This document shows, one piece after another, positions 1 to 64,000 of a DNA stretch of 64,000 nt. The notes under the pieces were generated by a model. It did no database searches. It was not told where the DNA came from and was given only the letters and a program-made list of their open reading frames with translations. Origin of the DNA: Panopea generosa (Eukaryota; Mollusca; Bivalvia; Adapedonta; Hiatellidae); NCBI GenBank assembly GCA_029582155.1, contig CM055901.1, forward strand, positions 28,098,152 through 28,162,151, in the 5' to 3' direction. Positions within the stretch are counted from its first letter, which is position 1. Every line of letters starts with the position of its first letter. Both the position numbers and the translations under genes were made by a program.

Positions 1-59
1 CTCATTCTCATGATATCATCAAATACACTTTTATTATTAAATTAAAAAATAAATTTAGA

Positions 60-240
60 GCATGTGGTTAAGTAATAGAGCATTGGATCCAGGATTAGGC
101 TGTCTCAGGTTTGATCCTCTGCCACGGTTATCTGTAGTGTCCTTGAGCCAGAGACTTTATCTGCATATGCTTAGTACTGGTTCTACTTAGCAAGATTTCC
201 AACATGATTTGTTTAAGTTGAAAAAATTTGTTTCACAACC
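60..240 (+). mobile_element. tRNA-derived SINE-like copy (family C)
   Basis: The stretch has a tRNA-like promoter part (B-box-like GGTTTGATCCTC near 110) followed by a shared core reading, in sense, TAGTGTCCTTGAG and CTTAGTACTGGTTCTAC. The same core appears in reverse complement at 44395-44575, 60765-60985 and 62800-62965. Three or more dispersed copies with a polymerase III-like head indicate a SINE family. The ends are approximate because no target duplication was resolved. Confidence 0.5.
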
Positions 241-560
241 AATGTACAAAATAAATAAGTGTAAAAACATTAAACGAATAATTGATGTCATGAAATGAAA
301 TGGTGATATCATGATATAATTGTGGATTTCATTTTAAAATATTTTATGATATAAATAAATAGTGTTTATTTCATGATATTAAAAAAAATATTTTTAAATT
401 ATATCAACACAATTAAGTAATGACATGAAATAGTATTGACATCACAAAATTACACCTTTTTCTTGATATCATTAAATTAATTTCTTGATTTTGAGAATCA
501 GATTCATTGATATCCAAAAAAAACTGATATGATATCAATTACTACATGTCTTAAACTACA
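241..560. repeat. AT-rich stretch rich in the palindrome TGATATCA
   Basis: Variants of ATGATATCAT and CATGATATT recur many times here, and one lies in the first 20 bases of the window. Spacing is irregular, so this is not a clean tandem array. It could be a decayed foldback element. No coding potential is visible. Confidence 0.3.
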
Positions 561-1285
561 GGGCATATTAAAAGTCCTATGCAAGGGCCAAAAATCCATA
601 TTAATTATAGGCTGTGCACGGTTAAGTTAGAATATTTCCATGAATTTTTAGCGAATTATCAGTAAAAAAATTAGCACACCCAGTCAATTTATATTTATTC
701 ACAACAACAGATCAGCGATGGTTAAAATGTCAAATGCTTGCTTTCTGAATAATAAACTCATCGTTTAAGACCATGCATTACTGAAGAGAAAGCGTGTTGT
801 TGTTGCTGATATGGGCACTGACCCTCGAACCTCGTATCGTTTCCATGGGCCAATATCACGAAGAGGCACACCCAGTTAATAAGGCACTCTTAATACTGAA
901 TCTACAGTAAAATGGCACCCAATAAATAATGCTTTATCCAATACATTATTAGGCTTAGTTTGAAAATAACAAATGTGTGTAATATTACTTACTTTACTGG
1001 TACATGTTGTTGATTTTTTTTCATTTTTCAAGCAGTTGTGTGTGTGGAATTTCATTATTGTGTTATTATAAATTTTATTTATAACTTATCTTATTTTGTT
1101 TGCCATAGTAAATGTGTAATATGACCACAAATGATTTTAATTGGTTAACAATTTATGTGCCATTTAATAAACCTGTACAATTATGCAAACCAACCTTTAC
1201 AGACTGAGATCTCAAAATCATTAACTTTACCCCGTTAACTTGCAAAATTAAAGGTTGTGGGATTAAGACATTTTACATCACACTA
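561..1285. other. No gene seen
   Basis: AT-rich DNA without a credible open frame or splice-bounded exon. A short phrase (GCACACCCAG) occurs twice, near 674 and 867. Nothing else is recognisable. Confidence 0.5.
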
Positions 1286-1287
1286 CT

Positions 1288-1700
1288 AAGGTTGTGGGTT
1301 CAATCTCCCCTCACACCACCAAGGTTATGGGTTCAATCTTACCTCACCACCAAGGTTGTGGGTTTAAATTTCCCTGGCACCACCAAGGTTGTGGGTTCAA
1401 TCTTACCTCCCACCACCAAGGTTGTGGATTCAATCTTACCTCACACCACCAAGGTTGTAGGTTCAATCTTACCTCACACCACCAAGGTTGTGGGTTCAAT
1501 CTTACCTCACACCACCAAGGTTGTGGGTTCAATCATACCTCTCACAACCAAGGTTGTGGGTTCAATCATACCTCGCACCACCAAAGTTGTGGGTTCAGTC
1601 TTCCCTCACACCACCAAGGTTGTGGGTTCAATCTTCCCTCGCACCACCAAGGTTAGGGTTCAATCTTCCCTCACACCACTAAGGTTGTGGGTTCAAGATC
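1288..1700. repeat. 33-bp minisatellite, about 12 units
   Basis: Units built on CACCAAGGTTGTGGGTTCAA followed by TCTTACCTCA repeat every 33 bases (AAGG at 1451, 1484 and 1517). Because 33 is a multiple of three, the array stays open in several frames on both strands and yields repetitive translations. Those are by-products of the array, not genes. Confidence 0.9.
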
Positions 1701-1844
1701 CTTTACCTCTTATATTGTGCACATGTCTCATTTTAAGGTGGTCATGGATCAGGTCTCATATTCACAAAACATTTCAACTTGAACATTAATCACTTGAACT
1801 CATTCATTTCATTTTTAACGACCAACAGCAATTCCCATTTAGCA

Positions 1845-2055
1845 CAGTGGATAGCCTATATGACTGTCAATTCCAAGGGTGGGGAGTTAGAATCTCTGCC
1901 TGACCACAGTTTCTTCAATGGTTGACCGGTTAATTGTTGAGATGGCTATTCTTGAGTACTCATTAAACTTTCAGGATCCAAGTTGTTAGGTTAACTGACT
2001 GTCTGCTTTCCCTTGGTGGCATAAAAATAGTTCTAAATATTCAAACAAACAATAA
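1845..2055 (+). mobile_element. tRNA-derived SINE copy (family A)
   Basis: The head has an A-box-like TAGCACAGTGGATAGC and a B-box-like GAGTTAGAATCTC. The body ends with GGTGGCATAAAAATAG. The same body is found at 2150-2440 in the same orientation and at 51370-51640, 55315-55600 and 62505-62785 in the opposite orientation. This copy is shorter and diverged. Confidence 0.6.
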
Positions 2056-2149
2056 TTAACATCATTGATTGTCAAGCTTTAATATCACATTGTATTATAG
2101 AAACGCCAAAGCTTTGTCTTTTTAACACCTTAAATGCAAATGTATCCGT

Positions 2150-2440
2150 AGGTTTTTAATGAACCGGGCCTGACTATCAATCCATGAGTCGTGAGTTTGA
2201 GTCCTAATTCAGCAACAGTCTCTGTGATGATTGATATATGACATTGTGTCTCATTATCATTTTCCTCTCACCTCTGTTTTTCAAGTGGGAAAGTAATCAG
2301 TTACTTGCGGAGATGGGGTGTGCTCAAATACTGGTAAACCTTTCAGGATCCCAGGAAAGAGAGGCTAGGTTAACTGATCATCTGTAAGCCCTCGATGGCA
2401 TAAAAATGACACTCAATATTCAATCAATCAGTCAACTGAA
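2150..2440 (+). mobile_element. tRNA-derived SINE copy (family A)
   Basis: A B-box-like GAGTTTGAGTCCTAA is followed by a body with CCTCGATGGCATAAAAATG and a tail of CAATCAATC repeats. This closely mirrors, in reverse complement, the copies near 55.4 kb and 62.6 kb. Two family A copies therefore lie side by side here. Confidence 0.65.
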
Positions 2441-3765
2441 GTTTCATCTTGACTGAATACTCACAATCAGACATTTTGTGAACTTGGAACTATTCCCTAA
2501 CCAGCAGTATGATTTATTATAAAATAAATTTTAATTGTAGTAACCTCAGTATAATTTTGCCCTGATAGTATTTAAAAATATGGTGCTGGGACTGGTTGAC
2601 GTTGTGTCAGTATGATATGACTGGATGATGGGGTATTATACCACTGTGTGGGCATGTAATGTTTCAATAGTTACAGCACTGTTACACTGTAGCATTCTCA
2701 CTTAGTCATTCCCATTAGGGCAATAAAATACCAAGTGTATATGAAATAAGAAGACTTGGTACATTTTTAAACCAATGGGGCGAATTACCGTCTTTAGATA
2801 TTAACTGAAACAATGTTGAAATAGATGCTGAAAACTGTGCAATACCACGTACAAGTGGTTAGTTCCATGGTGACCGATGAATCAAATTTCATAAACCTTT
2901 CGTCAGTCAGATATCACATGCTCCATATAAACTTCAACCATTTTCTTGCACACGTTAATGTGTGTCTAAGGTTTGTATTGTATTTATTGTTATATCTGAC
3001 TTCGACGGGTGAACCCAATGGGACTAGACAAAACAGTTTGAGTACTTTTCAACCATACATGTACATGCATATACATTGAAATAGGAATTCATCTGGGACC
3101 AGATAAGTAGTTTGCGCTACATGTAGTGTTGCAGCCTATGGACAAAGGTTACAGGGGTAAGGTCAAAGATTAAATTACAATATAACTGTACAACAACAAA
3201 ACTGTATTGTATTGTTCATTAACAACATTATTTTTTATATTATTTATTTTCAATCAGAAGCAGCAGATATTTTATTGCCATATTTATAGGTAGAGTTTGT
3301 GGAATTGGTCAAATAAATGTATGTTGCACATGTCTATGTTCATGTTTTTTTTTCCTTTTTATCCAAATTTTATTATTTTTGATCTTTAGGAGGTGTTCAC
3401 AGAAAATGCATATAAATGCATATAAAATGGAATATATGTAACTATGAAGTATATGTACAGTCAAACATGTGATAGCGGTCACCTCTATTAAGCAGCCATT
3501 TTCTATGCTTTCAGAGTGAATTAACCTGTATTAAGCAACAACCTGTATCAAAAGACCATTTTTTGCTCCTTCCCTTGGTTGACTGCTTAAGACAGGTTTT
3601 ACTGTATATCAAGAACCACATAGGTTTTCATTGTTTTTAAAGCTGGTGTTGTTTGTGATACTCTCGAATATCTTAAACCCAATTCATTTTTTTTACTCTT
3701 GATCGTGTTGCTCCTGACAGATTAATAAAACATTGAAGTCTAGTAATTTAAAAAGGCTACAACTC
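2441..3765. other. No gene seen
   Basis: Unique-looking AT-rich DNA. One 84-codon open frame (2825-3079) has no recognisable family, no codon-usage signal and no flanking splice sites, so it is not called. Confidence 0.5.
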
Positions 3766-3767
3766 TT

Positions 3768-4800
3768 GTAGTAAGTTTTATTCCAGACAAGTTACAACCC
3801 TTGTAGTTTGTGTTACTCCAGTTAATCTTAATGTTTGTGTGTTACTCAAGACAAACTAAGCCCCATGTAGTTTGTGTTGCTCCAGTTAAGCTAAACGCCT
3901 TGTAATAAGTATTGCTCCTGTTAAGCTAAACACCTTTTAGTTTGTGTTACTCCAGTTAAGCTAAACACCATGTAGTTTGTGTTACTCAAGTTAAGCTAAA
4001 CATCTTGTAGTTTGTGTTACTCCAGTTAAGATAGACACATTGTAGTTTGTGTTACTCTGACTAAGCTAAAGACCTTGTAGTTTGTGTTACTCCAGTTAAC
4101 TAAACACCTTGTAGTTTGTGTTACTCTTAATGTTTGTGTGTTACTCCAGACAAACTAAGCCCCATGTAGTTTGTGTTTCTCCAGATAGATTCAAGATTTT
4201 TAGTTTGAATTACTCCAGATGTGCTAAACTTATTATAGTTTATTCCTCCTAAAAATCTAAACCCCTTGTAGTTTGTTATTTCAGACAAGCTAAATCTTTG
4301 TATTTTTTATTTCTCCAGACAAACTAAGCCCCATGTAGTTTGTGTCACTCCAGTTTTCAGCTAAACACCTAGAAGTTTGTGTTACTCCAGTTAAGCCAAA
4401 CACCTTGTAGTTTGTGATACTCCAGTTAAGCTAAACACCTTGTAGTTTGTGTTTCTCCAGTTAAGCAAAAGACCATGTAGTTTGTGTTACTCCACTTAAC
4501 TAAACACCTTGTAGTTTGTGTTACTCTTAATGTCTGTGTGTTACTCCAGACAAACCAAGTCCCATGTAGTTTGTGTTGCTCCAGATAGATTCAAGCATTT
4601 TAGTTTGTGTTACTCCAGACAAGCTTTAACCCTGGTAGTTTATTCTACTCCAATCTGGCTAAAAACTTAGTAATGTTATTCCAGACAGACTCAAATCATT
4701 GTAGTTTGTGCTTCTATGCTACTCCAGACAAACTAAATAAAATTCACCTGTAGTTTGTGCTGCTCCGTAAAATTTGTTTTTGTTACTCCAGACTGGCTAA
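3768..4800. repeat. 35-bp degenerate minisatellite
   Basis: Units contain CTTGTAGTTTGTGTTACTCC and then AGTTAAGCTAAACAC. Well-preserved neighbours start at 3933 and 3968, giving a period of 35. The array runs for about 1 kb with indels and higher-order variants, such as CAGACAAACTAAGCCCCATG inserted at intervals. No coding content. Confidence 0.85.
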
Positions 4801-5197
4801 ACTAAGTTGAATGTTTGTTTGAGATTTTGCCAAAGCAATCCCAAAATACACCAGAGCTCACCAAATGCATTCCTAAAACAATATTGTGGTGGAGCATCCT
4901 GCCATACTCCTTTAGGGATTTAGGCCTGTACATCAGGGTCATGTTTCACCAACAGTTGTAGCATAAAATTTGAAGTTATGGAGAGAAAAAAAAGGAAATT
5001 CATTGAGTGTTATAGCTAACATCATTTAACGAAGTTTCGTAAACCTTGTAGATAAAATTCTTTTTAAACTTTGCAAAAATACTGCACAATGATGCATTCC
5101 TAGGTGCCACATTTTGTTTGTAAGAAAAATCTTGCATATGATTTATGTATGAATGTTAGTGAAATCAGCCCCAGTTTTATGTCGGCTTCACCATTGA
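4801..5197. other. Spacer, possible 3' flank of the exon at 5198-5584
   Basis: AT-rich DNA with no open frame of interest. If the minus-strand exon that begins at 5584 is real, its untranslated 3' end would lie here. Confidence 0.35.
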
Positions 5198-5584
5198 TTA
5201 TGGATACTGAACAGGAATGCGAGAATCAAAGTCTGTACTAGACGTGTCACCAAATATATTGTTGAAGTCTACTGTTACTTGATGATCAGGATATTCATCG
5301 TGTTCATCTCTACTCTGGAAACCACATATTCCATCACCTTCATCAAGGTCACATATCTCGATATCTCTTCTGTCATTTCCAAAGTTACTCTGATTTTGTG
5401 TATGGTTACGACTACAAACATCAATATTTCTTGCACCGGAAACATATCCCCGCCGGTGACGTCCAGGTAAATGACAGCGTGGCAATTTAAGCACATCTTC
5501 TACAGATTTTCGGGCAGACCAGGATGATGCAAATTTGACAAATCTGTGAATCTTTCTTGTTTGGCGATTGAAATGATCCAGTTT
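5198..5584 (-). CDS. Orphan terminal exon, 128 codons, possible alternative 3' end of the PLPPR-like gene
   Basis: On the minus strand a pyrimidine-rich tract ending TTTTCAG (5590-5585) is followed by a frame that stays open for 128 codons and stops at 5198. The product begins KLDHFNRQTRK and includes SARKSVEDVLKLPRC, then an acidic, Asp- and Asn-rich tail ending DFDSRIPVQYP. It is too long to be likely by chance in DNA this AT-rich, and its composition is protein-like: charged, with few Leu/Phe/Lys runs. I do not recognise a domain. The acceptor needs a donor in phase 0. Exons 6 and 7 of the PLPPR-like gene, on the same strand upstream, both end in phase 0, so it could replace exon 8 as a long cytosolic tail. 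Alternatively it is the last exon of a separate gene whose other exons I could not find. Confidence 0.45.
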   Translation of the reverse strand, partial: KLDHFNRQTRKIHRFVKFASSWSARKSVEDVLKLPRCHLPGRHRRGYVSGARNIDVCSRNHTQNQSNFGNDRRDIEICDLDEGDGICGFQSRDEHDEYPDHQVTVDFNNIFGDTSSTDFDSRIPVQYP

Positions 5585-5654
5585 CTGAAAAGTTTTTTTT
5601 TAGAAATAAGATATTGCTTCCCAAGATAAGATTTTTGTTTCTTTTTCTTCTTTT

Positions 5655-5790
5655 GAATGGGGGTATTTAACACCATTTTCAACACATTACAGGGTATACA
5701 TGGCATTTCCAGTTTTATTGGCGGCGGAAGGCCTGAGTTATTAATCTGAATAGATCCACGATCCTTTCACAAGTAACTGGCAAACCTTTC
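5655..5790 (-). mobile_element. Partial tRNA-derived SINE (family B), reverse orientation
   Basis: Contains the family B tail in reverse complement: AACACATTACAGGGTATACA, then CCAGTTTTATTGGCGG and CAAGTAACTGGCAAACC. The full sense version is at 53462-53675. The tRNA-like head is missing here. Confidence 0.55.
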
Positions 5791-7638
5791 GGTTTCTAAA
5801 AAATTAACCCATAGCTGAACTTTGTTTTCATTTCGTCATGTTAAAAGTGGCATTAGAAAATAGTAAAATAAAGTATTCAGGCTTTGGTTCTATCGTTAGG
5901 GGCATACATTTCAGCCAAGGTTTTTTTGGGATTTTGTGAACACCACTTACGGAGCCAAAGAAATAATTATGTATCATCAGTGATTGATAAAAATACTTCT
6001 TATTTTAAAATTGATTGAATACTTTATAAATATCACAAAATTATCATTTTAGTGGGCAAACAATGCAAAGGTTTGATGTACAAGACTTTTTGAAATAAAA
6101 TCATAAAATACCATCATGTTAAACTTTATTAAGAGTGCTCTAATATACGAGTATATGTCAAATGCGGATTTAAAAAGCTGAAAGTTTAATCGTAACATTG
6201 TAGTAATTACAAAAAAGCTTAATGTTTGACAACACTAAATTTTGCATTGATTTTGCCCATTCACACTTTTATTTTACTAGACTGATTTTCAAAACTAAAA
6301 CCTGATACCTGTTGTATATAATTATATGCCACTTTAGTTGTTTTTGTAAAAGACACAAAACTAGTGCCCCGAAACAAAAGTTTATCACTTATAAAATTGT
6401 ACCAACTAAATGATTTTACAAATAATGTTTACACATATTTTAATTAATATAGTTATGATAAAAGTACAAAAATAACATATTTTCACAGTTTAATGGTTAA
6501 TTAATTTATTTATTGATTAATTAATTAATTAATTAATTAATTAAAGCACTTTATTCATATCATAAACAATAAGATTACAACTGTTGATAACAATGAATTG
6601 AAACTACAACCAATATATTTTTTATACTGAATTAAAATATTTTTTGGCAGTGAATAATTACCTTTTTAATTACAATTTTTTGTTATTAAACACCACATAC
6701 AAGTTGTTATTCCTCTATAATATAAATGTGGTATTTTGTAGTAATTCAAGGTTCTCTACAATATGGTATTTGGGCACTGGGATACAAACACATATACTCA
6801 GGTCTTTCCAAAAACATTTTCAATTGCTGAGATAAAGCTCTCATTGAACAGAACTATACCATGCATTCACTATACATGTATACCGGGTAAGTTAAACTCT
6901 GTATTGCTGAGTAAATGTCATCAGACTAACATGTGTTATTTCATGCATCAAAATGAGACCAGATATACAAATAAATTTAAAAGATGTGAAAGAAAATAGC
7001 CCCTTTGCAAGTAATCAATTGACATGTGGAGAAGCCTGCAAAACTGTTGTATACAACATACAAAACAGAGCCTTTGGCACAAATATAGATCTTACATACT
7101 AAACTCCCCAACAGTCATAATCAAGTTGGTGCTGTTCACTACTCAGTCTTTACAATTTTATATAGTACTTTGAACAATTAATGTGATTATCCATATTCAT
7201 TTAAAGAGTTAATTTAATATCCATTATAATAATAAAACAGGTAGGCTTTCAGTAAATAGAAAAGCACATTTTACAAGTTTCATATATCTATGTATTATTT
7301 ATAGCTAGGAACAAGATCGCAGCATTATAGGCCAAGCCATTGTAGCTTTGTTCTGAATCCTTTTCATTGGTTACTATTGGCTACCATGATTATCAAATAT
7401 ATATTTTACACATATGCCATGTTTCAATACACAACAATGACATATATAAAAGAATGTTTTGAATTAACACTAAAAAACAATAGTTGTGATTATAATATCT
7501 CCCCGCATGCATGATTTCTCTCCACATGCATTATAATGCATGTCTTCATTATGTTTGCATACTGTTTACTGTCTATGTAAACATCCGTCTGCTCTCTGGA
7601 GAACTGCAGAAATACTTTATCTCAACATCATTCCGAAT
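5791..7638. other. 3' flank of the PLPPR-like gene, no further exon seen
   Basis: AT-rich. It includes a (TTAA)n run at 6515-6544 and a minus-strand AATAAA (plus-strand TTTATT at 6550-6555) that could serve as a distant polyadenylation signal for the gene ending at 7639. Short open frames at 6644-6835 and 6763-6999 are low-complexity and not credible. Confidence 0.4.
6515..6544. repeat. (TTAA)n microsatellite
   Basis: About seven uninterrupted ATTA/TTAA units follow a TTTATTTATTGA lead-in. Confidence 0.85.
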
Positions 7639-9415
7639 CTACAGATGTTGTAATGGATGCTCGTCCGGGTGTGGTGTGGGTCTCTCTCGGTACTTATTGT
7701 CCGGGTGATCAGCATCATACTGGTTCATGGGTGGGCTCTGTGGTCGTATTCCGTCAAATTTGTGGTACGGGGACGGACGTGTGTGTGCTCGTGGAATGTG
7801 AAAAGGGAAAGGAAACAGGCGTAGCTTGCCCTGGTGAAAACAGATGAACAACATGGAATATGGAAGTGAAAAAGTGGTTTTGAATAAACAAGTGTTCACT
7901 TATTAAAAAATAAAATAATTTTTGGTGATGATTAAAGTGAAATATATGAAATAAAAATTATGTGTGTCAAAAAAATATAAAATGGACACAGAAAATAACA
8001 AACAAATGTTGATGTGAAAGTATTTAAGTGCTGTCTATTTTTAGAATAGGAATTTTGTTTCAAGTTTTGTGCTCCAATTTAAATATCAATTATGTCACGT
8101 TTTCGTGGATTTGACATAGCAAACCATTTGGATCCTTTTTCTTAATGATAATGAAATACTTTTTATCTATTTTAAAAAAAAATATTTTCAAGACACTTAT
8201 AGCATTTTTTCTAATATACTCCCTTTAATGTGTGATAAAAGTTTTATTTATTTTACATTGATTACATAATAAGCTTGTAGCTATTAGAAATCACTCTGAA
8301 TTGTAATAAATTTGTTATTTCAGTATTGTATGCATTGTTGGAAGTTTAACAAAAAGTAAATTAGCAGGTTTTTCTATGGGGAGGGCTGGAGGATTTTATT
8401 TTTTATGTTTATTTTTAAAATTGTTGATGTATTTTTAATAAAAAAAAAATTATGAAAATAAAAAGGGTTGGGGCGGCATGAAAATTAGCGGGGCAGGCAG
8501 AATGAGAATCTACCAATTATTATTTTATGGCTTTAGTTACATTGACTGAAAACTGGTGCCAAGAATCTTCACGGGACTTCTAATGTGGCCAAAATATGTA
8601 TTGCACATCCATAAATGTGTACAGTATATAGTCCCCTTAATAAAATCACCCCAAGATATCAGCCTGCCATATATTGTGCCCCCAAAAGATATTGGACTTA
8701 CATATCCATATATATATTGTGCCCCCTTAGCAATCTGGAATCCGTGACCCCAGATAATGATATTTTTTTATATAAACTGTAAATTTTAGTGCTGTGCGGT
8801 TTTTGAGTTGAATATAGATATCTTTTGATCACAAAATTCAGCTAATATTCTTTATGATAGTTTGTGCTATATGATTTAAGTCTTAATCAAAATATGTTTG
8901 TTATCAACTTTAATAACAAATAAAAACTTTTTTTTTAGGCATATTCTTAAAACAAATAATATTTTTTTGAAAGAATGAACACATGATCAAGTGAATAAAA
9001 AGTGCTGTGCGTCATGCAAAATTGTGAGTACATATGTTGAAAGTAAACCAGAACAAATCTATATAAACAAAAACAAATACCAAAAACATAGTTAGAAAGT
9101 AATATTTAGAACATGCATAAAACATCCTTACATCTTTTGTGATTTCATTGAGGAGTTGATGGTCCACCAAGAAGCCGTGTAGCAGACGAATCATCTTCCT
9201 CTCCGATACATACTCTCTGAAGTTGTACAAAACGAATGCTCCCTGCAAAATAATATCACAGATTAACATTCAGTAAGAACTTTTAAATAACTGTTTTATT
9301 TTATTTCTTCCATTTTCCTCTTTTTCTCATTATTTCTTATTCGTTGTTGTTTCCAGCTCTTTTTTTTTCTTTTTTTTATTTCTTTCTTTCTCTTTTCTTC
9401 TTTCTTCTTCTTTCT

Positions 9416-9447
<32 letters not shown>

Positions 9448-12400
9448 TTCTTCTTCTTCTTCTTCTTCTTCTTCTTCTCATACTATTATTACTTCTGCTG
9501 AACAGAAAGCTGCACAGTATTTGTACATAATAGATTTGTGTGGATATATGGCTTTGCCAATGTCACCTCTGATTTCCAATTTGAACCATTTTTTTTCGAT
9601 AAAGAGTGAAAAACTCACTAGGTAGATTGCCATGCCAATGCCCATAATCCAACCGACCACAATATCAGTCCAGAAGTTATGGTTGAGGCCCAGCTCTGAC
9701 AAACCGCACAGTAAGGCCAACATTGTGAATGCCAATGATAGGAAGGGACGCAGCACTCGCACTGATCTAGTACGCAGAGCACCATGAATGTAAATCTGAA
9801 ATCAGTATAAGTGCATTTATGCATGAATAATCATATCACATATAAGTTTACTAACATATAACAATGTTCATTATTAACTGCTGCTGAAATTTATATAAAA
9901 ATCATATAAAGATGTTTAAATTTTGTGAGTATAATATTACTGAAAAGGGAGCATAACTTAATTATAATACGTGTATATAGAAAGGGTAGTCTTGACCGTC
10001 TTCAATGCTTGTTATTCTATAAGACAAACACATCGAGGTTGATCAAGGCTACAAAAAGGGTCATTACTCGTTATAAAACATTTCCATTTGTCAGAATGAT
10101 ACACCCAACATAGTAACTAGATGTATATAGACATACATAACTAACAATATTAAATCTTTCTTTGTCCCAAATAGTTAATTATGGTTAAACATGTGCTGTC
10201 AAAGATTTAATAGGAACTATAATCCATCATATACTTACAGATAGATAAATAGCTGCATATGCCGTCATCGCTGACCGAAGGGATGGAAAAGAACCCCTAG
10301 ATATAAATAAAATGTATTTTAATGAACAGAACAGAACAGATTTTTATTCACTTTTCTTTTTTTTATGCAGTTTCTCATCAAATATAAATACAATTTACAT
10401 ACATTTACAAGAATATTGTGATAGCTGTTTCAATCAACATAATCTTTTAAACGTAATGAATAGAGTATAGGCTGCTCATGGCAGAGGTTGCGGGTTTGAT
10501 CCCCAGCTTAACCCGATGCCTTTCATAAAATAACACTCAGTACTGGTTCTACTCAGGAGGCAGATTTGAGGGTGGTTCATATAAGCTCTGAGATTTCATC
10601 GCAATCGAGCTAAAATAAAATAATTTAAACTAACATAATCTTTGCAATGTTGTTTTATATTACAGTTTCATTTCCTATTTGAATTCTTACGAATTCATAC
10701 CTAAATAAATATTCACTTGTATCAATGAACCCATATCACAATATAGGCCACTGCTCCTATGTTTCTTTATATATTATATGAGTTAAAAATTATGTAATTT
10801 ATAAAAAATGAATAAATTGTATGATGACCCTACAAAAATGTTAAAATGACTATTAAATTTATTTTTTTTTTAAATGTCTACAGTTTGTTTGTTTATTATT
10901 TAAGATAATGAGGACAATACCATTGTAGTAAAACACAAAAATAAAAAAAAAAGACTACAAGAAAAGCCAGATAATGCAAAACATGAAACAATAACTTGAA
11001 ATGATTCCCAAAGTAAAAATATTCAATGAAAAGACTAGATAAAATTATTTTTCTCAGTATATATGTAACCAAGGACTTATATAGCTATATATAAGTCCTT
11101 GATGTAACAAGTCTAGTATAAATTAATTTTTTATAAACATGTTCTAAATATGCCGTGAGTCTAGCATGTTTACATTAAAGTTTGATTCTTACGTTTGAAT
11201 GATGGACGAGTTACTTTCTTTAAGAAAAAAGCAGAAAACACGACATTAATTGAAGCACATTATATACATACCTAGCGTGTCGTAGTTCAATTTCATCCTT
11301 GTTTAAACAAAGTTCATCACCCCCAACATTGCCATTAATACTACACAGCGTGCTGTTAATCTTACAAACCTCCAGGAAGTTTGGCCGAAGACGGCCAGTG
11401 ATTAATTTGATGACGTCAACAAATACCATTAAAGTGACCAAACCAAAAACGAACACTCCTGTTGAAGAGAAATATAAATAAACATTGTATTTACGACACA
11501 TGTAATATTCTATTTATTGTACATAAAAGCATATAATGACTATGCTATCATATCATTTAAACCATTTAATCCAAAGAATAATTGGTACTGGCGGTTTCAA
11601 AACAAATGATAGGTCCGGCAACCCCGACCCCCTCACTCATCTACACAGACACACCAGTGAGATTACTAAAATATCGCTAAATGACCGTATTGCCGACCAA
11701 GAACTGGAATGTTGCACAAATTCACCATTTAATATTGGTTAATTCCACCAAATTCCCTGTATGATTAACAAGTTCATACACTTGTACTAAGTCAGTCAGT
11801 CAGTCAGTCAGTCAGTCAGTCAGTCAGTCAGTCAGTCAGTCAGTCAGTCAGTCAGTCAGTCAGTCAGTCAGTCAGTCAGTCAGTCAGTCAGTCAGTCAGT
11901 CAGTCAGTCAGTCAGTCAGTCAGTCAGTCAGTCAGTCAGTCAGTCAGTCAGTCAGTCAGTCAGTCAGTCAGTCAGTCAGTCAGTCAGTCAGTCAGTCAGT
12001 CAGTCAGTCAGTCAGTCAGTCAAAAAAAACAAGCACCCGGCCTATTGGACCTATAAGTCACCTAAACTATTAGGTATAAACTGTACTATGTTGCTGTTCC
12101 CTTAAACGGGTTCTCTTCTGTATGATTTTTCAAGTGTTGTGATATGTTTGTGCACATTTAACACTGTATAAAAACTAACAATTGTTTTAATGAAAATATA
12201 AATGAAACTTACCTATAAACCTGAACAGCCGTCGGAAGACTTGTGGGATTTTACAGGATTTACAACAAACGTGGAGTGACTTCTGATTGTCTTCGGTGAA
12301 TGCCCAAACTGCAACTTCACCGATCAACATCTACGATACAAACATTAGGCATTAATCTTGGTAGTTCATAATTCGTCTGTATATCACGCTGGTTATCAGG

Positions 12401-14155
12401 TTACAGATAAAGTATAAAACTATGTGTTTGTATTGAGTAGAACAACTCTTTTTAACATAATTATAAGCGGTCAAATTTTTAACACAATGGCGTCATATGC
12501 GTATATCAATGGCGGATCTACTCTTTAAAAACAACAACACCCCTTTAGCCCCATATTTAATTAAAATACACTATTTTTGTCCTGAAAACATGCATGCCCG
12601 TTCAGATGTTGTGTTGTGCCCCCTAAAAACGCCACCTCTGCACTGAAATCCTGGATCCACTGCTGTATATGATAGGAGTAATAACACATTACGCGATATT
12701 TTTAACTTAAAAAATACGTAATATGATCAATATTGATACAAACTCTTTTTTTGAAAATCAGTCATTTAACTACTTTGGACAAATTAACACATTTAATTTT
12801 ACACCACGGGCACAAAAAATTAGGCCCTCCCAGATAGGTCCCTGTTCCATGGATCTCTTAAAGGAGTGGCCACTATGCCCCCAGATCCCCAAACGTATTT
12901 GCCATAGTTCCCCAGAAATATTTACCCCAGGTCTCTAAAATTAGGACTTTGATCCCTGGATCTCTGAAAGTAATGTCCAATGTTCCCAGATCTCTTAAAA
13001 TGATTGGCAATGTTTCCGAGATCTCCAAACCCATCGAGAGGGCCTCAAAATATTGAGTTCTTATGTTTACAAAGTTAGCGCGACGTCAAATTTTACATAT
13101 AACCATTACACTTATGTTTGACTACATATCTATAAATATATAAAGATTTTTTTATTCATATAAATCACATCTAATTATTATCAATATATGTGACACCTAC
13201 AACAAATGGTGGCACACACAGGCTCAGTGAGTAGACGACCTCAGTTGGTATCACGGCGTTGAACTCGAAAGATGAATACGACGGGTCATCTTCCGTGTAC
13301 GAAAGTTCCGGATCAGTGCACGTGAAGTTGACTTTTCGCATTGGGAAAAATGTACTCCATCTGAAAAAGGGAAAGGACGATGTGAGGTTTTATGTGTAAT
13401 AAAACTACACTATAATAACAATAAATGAATGCCAGCACTCACGCAACGCAGGCCTACACGCCCCGAACGTACGATACACAAGTTTGTATTTTTGTTTTTA
13501 ACGAAACACTGTTATTTATTTTCTTTCTTTTTTTATTCCTTTTACATTTTTTCCCTTCTTATGAACCCCTATAACCGAAAAATTAAAACAAATTGAAGAA
13601 AAATCTCTTTCGAAATTTAACAAGTACCACTTTCGAAATTTAATATAATAAACTTTGAAAATTACCAAATATTTCTCCGATTTGTTGCAATATAATTATG
13701 TCGTTTTTCATAAGTTGGGGAAGAACGGGATGGGTCGGGGCGGGGATTAGGGAGAACACACATGAATTTATTAAGGCTGATAAAATATACACTTGTACTC
13801 AACCACTTTAGTATATTTTATCTTGAAAATATCAAGAAAAAATATAACCGTTTTGACTATATTTGTCTTAATCATTTTTTTTCATAAATTTGGTCACCGG
13901 GTCACCAACCTGCTGATCAAAGTTTACAATCTTTGTTTTACTTTTATTATACAAATGTTCAAATTACCTTAAAAAGTATTCTAAAGCTATAACCGCAGCA
14001 AGAATAATCAGCTCCAGAAGGAACGTGATGCAGACGAGAGTTTTCCCGCGTTCCTGTTCACTATATTCGGAACTTTCCGACTCGGCGTCCCGGTCTTCTT
14101 TGTGATGGAGATTCTCAACCGACTCCCTACTTTGTCCATTTTGGTACAGACCCAT
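7639..14155 (-). CDS. PLPPR: Phospholipid phosphatase-related protein (PLPPR/LPPR type), 8 exons, 396 aa
   Basis: Coding exons on the minus strand: 14155-13968, 13360-13201, 12330-12213, 11458-11272, 10296-10239, 9795-9619, 9242-9132 and 7830-7639. All introns are GT-AG, phases agree, and the total is 1191 nt. The product is a six-pass membrane protein of the PAP2/LPP superfamily. TM1 lies near residues 38-60 and an extracytosolic loop (RKVNFTCTDPE) follows it. C1 motif KLITGRLRP is at 173-181, the C2 position reads SFPSLRSA at 220-227, and the C3 position reads SELGLNHNFWTD at 270-281. Active LPPs have PSGH in C2 and SR(x5)H(x3)D in C3. Here G and H of C2 are L and R, and R and H of C3 are E and N, so phosphatase chemistry is unlikely. 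This matches the PLPPR branch, whose vertebrate members act at the plasma membrane in filopodia and neurite growth. The C-terminal tail (334-396) is cytosolic, Pro/His-rich and not recognised. The specific paralogue is not assigned. Confidence 0.88.
9300..9480. repeat. (CTT)n microsatellite in PLPPR-like intron 6
   Basis: A T-rich lead-in grades into uninterrupted CTT units between about 9430 and 9478. On the minus, transcribed strand this is (GAA)n, ending about 180 bases after exon 6. Poly-Ser and poly-Arg frames across it are artefacts. Confidence 0.9.
10465..10625 (+). mobile_element. tRNA-derived SINE-like copy (family D) in PLPPR-like intron 4
   Basis: A B-box-like GTTGCGGGTTTGATCCC leads into CAGTACTGGTTCTACTCAGG, GGTTCATATAAGCTCTGAG and CAATCGAGCTAAAATAAAA. 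The same order is found at 51860-52020 and 52355-52510, which defines the family. Confidence 0.6.
11054..11102. repeat. Short palindrome in PLPPR-like intron 4
   Basis: CAAGGACTTATATAGCTATA is followed directly by its inverse, TATAAGTCCTTG, making a perfect-looking hairpin centred near 11085. Function unknown; it may be the footprint of a small inverted-repeat element. Confidence 0.5.
11791..12022. repeat. Perfect (TCAG)n microsatellite, 58 units, in PLPPR-like intron 3
   Basis: The tetranucleotide GTCA repeats without interruption over 232 bases, starting after CTTGTACTAA and ending in an A-run. It lies about 190 bases from exon 3 and about 330 bases from exon 4. Confidence 0.97.
12820..13060. 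repeat. Degenerate tandem repeat in PLPPR-like intron 2
   Basis: A phrase of the form CCC-AGATCTCTTAAA followed by a short variable part (CCAATGTT, GGCAATGTT, GCCATAGTT) recurs about every 50 bases, four or five times, with strong divergence. Not coding. Confidence 0.5.
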
Positions 14156-14510
14156 GTGTGTCCGTGTTTGTTATATGTTTACCGGTATGTTATCGGACTT
14201 TTATCTTGAATTATACATTAGAAGTAGACTAGTCGCATCGCATACCTGTGTAATATAAATAAAGGCTAATTAATACACACTTCATATCAAAAACATTTTA
14301 AAATACCACAGTGTGTGTGTTTAAATGTACCACCTTTGGGGATCAAAGAGAAGTAATGGCGGTGGCAGTGTTTTCTCTTTAATAAACACATTCACGATAT
14401 AATGTACGTGTATAGTTTTAATTTTAAAATGGCTATAAAAGATAGAGACATACGTTTCTCGTCAAGACGTACGTTTTCTTTTCATTTAACACTACATGTA
14501 CTTATAAAAC
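14156..14510. promoter_or_regulatory. Probable promoter and 5' leader region of the PLPPR-like gene
   Basis: This is the DNA immediately upstream of the PLPPR-like start codon on the minus strand. No TATA box at a convincing distance and no CpG-dense block is visible. It is named only by position, and the true transcription start could lie in a non-coding exon further upstream. Confidence 0.3.
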
Positions 14511-14812
14511 ATTTCGACTTTTCACGTGGTAGTTTCGACATTTCACCGTCGTAGTTTCGACTTTTCACCATCGTAGTTTCGACTTTTCATCATCGTTGTT
14601 TCGAATTTTCACTGTGGTAGTTTCGATATTTCACCGTCGTAGTTTCGACTTTTCACTGTCGTAGTTCCGACGTTTCGACTTTTCGTCCTCGTAGTTTTGA
14701 CTTTTCATCATCGTTGTTTCGAATTTTCACCGTGGTAGTTTCGACATTTCACCGTCGTAGTTTCGACTTTTCACTGTCGTAGTTTCGACTTTTTACCATC
14801 ATTGTTTCACTT
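14511..14812. repeat. 22-bp minisatellite, locus 1
   Basis: Units of TAGTTTCGACTTTTCACCAT with CG at the junction repeat every 22 bases, about 14 times, with changes such as CCGTGG, CATCGT and CTGTCGT in the variable part. The same unit occurs inverted at 17390-17890 and in both orientations at 21236-21472. Confidence 0.92.
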
Positions 14813-15099
14813 TCCTGTTGCTCATGCGCAACCGAAATCAAAATCATTGTACATTCTAATTAGCATTTTTATATAGCGATCGACTGTAGCTTCAAATATA
14901 TTGTGTGTATGTCACGATTTGAGGATTTTTTAATTAATGTTTATGTAACAGTGTTATACATATGCAGCATTACTATGTATTCAAACGTAAATCCCGCGCA
15001 TTCATTTTATTTGTATATACTTCCTAATATGATTTGCTACGCACCTGATATAATATCTCTCCTTCTTTTCATTCCATCCATTATTGAGCTCCCGGTCTG

Positions 15100-15560
15100 T
15101 AGTCCAAAATAAGGACAGGGTCATAAATTACTGTATACTTTGAGGATGAAGCATTGAATCAGAGGCATAACATAATGCTGCGAGGCTCCTTTGTACAGAT
15201 ATATACACAGAAGCATGGTCACATGTTCGGAGCCTATTGTGGTCACAGGAGCATGTTGGGATCACACGAGGGGTGCTACTCTCAGTTCAGGGTATAAAAA
15301 GGCTTGATGGTTATTAATCGGGTTTTTTATTAGACTTTTAGATTTGGATAATTAGTGATGGGGATTTCGGATTTTTGTTAGTTAGTGGCGGGCAAGTTGT
15401 TAGGTTGTTGGGATTTGAGATTGTTCTGAGAAACAGGAGTTACTTTGTTTTAAATATGAATCATAAAACCGTGTATGTATAAGAGAGAGAAACGCCCATA
15501 CTATATTGTATATTTTTTCATTAAAGTAGAACTAGACATTTAGTATAGATATAAACATTA
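15100..15560 (+). promoter_or_regulatory. Possible orphan promoter: TATAAAAA at 15293-15300
   Basis: The context CAGTTCAGGGTATAAAAAGG is a strong-looking core promoter in DNA with no downstream gene. The surrounding block has unusual composition, including GGTCACAGGAGCATG. It could be a solo LTR or the promoter of a non-coding transcript, but no TG...CA ends with target duplication were found. Confidence 0.25.
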
Positions 15561-16530
15561 TATTATAAGCAGTGGGATTTCTGAGTTTTATGATCGCCCC
15601 TAAATTTGTAAAAAATAGGGTTAAGCATGTATGTGTTTGAGTTTTTAAAGAAGATATTTGCAATTTTAGGGAGAGAACATGTGTCTAATGCATATAAAAA
15701 AAAAGTTTACTTGTACGTGGACAATAATTTCACCGGAAAGTGAAATAGTGTAGTTGAAAATGACAAAGATCTTGTATAGGGTTTCCCTACACCAAAAACT
15801 AATAAAATCATCATTAAAAACGGTGTATCTTGTTTCGTATATTCAAGCAATTTCGTTCATTATTAATCTGTAAAACTAAAGTTCCCTTTTAAAAGGAACG
15901 GCTGCTTTTTTCTCGTCGATGTCTATAAGTCAAAAAGTTTTACGAATTGTGTCGAGAAAGTATGATTGTGAATAAAATGCAGAAGAACACGCAATGCACG
16001 TGTTAAATTGTAAGATATGTCAACTTAACATTAAATTACAAAAAAAAATAATGGGAACCATTAAAGTTCGTCAATATAAACGTTAGACACACATCGCCTC
16101 ATCATTCATGTTTAAAAACAATTTAATTAATAATCTTGTTGTGAAAACAAGTCATAAAAAACAGTAGATTTCAGTGGCAGGTCCAGATTTTAGTTTACAA
16201 AATCTGAACTGACACAACTGTTTTCCAATATAGTGGATTTTAATAAAATATGAGAGTTTAGGGGCGGTGTTGGGGTGTACGCCGGGTTTTTCTAAAGAGT
16301 AGAGCCGCCATGAAGAGTTGTCTAAATAGCACATTCTCTTCAATTTTCCTGGTACATGGTAATAAACGAACTTCGTCAAGGTAGTCCAATTGCATACAAT
16401 GAAAGGAAGATAAAAGCACACCAATGCGTTATAATAATAAAATGCCGAAATTGTTACGCCCCTTTTCCATTGTTTGGCGTTGAAAGTTTTACTTTTTATT
16501 TTAAACTTACCATACTTCATATCAAGGAAT
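15561..16530. other. No gene seen
   Basis: AT-rich spacer. A 122-codon minus-strand frame (16152-16520) was examined: it has no recognisable domain, is rich in Tyr/Phe/Lys as expected from AT-rich DNA, and lacks splice support. Confidence 0.5.
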
Positions 16531-16532
16531 TT

Positions 16533-16533
16533 A

Positions 16534-16588
<55 letters not shown>

Positions 16589-16589
16589 A

Positions 16590-16658
<69 letters not shown>
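16533..16658. repeat. Compound microsatellite (TCTG)n then (TC)n
   Basis: About 13 TCTG units are followed by a short transition and then about 33 TC units. The Cys-Leu-Ser and Arg-Glu translations across it are artefacts. Confidence 0.95.
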
Positions 16659-16664
<6 letters not shown>

Positions 16665-17385
16665 GAAAGAGATCGGATAGCAATAACCATCAATGGAAAA
16701 ATCACGGATTATTACAATATGACTTTCTGTCTTTGTTGAATTGTAAACCTGTAAAAAGTTCAAAAGTTGGGTGCTTGTATCGGTTCAAAAGTAAAACACC
16801 GTGTTGTAAACTTTGAAATGTCATACTCCTCAACAAATCAACATTTTAGTATTGCGTTTTCTGATTTAAGAATGATTGATTGAGAATTACATAAGATGTT
16901 ACATATACTGTTAGTTATTAATTGTTTACCTAAAATAAAATGTAAAATTACAAGTCTGTAATACGCTTCCAGATCTACATGGTTTTCAATTTTAGAATGA
17001 AATGTTGAGAATTTATCTGCAATCAAGCAGAATGTAAACATCTTAAGTTATTTTGGTATCGAATAGCCTTCATAGCTAACCACATTTGTTTTTTATTGTT
17101 TAATGGCGGCACTCAAGCAGAATCCAATACGTAGCTTTATACATTTAAAAGTGCACGCCTATACATTTGTAAGAGGGTTTGCCTATGGGTGTTCTCCCTT
17201 ATGAACATGTTTTTAAATATAAAAGGTCAATGGTGCATTGTCAGGAATTTTGGGTGTACTATTTTTTGTCAAATGTAAAATATATCAATTATTTTAATCA
17301 GACTTTTTTCTGGGTAAGTGAAGGACAAGTGCTGTAGTGGCTACGTGTAGCTACGCCGATGTTAACTATAAAGCAATAAGAAAGC
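16659..17385. other. No gene seen
   Basis: AT-rich spacer between the TC microsatellite and the second 22-bp minisatellite. No credible open frame or known repeat was recognised. Confidence 0.5.
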
Positions 17386-17387
17386 GA

Positions 17388-17950
17388 AACAAAGATGGTG
17401 ACAATTCGAAACTACGATGGCAAAAAGTCGAAACTACGTTGGTTAAAAGTCGAAACAACGGTGGTGAAAAGTCGAAACTAAGATCGGCCCGGTGAAAAGT
17501 CGAAACAACAATGGCTAAAAGTAGGAACAAAGTGAAAAGTCGAAAATGCGATGGTGAAAAGTCGTAACAACGATGGCTAAAAGTCGGAAGTACAATGGTG
17601 AAAGTCGTTATTACGATGGTGAAAAGTTGAAACAACGATGGTGAAAAGTCGAAACAAAGATGGTGAAAAGTCGAAACAACAATGATGAAAAAAAAGTCAA
17701 CGGTGGCGAAAAGTCGAAACTGCGATGATGAAAAGTCGAAACAACGATGATGAAAAAAAAGTCAACGGTGGCGAAAAGTCGAAACAACGATGATGAAAAG
17801 TCGAAACAACGTGAAAAGTCGAAAATACGATGATGTAAGTCGAAACTTTGATGGTGAAAAGTCTACGATGACGGAAAGTTGAAATCATTTCATATTTTAG
17901 AATTGTTACTTCGTTGTTTCGACTTTTCCCCATCGAAATTTCGTTGTTTC
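17388..17950. repeat. 22-bp minisatellite, locus 2 (inverted), with an inversion at its right end
   Basis: Units of ACGATGGTGAAAAGTCGAAA run on the plus strand, the reverse complement of locus 1. Some units are short (CGTGAAAAGTCG) and some carry an A-run with GTCAACGG. After about 17880 the orientation flips to TTGTTTCGACTTTTCCCCAT. Repetitive minus-strand frames rich in STFHHR are artefacts. Confidence 0.92.
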
Positions 17951-18697
17951 AACTGTATGCTTAATTTTGATAAATATGCCACGATGGACCCCAACGGGAC
18001 ACCGTAATATATATAATTATACAATATTATACAATATGCATGACAACTCAGTAGTTGAGCGTGACAACGAATATAATAAGAGGTTTGAAAAAAGTAATAC
18101 TTGAAGGTTTACATCTCCACATACTTATATGATTAAACATTTAAATATTTAAAGGTAAATGTATAGTGGGAACATGACTAAACTCAAAACATGTCGACAT
18201 TGATGTGTGTTCCTACGTATGAATTCACTTGCTGGGCCCCACAAAGTCACTACAATATATTAATAATTTCTATCCGTAGTAATTAACTATGTTTGTGGTG
18301 AGAAACATCACACGTTTTTTTCCCTAATATTAACATATACACCCCGTCCAACCAATCGTGAAACATCGGGTATTTCCGTACCCTCCGTCTAATGCGTACA
18401 ATAAAGATTGCCCGTCCAACGTATACAATACATAAGCGGCCACAACACTGCATTTCCGGTGATAGTACACGATAAACCGGTACTTCTGGTTATTTTTGTG
18501 CACGCGGTTGGGCAGTGCGGTGGGAAAACCCCTTTTATTTCGCTTTTAAATCAAAGATATAGCCGATATGAGCGGCATTCTAGTTAAGTTTGAAGCGGAC
18601 ATGTGTTTTTGAATGGGAACATGACCGTTTCCTCAAACATTCGAGAAAAGTGGCGGAATGAACCACTTTCAGATTGAAGCTTATCCTGTTCTCAACG
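17951..18697. other. No gene seen, CpG-richer spacer
   Basis: The part at 18340-18680 has noticeably more CG dinucleotides than its surroundings. It contains a 14-codon ATG frame (MSGILVKFEADMCF) and no further support for an exon. A first exon or promoter of an unseen gene is possible but cannot be shown. Confidence 0.3.
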
Positions 18698-18795
18698 TGG
18701 TGCTATGCCATAGCGTGTTAAACGTGCGACATTTGGCGGCAGATGGGTTTGCGCGACATTAACCTCTCACACCACTATTACATTTCCCATAGGGC
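18698..18795. repeat. 95-bp dispersed repeat, copy 1
   Basis: TGCTATGCCATAGCGTGTTA, AACGTGCGACATTTGGCGGC and CACTATTACATTTCCCATAG appear in the same order and orientation at 33347-33441 with only a few differences. The flanks differ, so this is a short dispersed sequence and not a large duplication. Confidence 0.8.
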
Positions 18796-20735
18796 TCAAT
18801 TGTAACATTTATGTCCACAGCGAAAAAAATTGCAGCATGTGTCTGGGCTTAATTTCTTCACTGGTTTAAGATCTGTAATTATAAAGGAAAAACAGCATAC
18901 CATGATCAGGTTTTCTTTAATTCAATAGTTTTGTGAAACCTATCAATTTGCAGAAAAAATAATATGTCAGCTATTCGCATATTATGCGGTTCGAAGCAAC
19001 AATTCTAAAATGCCACAGAATTGTCTAGAAATCTGGTATCAGCATGAAATTTTCAGTTGTGATTTGTAAAATACTGAGCATTTAACACATGGTAGAAAAA
19101 ATCATTGCAATACAAGCCCTGAAAAAAGAGAATTATAGCTTAATTTCTACCTCCTTCCTCTGTAGGTCGGGACTGAGTACCGAATGGAGATAATAGTGGT
19201 GTGAGTCTTTTAGCGTTGGTGTCAGCTTTGCGAGGTATATGCTGGAACACCTAATCTGAATATCGGACAGGTCACTATATTGGTCAACTGTGGTACAAGG
19301 TACTGTACCGAAAACAAGCGAATGGTAAGAAATATGGACGTTTTGTATTGGTGCAAGTATATAGAAAATGAGTAAGCACACTCCAGAAAGAAAGGTAGTA
19401 AATTGATATAAACCGACTAATACGAGGATACACAGAACTAAAGCCAGAACAGAGTACTAATAGTGTTTGAAAAAAAAACAGTTATCAAATATGATATCCA
19501 TATTAAATATGGACTCAAACCGATTTATTCAAACACATGAAAAGAAAGTTATGTTATTACACATAAGAAAGAAAACATAGAGAGAAGACAGTTAAAATGC
19601 GCTCAATTCTCCACGACCGGTGATTGTAGCAATTGTAAGACAACCACATCCAACCGGATAGGTTGACCTCAAATCAATGAGGATTTCAAAATAAGGCTAT
19701 TCGCAGTACTAGCAAACCACCGAAACGTATGGATACAACATACACACATTTCGGGGTATTTTTCATTCACCAGCAAAAACTTTTAGTCGGTTACAACGAT
19801 TTGTACAACATAAAACGTACTTCAAACGTATGAGTTAATTCTAGTTCCGGTCAACTAGAATGACGCCCCTTTCAAGACCTAACAGCTTTTAAAGGTGCTA
19901 ACTCTTACACCATTATTAGGTTCTAATGGTGTACGACTGTCACTCAGGATATCGTATGTTCAAACCGCAGTCAATGCTAAAAAAAAAATACAAATATAAT
20001 TATACATTTATTTTATTCTTATTTTATATCTTTTTTTTTATTGAAACTGTTACCGGTATTCAAATAACCAACTTGAAAAATATGTCAGCTTAAAGCAACG
20101 ATAAAATCACAATCTCTCTTTGTTTAAACTTATTTATTTTGCTTCGATTATGAAACAAGTTCTTACAACAATCTCTGTTTAACTTGGCTCTTATACGTAA
20201 AATGCCGTCCGATGACTAGGAAGTAATTGCCACAACATGAACCGTTATTTTTTCGTTTGCACTGTTGTATCTATAAGCAGAAACTGCTTTTACTGATTTA
20301 CGCTACGGATGTATTTGTTTGAAGTGACAGTTTACATCTTCAAGGGCGGATGTCATGGCAACGAACAAACAAGGTCGGTTGGATGTAAAACAACATGTTT
20401 GTTGTCCTAAAGTAATGTTTACACGCGATAACCACAGTTTCGTTGACCCAGACCATGATTTCTGGTTTGTATAGCTAAGTGTAAACAGCGGGATACATTA
20501 AGTGTAACCAAACATTAAGCCGATACTGGCCGATTAATGAGCGTTTCTCTCTGTATACAATGATATAGTTAAAACTATACAGAAATGTCCTATTTGTTAA
20601 CATTGGTTGTGTCTTTCTATAACTTGTAAATAACCTCTCAGCACAGGTGTGAATACATAATAAGAGGGATCATCATTTGAAATTTCTTATAAAAAATAAT
20701 ATATATGAATAAAATATATAATGAATAGGGTTTGG
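18796..20735. other. No confident gene
   Basis: Low-repeat DNA. An 82-codon minus frame (19133-19381) and a 39-codon plus frame (20355-20474, MATNKQGRLDVKQHVCC...) were examined. Neither has a recognisable family or splice context. Confidence 0.4.
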
Positions 20736-20737
20736 CG

Positions 20738-20935
20738 CCATTTTCAACACATTTCAGGTTATACATGGCATATCCGGTTTTATTGGTGTTGAAATACTTC
20801 AGAATGATCCTGAGTAGAACCAACGTCCTTCCGCAAGTAACAGGCATCATTGTACACATAAAGTGTTTGGACCGAGCTGGATTCGAACGCAGGGCCTCAG
20901 CGGTCAGAGGTAAGCGGTAATTAAGCGACAGCATC
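20738..20935 (-). mobile_element. tRNA-derived SINE (family B), reverse orientation
   Basis: Reading the minus strand gives a B-box-like GCGTTCGAATCCAGC, a middle part, then CCAATAAAACCGGATATGCC and ATGTATAACCTGAAATGTG. This matches the sense copies at 53462-53675 and 61430-61665. Confidence 0.7.
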
Positions 20936-21235
20936 GTAGTGCTCTTATTTTGTCAGAGTTTTAGTGTTTTGTTAATCTAAACACATTTTTAATAAATCGA
21001 TTTGCAGCATTACACAAGATTTTGTGAATAAATAATTATCTTTTGCATTGGGTGATAGTCTCTTGTAATTCACATATTTGAATGGCTATGTACAAAATTA
21101 TAGTGTGTGATACTGTATTGCCGACGGATATAATTACTGCGTTGTACATAGATGTGACTGAAATAAAGGTTAAATAATAGATCACAAAGCTACGGTGTCC
21201 GGTTTTAGGCCATCGCGGTATATTTATTAAATTTA

Positions 21236-21472
21236 GCAAAGTCGAAACAACGAATCTACGATGGTGAAAAGTCGAAAAGTAGTTTTGACTTTTCACCATC
21301 GTAGTTTCAACTTTTCACCATCGTAGTTTCATTGTTTCAACTTTTCACCATCGTTGTTTCGACTTTGCACCACCGTAGTTTCGACTTGTCACCATCGTAA
21401 TTTCGAGTTTACGTCCGGCTTTTCACCATCGTAGTTTCGACTTTTTACCAGCGTAATTTCGACATTTCACTT
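21236..21472. repeat. 22-bp minisatellite, locus 3, with palindromic junction
   Basis: Two units in the A-rich orientation meet eight or so in the T-rich orientation. The junction at about 21257-21303 is a near-perfect hairpin with arms CGATGGTGAAAAGTCGAAAA and TTTTGACTTTTCACCATCG. Confidence 0.92.
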
Positions 21473-22075
21473 GTTGATATAATTCTAGACCAATTTTGAC
21501 AAAACTGTATTACTTATCTCTATCGGTGATGATCCAAGACCTTCTTGATAATGATCTATTTCTAGATTACCTTTAAAGAGGCATCACCTATATCGCTGAT
21601 ATTTTTTCGATTTTAGCAGTAAAACTGCACATTTATATCAAACATCATATATTATGTTTACTCTTCCCAAACTTAACTTATATTTTATTTTGTCTTTGCA
21701 GTGTAAAATTCTTTGATTTTATTAACAAAATACTAAATCGCAGCCCGCGGTAAAATCACTCATTGGCCAGTATCGGGTTATGCTAAAACATTGACGAATC
21801 AAACAGAAAATGCAGACCTGTGTATTAATCTAATTTAATATTATTTTATTGCAAATTTTACATGTTTAAAACATCAATTTGTAACACCAATAACGAATAA
21901 AATGCAAAATAGTTGGGCTACAAGTTTTATAAATATTAGTTTCAGCCCTCCCCAATGCGTCAAAATGCACATACAAATTAAAGTGACGATATTTGTGATA
22001 TACAAACAAACACATATACTTTCGAACAAGCATATCACTCACTTCTACATGCATACAAGCACGCTCACTTGCACT
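21473..22075. other. No gene seen
   Basis: AT-rich spacer between the 22-bp minisatellite and the retrotransposon. Part of it may be 3' sequence of the retroelement, but no boundary is visible. Confidence 0.4.
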
Positions 22076-22077
22076 CG

Positions 22078-22079
22078 TA

Positions 22080-22114
<35 letters not shown>
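22078..22114. repeat. (ACGC)n microsatellite
   Basis: About nine ACGC units are flanked by ACACAC and ACATAC runs. Confidence 0.9.
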
Positions 22115-22115
<1 letters not shown>

Positions 22116-22397
22116 CACACGTACACATACATACACATGCAAAGAAAAAGCAGTAAATATTTTACGTGAATTTTAATGATTATAATAATGTTTTAAAGAA
22201 AAACAAGGTATATAAACATATTAATAACTATAGAAAAAAAAGAATTTAAAAAAAAAACTGACAATATAAAAAAAGGTAGAAGAGTTATTATCTGCACCCC
22301 AAACGGATAACATCCTCTATGATTCCACCCGAATCTCATATAAACATCTAGGGATATGAAATATTTGAAACTAATTATGACTGAAACTTTAGAGTTT

Positions 22398-22670
22398 TTA
22401 ATAAACTTTTGTACTTCTAAGAACTTCTTTTTCATTTAGATTTTTATTTCCAAATAACAACTTGTAAGTATTTAATGGATGTAATTTTCTTGTTTTGTTA
22501 AACAGCTGTAGTCTTTGAGAAGTATATAGCTTGCATTGGAATAAGTAATGTTCAGCCTTTTCTAACATGCTACCACAACTGCAAGAAGTATTGTCATGTA
22601 GGTGGTTATTATATAGGCTTGCATTTAAATTGCTACAATTGTTTCGCATGCGTGCGTGAAGTACGGACAT
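22398..22670 (-). pseudogene. Retrotransposon C-terminal Cys/His region (fragment)
   Basis: The 90-codon frame contains HLHDNTSCSCG followed by EKAEHYLFQCKLY. This His...Cys-x-Cys...His...Cys arrangement is typical of the region after the reverse transcriptase in CR1/Jockey-like elements. It is in a different frame from the preceding RT fragment, so the original protein is broken here. Confidence 0.7.
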
Positions 22671-22917
22671 ATTTCTGTCTCCAATTAAGAAATATTTTGG
22701 AACTATAGGCGGTATAAATAAATCCTTAATTGTCCTTTTAAAAATAGAAATAGATACTGACTCTCGAATATCAATTTCATGATCATTTCAAAGTTTATTG
22801 CAGAGGGTATGACAGAGCGTGAATAAAGTTCCTTTCATCTAGAAAGCGTTAGAATATCTTTTCTATTTCCCAAGTTGTATGGATTTGATTCATTTACTGT
22901 AAGTGGAAAAATATCAT

Positions 22918-24310
22918 TTAAATAAGAAGGTAGATTTCCATGAATATAATTGTACATAAGAATTTGATTAAATCAGTGACAATTCTACTAGTCTCATATT
23001 GAAGTTTTCTATTTTTTTCATTTTCATAAAGAGTACAATTATCCAAAACAAGGAATGCATATTCTAAGATTGGTCTTAAGTAAGATGTATACATTTGATT
23101 AAGAATATGTCTTTTAAGTTTAAATTTCAACATTCTCATCGAGCCTAAAACTTTAGAAGCAGAGGAGAGCATTTGAGTTATATGTTCATTCCATGAACCG
23201 TCCTGACTTAGTGTTACACCGAGATGTATGTGATGTGCTACAAAATTTAAATGAGTACCTTCAAAAATAAGGTATTGTTTATTTCGATTAATAAGGGATA
23301 AAAACATTACGTCAGTTTTATTTGAATTAAACTGAACTAGCCATTGTTTTGACAATTTAAAAATCAAAATTAGGTCATTATTAAGTATGCTTTCCATTGA
23401 ATTGAAATTATGTGTTGAATAAGCTAATGAACTATCATCTGCAAATAATCTTGCAGTACTTAACATTGATTCAGCAATACCATTTATATATATTATAAAT
23501 GATTAAGGACAGAGTCTTGTGGAACTCCAGCACTAACGGATTTTGTATCAGAAAACGAAGATCCAACAAATACCCGTTGGTGTATGTTTGTAAGATAATT
23601 TGATAACCACTGAATTAGATTTCCTGATATTCCATATTGACGAAGTTTGAATATTAACACTTTATGCCAGATTCTGTCAAATGTGTTTGATATGTCACAA
23701 AAAAAACAATGCACTTAACAACAATAGACTCCTTTTCATCAAAAACTTTACATATTTGATTATAAATATCAATAAGTTGAAAAACAGTAGAATGTCCTGG
23801 TAAAAAACCAGACTGATTTTGATAAATTAAGTCATTAAAATGTAGATAGTTTTATAAATATTTAAAAACAATACACTCCATTACTTTACCAACACAACTA
23901 TCTTTGTCTCCTTGTTTAAAAAGTGGCATAATATGAGCAAGTTTCCAACATGCAGGATATGAACATTCTTGAAGTGATCTATTAAATAAAATATCCAAAG
24001 GTTTACATAATTTTTTAGATGTTTCTTTTAACATACGGTTAATTATTTCATCAGGACCACTAGCCTTAGTTGTCATTAAATTTGATAAGATATCGGTTAT
24101 ATCTTGTTCTGTTATATCAATATTATCTATAACTGATTCTGATTTTAAACTGAAATCTGGTAGACTAGATTTGGAATCGTCAGTAGTAGAAATAGACTCG
24201 AAATAAGTGTTTAGAGTATTAGCCTTTTCCACGTCTGATATCGAATATGTTTGATTACTAGTTTTAAGAGGAGGTATTCTGTCACATCTTTTTAAATCTT
24301 TCACCAACAA
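22918..24310 (-). pseudogene. Reverse transcriptase of the non-LTR element, frame-broken
   Basis: Three successive minus-strand frames cover the RT. Frame 24310-23852 carries TTKASGPDEI (finger block) and HIMPLFKQGDKDS. Frame 23714-23493 carries FCDISNTFDRIWHKVL (palm Asp) and SAGVPQDSVL, the GVPQGS motif with G to D. Frame 23466-22918 carries the catalytic ARLFADDSSLAYS, FADD in place of YADD, and then thumb sequence with YLRPILEYA. Indels lie between the frames, near 23490 and 23720-23850. Confidence 0.85.
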
Positions 24311-24686
24311 TTTAATAATTTTCCAATATTGACGCGGATTTGTTACATAAAATCATTAAGTGTGTATTCTATGTTGTTAAAAATATCTCTTTTGCATGAT
24401 TTTTTCATATTGTTTACCTGGTTTCTTAGTCGTTTAAAAATGGTCCAGTCTGACAGTTTTTTAGTGCGAATGGCTAAATGTTTTTTCTATCTCTTTGTCT
24501 CGTCATACGACGAATTTCAGAATTATATCATGGTTTATCATTTGGATGAATAGTTACTATAAATGTTTAGCTAAATCAAGAAATTTTTAAATAAAGTTAT
24601 TGCAAGCTATATCATTCGAAGAATTATATAGGAATGTCCAATCTGCCATTCGTACTCAGTCATTCAGTTTTTTTAAAATCAGCTTC
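24311..24686 (-). pseudogene. Linker between endonuclease and RT of the LINE, no open frame
   Basis: By position this should encode the link between endonuclease and reverse transcriptase, but all minus frames are short. Stops and indels have accumulated. Plus-strand frames at 24329-24553 and 24600-24791 are shadows. Confidence 0.45.
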
Positions 24687-25425
24687 TTAATAATTCCATA
24701 CTCTCCTTTTATATGGAATGAAAGAAACGAAAACAATATTTATAAGTACAAATGTATCATAATGGTCACTAATACCACTGCCAGTTTTTAATATGCCAGA
24801 ATCATACGTTACACGGGTAGTCTCTTTAATAATATTTTTCATGTTACTTAATTCAAGGATGTGGCAAAATTGAGTGTTTGATAAATTGAGCTGATTTTCG
24901 TTTATATATCCCACAAGTATAATATTATTTACATTTTCAGTCGCTTTTTCAAGACAAATACTAACTTTATCCCAAAATTCTACAGTATAGTGTGGGGGAC
25001 GTAAGAGTGTACATAATAAGAACGATTTGTGTTTATCTTTAATTTCAATCCATAAAGATTCTGGGAGATATGTCTCTAATTCAGTCACTCATTTCGGTCT
25101 TAAATGAGAAGATGATAATAATCCACCAGAATGTTCAGTAATGTCCTTTCTAAAACAAAGTATCAAATCCGTTTCGGTGCAGCAAATCGTCACTGATATT
25201 ATCGGATAAATAGGTTTCTGTGAAACATAGAATATCAAAGTCTAAGAAATTGTCAGTTATATATTCTAGTTTTTTTTCTAATACTACGAATATCTGGTGA
25301 AGAACTGAGAGACAATTAGAAGAATCGTAAACTGGTCCAGGGTTAAGTTCTACATCACCAGACATGATCATTAATCTATACGAATACAGGGTATATAGGA
25401 TAATTGGACTAAGACATGAACACAT
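24687..25425 (-). pseudogene. 2A-like leader and APE-type endonuclease of the non-LTR element, frame-broken
   Basis: Frame 25425-25150 starts MCSCLSP and reaches GDVELNPGP (25359-25333), the conserved core of 2A ribosome-skipping peptides. It then gives DFDILCFTETYLSD, the start of the endonuclease. Frame 25088-24687 continues with FLLCTLLRPPH, NIILVGYINENQLN (canonical GD(F/I)N has become GYIN, losing a catalytic Asp) and GISDHYDTFV. Frameshifts separate the two parts. The altered Asp and broken frame indicate an inactive copy. Confidence 0.8.
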
Positions 25426-25569
25426 ATCATGAGTAATTTATCCTTTTGACATTCGTGAAACGTGCCTTTTTGCTGTACATCTGTTGGAATGCTCTAAGCT
25501 TTAAATAGTACCCACCTACAGTTTACTCAATAAATGAGCTTAAAATTAATTAAAACATGCAAGATCGCC

Positions 25570-27650
25570 GAGCGGTGTTTACGAAAATTGAAGATACGGT
25601 TAACGATAGTTTATCACAAATCACTGCAAGTCATCATTGTTGACAATGCAATATTACAAATCATCGTTATTTGTTGACGATTACCGCTATCTGCCAATGT
25701 TGACGATGACATATAACAAATCACTACAACCCATCATTGTTGACGATGCTATATCACAAATCACCGTTATATTCAATTGTTGACAATGCTATATCACAAA
25801 TCACCGTTACGTTTCATTGTTGACGATGCTGTATCACAAATCACCGTTATAATTCATTGTTTACGATACTATATCACAGATCATCGTTACATTCCATTGA
25901 TGTCGATGTTATATCACAAATTACCGTTACATTTCATTGTTGTCGATGCTATATCACAAATCCCCGTTACATTCCATTGTTGTCGATGCTTTATCACACA
26001 TCACCGTTACATTTCATTGTTGACGATGCTATATCACAAATCACCGTTGATTTCTATTGTTGTCGATGTAATATCACAAATCCCCATTACATTTCATTGT
26101 TGTCGATGCGTTATCACACATCACCGTTACATTTCATTATTGTCGATGTTATATCACAAATCGCCTTAAATTCCATTGTTGTCGATGCTATATCACAAAT
26201 CACCGTTACATTCCATTGTTAGCGAAGCTATATCAAAAAAACACCGTTACATTTCATTGTTGACGATGCTATATCACAAATCACCGTTATATTTCATTGT
26301 TGTCGATGCTATATCACAAACCACCGTTACATTTCATTGTTGACAATGCTATATCACAAATCACCGTTACATACCATTGCTAATAATGCTATATCACAAC
26401 TCACCGTTGCATTCTGTTGTTGTCGCTGCTATATTACAAATCCCCGTTACATTCCATTGTTGCCGATGCTATAGTACACATCACCGCAACATTTCATTGT
26501 TGACGATGCTATAGCACAAATCACCGTTACATTCCATTGTAAATAATGCTATATCAAAACTCACCGTTGCATTCTGTTGTTGTTGATGCTAAATCACAAA
26601 TCCCCGTTACATTCCATTGTTTTCGATGCTATATCACACATCACCGTTACATTTCATTGTTGACGATGCTATATCACAAATCCCCGTTACATTCCATTGT
26701 TTTCGATGCTATATCACAAATCCCCGTTACATTCCATTGTTTTCGATGCTATATCACAAATCACCGTTACATTCCATTGTTGACGATGTTATATCACAAA
26801 TCACCGTTACATTCCGTATTTAACGATGTTATATCATAAATCACCGTTACAGTTAATCAATTATTGACGATGCTATATCATAAATCACCGTTACATTTCA
26901 TCATTGACGATACTATATCACAAATCACCGTTACATTTCATTATTGACGATACTATATCACAAATCACCGTTACATTTCATTGTTGACGATGCTTTATCA
27001 CAAATCACTGTTATATGCCATTTTTGACGATTATCGTTATAAACAAATATTAACAAATCATTGTTACTCATCGCTGTTAATGATGCTATCTCACAAATCA
27101 CAGTTACCGATAGCTGTTAGAAATTATCGTTACCCGCCATTGTTAAGGATGATATATCACAAATCACTTTAATTCATATTTGTTGATGATGCTATATTAC
27201 AAAATCTCTGTTACCAACTGCTGTTAACGATTACCGTTATCAGCCACTGTTGATGATAATACTGTATATCACAAAGACTTTTAACTCGTCATTGTTGACG
27301 ATACTATTTTACAAATCTCCGTTACCGATCGCTGTTGACGATTACCGTTATCAGCCAATGTTGTGTATGGTATATCACATACGACTGTAACTTGTCATTG
27401 ATGACAATTACCGTAATATGTTATTGTTAACGACTAGGTATCACAAATTATCGTTACTTTTCGCTGCTGACGATTATCGTAATCTACCATTGTTAACGAC
27501 GAGATATCACAAATAATCGATCCTGTTTGCGGCTTACGATTGTCGTAATATGCCATTGTTAACGACGAGATATCACAAATAATCGATACTGTTCGCTGCT
27601 TACGATTATCGTTAACGACCACTGTTATCGATAACATATCAAAAGTCACT
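25570..27650. repeat. 40-bp satellite, about 50 units
   Basis: The unit is TGTTGACGATGCTATATCAC followed by AAATCACCGTTACATTTCAT, 40 bases long, nearly regular from 25750 to 27000. Flanking units are more diverged and include TTACCGTTAT/GACGATTA variants. Long repetitive translations on both strands come from the array and are not genes. Confidence 0.95.
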
Positions 27651-27889
27651 AAAGTTCATTATTCAAAATATGACGTGAACATGCATTTAATGCCAGTTTG
27701 ATGGGATCCCTTTCAAGGTTCGACAGTACCAAACAGTCATGTTTGTCATAATCGTTCATCTTATTATGAAATAGCATTAACATTTTAACAACAAAATGGA
27801 TCATACAGACACTGTATATAGCATAACTGACAGCGGACGACGGACACAAGGTGACACTTTTTTATACTTAATTATTTTAGTTCGGTTGC

Positions 27890-28070
27890 TCAGTAAGCTC
27901 AGAGCTAATCAGAACCGCTCGCAAGTCCAGTTCCTGGGTAAAATCGGTACTAAGCGTTATTATTTTGAGAGGCCGAGATGTGGATCGACCCGACAACCTC
28001 TGGCGTGAGTGGCAACACTCTGTCCACTGCACTACTATACTATACCGCCTCTGTGAGGCTTTTTGATTCG
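27890..28070 (-). mobile_element. tRNA-derived SINE-like copy (family E), reverse orientation
   Basis: The plus strand shows GGTCGACCC-type sequence, CAACACTCTGTCCACTGCAC and a TACCGCC end, which on the minus strand reads as an A-box-like head with a downstream B box. Related copies lie at 37600-37750 and 61845-61965. Confidence 0.5.
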
Positions 28071-28765
28071 GGGAAACTAAAACATCAAACGAAATGAACA
28101 TATCTATTCAGTGCAAATGATTAACTTTATAACAAACTTTGAAACAATGCAATAAAACTTATAGGTACCCACGAAAATGCTGTATTAAGAACAGAGCACT
28201 GTTCAATTGAGTTTTGTTATCAAACGTTAAAAATTTAATGTTACTAAACGCAACCCTAAGTTTATCAATGCTAACACGTGCGTCGTTTAACGTTACTCAT
28301 TTCACGTGTCATCCATCATACTCTCATTCAAATATAATTATGCTAATTCCAGTATGTCATATACTGTCATTGTTATATGACAAAATAATCACAGATGCTA
28401 GGCCAAAATATGATTAATTTGCATAAAAATGAAGAAATTTACATAAAGCTTGTCGTCTTAATTAGTCGCAAATAAGAGATGGTATAGCACACGGCAATAA
28501 CCCCGTGACTGCAAAAAGTTATTATCACTTACCAGACATGACACATACCGAATAACACCTTTAACAAAAACGCCCTGAGCTATGTCGTTTAAATTACAAA
28601 TTTCTAATTTGCATACATACTTGAGGTTAATATATACAACTTCAGTTTTGATTAATAATGTGTTTATTATAGACTCATTACGTCGATACGACAACAGGTT
28701 TTTTTATAAGTGTATATTATGGGTCGCTTGCAAATACTGATTCAGTCTTCATTGTTGACGGTATA
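28071..28765. other. No gene seen
   Basis: AT-rich spacer. It includes several short open frames but no splice-bounded or recognisable sequence. Confidence 0.5.
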
Positions 28766-28767
28766 TA

Positions 28768-29450
28768 AGTTTGTGCAGTTTGTGAAGTTTTTCTGCATTG
28801 TCGGCCATACCAAAACCTCAGAGAACCATAAAGAGATATATAAGTATGGACAGCTTGTAAAGGTTTTATTCGTTGTCAGGCATGCCAAAACCTCAGAGAA
28901 CCATAAAGAGATACATAAGTATGGACAGCTTGTTAAGGTTTTATTCATTGTCAGGCATGCCAAAACCTCATAGAACCATAAAGAGATATATAAGTTACAT
29001 GTAGGACAGCTGCTTTTATTCATTGTCAGGCATGCCAAAACCTCAGAGAACCATAAAGAGATATATAAGTATGGACAGCTTGTAAAGGTTTTATTCATTG
29101 TCAGGCATGCCAAAACCTCAGAGAACCATAAAGAGATATATAAGTTACATGTAGGACAGCTTGTAAAGTTTCTATTCATTGTCAGTCATACCAAAAACCC
29201 AGAGAACCATAAAGAGATATATAAGTATGGACAGCTTGTTAAGGTTTTATTCATTGTCAGGCATGCCAAAACCTCAGAGAACCATAAAGAGATATATAAG
29301 TATGGACAGCTTGTAAAGTTTCTATTCATTGTCAGTCATACCAAAAACCCAGAGAACCATAAAGAGATATATAAGTATGGACAGCTTGTAAAGCTTTTCT
29401 GCATTGTCGGTCATACCAGAACTTAGGGAACCTTTCCTGTATATAACCAA
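28768..29450. repeat. 75-bp tandem repeat, about 8-9 units
   Basis: Units contain GGCATGCCAAAACCTCAGAG, AACCATAAAGAGATATATAA and GTATGGACAGCTTG. GCCAAAA occurs at 28884, 28959, 29034 and 29109, a strict 75-base period. Diverged remains (GTCGGTCATACC, GTCGACCA) continue to about 29880. Since 75 is a multiple of three, a 145-codon repetitive minus frame results. Confidence 0.92.
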
Positions 29451-29890
29451 AGAGATAGAAAATTTGGGACAGTGACTTGTATTTATCTTTTCACCATTGT
29501 CGACCATACCAAAAACTCAGAGAATTTTGTTGTGTATAACCAAACGGAGATGGAGAAGTTGGGACAGTGACTTGTAAAGTTTTTATTTATTGTCGGTCAT
29601 AGCAAAATAAGGCGAGCCTTTGTTGTAATACTAGTTACCAAAATATAGGTAAGTTGGGAGGGTGGCTTGGGTAGACTTTCCTCACTGTCGACTATATTAC
29701 AGTCGAAGTGCGAGGAACCTTTGTGGTATAACCAAAGACGCGACAGTGACATATAAGACATTTCTTCGTTGTCGACCAGTCCAAAATTATAATGGCTGAG
29801 CTCGAAATAACCAGAGAAGGAGTTGTGACTTTTAAAGCCTTTCTTTTTTGTCGGCCATACTAAATTTATGCCGACTATACTAAAACTTTA
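29451..29890. repeat. Diverged continuation of the 75-bp repeat
   Basis: Pieces such as CATTGTCGACCATACCAAAA and GAGAATTTTGTTGTGTATAACC recur at rough 75- to 95-base steps, fading to the right. Confidence 0.5.
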
Positions 29891-30037
29891 GATGCGTTTA
29901 ATACTGTTTAGTCATGGCGACTCACACGACTGTAGAACGGCTTGTCAGACACCACAGACAAAAAGATTTATGATGTCGTGTGATGTTTATATCTGTAGTG
30001 TCAAACATACGTTTAAAGAATATTCTTTTACAGAAAG

Positions 30038-30109
<72 letters not shown>

Positions 30110-30126
30110 TGTGTGTGTGTGTGTGC
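30038..30126. repeat. (TGCG)n then (GT)n microsatellite
   Basis: About 18 TGCG units pass into GT dinucleotides. A potentially Z-DNA-forming alternating purine-pyrimidine stretch. Confidence 0.95.
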
Positions 30127-31080
30127 TTGCTCGCGTGTGTCCATACAATAATATTAAAAAATGGATCATGATGAAAATTGGAATCATGACAATTCTGCTT
30201 AAAATACCAAGTTTATCACAAAAAGATAAACAGTAACAAAGACGTCCGAGAGATTAAAATACTAGTAAACATGGTGTTTATAAAAAATATAAAAAATCGT
30301 ATTGCGAATTATTTAGTTACTTCTGTCAGACATAGACAAAATTCACGACGTATATGAGACAAAATAAACCAACCTTCCACATTATCCATTATCACAAGAC
30401 AATATGTGTTCTTAAATCCTCGACAATTAATCGAACACATTACGCTGACAGCGTCCAACTGTTACTTTTATCGTCTGCAACTGCTGTTTTCACGTCAGCG
30501 AGGTCAGCTGATCAATATTTCACCGGCCAATATCTTGATAATTATCATTCAGATGGTGTCAATTGTGTCAACAGATAAGGAAAAAACACATCTTGTTTTA
30601 TAATGAGACGGATGAACGGAACAGGACGTCCGAATGAGCGGACGTTCTTGTGGAAGTGATGTTGTGGGGTGAGGTTTTGATATGTTATAAAACATCTTTT
30701 TTTTTTCATAAAACAAAACAAATTATTTTCTTTCTAATCCTAATGTCACAAACCTTGAGATCCAACCCTAATGACACTAAAAAAGAATGAAAAAAGGTGG
30801 GAAAAAAAAGTAAAAGAAAAATGTGAAGAAAATTAAATTAACCCCACAATGCCATTTGCACGGGTTTTCGCACTTGTGGGGTGAACATTGCACCCCACAA
30901 GTACAAAAAAACCACAAGTCCATTCTGTACTGGCAACTCAACCCACAAGTGCTGCTCCAGACGTACGGACAATCGGAAGGACGGACGGTCAGGCAAGCAG
31001 ACAGAAAGCATATGGCAGATAGATTGGAGTATCAGCAAACATACAGACAAACTGACACACAGATAGTGATTGTGTGTTTT
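30127..31080. other. No gene seen
   Basis: Contains a short direct repeat of the phrase CCCCACAAGTGC/GTACA around 30838-30950 with neighbouring inverted forms (GCACTTGTGGGGTG). No coding support. Confidence 0.4.
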
Positions 31081-31084
31081 CCTT

Positions 31085-31116
31085 TTTGGGGGTGGGGGGG
31101 GGGGGGGGGGTGGGGG
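31085..31116. repeat. Poly-G run
   Basis: One block of 5 G, one of 18 G and one of 5 G are separated by single T residues. A candidate G-quadruplex and a likely assembly-fragile site. Confidence 0.95.
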
Positions 31117-33346
31117 CAACGACCATAATTTTACAAGAAGTATGTACATACAATGGTGCAGGTTTGCAAATACACACATACTTTGTTTTCCAAACACAGT
31201 GAATATATCTAATGATAATCTGATTATCTAATAGTGATACTAAAATTAGAATGATAACTTATTTAGAATGTTTATGGTGCGCATGAATTAAAAACTACAT
31301 CCAGACGAAGAGATGAAAAGATGGACTTTCAAACAAGTATTAAATGAAACAAATATGTTTATATGTTAAAATCTGTTTTGCCTTTAACAATGCCGTAACT
31401 ATATTTTAAAGATCTGTTTAATTGTAATTGTGAGTTTTTTAAATAAATAAAATAAATAAAAGATGCAACTAATTAACACATTGTTATTGCTACCTCATTT
31501 CCAACTTTCAAACACTATTTATTAAATGCTTAATTTCACAAATAATGAACAGTGTAAGCATATACAAATAATTTCAATATTACAAAGTATAAATAAAACA
31601 CTTGGAACGCTAAGATATTTACATTCCCTTAAACGATAACAATACATTATACATATGTTCCATGTAAAAGGACGAACCATTCCAAATAAACTGTCATTCA
31701 ATCAATTAAAAATTAAAAAGGAGAGAAAAGTTTAAAATTTTACCTGTTAAAGATATTGCTCCATCAGCCACGAAATAGTTTTGTTGTTTAACGGCCTACT
31801 TAATAATCAGCTATGTAATTTATTCTTTCCTCCCTTTCTGTCACGTTGTCATTAATTTACCTTTAAAATGAAGGCTAACACGAGTGAACTAGTGTATTTT
31901 CACGCCTTAAACGAAACACAGCGCATCAAACACCGGCCGCTACCGCCGGCATTGAACAATGTTTTAAAGGTTAACTGCATACTCGAGTATAAACATTGGC
32001 TACTGGCCTACAAATGATTAAAATGTTGAATGGTGGTTTCAACAACTTACATAACGTTAACCAGATTTATAGCTGCGGGGAGAACTAACGCAGGACAAAT
32101 CTGAGTAGAACTACCGTCTCTCCGTAAATAATTCAGTTGTACTGAGCCAGACTCGAATCCATGACCTCACCACAAACTACCGCCTGCATTTACTTTATGT
32201 AAGGTTTCTTAAGCTATGTTATGCCTCGTACATACATTAGTAACATGCATACGGGCTATTGACCTACAATAATTATTTAAATTCAACTCCATGTCAACAC
32301 ATGACAGGTTATTTATGACATATCCAGTTTTCATTGGTGAAGGGAGATACCAGAATGATGATTTCGCGTAGAACAAGCCCTTTCTGAAATAAATTTCAAA
32401 CTTTCTTCAATACGTTTTTGGACGTGGCGTGGCGAGAGATAAATCATCTGGCAACAGCGCCATGTACCGCTTGAGGACCCCACTTCCCTCTACCCTAATT
32501 TAAATGTTAAATGCTTTTTTTATGTCCCCATTTTTCTTACCCCGACTTCCCTTACACCCTTTTTCAAGATAAAACATAAAAAAACAGTTACCAAAATTAA
32601 TTTTGGTATCACAGCGTTTCATTCATCGAAAAACGCACAAATAAGACTTTGGTGCTTTGGATAGTGTTCCAAGTGGAAATTCGAATACATTTTGAAAAGA
32701 AACAAGTCATTTATAAGCTCTCCTTTTACTGGTTGTATAAGATAACACATTATAGCTACATGGTATTACATATCTATCCGATAAATAGGTCAGCTTGACA
32801 GCCTTTGATATAGGTTTGTTATTGGTTACCATGCATAAGCAAACGACAAGGTGATAATTTTATCAATATGTTTGGTAATACGTCTGGTTGCAACGCTGTA
32901 GAAACCGCGTAGAAAAATCATCTAAGCGATGTGAAGTTGACATTTTTATACAGCTACTTAGAAATATTGTATACGAATATCTAAAATAATGTTGGAAAAT
33001 CATGTGATAAAAAAACACGATCCATTTATTACTTCGGAAGCAATTCTGGGACAACTTTATGTGTTTTATATTTCTTTTATATATCAATACACCAAGTTAT
33101 ATCGTATAACAAATACAAGTTGAGGTTACATGGCTGATAAACGCCAAAGTTTGCGTAGTACGTAGCATAAGCAGGTGCCTCGTATATTGTACGCTACATA
33201 AGTTGAGGCATTGGGTCATTCAGCGGTATTCTAATTTCATGAAATACTACCTCTATCCAACTATTTGAGGGTTGGTATTCATTTTTTAATTATCTTTATA
33301 AACGCCATTATACCACTACCCCACGGAAGCCCATCCTGGTCCCAAT
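31117..33346. other. No gene seen, SINE relics
   Basis: Mostly unique AT-rich DNA. A family E-like relic lies near 32080-32170 (GACTCGAATCCATGACCTC on the plus strand) and a family B tail relic near 32290-32400 (CATATCCAGTTTTCATTGG). No exon was recognised. Confidence 0.4.
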
Positions 33347-33441
33347 GTAGTGCTATGCTTTAGTGTGTTAAACGTGCGACATTTGGCGGCAGATGGGTTT
33401 GCGACATTAACGTCTCATACCACTATTACATTTCCCATAGG
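33347..33441. repeat. 95-bp dispersed repeat, copy 2
   Basis: Near-identical to 18698-18795, including AACGTGCGACATTTGGCGGC and CACTATTACATTTCCCATAG. It lacks a CG pair after GGGTTTGCG present in copy 1. Confidence 0.8.
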
Positions 33442-35250
33442 AAAAATAAACCCATTTTATTTTTACTCATCCGTGCCTGGTTTAGAAACATACTAAGCAA
33501 ATCGTAGCCAACCTTAAATATTCAGGTTCGAACAAATATAAAACACAAAATACCTCACCACATTCAGCCCCTTCTTGTCCAGTTAGTATGTAATAGTCTT
33601 GAAATTGTGTTATACATGTACTTTGAATATAGTTCCATTTGCCATCATAGACACTGATAAATATAATGTCATTAATTCAGAAGCCGATATGCATATGCAA
33701 ATCTATATATTTCATATTTTGTTGTCCTTTAAAAGTCGAATTTACCTTCCACTAGCGGATTCAAAGTTAGGGATGGAAGCGGTTCGGGCCCCATCTCCTT
33801 AGAATTCCAAAATATTTCTAAGCATTTTCCAGTCAAAATTTTGAATTGGATCGCAAACCTTCTCGTACCGCTGGTCAAATCGGGGGAAGTTTAATTTGTG
33901 TATTCATAATAAACCACACTTTTTGGCAATATGCGTGCGCAAAACAAATGACAAACGGGTTACGTGTTCTCTCCAACCAAACTCCTGGATCTGCCCCTGA
34001 CGCCAATACTAAAATGTTCAAGGGCAATAACTCAGTCCTAGTGTAAACAAAAGGTCTGGTAGGGTATGTGATCCCTCTACTGGTAAACATACTTGTGAGA
34101 CATCATACACATTCAAAGTATTTAATACAATGTTTGGTTGTATACAAGTAAGGCGGCCCTGATTTGCTCGCCTCAAATACAATTAACCAAGTCATTTTAT
34201 ATATACATTTCCTGACTTTTTGTGTGTGTGTTTTTAGATGAAATATGTTACATTTTGAGAAGATCAATTCCGGGTTGAGCATTATTGGATTATAATGAAA
34301 TATATAATGAAGTTAAGCAGTTGTTATGATATATGCTGTACAGATGATCAATTTAAGGTCACTTTTGACCATTGTTTTATATTACAGACCGAGATTGATT
34401 GTTCAGATTGTACTGAATCAAGCTAATTATAGATACTCGTAAAATAGCACAGATGGCATGGCCATTAATCCTTCCACACATAACGATCTATGTAAAATCA
34501 ACGACAAAGTAAAGTACTTGAAAGTACTGATAGCTGGTATTTAATACATATATACATAAGACACCCCAATTTGATAGATGTTATTGTTGTGTTTGGTTCA
34601 TTTTATGCACAACATTTTTTTAAAAAAAATGACACAATAGAATTCCGTAATATATTCCTTTTATTTGATTTGTTTCTGCTTGCTTCTATTAAATAGTTGG
34701 GGGGGAAAATGAAATTCGAGGAATAAAACGTAGTCCCTGTCTTGTATAATCATTTTGGCGGTGGTTAACACTGCAAATCTTGATCACGGGGACATTGGCA
34801 GGGCTGTACCTTTGGCTTAAAGATCGGCTTAAATGACAAATAAAAGTGCACGCTTTGATAGTTCAAAGGCCAGAGCTAACGAACTGATTAGTCAAGCTGA
34901 TTATTTTGGCTATAAAACTATTATATAAGTGTACACTACTATGTTCTTGTTTTGACTGTGCAAGAACAGAACCGTCGCAGAAGTGTCATTGGATATAATA
35001 GAAGAAAAACAATGCCACCATTATTTGTTCATTTATCATTTAAAAAAGAACGAGTAATATCGGGAAGGGGTGTGTGTGTGGGTGTGTAGGTGTGGGTGCG
35101 GGGTGGGGGTGGGGGTTGCAGGCATGCAACTAACATTGGACAAATGGTTGACATGATGGTAGCAAAACCTTACCAGGAACCCAAGGGACCCCAGGAGTCA
35201 AACCACCGGATTTACGTGGCGCTTCAAATCAGAGAGAAGTACTGTATTTG
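33442..35250. other. No gene seen
   Basis: AT-rich spacer with a GT/GGGT-rich stretch at about 35066-35118. Short open frames (for example 33599-33802 and 33846-34046) have no recognisable family. Confidence 0.45.
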
Positions 35251-35730
35251 TACAGGCATGGACTTATATAGAACGATAGGAACTTGTACCTCTCTACTAA
35301 ATGTTTAGAAAATAGCATGCGAAGAATTTATAATTTGGCAAATTATTCATTCATATTTCACAGGCAACTGATTTCGTTTACATAAATTGTATAGATGTTT
35401 TATGCGATTTTAAACATAAAAAAATGATCTTGACTTTGAAATATTGCAGTTTGAGGTAAAACATTCCTTGATTTTTTCGTTGCAATATACACATTTTGTA
35501 ATCGTAAGTACTTCAACAATTTTAAACAAAATTAGATGAGAGTGGTCTCGTGTTGTAGATAATTCCATTGTGCAAAGAAAGAATTTAAATTTATATTTCT
35601 GAGATGAATAGAAATTAAGATATTTGAAAACGAGATTTCGCGAGATATTCCGTGAATAGGCGAGCGTTCATAACATCTCATTCAGTTGCTTTTCCTTCTT
35701 TTTATAAGTCCTTGGCATAGGTGATCTACA
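35251..35730. repeat. Dispersed repeat family X, uninterrupted copy
   Basis: GAATTTATAATTTGGCAAAT, TTCACAGGCAACTGATTT, ACTTCAACAATTTTAAACA and TTATAAGTCC occur in this order. The same order is found at 42720-43100 and, interrupted by a 2.3-kb insertion, at 55690-58370. This copy preserves the pre-insertion site CCTTGATTTTTTCGTTGCAA. Confidence 0.7.
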
Positions 35731-36308
35731 AAAATAAAGTAATAACCTTTTTTGCTGTTCGTGTCATTATTTGATACAAGTTTTCATTGTAACAACACTG
35801 ATTGAATGACAGAACGTGTTGTAAGAAATAAAAGCTCGTATCTGTTTTTTGATAAACATTTGCCTTTCACAATAAAAGAACATAAATGATCATGCGGTGT
35901 TTACTAGTTAGTGCGTGTTAAATGAACCATAAATAACAAATTAGATCATGTACGGAGACTTTTATTTCACAAAATATATATTGCTACATGCGTCACGTGC
36001 GTACATGTAACATTAAAGTTAAATGTTTATAATATGTTAAATATAAAATACTGAAGGCCGATAACTGCTTTTCAATCATATATTATGTATCATAAATTGA
36101 ATAGTTAAAATAGTACAACTGTAACCATGGTAACTTTATATTCATACTAAGATAACTTGAATAGGTGTTGTTTTTGTTCATTTAATCATAAAAAATAATT
36201 CAATATAACGTTCACTTTTATTTATTATTTATTTTCCCTCATATAACGTGTTGAGATTATTTAGTTTATATTACATGTAATTTATATATTTTAGCTGATT
36301 GCGTTGAA

Positions 36309-37600
36309 TACGAGGGGCATTCAAAAAGTTTGGAGAATGACTTTACGAAATCAGACTAAAGCTGATTTGCGACAAATTTCTTATATCAATTCTTCAAAAT
36401 ATTCTCCCTTAACAAAAATGCACTTTTCCATCCGAGATATCGATAACCTGAAAGCCGCTGAGTAGTCTGTCCTTGGTATACTCTGCAGACATCGATGCAC
36501 AGCACTGCCAATAGCGTTCTGTAACGTTGTAACGACACCCAGCAAGCATTTTATTCAGTACAGGAAGGAGAAATAAGTCATTACTACTCATGTCTGGCGA
36601 GTATGGAGGGTGGTGCAGTTGTTTGACTTGTTGGTCCTGAGGAAACTGCTATTACTCTTGTGGCATACAGATGTATTGTCATGGGTAAGACAGATACCCC
36701 TCAAACCAGTACGTGGACGAAGTTTAACGTAATATTTTCTCACAGATTGCCATACCCTATATCTATAAAAAAAAATTCAGTAACAGATCTGCCAGGTGCA
36801 CTGGCTATTCGCACAACAGGACTTTTGGAATTGAAGAACATCGTGTACAGAATACGTTTGAGAACTTTGAGTTCGTTTTGCTATAATCGGTATTTCCTGT
36901 CCTTTCCTTAGCCGCTGTTTATTATTTACCCGCCATTGTTGCTCGAAATAATAGATCCACGTTTCATCACCTGTGAGGAGCTCGTTTAGTCTTCTTTCAT
37001 CGGCATTTTTACATTTTCAAAAGCCTTTTTGCAACATTTCACCCGTTTGGTCTTTTGCTGTTTGGTCAGAAGGTGGGGCACCCACCGTGCATATACCTTT
37101 GATAATTGCAAGTGTTTTGTCAGAATTTCGTGAACACTTCCGACTGAAATAACCAATGATGCAGCTATCTGAGAAACTGTATAATGCGAGTATTCGGTTA
37201 TCATGGCTTCTACAGCAGCAATGTTCCTAGAAGAAAATGAAGTTTTGGGGAGCCACGTTTACGTTTACCCACCTACAAAAAGTGGCTTTGGAAGGAGAAG
37301 ATTATTAACTTCATGTAGCACCTGTTTACCTGGTATATTGCAACCACTACGCGTCTTTATGTAAGACCTAATTTCTTCCTTTTCTGCAGGCTTCATGCTT
37401 ACTGAAAAAGTGTCAGTATATACAAATATGCTGTGTTTTTTAAACGCTTATAACTTTGCGATAACAAAACCAATCGTGTTGAAATTGTCGGTGTACATGA
37501 CTATTGAAACGACCTATAAGTTCATGAAAATTTCGTGCGAATACCTGTTATAATTTTACGTAAGCGCGTTAGTCTCAAAACTTTTTGAATACCCCTCGTA
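36309..37600 (-). mobile_element. Mariner-family DNA transposon, inactive
   Basis: Terminal inverted repeats TACGAGGGGCATTCAAAAAG (left) and, read from the right end, TACGAGGGGTATTCAAAAAG match at all but one base. TA at both edges fits the mariner target duplication. The length of about 1.29 kb is typical. The transposase lies on the minus strand, starting at about 37395 (MKPAEKEEIRSYIK), and is interrupted by stops and shifts. Confidence 0.9.
36409..37396 (-). pseudogene. Mariner transposase, broken frame
   Basis: Pieces in order: the N-terminal part MKPAEKEEIRSYIKTRSGC from about 37396, then a helix-turn-helix-like part with SQIAASLVISVGSVHEIL (37204-36986) and RWVPHLLT, a mariner signature. 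After a frame change comes GDETWIYYFEQQW, holding the first catalytic Asp. A C-terminal part follows with YSPDMSSNDLFLLPVLNKM (end at 36409), carrying the last Asp region. Frameshifts around 37000 and 37200 and internal stops make it non-functional. Confidence 0.85.
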
Positions 37601-37602
37601 TG

Positions 37603-37750
37603 GACTGCTCTCGAGTCCGATTTTTGGGTAGAACATGTACTGAGTATTACTTTTTAAGAAGCCATCGGGTCGAGCTGGGAATTGGACCCACAGTCTCTAG
37701 CATGAGGGCCAACACTCTATCTACTGAACTACCGCCAGTTTGTGTGGATA
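37603..37750 (-). mobile_element. tRNA-derived SINE-like copy (family E), reverse orientation, next to the mariner
   Basis: GGGAATTGGACCCACAGTCT and CCAACACTCTATCTACTGAA on the plus strand match 61845-61965 (GGGATTGGACCCGTGACCTC). The mariner right end lies directly beside or within it, so the mariner may have jumped into this SINE. Confidence 0.5.
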
Positions 37751-38930
37751 TTCTTTGTTTAGAAGACTAGTATAAATGGGTACTGTGTGAATTAAGTTAG
37801 GACAAACATGAACACAGCAAAATAACTCTCCATGTGTAATTCCTTTCATAAAAATGCCAAATAATCAGTTGACTCCCCTCTCTAAAAATTAACAAACAAC
37901 TGATATTCTGGTAAATATCATTAAAACAAAATTTGTGATATATTTTATTAAAAGTTGGCAAATAAATCAAAATTTAATTTAAAAAAAAACACAAAAAAAA
38001 AAACAACAAAAAATGTATAAAAAATTATATCAATTCTATACGTAACCAGTCCCAGCCTAAACCTACTGAACATCAAGTCTTTACTTACAAATGAATCAAT
38101 TAACACGAATATTGAAGATCAGTTGTTGGCAAAACTAACTTTAATAGTACAAAAAAATAATAACAACAGAAATGTATGTTATAAAAAAAAAATCCATAAA
38201 AATGTATTAAATTTTTAACATACCAGAGAGGAAATATTACCAGTACGTTTAAATAAATGTTAATAAAATGCGGCAAGTTTAGTAACTTGTACAGGTGTAA
38301 CCAGTTTAGTGTTATTGATGAAATCTAAACATAATTTGTCATGTTAACAGCTATTATATATACATTTCTTTGTTAAGATACTTTAGTTGGTAAGTTTAAA
38401 TAACACAGTGGTGCGCGCAGGACCCTGGGAAGTGGTAAAATAGGATAGAAAAAAACTTTTTAAAGTGAGTAAACGTGAAATAACTGTTTAAGTAAATAGC
38501 AAATAAGTAAACGATAAAACAGGCATTCAATTTAAACTTTGAGTGGATTCATAACAATCTTGGATGCGAGGCAAAAAAAATGAAAAAAAAAAACAACAAC
38601 AAACGACAACTTAACATAAATGTAAGCTCTCTGTGTTGCTGTATTTTCCATTACCTTGTAACATTTAATGGATTAATACGATGTGACAGTTTCATTTTTT
38701 TTGTGTGTGACATATTAATTAAGTCAAGCTATCCATCACAGTTTGACAATTGAACAAACTTTCTGTGCTTTTGCTGATATTCATACAATATACCCATTCA
38801 TATACAGGGTCAGTAAAAACAACATTTATTATTACAGTGATCGCTCTGGTATGAAATTATTAACCAATTATACCTCACTTTTTATTCCTTTTAATAATAA
38901 GAGCATATCATGGTCGATTCAAAAGTAATA
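37751..38930. other. No gene seen
   Basis: Very AT-rich DNA with many poly-A runs. No coding support. Confidence 0.5.
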
Positions 38931-38934
38931 GTTC

Positions 38935-41900
38935 TTAATGTAAAACAACCATAGGCAACCATGTTATTTATCTACAGCACTTTGTGACAGAAGAGTTGTT
39001 ACACATGCAGATCATGGTCATATCAGAAGAAATAGTTCTTAATGTAAAACAAACACAGGCAATCACGTAAATTATCTTCAGCACTTTGTGACAGAAGAGT
39101 TGTTACACTGGCAGATCATGGCCATATCAGAAGTAACAGTTCTTAATGTAAAACAAACACAGGCAACCATGTGATTTATCTTCAGCATTTTGTGACAGAA
39201 CAGATGTTACACTTGCAGATCATGGTCGTATCAGAAGTAATAGTTCTGAATGTAAAACAAGCACAGACAACCATGTGATTTATCTTCAGCACTCTGTAAC
39301 AGAAAAGATGTTATACTTGCAGATCATGGTCGTCTCAGAATAGTTCTAAATGTAAATCAAACACAGGCAACCATGTGATTTATCTTCAGCACTTTGTGAC
39401 AGAAGAGTTGTTACACTTGCAGATCATGACGTATCAAAAGTAATAGTTCGGAATGTAAAACAAGCACAGGCAACCATGTGATTTATCTTCAGCCTTTTGT
39501 AACAGAAGAGTTGTTACACTTGCAGATCATGGTCGTGCCAGAATAGTTATTAATGTAAAACAAACACAGGCAATCACGTAATTTATTTTCAGCACTTTGT
39601 GACAGAAAAGTTGTTACACTGGCATATCATGGTGATATCAGAAGTAATAGTTTAAAATGTAAAACAAACACAAGCAATCATGAAATTTATCTTTAGCACT
39701 TTGTAACAGAATAGTTGTTACACTGGCAGATCATGGTCGCATTAGAAATAATAGTTCTAAATGTAAAACAAACACAGACACTCACGTAATTTATCTTCAG
39801 CACTTTGTGACAGAAGAGTTGTTACACTGGCGCAGATCATGACCATATCAGAAGTTAAAGTTATAAATGTAAAACAAACACAGGCAATCACGTAATTTAT
39901 CTTTAGCACTTTGTAACAGAAGAGTTGTGACACTGGATGATCATGGCCATATCAGAAGTTACAGTTTAAAATGTAAAACAAACACAAGAACCATGTGATT
40001 TATCTTAAGCACTTTGTGACAGAAGAGGTGTTACACTGGCAGATCATGGTGGTATCTGAAGTAATAGTTCTTAATGTAAAACAAACACAGGCAATCACAT
40101 AATTTATCTTCAGCACTTTGTGAAAGAAGAATTTTTCACTTGCAGATCATGGCCGTATCATAAGTAATAGTTATAAATGCAAAACAAACACAGGCAACCA
40201 TGTGATTTATCTTCAGCTTTTGTGACAGAAGAAATGATGTAAAACAAACACAGGCAATCATGTAATTTATCTTCAGCACTTTGTGACAGAATATATGTTA
40301 CATTGGCAGGTCATGGTTGCATAAAAAAATAATAGTTGTAAATGCAAAACAAACACAGGCAATCACGTAATTTATCTTCAGCACTTTGTGACAGAAGAGT
40401 TGTTACACTGGCAGATCATGGCCATATCAGAAGTTAAAGTTATAAATGTAAACAAACACAGGCAATCACGTTATCTATCTTCAGCACTGTGTGACAGAAG
40501 AAATGTTACATTGGCAGGTCATGGTCGTAACAGCAGTAATAGTTTTAAATGTAAAACAATCAAAGACAACCATGTGATTTATCTTCAGCTCTGTGTGACA
40601 GAAGAGATGTTACACTGGCAGATCATGGCCGTACCAGAAGTCGTAGTTCTAAATGTAAAACAACCAAAGACAATTATGTGATTTATCTTCAGCACTGTGT
40701 GACAGAAGAGATGTTACACAGGCAGATCATGGCCGTACCAGAAGTTATAGTTCTAAATGTAAAACAAACACAGGCAACCATGTGATTTATCTTCAGCACT
40801 GTGTGACAGAAGAGATGTTACACAGGCAGATCATGGCCGTACCAGAAGTAATAGTTCTAAATGTAAAACAAACACAGGCAATCACGTAATTTATCTTCAG
40901 CACTTTGTGAGAGACGAGTTGTAACACTGGAAGATCAAGTAATAGAATTAAATGTTAAACAAACACAGGCAATCATAAAATTTATCTTTAGCGCTTTGTA
41001 ACAGAATAGTTGTTACACTGGCAGATCATGGCCGTATCAGAAGTAATAGTTCTTAATGTAAAACAAACACAGGCTACCATGTGTTTTATCTTCAGCACTT
41101 TATGACAGAAGAGTTGTTTAACTTCAGATCATTGCCATATCAGAAGTTATAGTTCTTAATGTAAAAACAAACACAGGCAACCATGTGATTTATCTTCAGC
41201 ACTTTGTGACAGAAGAGTTGTTACACTGGCAGATCATGGCCGTATCAGAAGTAATAGTTCTTAATGTAAAAACAAACACAGGCTACCATGTGTTTTATCT
41301 TCAGCACTTTATGACAGAAGAGTTGTTACACTGGCAGATCATTGCCATATCAGAAGTTATAGTTCTTAATGTAAAAACAAACACAGGCAACCATGTGATT
41401 TATCTTCAGCACTTTGTGACAGAAGAGTTGTTACTCTGGCAGATCATTGCCGTATCAGAAGTTATAGTTCTTAATGTAAAACAAACACAAGCAACAATGT
41501 TATTTATCTTCAACACTTTGTGACAGAAGAGTTGTTACACTGGCAGATCATGGCCATATTAGAAATAATAGTTTTTAAAGCAACACATCCACGTTTAAAC
41601 TTTTTTAAAAAGTTTTTCAATTGAGTTGTGAGCACATTTCCCATACATAAATATATGATCAGTGAGCTGTATATGTGCTAACAAACACTATCCAGAACGC
41701 TTTAGAATTATAAAAAAAGATGTCCAAATTATAAAGCGTGACAAACGCTTTATAAATTATTTTTAAAATTGCCGAGGATTCCAACTTGGCTTCAAATTGA
41801 ATTATGCGAGTCATATTAAAAAACTTCACGTTTTAGTGCGTAGTGTACTTTACCTGCCTTGAAAGTCATTTTGACAATTTTTTTTACTTGGGTGAGTTAC

Positions 41901-42545
41901 ACGCTTGTTTTATAAAGTGTTAGTCATGCATTATAATTTGGGCATCATTTTGTTCGGGATTGTGTTTATATGCTCATATACAGCTAATTGATCATATGTT
42001 TGTATGGGAAATGTGCTCATAACTCAATTAAATTTTTTTTTTAAAAGTTCAAACGTGGATGTGTTGCTTTAATGTAAAACAAACACAGGCAATCACGTAA
42101 TTTATCTTCAGCACTTTGTGACAGAAGAGTTGTTACACTGGCAGATCATGGCCATATCAGAAGTAATAGTTCTTAATATCAAACAAACACAGGCAATCAC
42201 CTAATTTATCTTCAGCACTTTGTGACAGAAGAGTTGTTACACTGGCAGATCATGGCCATATCAGAAGTAATAGTTCTTAATGTAAAACAAACCCAGGCAA
42301 CCATGTGATTTATTTTCAGCACTTTGTGACAGAAGAGTTGTTACACTGGCAGATAATGGCCATATCAGAAGTAATAGTTCTTAATATCAAACAAACACAG
42401 GCTACCATGTGTTTTATCTTCAGCACTTTGTGGCAGAAGAGTTGTAACACTGGCAGATCATGACTGTATCAGAAGTGATAGTTATAAATGTAAAACAAAC
42501 TCAAGCAGTTACGAAATTTATCTTCAGTACTTTGTGACAGAAGAG
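38935..42545. repeat. 103-bp satellite, about 30 units, split by a foldback element
   Basis: The unit contains AATGTAAAACAAACACAGGC, TTTATCTTCAGCACTTTGTG, ACAGAAGAGTTGTTACACTG and GCAGATCATGGCCATATCAG. CAGCACTTT-type marks at 39079, 39183, 39287 and 39387 give a period near 103. Right-hand units are more alike than left-hand ones. Translations across it are artefacts. The block 41579-42067 is foreign to the array. Confidence 0.95.
41575..42071. mobile_element. 489-bp foldback/MITE-like element flanked by TTAA
   Basis: The ends AGCAACACATCCACGTTT and AAACGTGGATGTGTTGCT are exact inverse complements. The inverted arms continue inward for roughly 100 bases at good similarity and more weakly to the centre. 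TTAA stands on both sides and once in the empty satellite unit (GTTCTTAATGTAAAAC), so TTAA was duplicated on insertion. That target is typical of piggyBac-type elements. It has no open frame and is non-autonomous. Confidence 0.88.
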
Positions 42546-42719
42546 TTGTTACACTGGCAGATACAGAACCAGAGGATAAAGAGTCATCACCCCTGACATT
42601 GGTGGATCCCACATGGCAAAACATCTTGTATCCATATAGATAGGGGCTATATATACTTCTGCAGGACCATGTGACCAAGGTCTTAAATAAAAGGATATGA
42701 AACTTTCATCTCCTGGATA

Positions 42720-43110
42720 ACCTTGATTTGATAAAATAGCACATGAAGGATAAACTCTTTAGAAAATTAATCCTTTAGAATTTACAGACAACTGTGTAAC
42801 CGTGGATGTTTTATAATGTTTCGATCATGCAAAATTATCTTGAATTACAAAATATTCAAGTAATTTTGTTTTATCTTTAGTTGTTTACATATTCAGAAGT
42901 ACTTCAACAATTTTAAACACTAAATGCTGGGAATGGTATTTCTTTATTGAAAATTTTATTCTGCTAAGAATTTTAATATGTTTTTCAGAGATTAATGGAA
43001 GGTAAGATATTTAAAAATGAGATTTCATGCAATTCTGCATGAATATGAAAGATGACAAAACCTTGGACAGTTACCTTTCCTTCCCTTTGTAAGTCCATGC
43101 ATTGACCTAG
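42720..43110. repeat. Dispersed repeat family X, second copy
   Basis: ATGTTTTATAATGTTTCGAT, AAGTACTTCAACAATTTTAA, GAGATTTCATGCAATTC and TTTGTAAGTCC align in order with 35380-35715, more diverged. Function unknown. Confidence 0.55.
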
Positions 43111-44390
43111 AACAAGTACATTGTAATTTAACTTACAAAATCACACAATTTATTGATACTGTAAGCAATATCATTAACAATTTTGTCATGTGAAATGAGG
43201 GAACATGATACCAATATGAAGCAACAGTTCTAGGGCATTTAGTCTAAATGGTAACATATCTGAATTCATACTGGGCATTCATGGGCTTGAGCCTCCGATT
43301 TGAGGATCTGTTCGAATCTTTGAGCACTTAGTCAAGAGGTATGTAGTTCTTACTGGTTCGATCGAGAATGATATCATGTGTGATAAGTATGATTTTTTTT
43401 CGAAATTAGCACAAAATAAATAACATTTGAATACACCACTGCTTTTTTATATATATTTTCTTTATTATTAAAATGCTCATTACCAATAAAATATAACAAT
43501 AAAATGATACAATTTGACAACTGTTTATTAATCTTGGAATGAAGACATAATCTTAAAAATTATATTGAAATAAAACAATTTTTAAACAAAATATTGTGAA
43601 AAAAAGGCATCCAGTTAGATATATAAAAGTAGGTAAGTTTCATATAAAAAACAACTTTAAACAAAAGATAACATAAAAATGATTATAAGTCAACAAAAAC
43701 AAAACAATATAACCAAGAGTAGAGAATGGATGGCAAAATTGTTAAAGTATTCAAGAAATAAATATTCATTCAGAACTGCTACCACTCATGTTTAGCTATA
43801 CTGCTTTTTGGTATACATGGTTATTGGTATTATTACAGATATGTGCATAGAATATTTACTCAAATAATATAGATACAGGCACGTATTGTATTTATGGTCT
43901 TGATATATAAACCGCTTGTGTAAACTACATTTCAGTTAATTGTCTGTTTGAATGTGGAAAAGTAAAATCAGTATCGGGCACTTTGTTTTGATTGACTTGT
44001 ATTTTGGCATATATGGGAAATATTAAAATAAACCTGAGAGTTATTTTCGGAGCATCTTTTTCAACAAAACATTTTTCTTTCTGAAATTTCATATATATTT
44101 TCAATATGAGTTTGGCATAAAGTAACAAACAGACATAAAACTTATAGATGTTAGTTATTCTTAACACAAATGAATTATATGTACTAGACTGCATACAAAC
44201 AATACTTATGTTATGTAAACTATGTACATGTAAAAAACAGGTAACCACTGCATAATTATATCGTTCATGATTTCTTACAAAAGGATTCTCACATGATTAT
44301 GTGTATTACCTTTATTTATTGTACTTTTATAATGCACATGGTAATTTTACTTTAACAAATACGGGAATAAAACTTACTTTTACATTAATT
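43111..44390. other. No gene seen, possible far 3' flank of the SAMD15-like gene
   Basis: AT-rich. A 107-codon minus frame (43925-44248) was examined and not called: it is rich in Ile/Tyr/Lys/Phe and lacks splice sites or family resemblance. Confidence 0.45.
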
Positions 44391-44394
44391 GGAA

Positions 44395-44575
44395 AACAAG
44401 TTCTTACAATTTAAACAAATCACATTTGAGATTTTTCTGGGAAGAACAAGCACTAAGGATATGCAGATAAAGTGTCATGTTCAAGGACACTACACATGGC
44501 TGTGACAGGAGATTAAACCGACGACCCTCCGACCCTGGGTCAGATACTCTGTCACTGGAACATATGATCCACAAA
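44395..44575 (-). mobile_element. tRNA-derived SINE-like copy (family C), reverse orientation
   Basis: The plus strand shows ATGTTCAAGGACACTACACA and GACCCTCCGACCCTGGGTCA. The inverse corresponds to the copy at 60-240, with the tRNA-like head at the right end. Confidence 0.6.
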
Positions 44576-44989
44576 GGGATATTATATATAAAATATAAAC
44601 ATCGGTGTCACGTATATGTAATAGATGATATCCGTAACTGATCTTAGATTGAGTCTCAGTGTCTGCTTATCACAGATTTAACAATTAACAATAATAGCAG
44701 AAACACCTGAAAAATAACATGTGAAACAATGGCTGTTCAATAGAGGTGGCCACCAACACAGGTTTGTGTATAACAGTGACAATTCGGTGATGAAAAGTGA
44801 TAGACTGTTGTACCGGTATATAGATTTTGGCAGCAAGTTACAATATATTTGGTGCATGTAGCATATATACAAACTTTCTCATGTGACATAAAAATGCAGC
44901 ATCTCTGTTTGTCATTTTGACATATCTCTCACTGTGCTCTAAGAAAGTTTCTCCAGCATGCAAATAGATTTTTTTTTTTTAGTGATAGA

Positions 44990-47900
44990 TTAACAGTTTG
45001 GTAAGATAAGGCAATGGTTTGAGAGAGGTGGCTTCCATTTTGGTTCTTTGAACTCTTGTAAATATCTCACATAGGTGACCCCATCCATCTCCTTGCCTGT
45101 GTCTGCCTTCTTCTCGAGATACATACCTGTCAGGGTACAACATATAGGAGACATATTAATTAGTAAATATATTCAAACTTTGTCAGGGTACAACATATAG
45201 AAGACATATTAATAGGTAAATATATCCAAACTTTGTCAGAGTACATCATATACAAGTCATATTTGTTAATATTCAAACTTTATCAGGGTATAACATATGA
45301 TAGAGAAGACATATTTGTTAATATTCAACTTTGTCATGGTACACACAAAGAGAAGATATATTAGTTTATATTCAAATTTTGTCAGGGTACAACATAGAAT
45401 AGACATATTTATTAATATTCAAACTTTGTCAGGGTACAACATATAGATGTCATATTTGTTAATATTCAAACTTTGTCAGTGTGCAACATATAGAAGACAT
45501 ATTAGTCAATATTCAAACTTTGAGAGGGTATGATATATAGAAGTTATATTAGTTAATATATTCAAACTTTGTCATGGTACAACATATAGAAGTCATATTT
45601 TTTAATATTCAAACTTTGTCAGGGTACAACATAGAGAAGACATTTTAGTTTATATTTAAGCTTTGTCAGGGTACAATATATAGAAGACATATTAGTCAAT
45701 ATTCAAACTTTGAGAGGGTATGATATATAAAAGTTATACTAGTTAATATATTCAAACTTTGTCAGGGTACAACATATAGAAGTCATATTAGTTAATATAT
45801 TCAAACTTTGTCAGGGTACACTATACAGAAGTCATATTTGTTACTGTAATATTCAAACTCTGTCATGGTACAACATATAGAAGTCATATTTTTTAATATT
45901 AAAACTTTGTCAGGGTACAACATAGAGAAGACATATTAGTTTATATTTAAGCTTTGTCAGGGTACAACATATAGAAGTCATATTTACTTAATATTCAAAC
46001 TTTGTCAGGGTACAACATAGAGAAGACATTTTAGTTTATATTTAAGCTTCGTCAGGGTACAACATATAGAAGACATATTAGTTTATATTCAAACTTTGAC
46101 AGGTTAAAACATATACACGACATTTCTATGAAAGGTCTTCACTAAGAAAACCAGTTAGTTGATATTAATAACCTTTTTGAGGCAAATATTGAGAATAGAA
46201 CCCTTGATATAAGTTATGGTATATAATATTGAAATTCAATATCATAATTTAAAGTGAAAACATTGCCTAATTGGGAAAAAATTACCAACACTAAATTGAG
46301 AAATCAAGATAAAATACTAATGTGTTATAATAACATGAACATCTTAGCAGCTTTGTTCCAACCTTTGTATTGAGTGTCGGTAACTTTGATTATGGTCAAG
46401 CCCTACTTGAAAACTGAAGCCTTGAAAACAGATAAGGCAACAAAAGAATAGAAATACAGACTCTCAAATTTACCTATATCACTTCTTGGAGGCAGAGATA
46501 TACTCCTGTTCCAGTAGGGTTCTTCTAATGTTAAGAGATCTCGTACACTTTTGGCTATAATCTGTCAAATAAAAAAAACAACTGTTAATAGAATGCTGAC
46601 GATGTCTATGGCCGCAAAAATAACAATGAACATCCACTCATTAAAATTCAAATTTAAAGATGGCACAAGATATTTTCAAATTGGTATCTATTGTCTATGA
46701 CTAGAGAAACACCATTTCACATGTCAGTCAATAAAACAACGTTGTTATCTAATGGAAATGGTACATGGTACGCTGTAGTGTTGTTTGCTTTAACCTTTCC
46801 TCAAATACAACTGACCCATTTTAAATGATTTAGATTAGCTGAAATATAGCTTAGATACTATGCAGTGTGCATATATCAAGTGGTCATTAAAACTGCTTCT
46901 AGACACACTGACACCAAGAGTATTTAAAGTCAATTGGTGATACAATGCTTTCAAGGACAGGCGGATTTCTATTAGTATTTCATTTAACATCAGCCTGATA
47001 GTTAAACAGTATACATAAGCTACATATAAAAGATTGCAATTATTCTTCGACATTAACCTTTTTATGAAACAATAAAAATGTTCGAAATTAAGCCTTAGTG
47101 ATAGATATGGCATATTAAATAGTGATTTTTTTGTTGTTCTTTTTATTTTCAAAAAAAAAAATATATATAGTATGGTATATTATTTCTTATAATACGCACA
47201 ATCAAACTCTGTAATTTCCTACCTTTATATGGTCAAAATCTGTAATTCCAATGTTTGGCAAATGTGAGGCTTCCATATGAATGAGTTTTCTACCATTTAT
47301 CATGTTGTCAGTTATGCATGCCTACAAATACAAAATTGAGATATTCAAAGCAGGTATATAGTGGAAGTGACTAGTTATTTACATAAAGGACATGTTGTAA
47401 GAGAAAGGAATGATGGTTTGGAACTATTATTAATATTTGACTTTTTAGTAAGCTAAGTTTTTATGATTTGAGTCTGTCTCTTATGAAGAACCAACACAAA
47501 ATGGGTTTCTTATTTTTTGTTTAAAAGGCCATCGGGTAAATCTCTGAGACTGACAATAACCAACACTACTTCCCCGTATGACTTTGATCAAATGGAAAAG
47601 TATTGTGTCTGAAATCAAAAAGTAAAAAACATCCAGTAAAAAAAAAACTGCCTGAATAAACATTGGCGCAACCTCCCCCACAAGTTTATGCCAAGTCTGT
47701 ACTTGGAGGAACTGAGAAGAAACACAAGACATGGACCAATAGAACCCGTAGGCTCACATATGGTCTCGGTACAGTAAGTTATCAAAATCCAGATAAAGTT
47801 TTTGTCAGAAGAAGCAGGGCGTTATATTAACTCCTTTTTTAACCAACTATCCAAAGTAATAGACTAATACCTATAATTCAGTGCATATTTGTTTAGGGAT

Positions 47901-48493
47901 TGTACATTATCTTATTTGGACAAATGCTGTATAGGCGTGCTAGCCTGTACCACAGGAAAAATGAATGTAATTTCATTACACAATGGGTTTGATCCTCGAC
48001 CAGGTCATACCAAAGACATGAAAAAGCTTCAGTATTTAGAGGATAGTTTTAGATCTGGTTGGCCCAGTGTCAATATAATGTGACTGTGTTGTGTATCATA
48101 CCATGTATCTGCTGCACAAGACTCCAGTGTGGCAGCGCTTAGAATACCGTCTCAAGTAGACATCGTCGCAGTAGACACTGTCCCGATATGACTAAAAAAG
48201 TATTGAGGCTAAACACCATACAAAAACATCAATATATAGTTGTTAAACCATATCTGGTTTCTAGAACATTGTGAACAACAATTCTTTACACAATCCAATA
48301 GAATATAAACATGGCTTTATTTTTATGTGTGCAAATATCACTTCTGCTCATCTTATGAAACAATTTATCATACTCTGTAATATGGAAATCCAAGTTCCTC
48401 CATCCAATCTGCGACTTGATCCACATTCCAGTATAGGCATTGTGGGACTCTCTCATCCTTCAAATCCTCAACAGCACTTTGCATCTGCGCCAT
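44990..48493 (-). CDS. SAMD15: SAM-domain protein resembling SAMD15, 4 exons, 147 aa
   Basis: Coding exons on the minus strand: 48493-48374, 47321-47223, 46561-46474 and 45126-44990, 444 nt in all with matching phases and GT-AG introns. The start is the first ATG after an in-frame TAA. The protein is almost only a sterile alpha motif. Residues 21-40 read YWNVDQVADWMEELGFPYYR, followed by CITDNMINGRKLIHM and LPNIGITDFDHIK, and then EEPYWNRSISLPPR and the end HCLILPNC. GRKLIH, LP-x-GIT and RSISLP are the phrases I associate with vertebrate SAMD15. That protein is far longer at its N-terminus, so this is a short relative or the family's core. SAM domains mediate protein-protein contacts; the partner and location are unknown. 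Exon 4's acceptor lies at the edge of a minisatellite. The gene is head to head with CCDC25. Confidence 0.85.
45127..46115. repeat. 47-bp minisatellite in the last intron of the SAMD15-like gene
   Basis: Units of GTCAGGGTACAACATATAGA, AGTCATATTTGTTAATATTC and AAACTTT repeat about 20 times. The first unit begins at the splice acceptor of exon 4: the intron's final bases, read on the minus strand as GTTGTACCCTGACAG, are the unit itself. Confidence 0.95.
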
Positions 48494-48732
48494 TTGTAAA
48501 CGTCTCCAAGGAAATGTTATCCCGGAAATGAGCAGTTATCTCCCTTCACAAGCACCTGCGAGAGTTATCTAGCATGAATACTCTTTAAGTATTCCTTGTC
48601 ACGAAACCGCTATAAAATATATTTTTTATAATAATTCGCGAGTTCATAAAGCCTTTGTAGAAAAACAATTTGATCAGTGCGAAAATCAACATTGCGCAAG
48701 CACACTATCTTTCTTTATTTTCTCTTAGCAAA
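48494..48732. promoter_or_regulatory. Shared bidirectional promoter region of the SAMD15-like gene and CCDC25
   Basis: Only 239 bases separate the two divergent start codons, so both promoters and both 5' leaders must fit here unless upstream non-coding exons exist. A TATAAAATAT lies near 48611. CG dinucleotides are a little more frequent near 48600-48700 than in neighbouring introns. Inference from geometry. Confidence 0.6.
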
Positions 48733-51700
48733 ATGGTTTTCTTCTTTACATGTAACAGTAAGTACTGCTGATTTTATGTTGTCCAAGTAAAGTGATACCT
48801 GGTTACAATATGTTATAATGAAATCTTTAACAGGAAATTCATGTTTTTCCTTAAACCTACTCCCCCCATGATGTATGAGTGCACTAGGGTCATGGGTTAC
48901 GTGCTTTAAATTTATTTATAAATCTCGTTAATTCCATATTCTATGTTCCTGTTACGTTTGTTATATGTGTCATACATTCTCAACAACTACATCAAAATTA
49001 TTTACTTATTAAATTTCAACCATGTAAAGAATGGCATCAATACTTAACAGTAATAAGGTTACTTAAGTGTGCTGAGTAAAAAACAGTTCCCAATACGAAA
49101 TGTAAACGAATGCCGACGCTAATGGAAGTTGGAGCTTTGCCCATGTCTTCCCAGATTGTAATTATATGGGCATTCACGGTAATAGGTATATCACGGTTTT
49201 AAGTATACAAGGGATACTTATAATATGTAATGTACTTATAACGGGTATCGCTAAAATATGCAATGTCAATCTTTTGGCGCAATGTCAATTAAAAAATCAA
49301 TAACTTACATGTTGTTTTACATAATTTCAAAATATGTAATGTTTTTAAATTTGTTTGATTTACAAACTATAAATATCAATAATATAAGTATTTTCGAACC
49401 ATAATTTGCTTTTAAACAATTCAATTTGTAATCTTTAAATGAAATTGATTTTTCAACAACATTGCACACAATGAATCAGCATTGCTTATAAATATAAAAA
49501 TTTATAATGAACTATAATTATTAAAGAAGTAAGTATATTCTGACCATATTTCATTAATTGCGAAATGACGATTCATAGTGTGCAATGCTGATGATGAAAA
49601 ATTAAATTGTCATTTTTTTATTATAACATATCAAAGTTATTGTCAGAATATACTCGTTTCATTAATAATTATAGATCTAGTTTATTATTCAAATAAAGGA
49701 ATTAAAAGTAAATTTTTAAAGTCATTATAAATTTTCACATTTCTAACCAATGGCACAATGACAATTCACTGTACTCAATGTCGATAAAAGATTAAATTTT
49801 ATTAATTAAAGATTACAAATCGAATTTGTTTAAAAGCAAATTATGGTCAGAAAATACTTTTTTCTTTGATATCTTTAGTTTGTAAATCTAATAAATTTAT
49901 TTATTTATAACAATTTATTACATTACAGTTGTTTCCCCAGTTTATTTGATGTACATGGGTTTGGACAAAAATGAAAGTGAGTATTGAATTAATATGCAAC
50001 AATCAAAGATACTGGTATACTAGAAAACAAATCCTTGGATAACATTTAAAAAAAACGGTTGTTTGATGATATTGCAAAACCTCATTTTTAAACTTGAGTA
50101 GGTAATGAAGGAATAATTTTGTTCAGATATTTATTGAAACATTCTATTTATATTTTACTGACATTTTTCATTGAATTGGTTTAAAATATAACATTTTTAA
50201 AAAAGTTCAGAAATATAAAGAACAAGAAATGTCACTGTTAAGTCTCACATGCCCCCCAACATGTCATGATGTTATGTTGATCATTTGTAGCAAGTATCAT
50301 TAAAATTCATCTATGCATGACAAAGTTACAGGCCAGAAACAAAATCTCACATAAACTCAAAGTGTTGTCAAACAAACTCAAATTGTGACCTTGACATTTG
50401 AGGTATGGGTGTGGGTTTACTCGCGACATGTCGTCATGATCTGTTGATCATTTGTTGCAAGTATCAACAAAATCCATCTATGCATGACAAAGTTACAGGC
50501 CGGAAACGAAATACCGGACGGAATAATGGACGGACGGACAATGCAGTTACTATATGCCACCCAAAAATTTTTTGGGGGACATAAAAATTTCAGTGATCAT
50601 TGAGACTTTCCTTTTATTTTATGCTTTTTTAGAGTACACTGGCATCCCATTGTAACGCGGTCCAATATAACGCAAAATCATTAATCTCAACTAAATTGCC
50701 AAGTGTTTGCAAGTTTATGTTTTTCTATACTGTGACCATGTATTTGTGCATCATTTACACCTTGATAATTCAGACTGAAATGATAACAAGTTAGTATTGT
50801 TATAAACAATATCGCTTTTAATTGATTTACGCTGGCAAACAATGGTCTGTCATATTTATCACTCATTATCATGTGTTTGTTCATGGTACTTTGATCAGAA
50901 ACAGTATTGCCAAATAATATAGGGCAGTGCACCTTGGGATATTTATAATGCGGTTCTTGGTTTCATTCCATAGATTCTGGATACCACGTTATAATGGGAC
51001 CTAAGTGTAGCAATTAGAGATATTTCAGCGAATTATATTTTGATAATTTTACTGTTAAAAAGGGAAATCATAAATGGAAGTTCACAAGTAAAAAAATGTT
51101 GGTTTCTTTGAAATATAATTAAATTTCACTTGTAAGCACTTAATGAGTGTTCAGTCATTCATGACCGTACCTTTTTAGATCTCGATGAAATAAAACTGGT
51201 ATTTCACCAAAACCAACATTAATTTTTTATATAAACAAGTTTTCTGATACAATTAACAATTTAACTATATACTTATAGTTACAAGTAAATCAAATATGTT
51301 TTTGGATGATCTTTAAAAAAGCTTAGATAAAGCTATATAAATCATTTTTCATTTGATTAGGTTGATTTGTTTTAATATTTAACATCAGTTTTATGCCTAC
51401 GAAGTGATCAGTCAAACCACTCTTTTCTGAAATCCTTGAAGGTTAACCAGTACATAAACACACCAATATCCACTAGTAAATGATGACTTTCCATCTTGAA
51501 TCAGAGGTGAGAGATGAATGACAATAAGATGCAATGTCTTATATATCAGTCATCACAGAGACTGTGGCCGGTTGGTGGCGCCTAGGTTGATAATCAGGTG
51601 ACTGAGCTAACCGGGTTTGACGTTGAATTAAAATACTGTTAATTTAATTCACAAATTCAATTGGTATGTTCCCAATAAAAAAAGTTCAAATGTAAAGTTG

Positions 51701-54700
51701 GCTATCAGTTCTACATGTACAGGGGTTTGTTTATTTTCATTTTTTATAAGATAATATTTTTGATTTGATTTTCAGATGAAGATTTAATCAGATGGGGATT
51801 TCCAGAGGATGTGTGGTAAGTTTTATATCCCCACCCTGATACATTCCCAAAAAGTTATAAAGTGGGGCTGTAATGCAGTGTTGGCTGCTCACACTACACG
51901 CTGCGGGTTCCCCAGCTTGATCCAACGCTTAGTACTGATTCTACCCGGGAGCGGTTCATATAAGCTCCGAGTTCCCTTTGCAATCAAACTAAAACAAATT
52001 AGCATAATCTAAACCCCAAAACAACATTGCTAGTATAGTATTCAGTCATATAAAACCAACCTTTAAATAGACACATTGAAACTCTGCCCATATATCCATC
52101 AAATAATGTTTGTGCATTGATTGATATTAAATTTCTATACTGTTAGATGTAGATACTGCTGAATACTTCAGTTTAGTATTTCTCGATACACTTTTGAATA
52201 TACTTGAAATGCACCTATCGTTTAACAGATGTGATTTTACTGTGTTTTATATGTGTAAATATATGTATTGTGGTATTTTTTATCACTTTATCAAATTCCT
52301 TTTCCTAGCAAACATGTCCCCTGTCAGCTTGAACTTGGTATTGTGTATTTAGACATAGTATCATGGTGGTAGTGCAATAGATAGTGTGTTGGCTGCTGAC
52401 CAGAGGTCGCAGGTTCAATCACAAACTCGGTCTAATGGCCCCACAAAAAACAACACCCAGTACCCTATAAGCTCGGGTTATTCTGTGCAATCAAGCTAAA
52501 TTAGGCCATCCTTAAAAAAAGACTTGTTTGCCATGTTCCTACATAGTCACATTCAAAATTGCAGCTATCTAAACTTTTTATTGACTTTAAAAGCGTTAAT
52601 TTTATTTTCATGGTTTCTGTTATTTTTTTCTTTATAATGACTAGCAAAATTAAAATCAAATTAGCTACCTACTTACCCACATGACAAATACTGGGACGGA
52701 GCACAGCAAACAATTTTTTTTAAAGAAGGCCTTTAGTAATGATTTAAGTTACATTTCATTAATCAAGGGTATGAACACATTTTGGAATGCTTAGATCCAT
52801 CCCTGTACTTTCATGAATGCTTTTTCTTGATCTTTACTGTTTTAATTATCTTTGTTTCCACTGCCAAGTTCTAAATTATGGATAATTTCTTTTATTAAAG
52901 GTTTCATGTGGACAAAGTGTCGTCAGCTCACGTATATCTACGACTGCGTCCGGTAAATATATCATCCGATAATAAAAGTTGTTTAGGCAGTGATGACGCC
53001 TCAGACTTCAATTAAACGAAAGCTTCATACTTGATGTATAGCATTTTATTTCAACAGACAGAAACTTGAAGTAAAGTTTTACAATATCAGAAAATGTAAA
53101 GTTAAGAATGTGTTAATATTTATATTTCAACAAAGTTTTCCTATTAATTACCTAAACACCATGAATGTATTTGAAGTAGCAGCATATTTCAGCACACATA
53201 AAACATAAGACTTATTACATGTCATTTCATCTGCCACAAAAAAGCACTCATACCTTTCCATTTTACTTTGCAAAGGCAATGTTACAAATGGTACAATGAT
53301 TGGTAAATTTTGATAATACAGACAGTTTCTTGAGAAATGATAATCCACGATCAGCCATATCTATTATCATGTATGGGTGTGTTGAAGTGTCCACATTTGT
53401 CATCTGTGTTGAAGCGGTATAGGTTTTATTCAAAAATCTTTCATGGATATAAGGTCAAGATATGGGGTCCTCTGTGGCCGAGTGATCCAAGATCACTTAC
53501 TAATGTCGTAGGTTCGAGTCCTGCTCGCTCCAAAAACTTTATGTGAAAAAGTTTGCCAGTTACTATTGAAAGGATGGTGATTCTGAGGTCTTCCTCTACC
53601 AATAAAACTGGATATGCCATATATAACCTGAACTGTGTTTAAAATGGCGTTAAACCCCATTTAAAAAAAAATAAACAGGTTGAGATCAAGATTTTCACTG
53701 TTTTGATGAGATGTGTGGTTCCTTCTTATCAAAACAGCAAGACTTGGAGTAGGAACATCAACTTCTTGCACACTAGATAAGGATATCTGCATTTTTACCA
53801 GTGTTAGATATTTCTATTTTGCCCTAGAACCGAGTTAAAATTCTCGAGCTGTGACGTTTAAACACTACATATGATAATTATAACGTATAAAATATATGAT
53901 ATAAATCATATAATTAAACGTCTTAAAACCAACCGTTGTAAAACAATAATGATGAATTAAAATAATTATCCGACGCATTTGGTTGGTAAGAAAAAGAATT
54001 GTTCATGGCTTTTTGATTCAGATAGAAAAATCCGTCACTTGGGATAACTGTCTTCATGGGAACTCGGCAGAGCCTTGTTCCCTCCAAAAACAGGTGACTC
54101 TTGGGATGGAATTTTCTATCCCAACCTCAAACCCATGGAAGAGTCATATAATCTCAACCATAAATGAATTAATTCTTTTTCCTTCATACCATTAAGATAC
54201 GTTATATTATTTTATTACCCCTCCATTCACAGGATGCTAATGGGGCACTAAGTGTGACACCTGTTTGTTTATTCATCCATCTATTTGTCCATCTTAGGTT
54301 AAAAATTGGTTTCCTTTCATTAACAATACAGTTTCTGATGAGGTCTATGTGTTTAATGAAGCTGTAAAATTAGAAAATGTGTAGCTGTAAAATTAGAAAA
54401 TTCAGGTTAAGTTCAGTATTGGTCAATGTCTGTTAATTTTTGCAGGAGTTATGGTCCCTTTTCAACCTATTTCAGTAAAAATTAAGCTTCCCATCAATAG
54501 CAAGGACTGTCATATGGACAGCACATTTATTGTTATAAATAAATACATTGATTTACCCTCTTCATCATACTAGCATGTGCGCTTTTTGAGCATATGAATT
54601 TTATCTCTAGGGTGAGATTTTCTCGCATCTGTAAATTGGCAGATAGATTTCTGGGTATTATATGCAAGAACTTTACTTGTTGTTTTTTTACTCATAATTC

Positions 54701-57700
54701 TTTGTACTGGTTATTCATTGTTTCATACTGAAGCATTGAAATGTTGATGTACTGATATTGAAAAGTAACTACTTGTGTCATTGTTCTGAACTATAACTGA
54801 CATACACATATTTGTCACATAATGAACGGTGCAAGAGTGTTATTAACCCATGACATATTTTTTATATTACGTTAACCTAATGCAATATCACTTCGATTCA
54901 TCGTTCATTGTTTTCTGTATTACACTGCTCTCATACGTAAAAATGCTAAACTAAACATTCTACTTCCCAAAAGATGATATAATGCTCAACAGAGCCGCAC
55001 ATAGTATATTTCTGCAAACTCATTTAATAATTCAGTAATGAACAAGCACTCATGTGAGATTCTCTATATATGTATTGTATATATGTGTACTTGATGATAC
55101 AGAACGAGACATTAGACGATGTTCCACAAGCTGTGATTGATGAATGTGCACAACTGGTGAAAGCAAATAGTATACAAGGTAAGTGTCATTAGCATTAAAA
55201 AAAGTTGTTTGTGCTGAAGGTAAAAAATTCATGAAAGTGTTTAGCCAGAAAGTTTTTCTATGTGTTAGTCGCATCACAGTAGTTGTAAATAATCAAAGTT
55301 TCTTTTTATTTTGATTGATTGATTGAAAATTTATCATCACTTTTATGCCATCGAGGGCTAGTAGACAATAAGTTATCCTAACCACTGTTTCCTGGGATCC
55401 TGGAAGGTTAACCAGAACTCGAGCACACATCATCTCCACAAGTAACTGACAACTTTCCCACTTGAATCAGCAGTGAGAAGAATGGAGATAAGACGCAATG
55501 TTGTATGTCAACCATCATGGAGATTGTGGCAGGATGGGGATTTCAAATGCACAACCTCTGGATTGATAGACATGTTATCAGGCCTGGCAAATACAAATTA
55601 ACAATACACAATAATGTATGTACATGTATATTATATCATAATTATCTAGCTTGAATTTCTTGGATAATTGTACCTTGTAGATACATGTTACGAAGGACCT
55701 ATAAAGAAGGATAGGAAACTTGCATCTTTCTGCTATATGTTTATAAAATAGCATGTAAAGAATTAATAATTTGGCAAATTAATCATTCAAATTTCACAGG
55801 CAACTGATTTATTTCACATGAAATGTAACATATATATAACCTTAGATGTTTTATAATGTTTTAAACGCGCAAAATGGTCTTGAATTTAAAATATTGAAGT
55901 TTGAAGTAAAATTTCAAGTTCTTTCCTTGATTTTTAGCTCTAAAAGGCCAGAAGTGCTTATGCGATGGCGCGTTGTCTGTTGTCCGTCGTCTGTTAGCAG
56001 CACTTTTTCTGAAACCACTAGGCCAATTAAACTGAAACTTCACATGCATGTTTCTGTTGCATAGGAGACTATACAGAAGATTTTTTTTTTTCGATCTGAA
56101 ATTCAAGATGGCCGCCATAACTAAAAATAGTCCAAAACTTAAAAAATCTTCTTCTCATGAACAGCCCAACAGATTTTCAAAATGTTTATGTAGTAATGAT
56201 GACCAACTATAGTATTGTTAGATTTGTTCAAATGGTGTCCCTAGGATTCAATATGACCCCGCCCCGAGGGTTCAATTAGGGGACACATGTCATTATATTT
56301 TTTTTTTTTTTTTTTTTTTTAAATGGTAATGATTTTGCCTATATCTTCACAGAAGCATTGTTAGGTGAAGGAGGTTCAGTTTGTAAAAATGACTAGGTTC
56401 CACTGTCTTAAGGGGTCAGGAGGGGCCCCAAAAGGGTAAAAATTGGGAATTACTAAAATCGTTTTCCTAAGAACCGGTATGTCAGATTTGTTCATATTTG
56501 GCATAAATTATCCCTACATGTAGGGGTTTGATTGCAGATAAGAATTAAGGGGCTAAAATTTATAGGGGCCCTGTTAGGGGACTTAGAATTTTACATAGGG
56601 ATACTATGGGAAAACAGAAAATTCTCTTTTTCTTTCATCTATTCTGAAACTACTAGGCCAATTAAAATGAAACTTCACATGCATGTTTCTGTTGCATAGG
56701 ACACTATATAGAAGATTTTTTTTTTTTCGATCTGAAATTCAAGATGGCCGCCATTACTAAAAATAGTCCAAAACTTAAAAAATCTTCTTCTCATGAACGG
56801 CCCAACAGATTTTCAAAATGTTTATGTAATAATGATGACCAACTATAGTATTGTTAGATTTGTTCAAATGGTGTCCCTAGGGTTCAATATGACCCCGTCC
56901 CGAGGGTTCAATTAGGGGACACATGTCATTACAATACTTTTTTTTTTTTTTTTTTAAATGGAAATGATTTTACCTATATCTTCACAGAAGCATTGTTTGG
57001 TGAAGGAGGTTCAGATTTTGTAAAAATGACTGGGTTCCACTGTCTTAAGGGGTCAGGAGGGACCCCAAAAGGGTAAAAATTGGGAATTACTAAAATCGTT
57101 TTATTAAGAACCGGTATTTCACATTTGTTCATATTTGGCTTAAATTATCCCTATGTGTAGGGGTTTGATTGCAGATAAGAATTAAGGGGCTAAAATTTAT
57201 AGGGGCCCTGTAAGGGGACTGAGAATTTTACATAGGGATACTATGGGAAAACAGAATATTCTCTTTTTCTTTCATCTATTTGAAACCACTAGGCCAATTA
57301 AAATGAATCTTCACATGCATGTTTCTGTTGCATAGGAGACTATACAGAAGATTTTTTTTTTTCGATCTGAAATTCAAGATGGCCACCGTTACTTAAAATA
57401 GTCCAAAACTTAAAAAATCTTCTTCTCATGAATGGCCCAGCAGACTTTCAAAATGTTTATGTAGTAATGATGACCAACTATAGTATTGTTAGATTTGTTC
57501 AAATGGTGTCCCTAGGGTTAAATATGACCCTGCCCCAAGGGTTCAAATAGAGGACACATGTCATTATAATATTTATTTATTTACTTTTTTTAAAATGGAA
57601 ATGATTTTGCCTATATCTTAACAGAAGCATTGTTAGGTGAAGGAGGTTCAGATTTTGTAAAAATGAATGGGTTCCACTGTCTTAAGGGGTCAGGAGGGGC

Positions 57701-60700
57701 CACAAAAGGGTACAAATTAGGAATTACTAAAATCGTTTTCTTAAGAACCGGCATGTCAGATTTGCACATATTTGGCATAAATTATCCCTATGTGTAGGGG
57801 TTTGATTGCAGATAAGAATTAAGGGGCTAAAATTTATAGAAGCCCTGAAAGGGGACTTAGAATTTTACATAGGGATACTATGGGAAAACAGAAAATTCTC
57901 TTTTTCTTTCATCTCTTCTGAAACTACTAGACCGATTAAACTGAAACTTTACATGCATGTTTCTGTTGCATAGGAGACTATACAGAAGATTTTTTTTTTC
58001 GATCTGAAATTCAAGATGGCCGCAGTTACTAAAAATAGGTCAAAACTTAAAAAATCTTCTTCTCATGAAATACCCAGCATATTTTCAAAATGTTTATGTA
58101 GTAATGATGACCAACTATAGTTTTGTTAGATTTGTTCAAATCTTGTCCCTAGGGTTAAAAATGACCCCACCCCGATATTTCTATTGCATAGGAGAATTTC
58201 AAAAAGTGCTATGGCCACTATGAGTCAGTAGAGCGTCCTCAGGCCCTCTTGGGCCTCTTGTTTGGTTGCAGTTTACACATTGTGTAATCGGAATTACTTC
58301 AACAGTTTTAAACATAATTTGATGGGAATGGTCTCATTTCTTTTTTCCTTCCAGTGGTTGTACAAGATATATTAAATGAATAGATTTCTCCGTGCTTGCT
58401 TAGATCCATTAAATACGGTTGTTAATTGCAGGAAAAAAAATGAATATTGTAGATCTCGTTTATATCATGTGGGAGAATCTCAAATTAAATATGGTTGTTA
58501 TTTGCAGGCAATAAAATAAATAATGTAGATGTTGTTTATACCATGTGGGAGAATCTAAAATTAAATATGGTTGTTATTTGCAGGCAATATACAAAATAAT
58601 GTAGATGTTGTTTATACCATGTGGGAGAATCTAAAATTATATATGGTTGTTATTTGCAGGCAATAAAATGAATAATGTAGATGTCGTTTATACCATGTGG
58701 GAGAATCTCAAGAAAACAGCAGGTATGGATGTAGGACAAGTGGGCTTTCATAACAACAAAGAAGTAAGTACTTGTGTAGTATGACGGTGATATTTTCATA
58801 CTTCGTATGTGAGATAAAAAAACACTTCAATTTCTTGGAAGGACTTCTGGCCATTATGACAGTTTGATATGTAACACTTACCATTCAGGGAAAATATAAG
58901 GGTTTTTTATTTCAGGGTCGGGGGTGGGGGTGGGGGGGGGATGGGTACCAGTAATTTCATTAGGTCAATAAATACTGAGGATTTTGTACGAAATCTGGGA
59001 AATATGAGCTCTATATTAATACTGGCTCCTGTTTTACCAACAATTTTTTTTTAAAAACTTTTGACTGGTTACTTTAAAATATTCTTTTTCAATGTCAATG
59101 AAACAATTTGTTGTTTTTTTCTGGATCCAGTAAAAAAATCATGAACACTAGAATGTGATTCTTAAATATCAGATTATTTTTTTAAAATTGATACAAAGCA
59201 TCTCATTATCATAAACTTATGAAATCTGAATGGCTTGGCATATCAAATCCACGAAATGTGATAAGAAAATTTTTTTTAATCAGAGTGGTAAATTTGAAAC
59301 AATATCCCCATTCTAAAAAAAAGAAAGCTCTTAATGCTGCTTTACAACCTTCACATCATCATTCAGATTCTTTCTAAGATGAAACAAATTCTACAATATC
59401 TAAACCAGTATAAGGATCAAATCAAAATGAAATCATTTGAATCATTTTATATGTCACAAAATATGTTGCAATCTTTAGCGAGAAATCTAATTTAATCTAA
59501 CCTGGGCGCAGGTATGATAAACTGAACAATTTTTTTTAAAGCCAATTTCAAAATTTTTAAAAATCCTGATATACTTTCTTTAAGTTAAAAGTGTTAAAGC
59601 ATAATATTAAACAGGAGCCTGTATAAAAGATTTCTGTTTTTGCTGTTACTACAAGCAACAAGGGTAGTTTTTTAACTGAAAATATCAAAATAACAATTAT
59701 ATACTGCAATATATAAAAACAAAATATAAATTCATTTTAGTTTCACTGGCATAGCCACACTGTGGCAGGAGGAGGCAACTGCCTGCTCGATATTTCCAAA
59801 AGCTAAATTGTGTATTTAAGTATGAAATGACAAAAACGTCATAAAAATGTAAATTTTTGTCTTCTTTAAGCGCTTAAAAATTTGTCTGAAATAATTGGAA
59901 AGCACTTGGAATTCGATTAAGAATCAAAATATTTTCAGTAAGACAGTCACTATGGTTTTAATGGAAATTGTCATGAAACTTAATAATTAATTTCAACATG
60001 TATATCCTGTACATGTATGTTCTGTTCCAATCACTGTGTCGGTATGTTGGCTTGTCCATCCGGCTTATTGTTTCATAACAACTCCTCCCACAGTTTTCAT
60101 TAGGTTTCACATAAACATACATGATATTAGGATTTCTTGTTTAATGCTCATTCAAAGATCAAAAATTCTTTCGCTACAAATCTTATACAAGCAATCCGTT
60201 GTCTTTCAGTGAAAATAAAATAATTTCTGTTGGGCACTGATGTTGTTTTGTTTCATTGCTAAACTCTCATATACATGTACAAAGTTTTTGAATTTGTTTT
60301 TTACTTTTCAGGTAAGAAAAATTAGAGTAGAAAAAAGAATAAATGAAATAGTAAATAGACTTAATAAAACTAAAGAAGAGAAATTTCCTGATTTACGTGC
60401 AGCGAGAGAAGACAGAGATAGGTCAGAACGAGAAGACCAAAAGCATAAATTACTAGACCAGAAGAAACGAGAAAGAGATGAAGCAGAACGAAGAGAAAAA
60501 GAAAAGGAAGCGAGGTAAATGTTATACTAGATTATTAATGTAAATACGCAAGAACATGGTGCATATACCTGATATCAGAAACTCATCAGACAAGTAGTCC
60601 AAGAGAGTTTTTGAACCAGCTGATTTGACCCAAGAGTCACAGATTTTTCAATTTTTGTAACAAGTCTCCAGCTGAATGCTTCATGCATAACATCAGAGCT

Positions 60701-63022
60701 CTGGGCCTTTTGATTTGTGTTAAACATTTAAAAGATAGTTCTAGTTCTGGATTTTCGGGTAGTTTAGTTTTAACTTATTTATTTTACTCAGATTGTGAAA
60801 CTAGTTCTTACAACTTGGGCAAATCATGCTCAAAGTCTTTTTGGGTGTAACCAGTACTAAGCATATATGGAAAAAAGTGCATGCTTAAGGACACTACACA
60901 TAGCCTTAGTGGAAGATTGAACCCACAAACCTCCGATCATGGGTTCTGTGCTCTACCACTGGATCACACGCTCCACATGGTCAGATGTGGGCTTAATGCA
61001 ACTGTGTGGAGTATCATACCTTGTGTCTGAATACTGTCTCAAGTAGACACTGTTGCGATATGACTGAGAAATTGCTGAAAGTGCCGTTAAACATCATACA
61101 ACAGCATTTAACCATATTTCTTTTAACCTAAAGATCCTCATTACCATTTAACCAGTTTTTAATTAACTATACAGATCATATTTACATTTAACCATGTTTC
61201 TATTAACTTTACAGGTATTATTTATATTTAACAATATTTCTGTTTTATTAATGAGACACACTTTGGTTTGCCATATACATGTTCTTCATTTAACCATATT
61301 TGCTTTATATAGATAATATTCACATTTAAATATATTTTATAGGTCATATTCAAATTTGATGACAGAGGAGAAGATGACTTCTAATCGGGCAAGTTGTTTA
61401 TAATTATATACCTAATCATCAACAAATTTATGGTGTCCTTTGTGGCCGAGTGGTCCGTTGTAATGTTTCAAAATCATTTACCTATTAACAACTGAGGTTG
61501 TAGGTTCGAGTCCAGCTTGTTCCAAAAACTTGTTATAAAATTTCCCAGTTACTTACAGAAGGAGAGTGGTTCTACTCAGATTCAATCCAAAGTCTTCCTC
61601 CACCAATAAAACTGGATAGGTGATATATTACCCAAAATGTGTTGATGAATAAACCAATATAAATGTGAGTTTGTGTTACTGCATTCAATTACACCATTAT
61701 TTTAATTTCATACCGGGTCATCCTGCATTGAGCTTACCAGTATATATTCGGATTATATTCAGACATACTGGTACTGTTCATTTTACACAATGCTTTATTT
61801 ACGCTTGTAAAGTAAGTTTGGAGCTTTTGTGAATTATGAGAGTGTACTTTTCTGCATAGAAGCAGTACTGGGTGTTGTTTTGGAGAAGCTATCAGCTTGA
61901 ATCTGGGATTGGACCCGTGACCTCCGGCATGCCCAGCCAACACCATATCCACTACCTCCCTTGCACATTGTTTGTGCTGTTCATTGCCAAGATATTCATA
62001 GTCACAGTCTTGTTTACATTTTTGCCAGTTTTGTTCTATAATTGGAAAAGTAATTTATTCACATGACCAAATCTTAACTTCTCAAGGTTTAAAAGAAGTT
62101 TATATGCATGTTGACTTCTCCAGAATTCATTTTTTTTCCATTTAAAACTTGGTAATCAAGACTAACAATTTTTCAATGTCACCAGATTCCCAGTGTGTGT
62201 CATATGCCAAAGTCTAACTATGTATAAATAACATTTTGGTTGGCTAAATATAACATATAGCTTAAGTGTATTACAAGGACTTGTACAGTTCAGTTGAAAC
62301 TTATACATTTTTATTTTACATTGATTGAGAACAAATACTTACTTATTTTTTCATTGATTGAGAACAAATACTTATTTTACATTGATTGTGAATAAATACT
62401 TACTTATTTTATGTTTACTGAAAACAAAAATTTATTCATTTTACATTGAGTGAGAACAAATGCTTGTTTATTTTACATTGATTGAGAACACATTATTATT
62501 TATTTTACATTGATTGATTGAATATTCAGCATCATTTTTATGCCATCGAGGGCTAACAGACGATCAGTTAACCTAACCACTGTTTCCTGGGATCCTGAAA
62601 TGTTAACCAGTACTCAAGCACATAACTGATAACTTTCTCACTTGAGTCAGCAGTGAGAGATGAATGATAATGAGACACAATGTCGTATATCAGTCATCAC
62701 TGCGAGTGGAGATTAGAACTCATGACCCTTGGATTAATAGTCAGATGTGCTGCCGACTGAGCTAATCCGGCCCGACCTACATTGAATACCCCTTACACCT
62801 TAAACAAATTGTTAACTATGTCTTCCTTGGTAAAAGCATGATAATGAAGATAAAGTGTCTACTAGGTACCACACTGTCATTGCTGTGGCAGGAGGCAGAA
62901 CTCAAAACCGCCTGATCCATCCTGGGTCTGCCCATGTGACCTTGTTCACCACATTGTACTGTTCAAATAAGTTTATATTTCTGTTTCAGGATGGTGGAAA
63001 CGACTCGGATGATTTCATGTAA
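48733..63022 (+). CDS. CCDC25: Coiled-coil domain-containing protein 25 (CCDC25), 9 exons, 208 aa
   Basis: Exons: 48733-48757, 49929-49976, 51776-51815, 52901-52952, 55103-55178, 58660-58763, 60312-60514, 61343-61388 and 62990-63022. They total 627 nt, phases fit, and the length equals human CCDC25. The start MVFFFTC matches the conserved N-terminus. Residues 1-115 form the NFACT-R/DUF814 fold, with [40 protein letters not shown] and [14 protein letters not shown]. Residues about 120-185 are a highly charged helix (coiled coil, EKEKEAR). The end NDSDDFM is near-identical to the human tail. In vertebrates the protein has been reported at the plasma membrane as a sensor of extracellular-trap DNA, while the domain itself is a nucleic-acid-binding module related to ribosome quality control factors. 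Intron 8 has a GC donor. Exon 6 is preceded by three decayed copies of its own start. Confidence 0.95.
49330..49915. mobile_element. Foldback element in CCDC25 intron 1
   Basis: The left arm has GATTTACAAACT, ACCATAATTTGCTTTTAAAC and ATTTGTAATCTTTAA. The right arm has, inverted, TTAAAGATTACAAAT, GTTTAAAAGCAAATTATGGT and AGTTTGTAAATC. Arms are about 100 bases with an interior of about 350. No open frame, so a non-autonomous inverted-repeat element. Its right end is within about 20 bases of the exon 2 acceptor. Confidence 0.75.
50225..50590. mobile_element. Interspersed repeat with internal duplication in CCDC25 intron 2
   Basis: GATCATTTGT(A/T)GCAAGTATCA and ATCTATGCATGACAAAGTTA occur twice (near 50280-50330 and 50450-50490). 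They are followed by GGACGGACGGACAATGCAG and a terminal AAAAATTTTTTGGGGG palindrome. A block of this style is familiar to me from bivalve genomes, but I cannot name the family. Confidence 0.55.
51370..51640 (-). mobile_element. tRNA-derived SINE (family A), reverse orientation, CCDC25 intron 2
   Basis: On the minus strand the head reads CCGGTTAGCTCAGTCACCTG (A box) and the body continues to GGCATAAAACTGATG. It ends about 135 bases before exon 3. Confidence 0.65.
51860..52020 (+). mobile_element. SINE-like copy (family D), CCDC25 intron 3
   Basis: AGTGTTGGCTGCTCACACTA, CGGTTCATATAAGCTCCGAG and CAATCAAACTAAAACAAATT follow the order seen at 10465-10625. Confidence 0.6.
52355..52510 (+). mobile_element. 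SINE-like copy (family D), CCDC25 intron 3
   Basis: The head TGGTAGTGCAATAGATAGTG (A-box-like) and AGAGGTCGCAGGTTCAATC (B box) is the best preserved of the family. It is followed by CACCCAGTACC and CAATCAAGCTAAATTA. Confidence 0.65.
53462..53675 (+). mobile_element. tRNA-derived SINE (family B), CCDC25 intron 4
   Basis: The head CTCTGTGGCCGAGTGATCC and GTAGGTTCGAGTCCTGC resembles a tRNA with a long variable arm (Ser/Leu type). The body ends ACCAATAAAACTGGATATGC, then CATATATAACC, and an A-rich tail. Confidence 0.8.
55315..55600 (-). mobile_element. tRNA-derived SINE (family A), reverse orientation, CCDC25 intron 5
   Basis: TTGATTGATTGAAAATTTAT, ATGCCATCGAGGGCTAGTAG and CTGTTTCCTGGGATCCTGGA on the plus strand are the inverted body and tail of family A. 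Confidence 0.75.
55690..58370. repeat. Dispersed repeat family X, third copy, split by a 2.3-kb insertion
   Basis: The left part (55690-55936) matches 35260-35470. The right part (58263-58345) resumes with GTTTACACATTGTGTAATCG, matching 35480-35510. Everything between is absent from the 35-kb copy. Confidence 0.75.
55937..58262. mobile_element. Inserted element made of about 3.5 tandem 636-bp units, CCDC25 intron 5
   Basis: Unit starts (GAAAC-ACTAG-CC) lie at 56011, 56646, 57282 and 57920, spacings of 635, 636 and 638. Each unit carries TTTCTGTTGCATAGGAGACT, a poly-T, TTCGATCTGAAATTCAAGAT, GGCCGCC, a second poly-T run, and GTAGGGGTTTGATTGCAGAT. The last unit is cut short and ends GGGCCTCTTGTTT. 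No open frame. The outer edges were placed by comparison with the empty site at 35.46 kb. Confidence 0.85.
58417..58659 (+). repeat. Three decayed tandem copies of the CCDC25 exon 6 acceptor and exon start
   Basis: Copies begin at 58417, 58493 and 58569, with the functional one at 58645, an exact 76-base period. Each carries GGTTGTTATTTGCAGG-like acceptor sequence followed by a version of the exon (AATAATGTAGAT, TATACCATGTGGGAGAATCT). The copies read into one another and meet stop codons. Confidence 0.95.
58915..58941. repeat. G-rich run in CCDC25 intron 6
   Basis: GGGTCGGGGGTGGGGGTGGG followed by more G. A candidate intramolecular G-quadruplex on the sense strand of the pre-mRNA. Confidence 0.85.
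58942..60239. other. CCDC25 intron 6, no other feature
   Basis: AT-rich intron sequence without recognisable repeats or open frames. Confidence 0.5.
60765..60985 (-). mobile_element. tRNA-derived SINE-like copy (family C), reverse orientation, CCDC25 intron 7
   Basis: CTTAAGGACACTACACATAG, GATTGAACCCACAAACCTCC and CTCTACCACTGGATCACACG on the plus strand give, inverted, a tRNA-like head with A and B boxes. Confidence 0.7.
61430..61665 (+). mobile_element. tRNA-derived SINE (family B), CCDC25 intron 8
   Basis: CCTTTGTGGCCGAGTGGTCC and GTTGTAGGTTCGAGTCCAGC give clear A and B boxes, with an insertion between them. The tail is CACCAATAAAACTGGATAGG. Confidence 0.8.
61845..61965 (-). mobile_element. 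SINE-like copy (family E), reverse orientation, CCDC25 intron 8
   Basis: GGGATTGGACCCGTGACCTC and AGCCAACACCATATCCACTA match 37603-37750. Confidence 0.55.
62300..62510. repeat. Short tandem repeat in CCDC25 intron 8
   Basis: TTATTTTACATTGATTGAGA followed by ACAAATACT recurs about every 35-40 bases, five or six times, and runs into the tail of the family A SINE that follows. Confidence 0.75.
62505..62785 (-). mobile_element. tRNA-derived SINE (family A), reverse orientation, CCDC25 intron 8
   Basis: The inverse strand shows GGCCGGATTAGCTCAGTCGG (A box) and GGGTCATGAGTTCTAATC (B box), the clearest tRNA-like head of this family in the window. Confidence 0.82.
62800..62965 (-). mobile_element. 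SINE-like copy (family C), diverged, CCDC25 intron 8
   Basis: GATAAAGTGTCTACTAGGTA, then GTGGCAGGAGGCAGAACTCA and CCTGGGTCTGCCCATGTGAC, correspond to the inverted family C order. It ends about 25 bases before exon 9. Confidence 0.45.
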
Positions 63023-63390
63023 GGCTGTGATAAAACCCAAGGTTTCAGTATTTATCAATCACTCATCATCACTGATCGAGATGTTTAACTTCCAACACCA
63101 GTTCAACTGTGAAATCTTTATTAATAGTGAACATTGGTTAAATCATTTAATACTATAATAACTGTGCCATCCAATGGCCACCTCTAGAAAAGATGTTTTT
63201 GTAAGATTAATTTTACCATATGATTTATTCTATAATTGAACATGTACTGATAATACACAATAAAGAAAATCAAATTCAATATCTTTTACTGTACTTCACT
63301 CTTATTCCAATCTCACTGTCATGTATGTATTTGAAGCATTTTCATTGGAAAACATGTATTTTTATAGACTTTTATTTTTCAATAAAACCA
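63023..63390 (+). terminator. CCDC25 3' UTR with AATAAA at 63259-63264 and 63381-63386
   Basis: Two canonical polyadenylation signals follow the stop codon at about 240 and 360 bases. The first is CACAATAAAGAAAATC, the second TTCAATAAAACCACTG. Either or both may be used. No downstream exon is visible before the window ends. Confidence 0.6.
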
Positions 63391-64000
63391 CTGCCACCAG
63401 ACTACTTTTTACATTTCTCACATAATCAAAGATGTATCAAAATTTGAAGTGCGACATATTGCACATCTCTGAGGGGTCTTGCAAAGATTTTTATTTTACA
63501 TCTCTCCTTTGAACTTGGTTTGATTTGTGTGCAATTCAACATTTTTTACACATGCATAAAAAAGAGAAAAATCCTATAAGTAATACACTCGAGAGAGATA
63601 TAAAAATGCAACACAGGAAGAGATATGAAAACGCAACATATTTAGCATGTCAGAGTGTATATATCTATATCGTACAGTAATTATTGGCTGTTGATGTTAT
63701 TTGTTGTTTACTTGAGATGGTACTAATAATTTGATACCTCTTGCATTGTCGTCACTTTATTCATTTTCAAGTCATTACTGGTTGCATTTCCATATCTCTT
63801 AGCTGTATTTCATTTCACATGGTCTTTTTTTACATATCAGTAAAGTCCAGAAATATCCAAACAATTATGCACATTAAAGATCTGTTGGCCATCAGATCAA
63901 GTACAAGACATAACCCAAATACTCGCGTGTGAGCTGTCCTGACCTTCCCTATCCACTACATCATGGTAAATGTGTGCTTTTTATTTGAACAAGATTTAAT
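63391..64000. other. No gene seen
   Basis: AT-rich DNA after CCDC25. A short direct repeat, GAGAGATATAAAAATGCAAC and GAGATATGAAAACGCAAC, lies near 63592-63640. No exon was recognised. Confidence 0.45.

Follow-up and report, generated by a model that had tools for sequence, protein, structure and literature searches.

A 76-bp tandem array of mirage-like anatomy across the intron 5-exon 6 border of a putative CCDC25 gene in a mollusc genome

Minisatellite-like tandem copies of intron-exon borders were described previously in the amphioxus globin genes BflGb6 and BflGb9, for which the name "mirages" was taken from an earlier report on Adh3 (PMC3087553). Haplotypes of BflGb6 with 6 and with 3 units are given in the same paper, and the Adh3 data together with the RT-PCR of those authors suggest that mirages leave regular splicing undisturbed. 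Tandem repeats lying over splice sites were also reported for the lancelet gene PGBD5, and the authors, who cite troponin C as well, think that splicing is unaffected (PMC3902484). Work on human paralogs suggests that novel introns may arise via cryptic splice sites from variable tandem repeats located where exon and intron meet (PMC2812944). A model of intron gain by tandem duplication of splice signals is set out in PMC3087553 and mentioned in PMC2809761. In the open-licence literature searched, junction arrays were described in amphioxus, gene by gene, with related repeats in human paralogs (PMC2812944); no survey of such arrays in a mollusc genome was found among these papers.

In our study, an array of this kind was found in a mollusc, on the forward strand of the window (the whole stretch of 64,000 nucleotides that was analysed), in a gene which we take to be CCDC25 from the encoded protein. 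In agreement with a molluscan source, a muscle myosin exon of this genome (L105) scored 98.5 bits against scallop myosin entries, 91.7 against a squid entry and at most 83 against all others listed, and a second exon (L090) gave the same order by a small margin. Exon 5 (55103-55178) ends in phase 1 and is followed by a GTAAGT donor, exon 6 (58660-58763) contains 104 nt and is followed by a GTAAGT donor at 58764, and exon 7 is present at 60312-60514, all on the forward strand. Intron 5 is about 3.5 kb and intron 6 about 1.5 kb long. The last G nucleotide of exon 5 together with exon 6 codes for 35 amino-acid letters of CCDC25, and exons 5, 6 (from 58660) and 7 join in an open frame that reads as CCDC25. 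The first exon was not located with the one probe used, and a search for the NFACT-R family gave no match in the window and two on contig C4.

The array was found to contain four units of 76 bp, arranged head to tail and free of indels, at 58408-58712 on the forward strand. It was recognised by TRF (58408-58708, period 76, 4.0 copies, 91% matches, 0% indels, score 490), by register alignment and by the differences between units, the unit starts lying in exact register at 58409, 58485, 58561, and 58637. An origin by chance is ruled out by the length and identity of the array. Intron 5 contributes its last 23 nt to the 76-bp unit, and exon 6 contributes up to its first 53 nt. The intron part of the unit in copies 2 and 3 is TTAAATATGGTTGTTATTTGCAG. 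Copy 1 (58409-58484), copy 2 (58485-58560), and copy 3 (58561-58636) carry decoy acceptors on the forward strand whose AG ends at 58431, 58507, and 58583, respectively. Copy 4 (58637-58712, forward strand), with its acceptor AG at 58658-58659 and the first 53 nt of exon 6, was taken as live, the CCDC25 frame being kept open from this copy only. The first exonic bases predicted for copies 1 to 4 are 58432, 58508, 58584, and 58660, respectively. An earlier note on this DNA, made from the sequence, had described four exon 6 acceptors at exact 76-bp spacing, as is now confirmed. It had placed the last acceptor correctly at 58660 and the other three one base too high (58433, 58509, and 58585), and its estimate of some 35-40 coding bases per copy was too low, the duplicated stretch of exon 6 amounting to 49-53 nt.

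The last 19 intron bases were identical among copies 2, 3, and 4. Per 76 bases, copy 1 was the most diverged, with 7 private changes and with 10, 13, and 9 differences from copies 2, 3, and 4, respectively; 3 differences were found between copies 2 and 3, 5 between copies 2 and 4, and 8 between copies 3 and 4. Copies 2 and 3 have three states in common that are absent from copies 1 and 4. This pattern fits a history in which copy 1 would have split off long ago and copies 2 and 3 would have separated late. When 58417-58763 was searched against the whole 1.47-Gb genome, by a method that passes over simple repeats and very common words, the only match was the sequence itself.

The CCDC25 array matches the amphioxus mirages in anatomy; in BflGb6 the intron end and exon start are likewise duplicated and the signals are kept in many copies, the BflGb6 units being 81-100% identical to each other (PMC3087553). 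The two differ in the unit length, which is 76 bp here and 150-160 bp in BflGb6, and in the animal group, mollusc against amphioxus. Length variation between haplotypes (6 and 3 units) was shown for BflGb6 (PMC3087553); the CCDC25 array is known from one assembly. The repeats of lancelet PGBD5 concern another gene and another animal group (PMC3902484). The repeats of human paralogs resemble the CCDC25 array as minisatellites that alter exons or introns, some of them at exon-intron boundaries, but there the exonic repeats or activated cryptic sites make new introns, whereas the extra CCDC25 units sit in an old intron (PMC2812944). The same paper suggests that junction copies may not always be silent, and this counts against a neutral reading of the array. 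The intron-gain model has in common with the CCDC25 array the duplicated splice signals as raw material for exons and introns, but the present locus shows no sign of a newly formed exon or intron. The minisatellite of the human gene 6-16 (IFI6) also lies over a splice site; unlike the array described here, it reportedly has a short unit and provides several splice donor sites, with alternative donors in use.

The CCDC25 array consists of tandem units that span the intron-exon border with part of both. A single copy runs on into the full exon, the duplicates are placed towards the intron, and the AG is kept in all three of the duplicates. Judged from these features, it has the anatomy of a mirage, and it appears to be one of many such arrays in this genome. 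The full 104-nt exon is reached only from the last acceptor (AG ending at 58659), as the earlier note had read it, and no stop was found in frame from copy 4; from the open protein frame, copy 4 is presumably the one used in the RNA. After splicing into copy 3, a stop would be met 97 nt ahead of the exon 6-7 junction; for copy 2 the distance is 164 nt and for copy 1 it is 249 nt, so that the stop claimed previously for copy 2 holds for copies 1 and 3 likewise. By the 50-nt rule, a transcript becomes open to nonsense-mediated decay when its stop precedes an exon junction by a distance greater than about 50 nt. All three decoy stops lie beyond this distance, as a poison-acceptor switch would need. 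It had also been pointed out that an added unit shifts the frame; this is true of the unit length, but if the last copy is used, added units are intron and the shift is moot.

Other exon loci of the same genome were sampled from exon-sized matches to the kinase, kinesin, and myosin protein families. Among the 343 listed places (136 + 126 + 81), 160 were read, as L004-L163, comprising 50 kinase, 70 kinesin, and 40 myosin loci; this sample is biased to stronger matches and, after the first 60, consists mostly of matches without stop codons, and some loci may be mutual copies (kinesin places on contig C3 with equal scores). The flanks were 1500 bases in 60 loci and 300 bases in 100 loci, all being trimmed to 300 bases for the count. 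A direct repeat was counted as edge-crossing when it reached 8 nt or more beyond the match edge in each direction, the edges being those of profile matches and not of transcripts. Repeats with a partner beyond 300 bases were excluded from this count and from the coverage profile given below.

Edge-crossing direct repeats were found in 14 of the 160 loci (myosin 7/40, kinesin 6/70, kinase 1/50). First-order Markov shuffles of the same 160 loci gave no such repeat in any of three repetitions. Thirteen of the 14 were judged by eye, together with the frames, to be splice junctions, nine being donors (L052, L065, L085, L089, L100, L117, L137, L139, and L141) and four acceptors (L092, L099, L119, and L126). 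The kinase locus L019 was dropped as a splice case, since no junction could be clearly made out and its repeat appears to lie where a kinase reading frame ends. All 13 junction arrays were found in kinesin and myosin genes, i.e., in 13 of the 110 sampled exons of these families; many of the 50 kinase matches span nearly the whole domain in one open frame and thus have no junction at the match edge. The exon part of the 13 arrays ranged from 4 to 68 nt. The weakest of them, L085, contained two copies and had a score of 26 against a threshold of 24. In L052 (1-1519 of the locus; contig C11 near 30.83 Mb), the end of a kinesin exon and its donor are contained in a 43-bp unit present in at least 35 copies, the value of 35.4 being a lower bound for a locus that is cut at the array end, and the GT was kept in all 30 aligned decoys. 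In 60 exon loci with 208,644 bases in total, minisatellites with a period of 15 or more and a score of 80 or more accounted for 16,690 bases and were present in 31 loci; in the window they covered 9,690 of the 64,000 bases. Junction arrays seem to be common in this mollusc genome. In L039 (1718-2380) and L004 (2-1460), minisatellites were found 8 and 41 bases from the exon match, respectively, with no exon sequence visible inside, so that there the array borders the splice site.

The mean repeat coverage fell from 0.080 in the outer flank, 80-280 nt away from the match edge, to 0.056 in the 15 nt directly outside the edge and to 0.029 on its inner side, at 15-30 nt. The ratio of edge to flank coverage was 0.70 (bootstrap 0.47-0.96), and that of inside to flank coverage was 0.37 (bootstrap 0.19-0.60). 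For the 110 kinesin and myosin loci alone, the edge/flank ratio was 0.71 (0.47-0.99), and for the 50 kinase loci alone, which are too few to tell, it was 0.63 (0-1.88). A duplication process aimed at splice sites was rejected, as the coverage has no peak at the edge and declines from the flank to the exon. The simplest reading is that tandem duplication is high everywhere, with weak selection against it at junctions and stronger selection within exons.

In the 14 arrays (CCDC25 and the 13 others), the live copy was assumed to be the one adjoining the rest of the exon, since the conserved protein reads on from there, and the duplicates lie on the intron side; the junctions of the sampled loci were placed by us from GT/AG and frame near the match edges. 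The GT or AG was kept in 75 of 84 decoys, where 62.3 are expected from the neighbouring bases, copies within one array not being independent; without the 30 decoys of L052, the values were 45 of 54 and 38.6, respectively. The dinucleotide was partly lost in L117 (kept in 7/12), L126 (3/6), and L100 (2/3). By these counts, the idea that decoys decay faster than their surroundings was rejected. The splice sites were scored with a generic, textbook-like matrix of approximate values, by which 53 of 83 decoys scored as high as the live site or higher, 28 of these 53 belonging to L052; one L117 decoy is unscored, the scan having ended one base earlier at the locus end. Without L052, 25 of 53 decoys did so. 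At least one decoy matched or exceeded the live score in 10 of the 14 arrays, and none reached it in CCDC25, L085, L089, and L137. With this approximate matrix, the live acceptor of CCDC25 scored 5.2 and the decoys 3.2, 3.2, and 0.3, the lowest being copy 1; the live site scores highest here, and so local strength may help at this locus. Across the arrays, a choice by local strength alone was rejected on the 53 of 83 decoys that equal or surpass the live site. Since strength fails to single out the live copy over the set, position probably decides.

Carranza and colleagues reported that, where the introns on either side are long, preference is given to the splice sites that lie closest to each other across the exon (PMC9225289). 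In the same paper, this preference was confirmed by minigenes for donors; for acceptors between two long introns, the preference for the upstream site was significantly reduced but not plainly reversed. From these data and the length of introns 5 and 6, we infer that exon definition picks the copy, more firmly for donors than for acceptors. The CCDC25 array is very probably a minisatellite lying over an intron-exon border, a mirage, from which the spliceosome chooses the exon-adjacent copy by position and which is close to neutral. A tandem duplication would have taken the end of intron 5 together with the start of exon 6, and later rounds of duplication would have led to four units. The real acceptor would then be that of the copy adjoining the remainder of the exon, and the three copies before it would have become intron. 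The spliceosome most likely selects the exon-adjacent copy through exon definition, because the introns are of about 3.5 and 1.5 kb, the exon has 104 nt, and the last copy alone is joined to the full exon, near its donor. If a decoy were used now and then, the resulting transcript would carry a premature stop and would probably be degraded. The array would be close to neutral, as one among many in a genome with heavy tandem duplication, although GT and AG are retained more often than expected from the bases around them, which neutrality by itself does not predict and which counts against this explanation.

We regard it as unlikely that the array is instead mildly harmful, the decoys being used mistakenly at a low rate and the array heading for loss. 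The difference of only 3 in 76 sites between copies 2 and 3 would agree with this, and an edge coverage of about 0.7 of the flank is compatible with weak selection against such arrays. However, copy 1 differs from the other copies at 9-13 of 76 sites, and the array is therefore not very recent, unless mutation is fast.

It is highly unlikely that the array acts as a poison-acceptor switch, in which regulated use of the decoys would send CCDC25 transcripts to nonsense-mediated decay and the copy number would tune the level. The AG kept in 3/3 decoys, the last 19 intron bases, which copies 2 and 3 have in common with the live copy, and the stops reached from all three decoys 97, 164, and 249 nt before the exon 6-7 junction speak for it. 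Against it stand the 13 further sampled junctions of like anatomy in other genes, the lack of enrichment of repeats at splice sites, and the divergence of copy 1 with its lowest score of 0.3. The acceptors are decoys in form, each with AG and a following stop, but with 13 of 160 other loci alike they do not appear to be a special device of CCDC25. Since similar junction repeats occur in other genes of the same genome, the array looks more like a side effect of heavy tandem duplication, to be ignored by splicing, than like a special switch. A splicing switch of an immune gene, as proposed in the earlier note, found no support, as such repeats recur at junctions of other genes and their density at exon edges does not exceed that in the flanks. 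The immune function assigned to CCDC25, the sensing of neutrophil-trap DNA, is derived from mammalian work, and nothing in our analysis transfers this role to this animal. The observation of the earlier note was correct and well read; its interpretation was overdone. The amphioxus mirages, too, appear not to disturb regular splicing, which speaks against the switch (PMC3087553).

An assembly artefact is barely credible, for while assemblies are known to go wrong at tandem repeats and the array comes from a single assembly, the copies carry private and shared differences where artificial duplication would yield identical copies, and comparable arrays are present at other loci of the genome.

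A single decoy array in CCDC25 matters little, and the base rate is the more interesting result. We give about even chances to the broader proposition that tandem copies routinely stand beside the splice junctions of this genome, many of them equal in strength to the real site, so that the spliceosome must choose from position and exon context. If this is true, the genome would amount to a test of exon definition carried out by nature on a large scale, and to a lasting reservoir of splice signals from which new introns and exons could arise. If about one in ten exons carries copies of its own junction, and if many of these are no weaker than the real site, this would provide a test, over many junctions, of how the spliceosome chooses between near-identical sites, and it would bear on whether new introns originate from copies of this kind.

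A second, larger tandem array was found in the same intron 5, at about 56000-58160 on the forward strand, with a unit of about 636 bp and between 3 and 4 copies. It is visible as diagonals at offsets of 635-638 and 1271-1274, and 60-base windows were 72-100% identical to their partner over 56000-58159 and 32-48% identical outside. This array ends about 250 bp before the 76-bp array, its limits being accurate to about 60 bp, and it was not listed by TRF because the longest period was 500. Large minisatellites were also found by TRF elsewhere in the window, at 38903-42562 (unit 104 bp), 25698-27031 (unit 40 bp), 28762-29422 (unit 75 bp), and 45128-46123 (unit 47 bp). Further downstream in CCDC25, exon 8 (61343-61388) ends in CGG and is followed by an apparent GC donor, GCAAGT, instead of GT; with this donor, exons 7, 8, and 9 are in frame to the stop.
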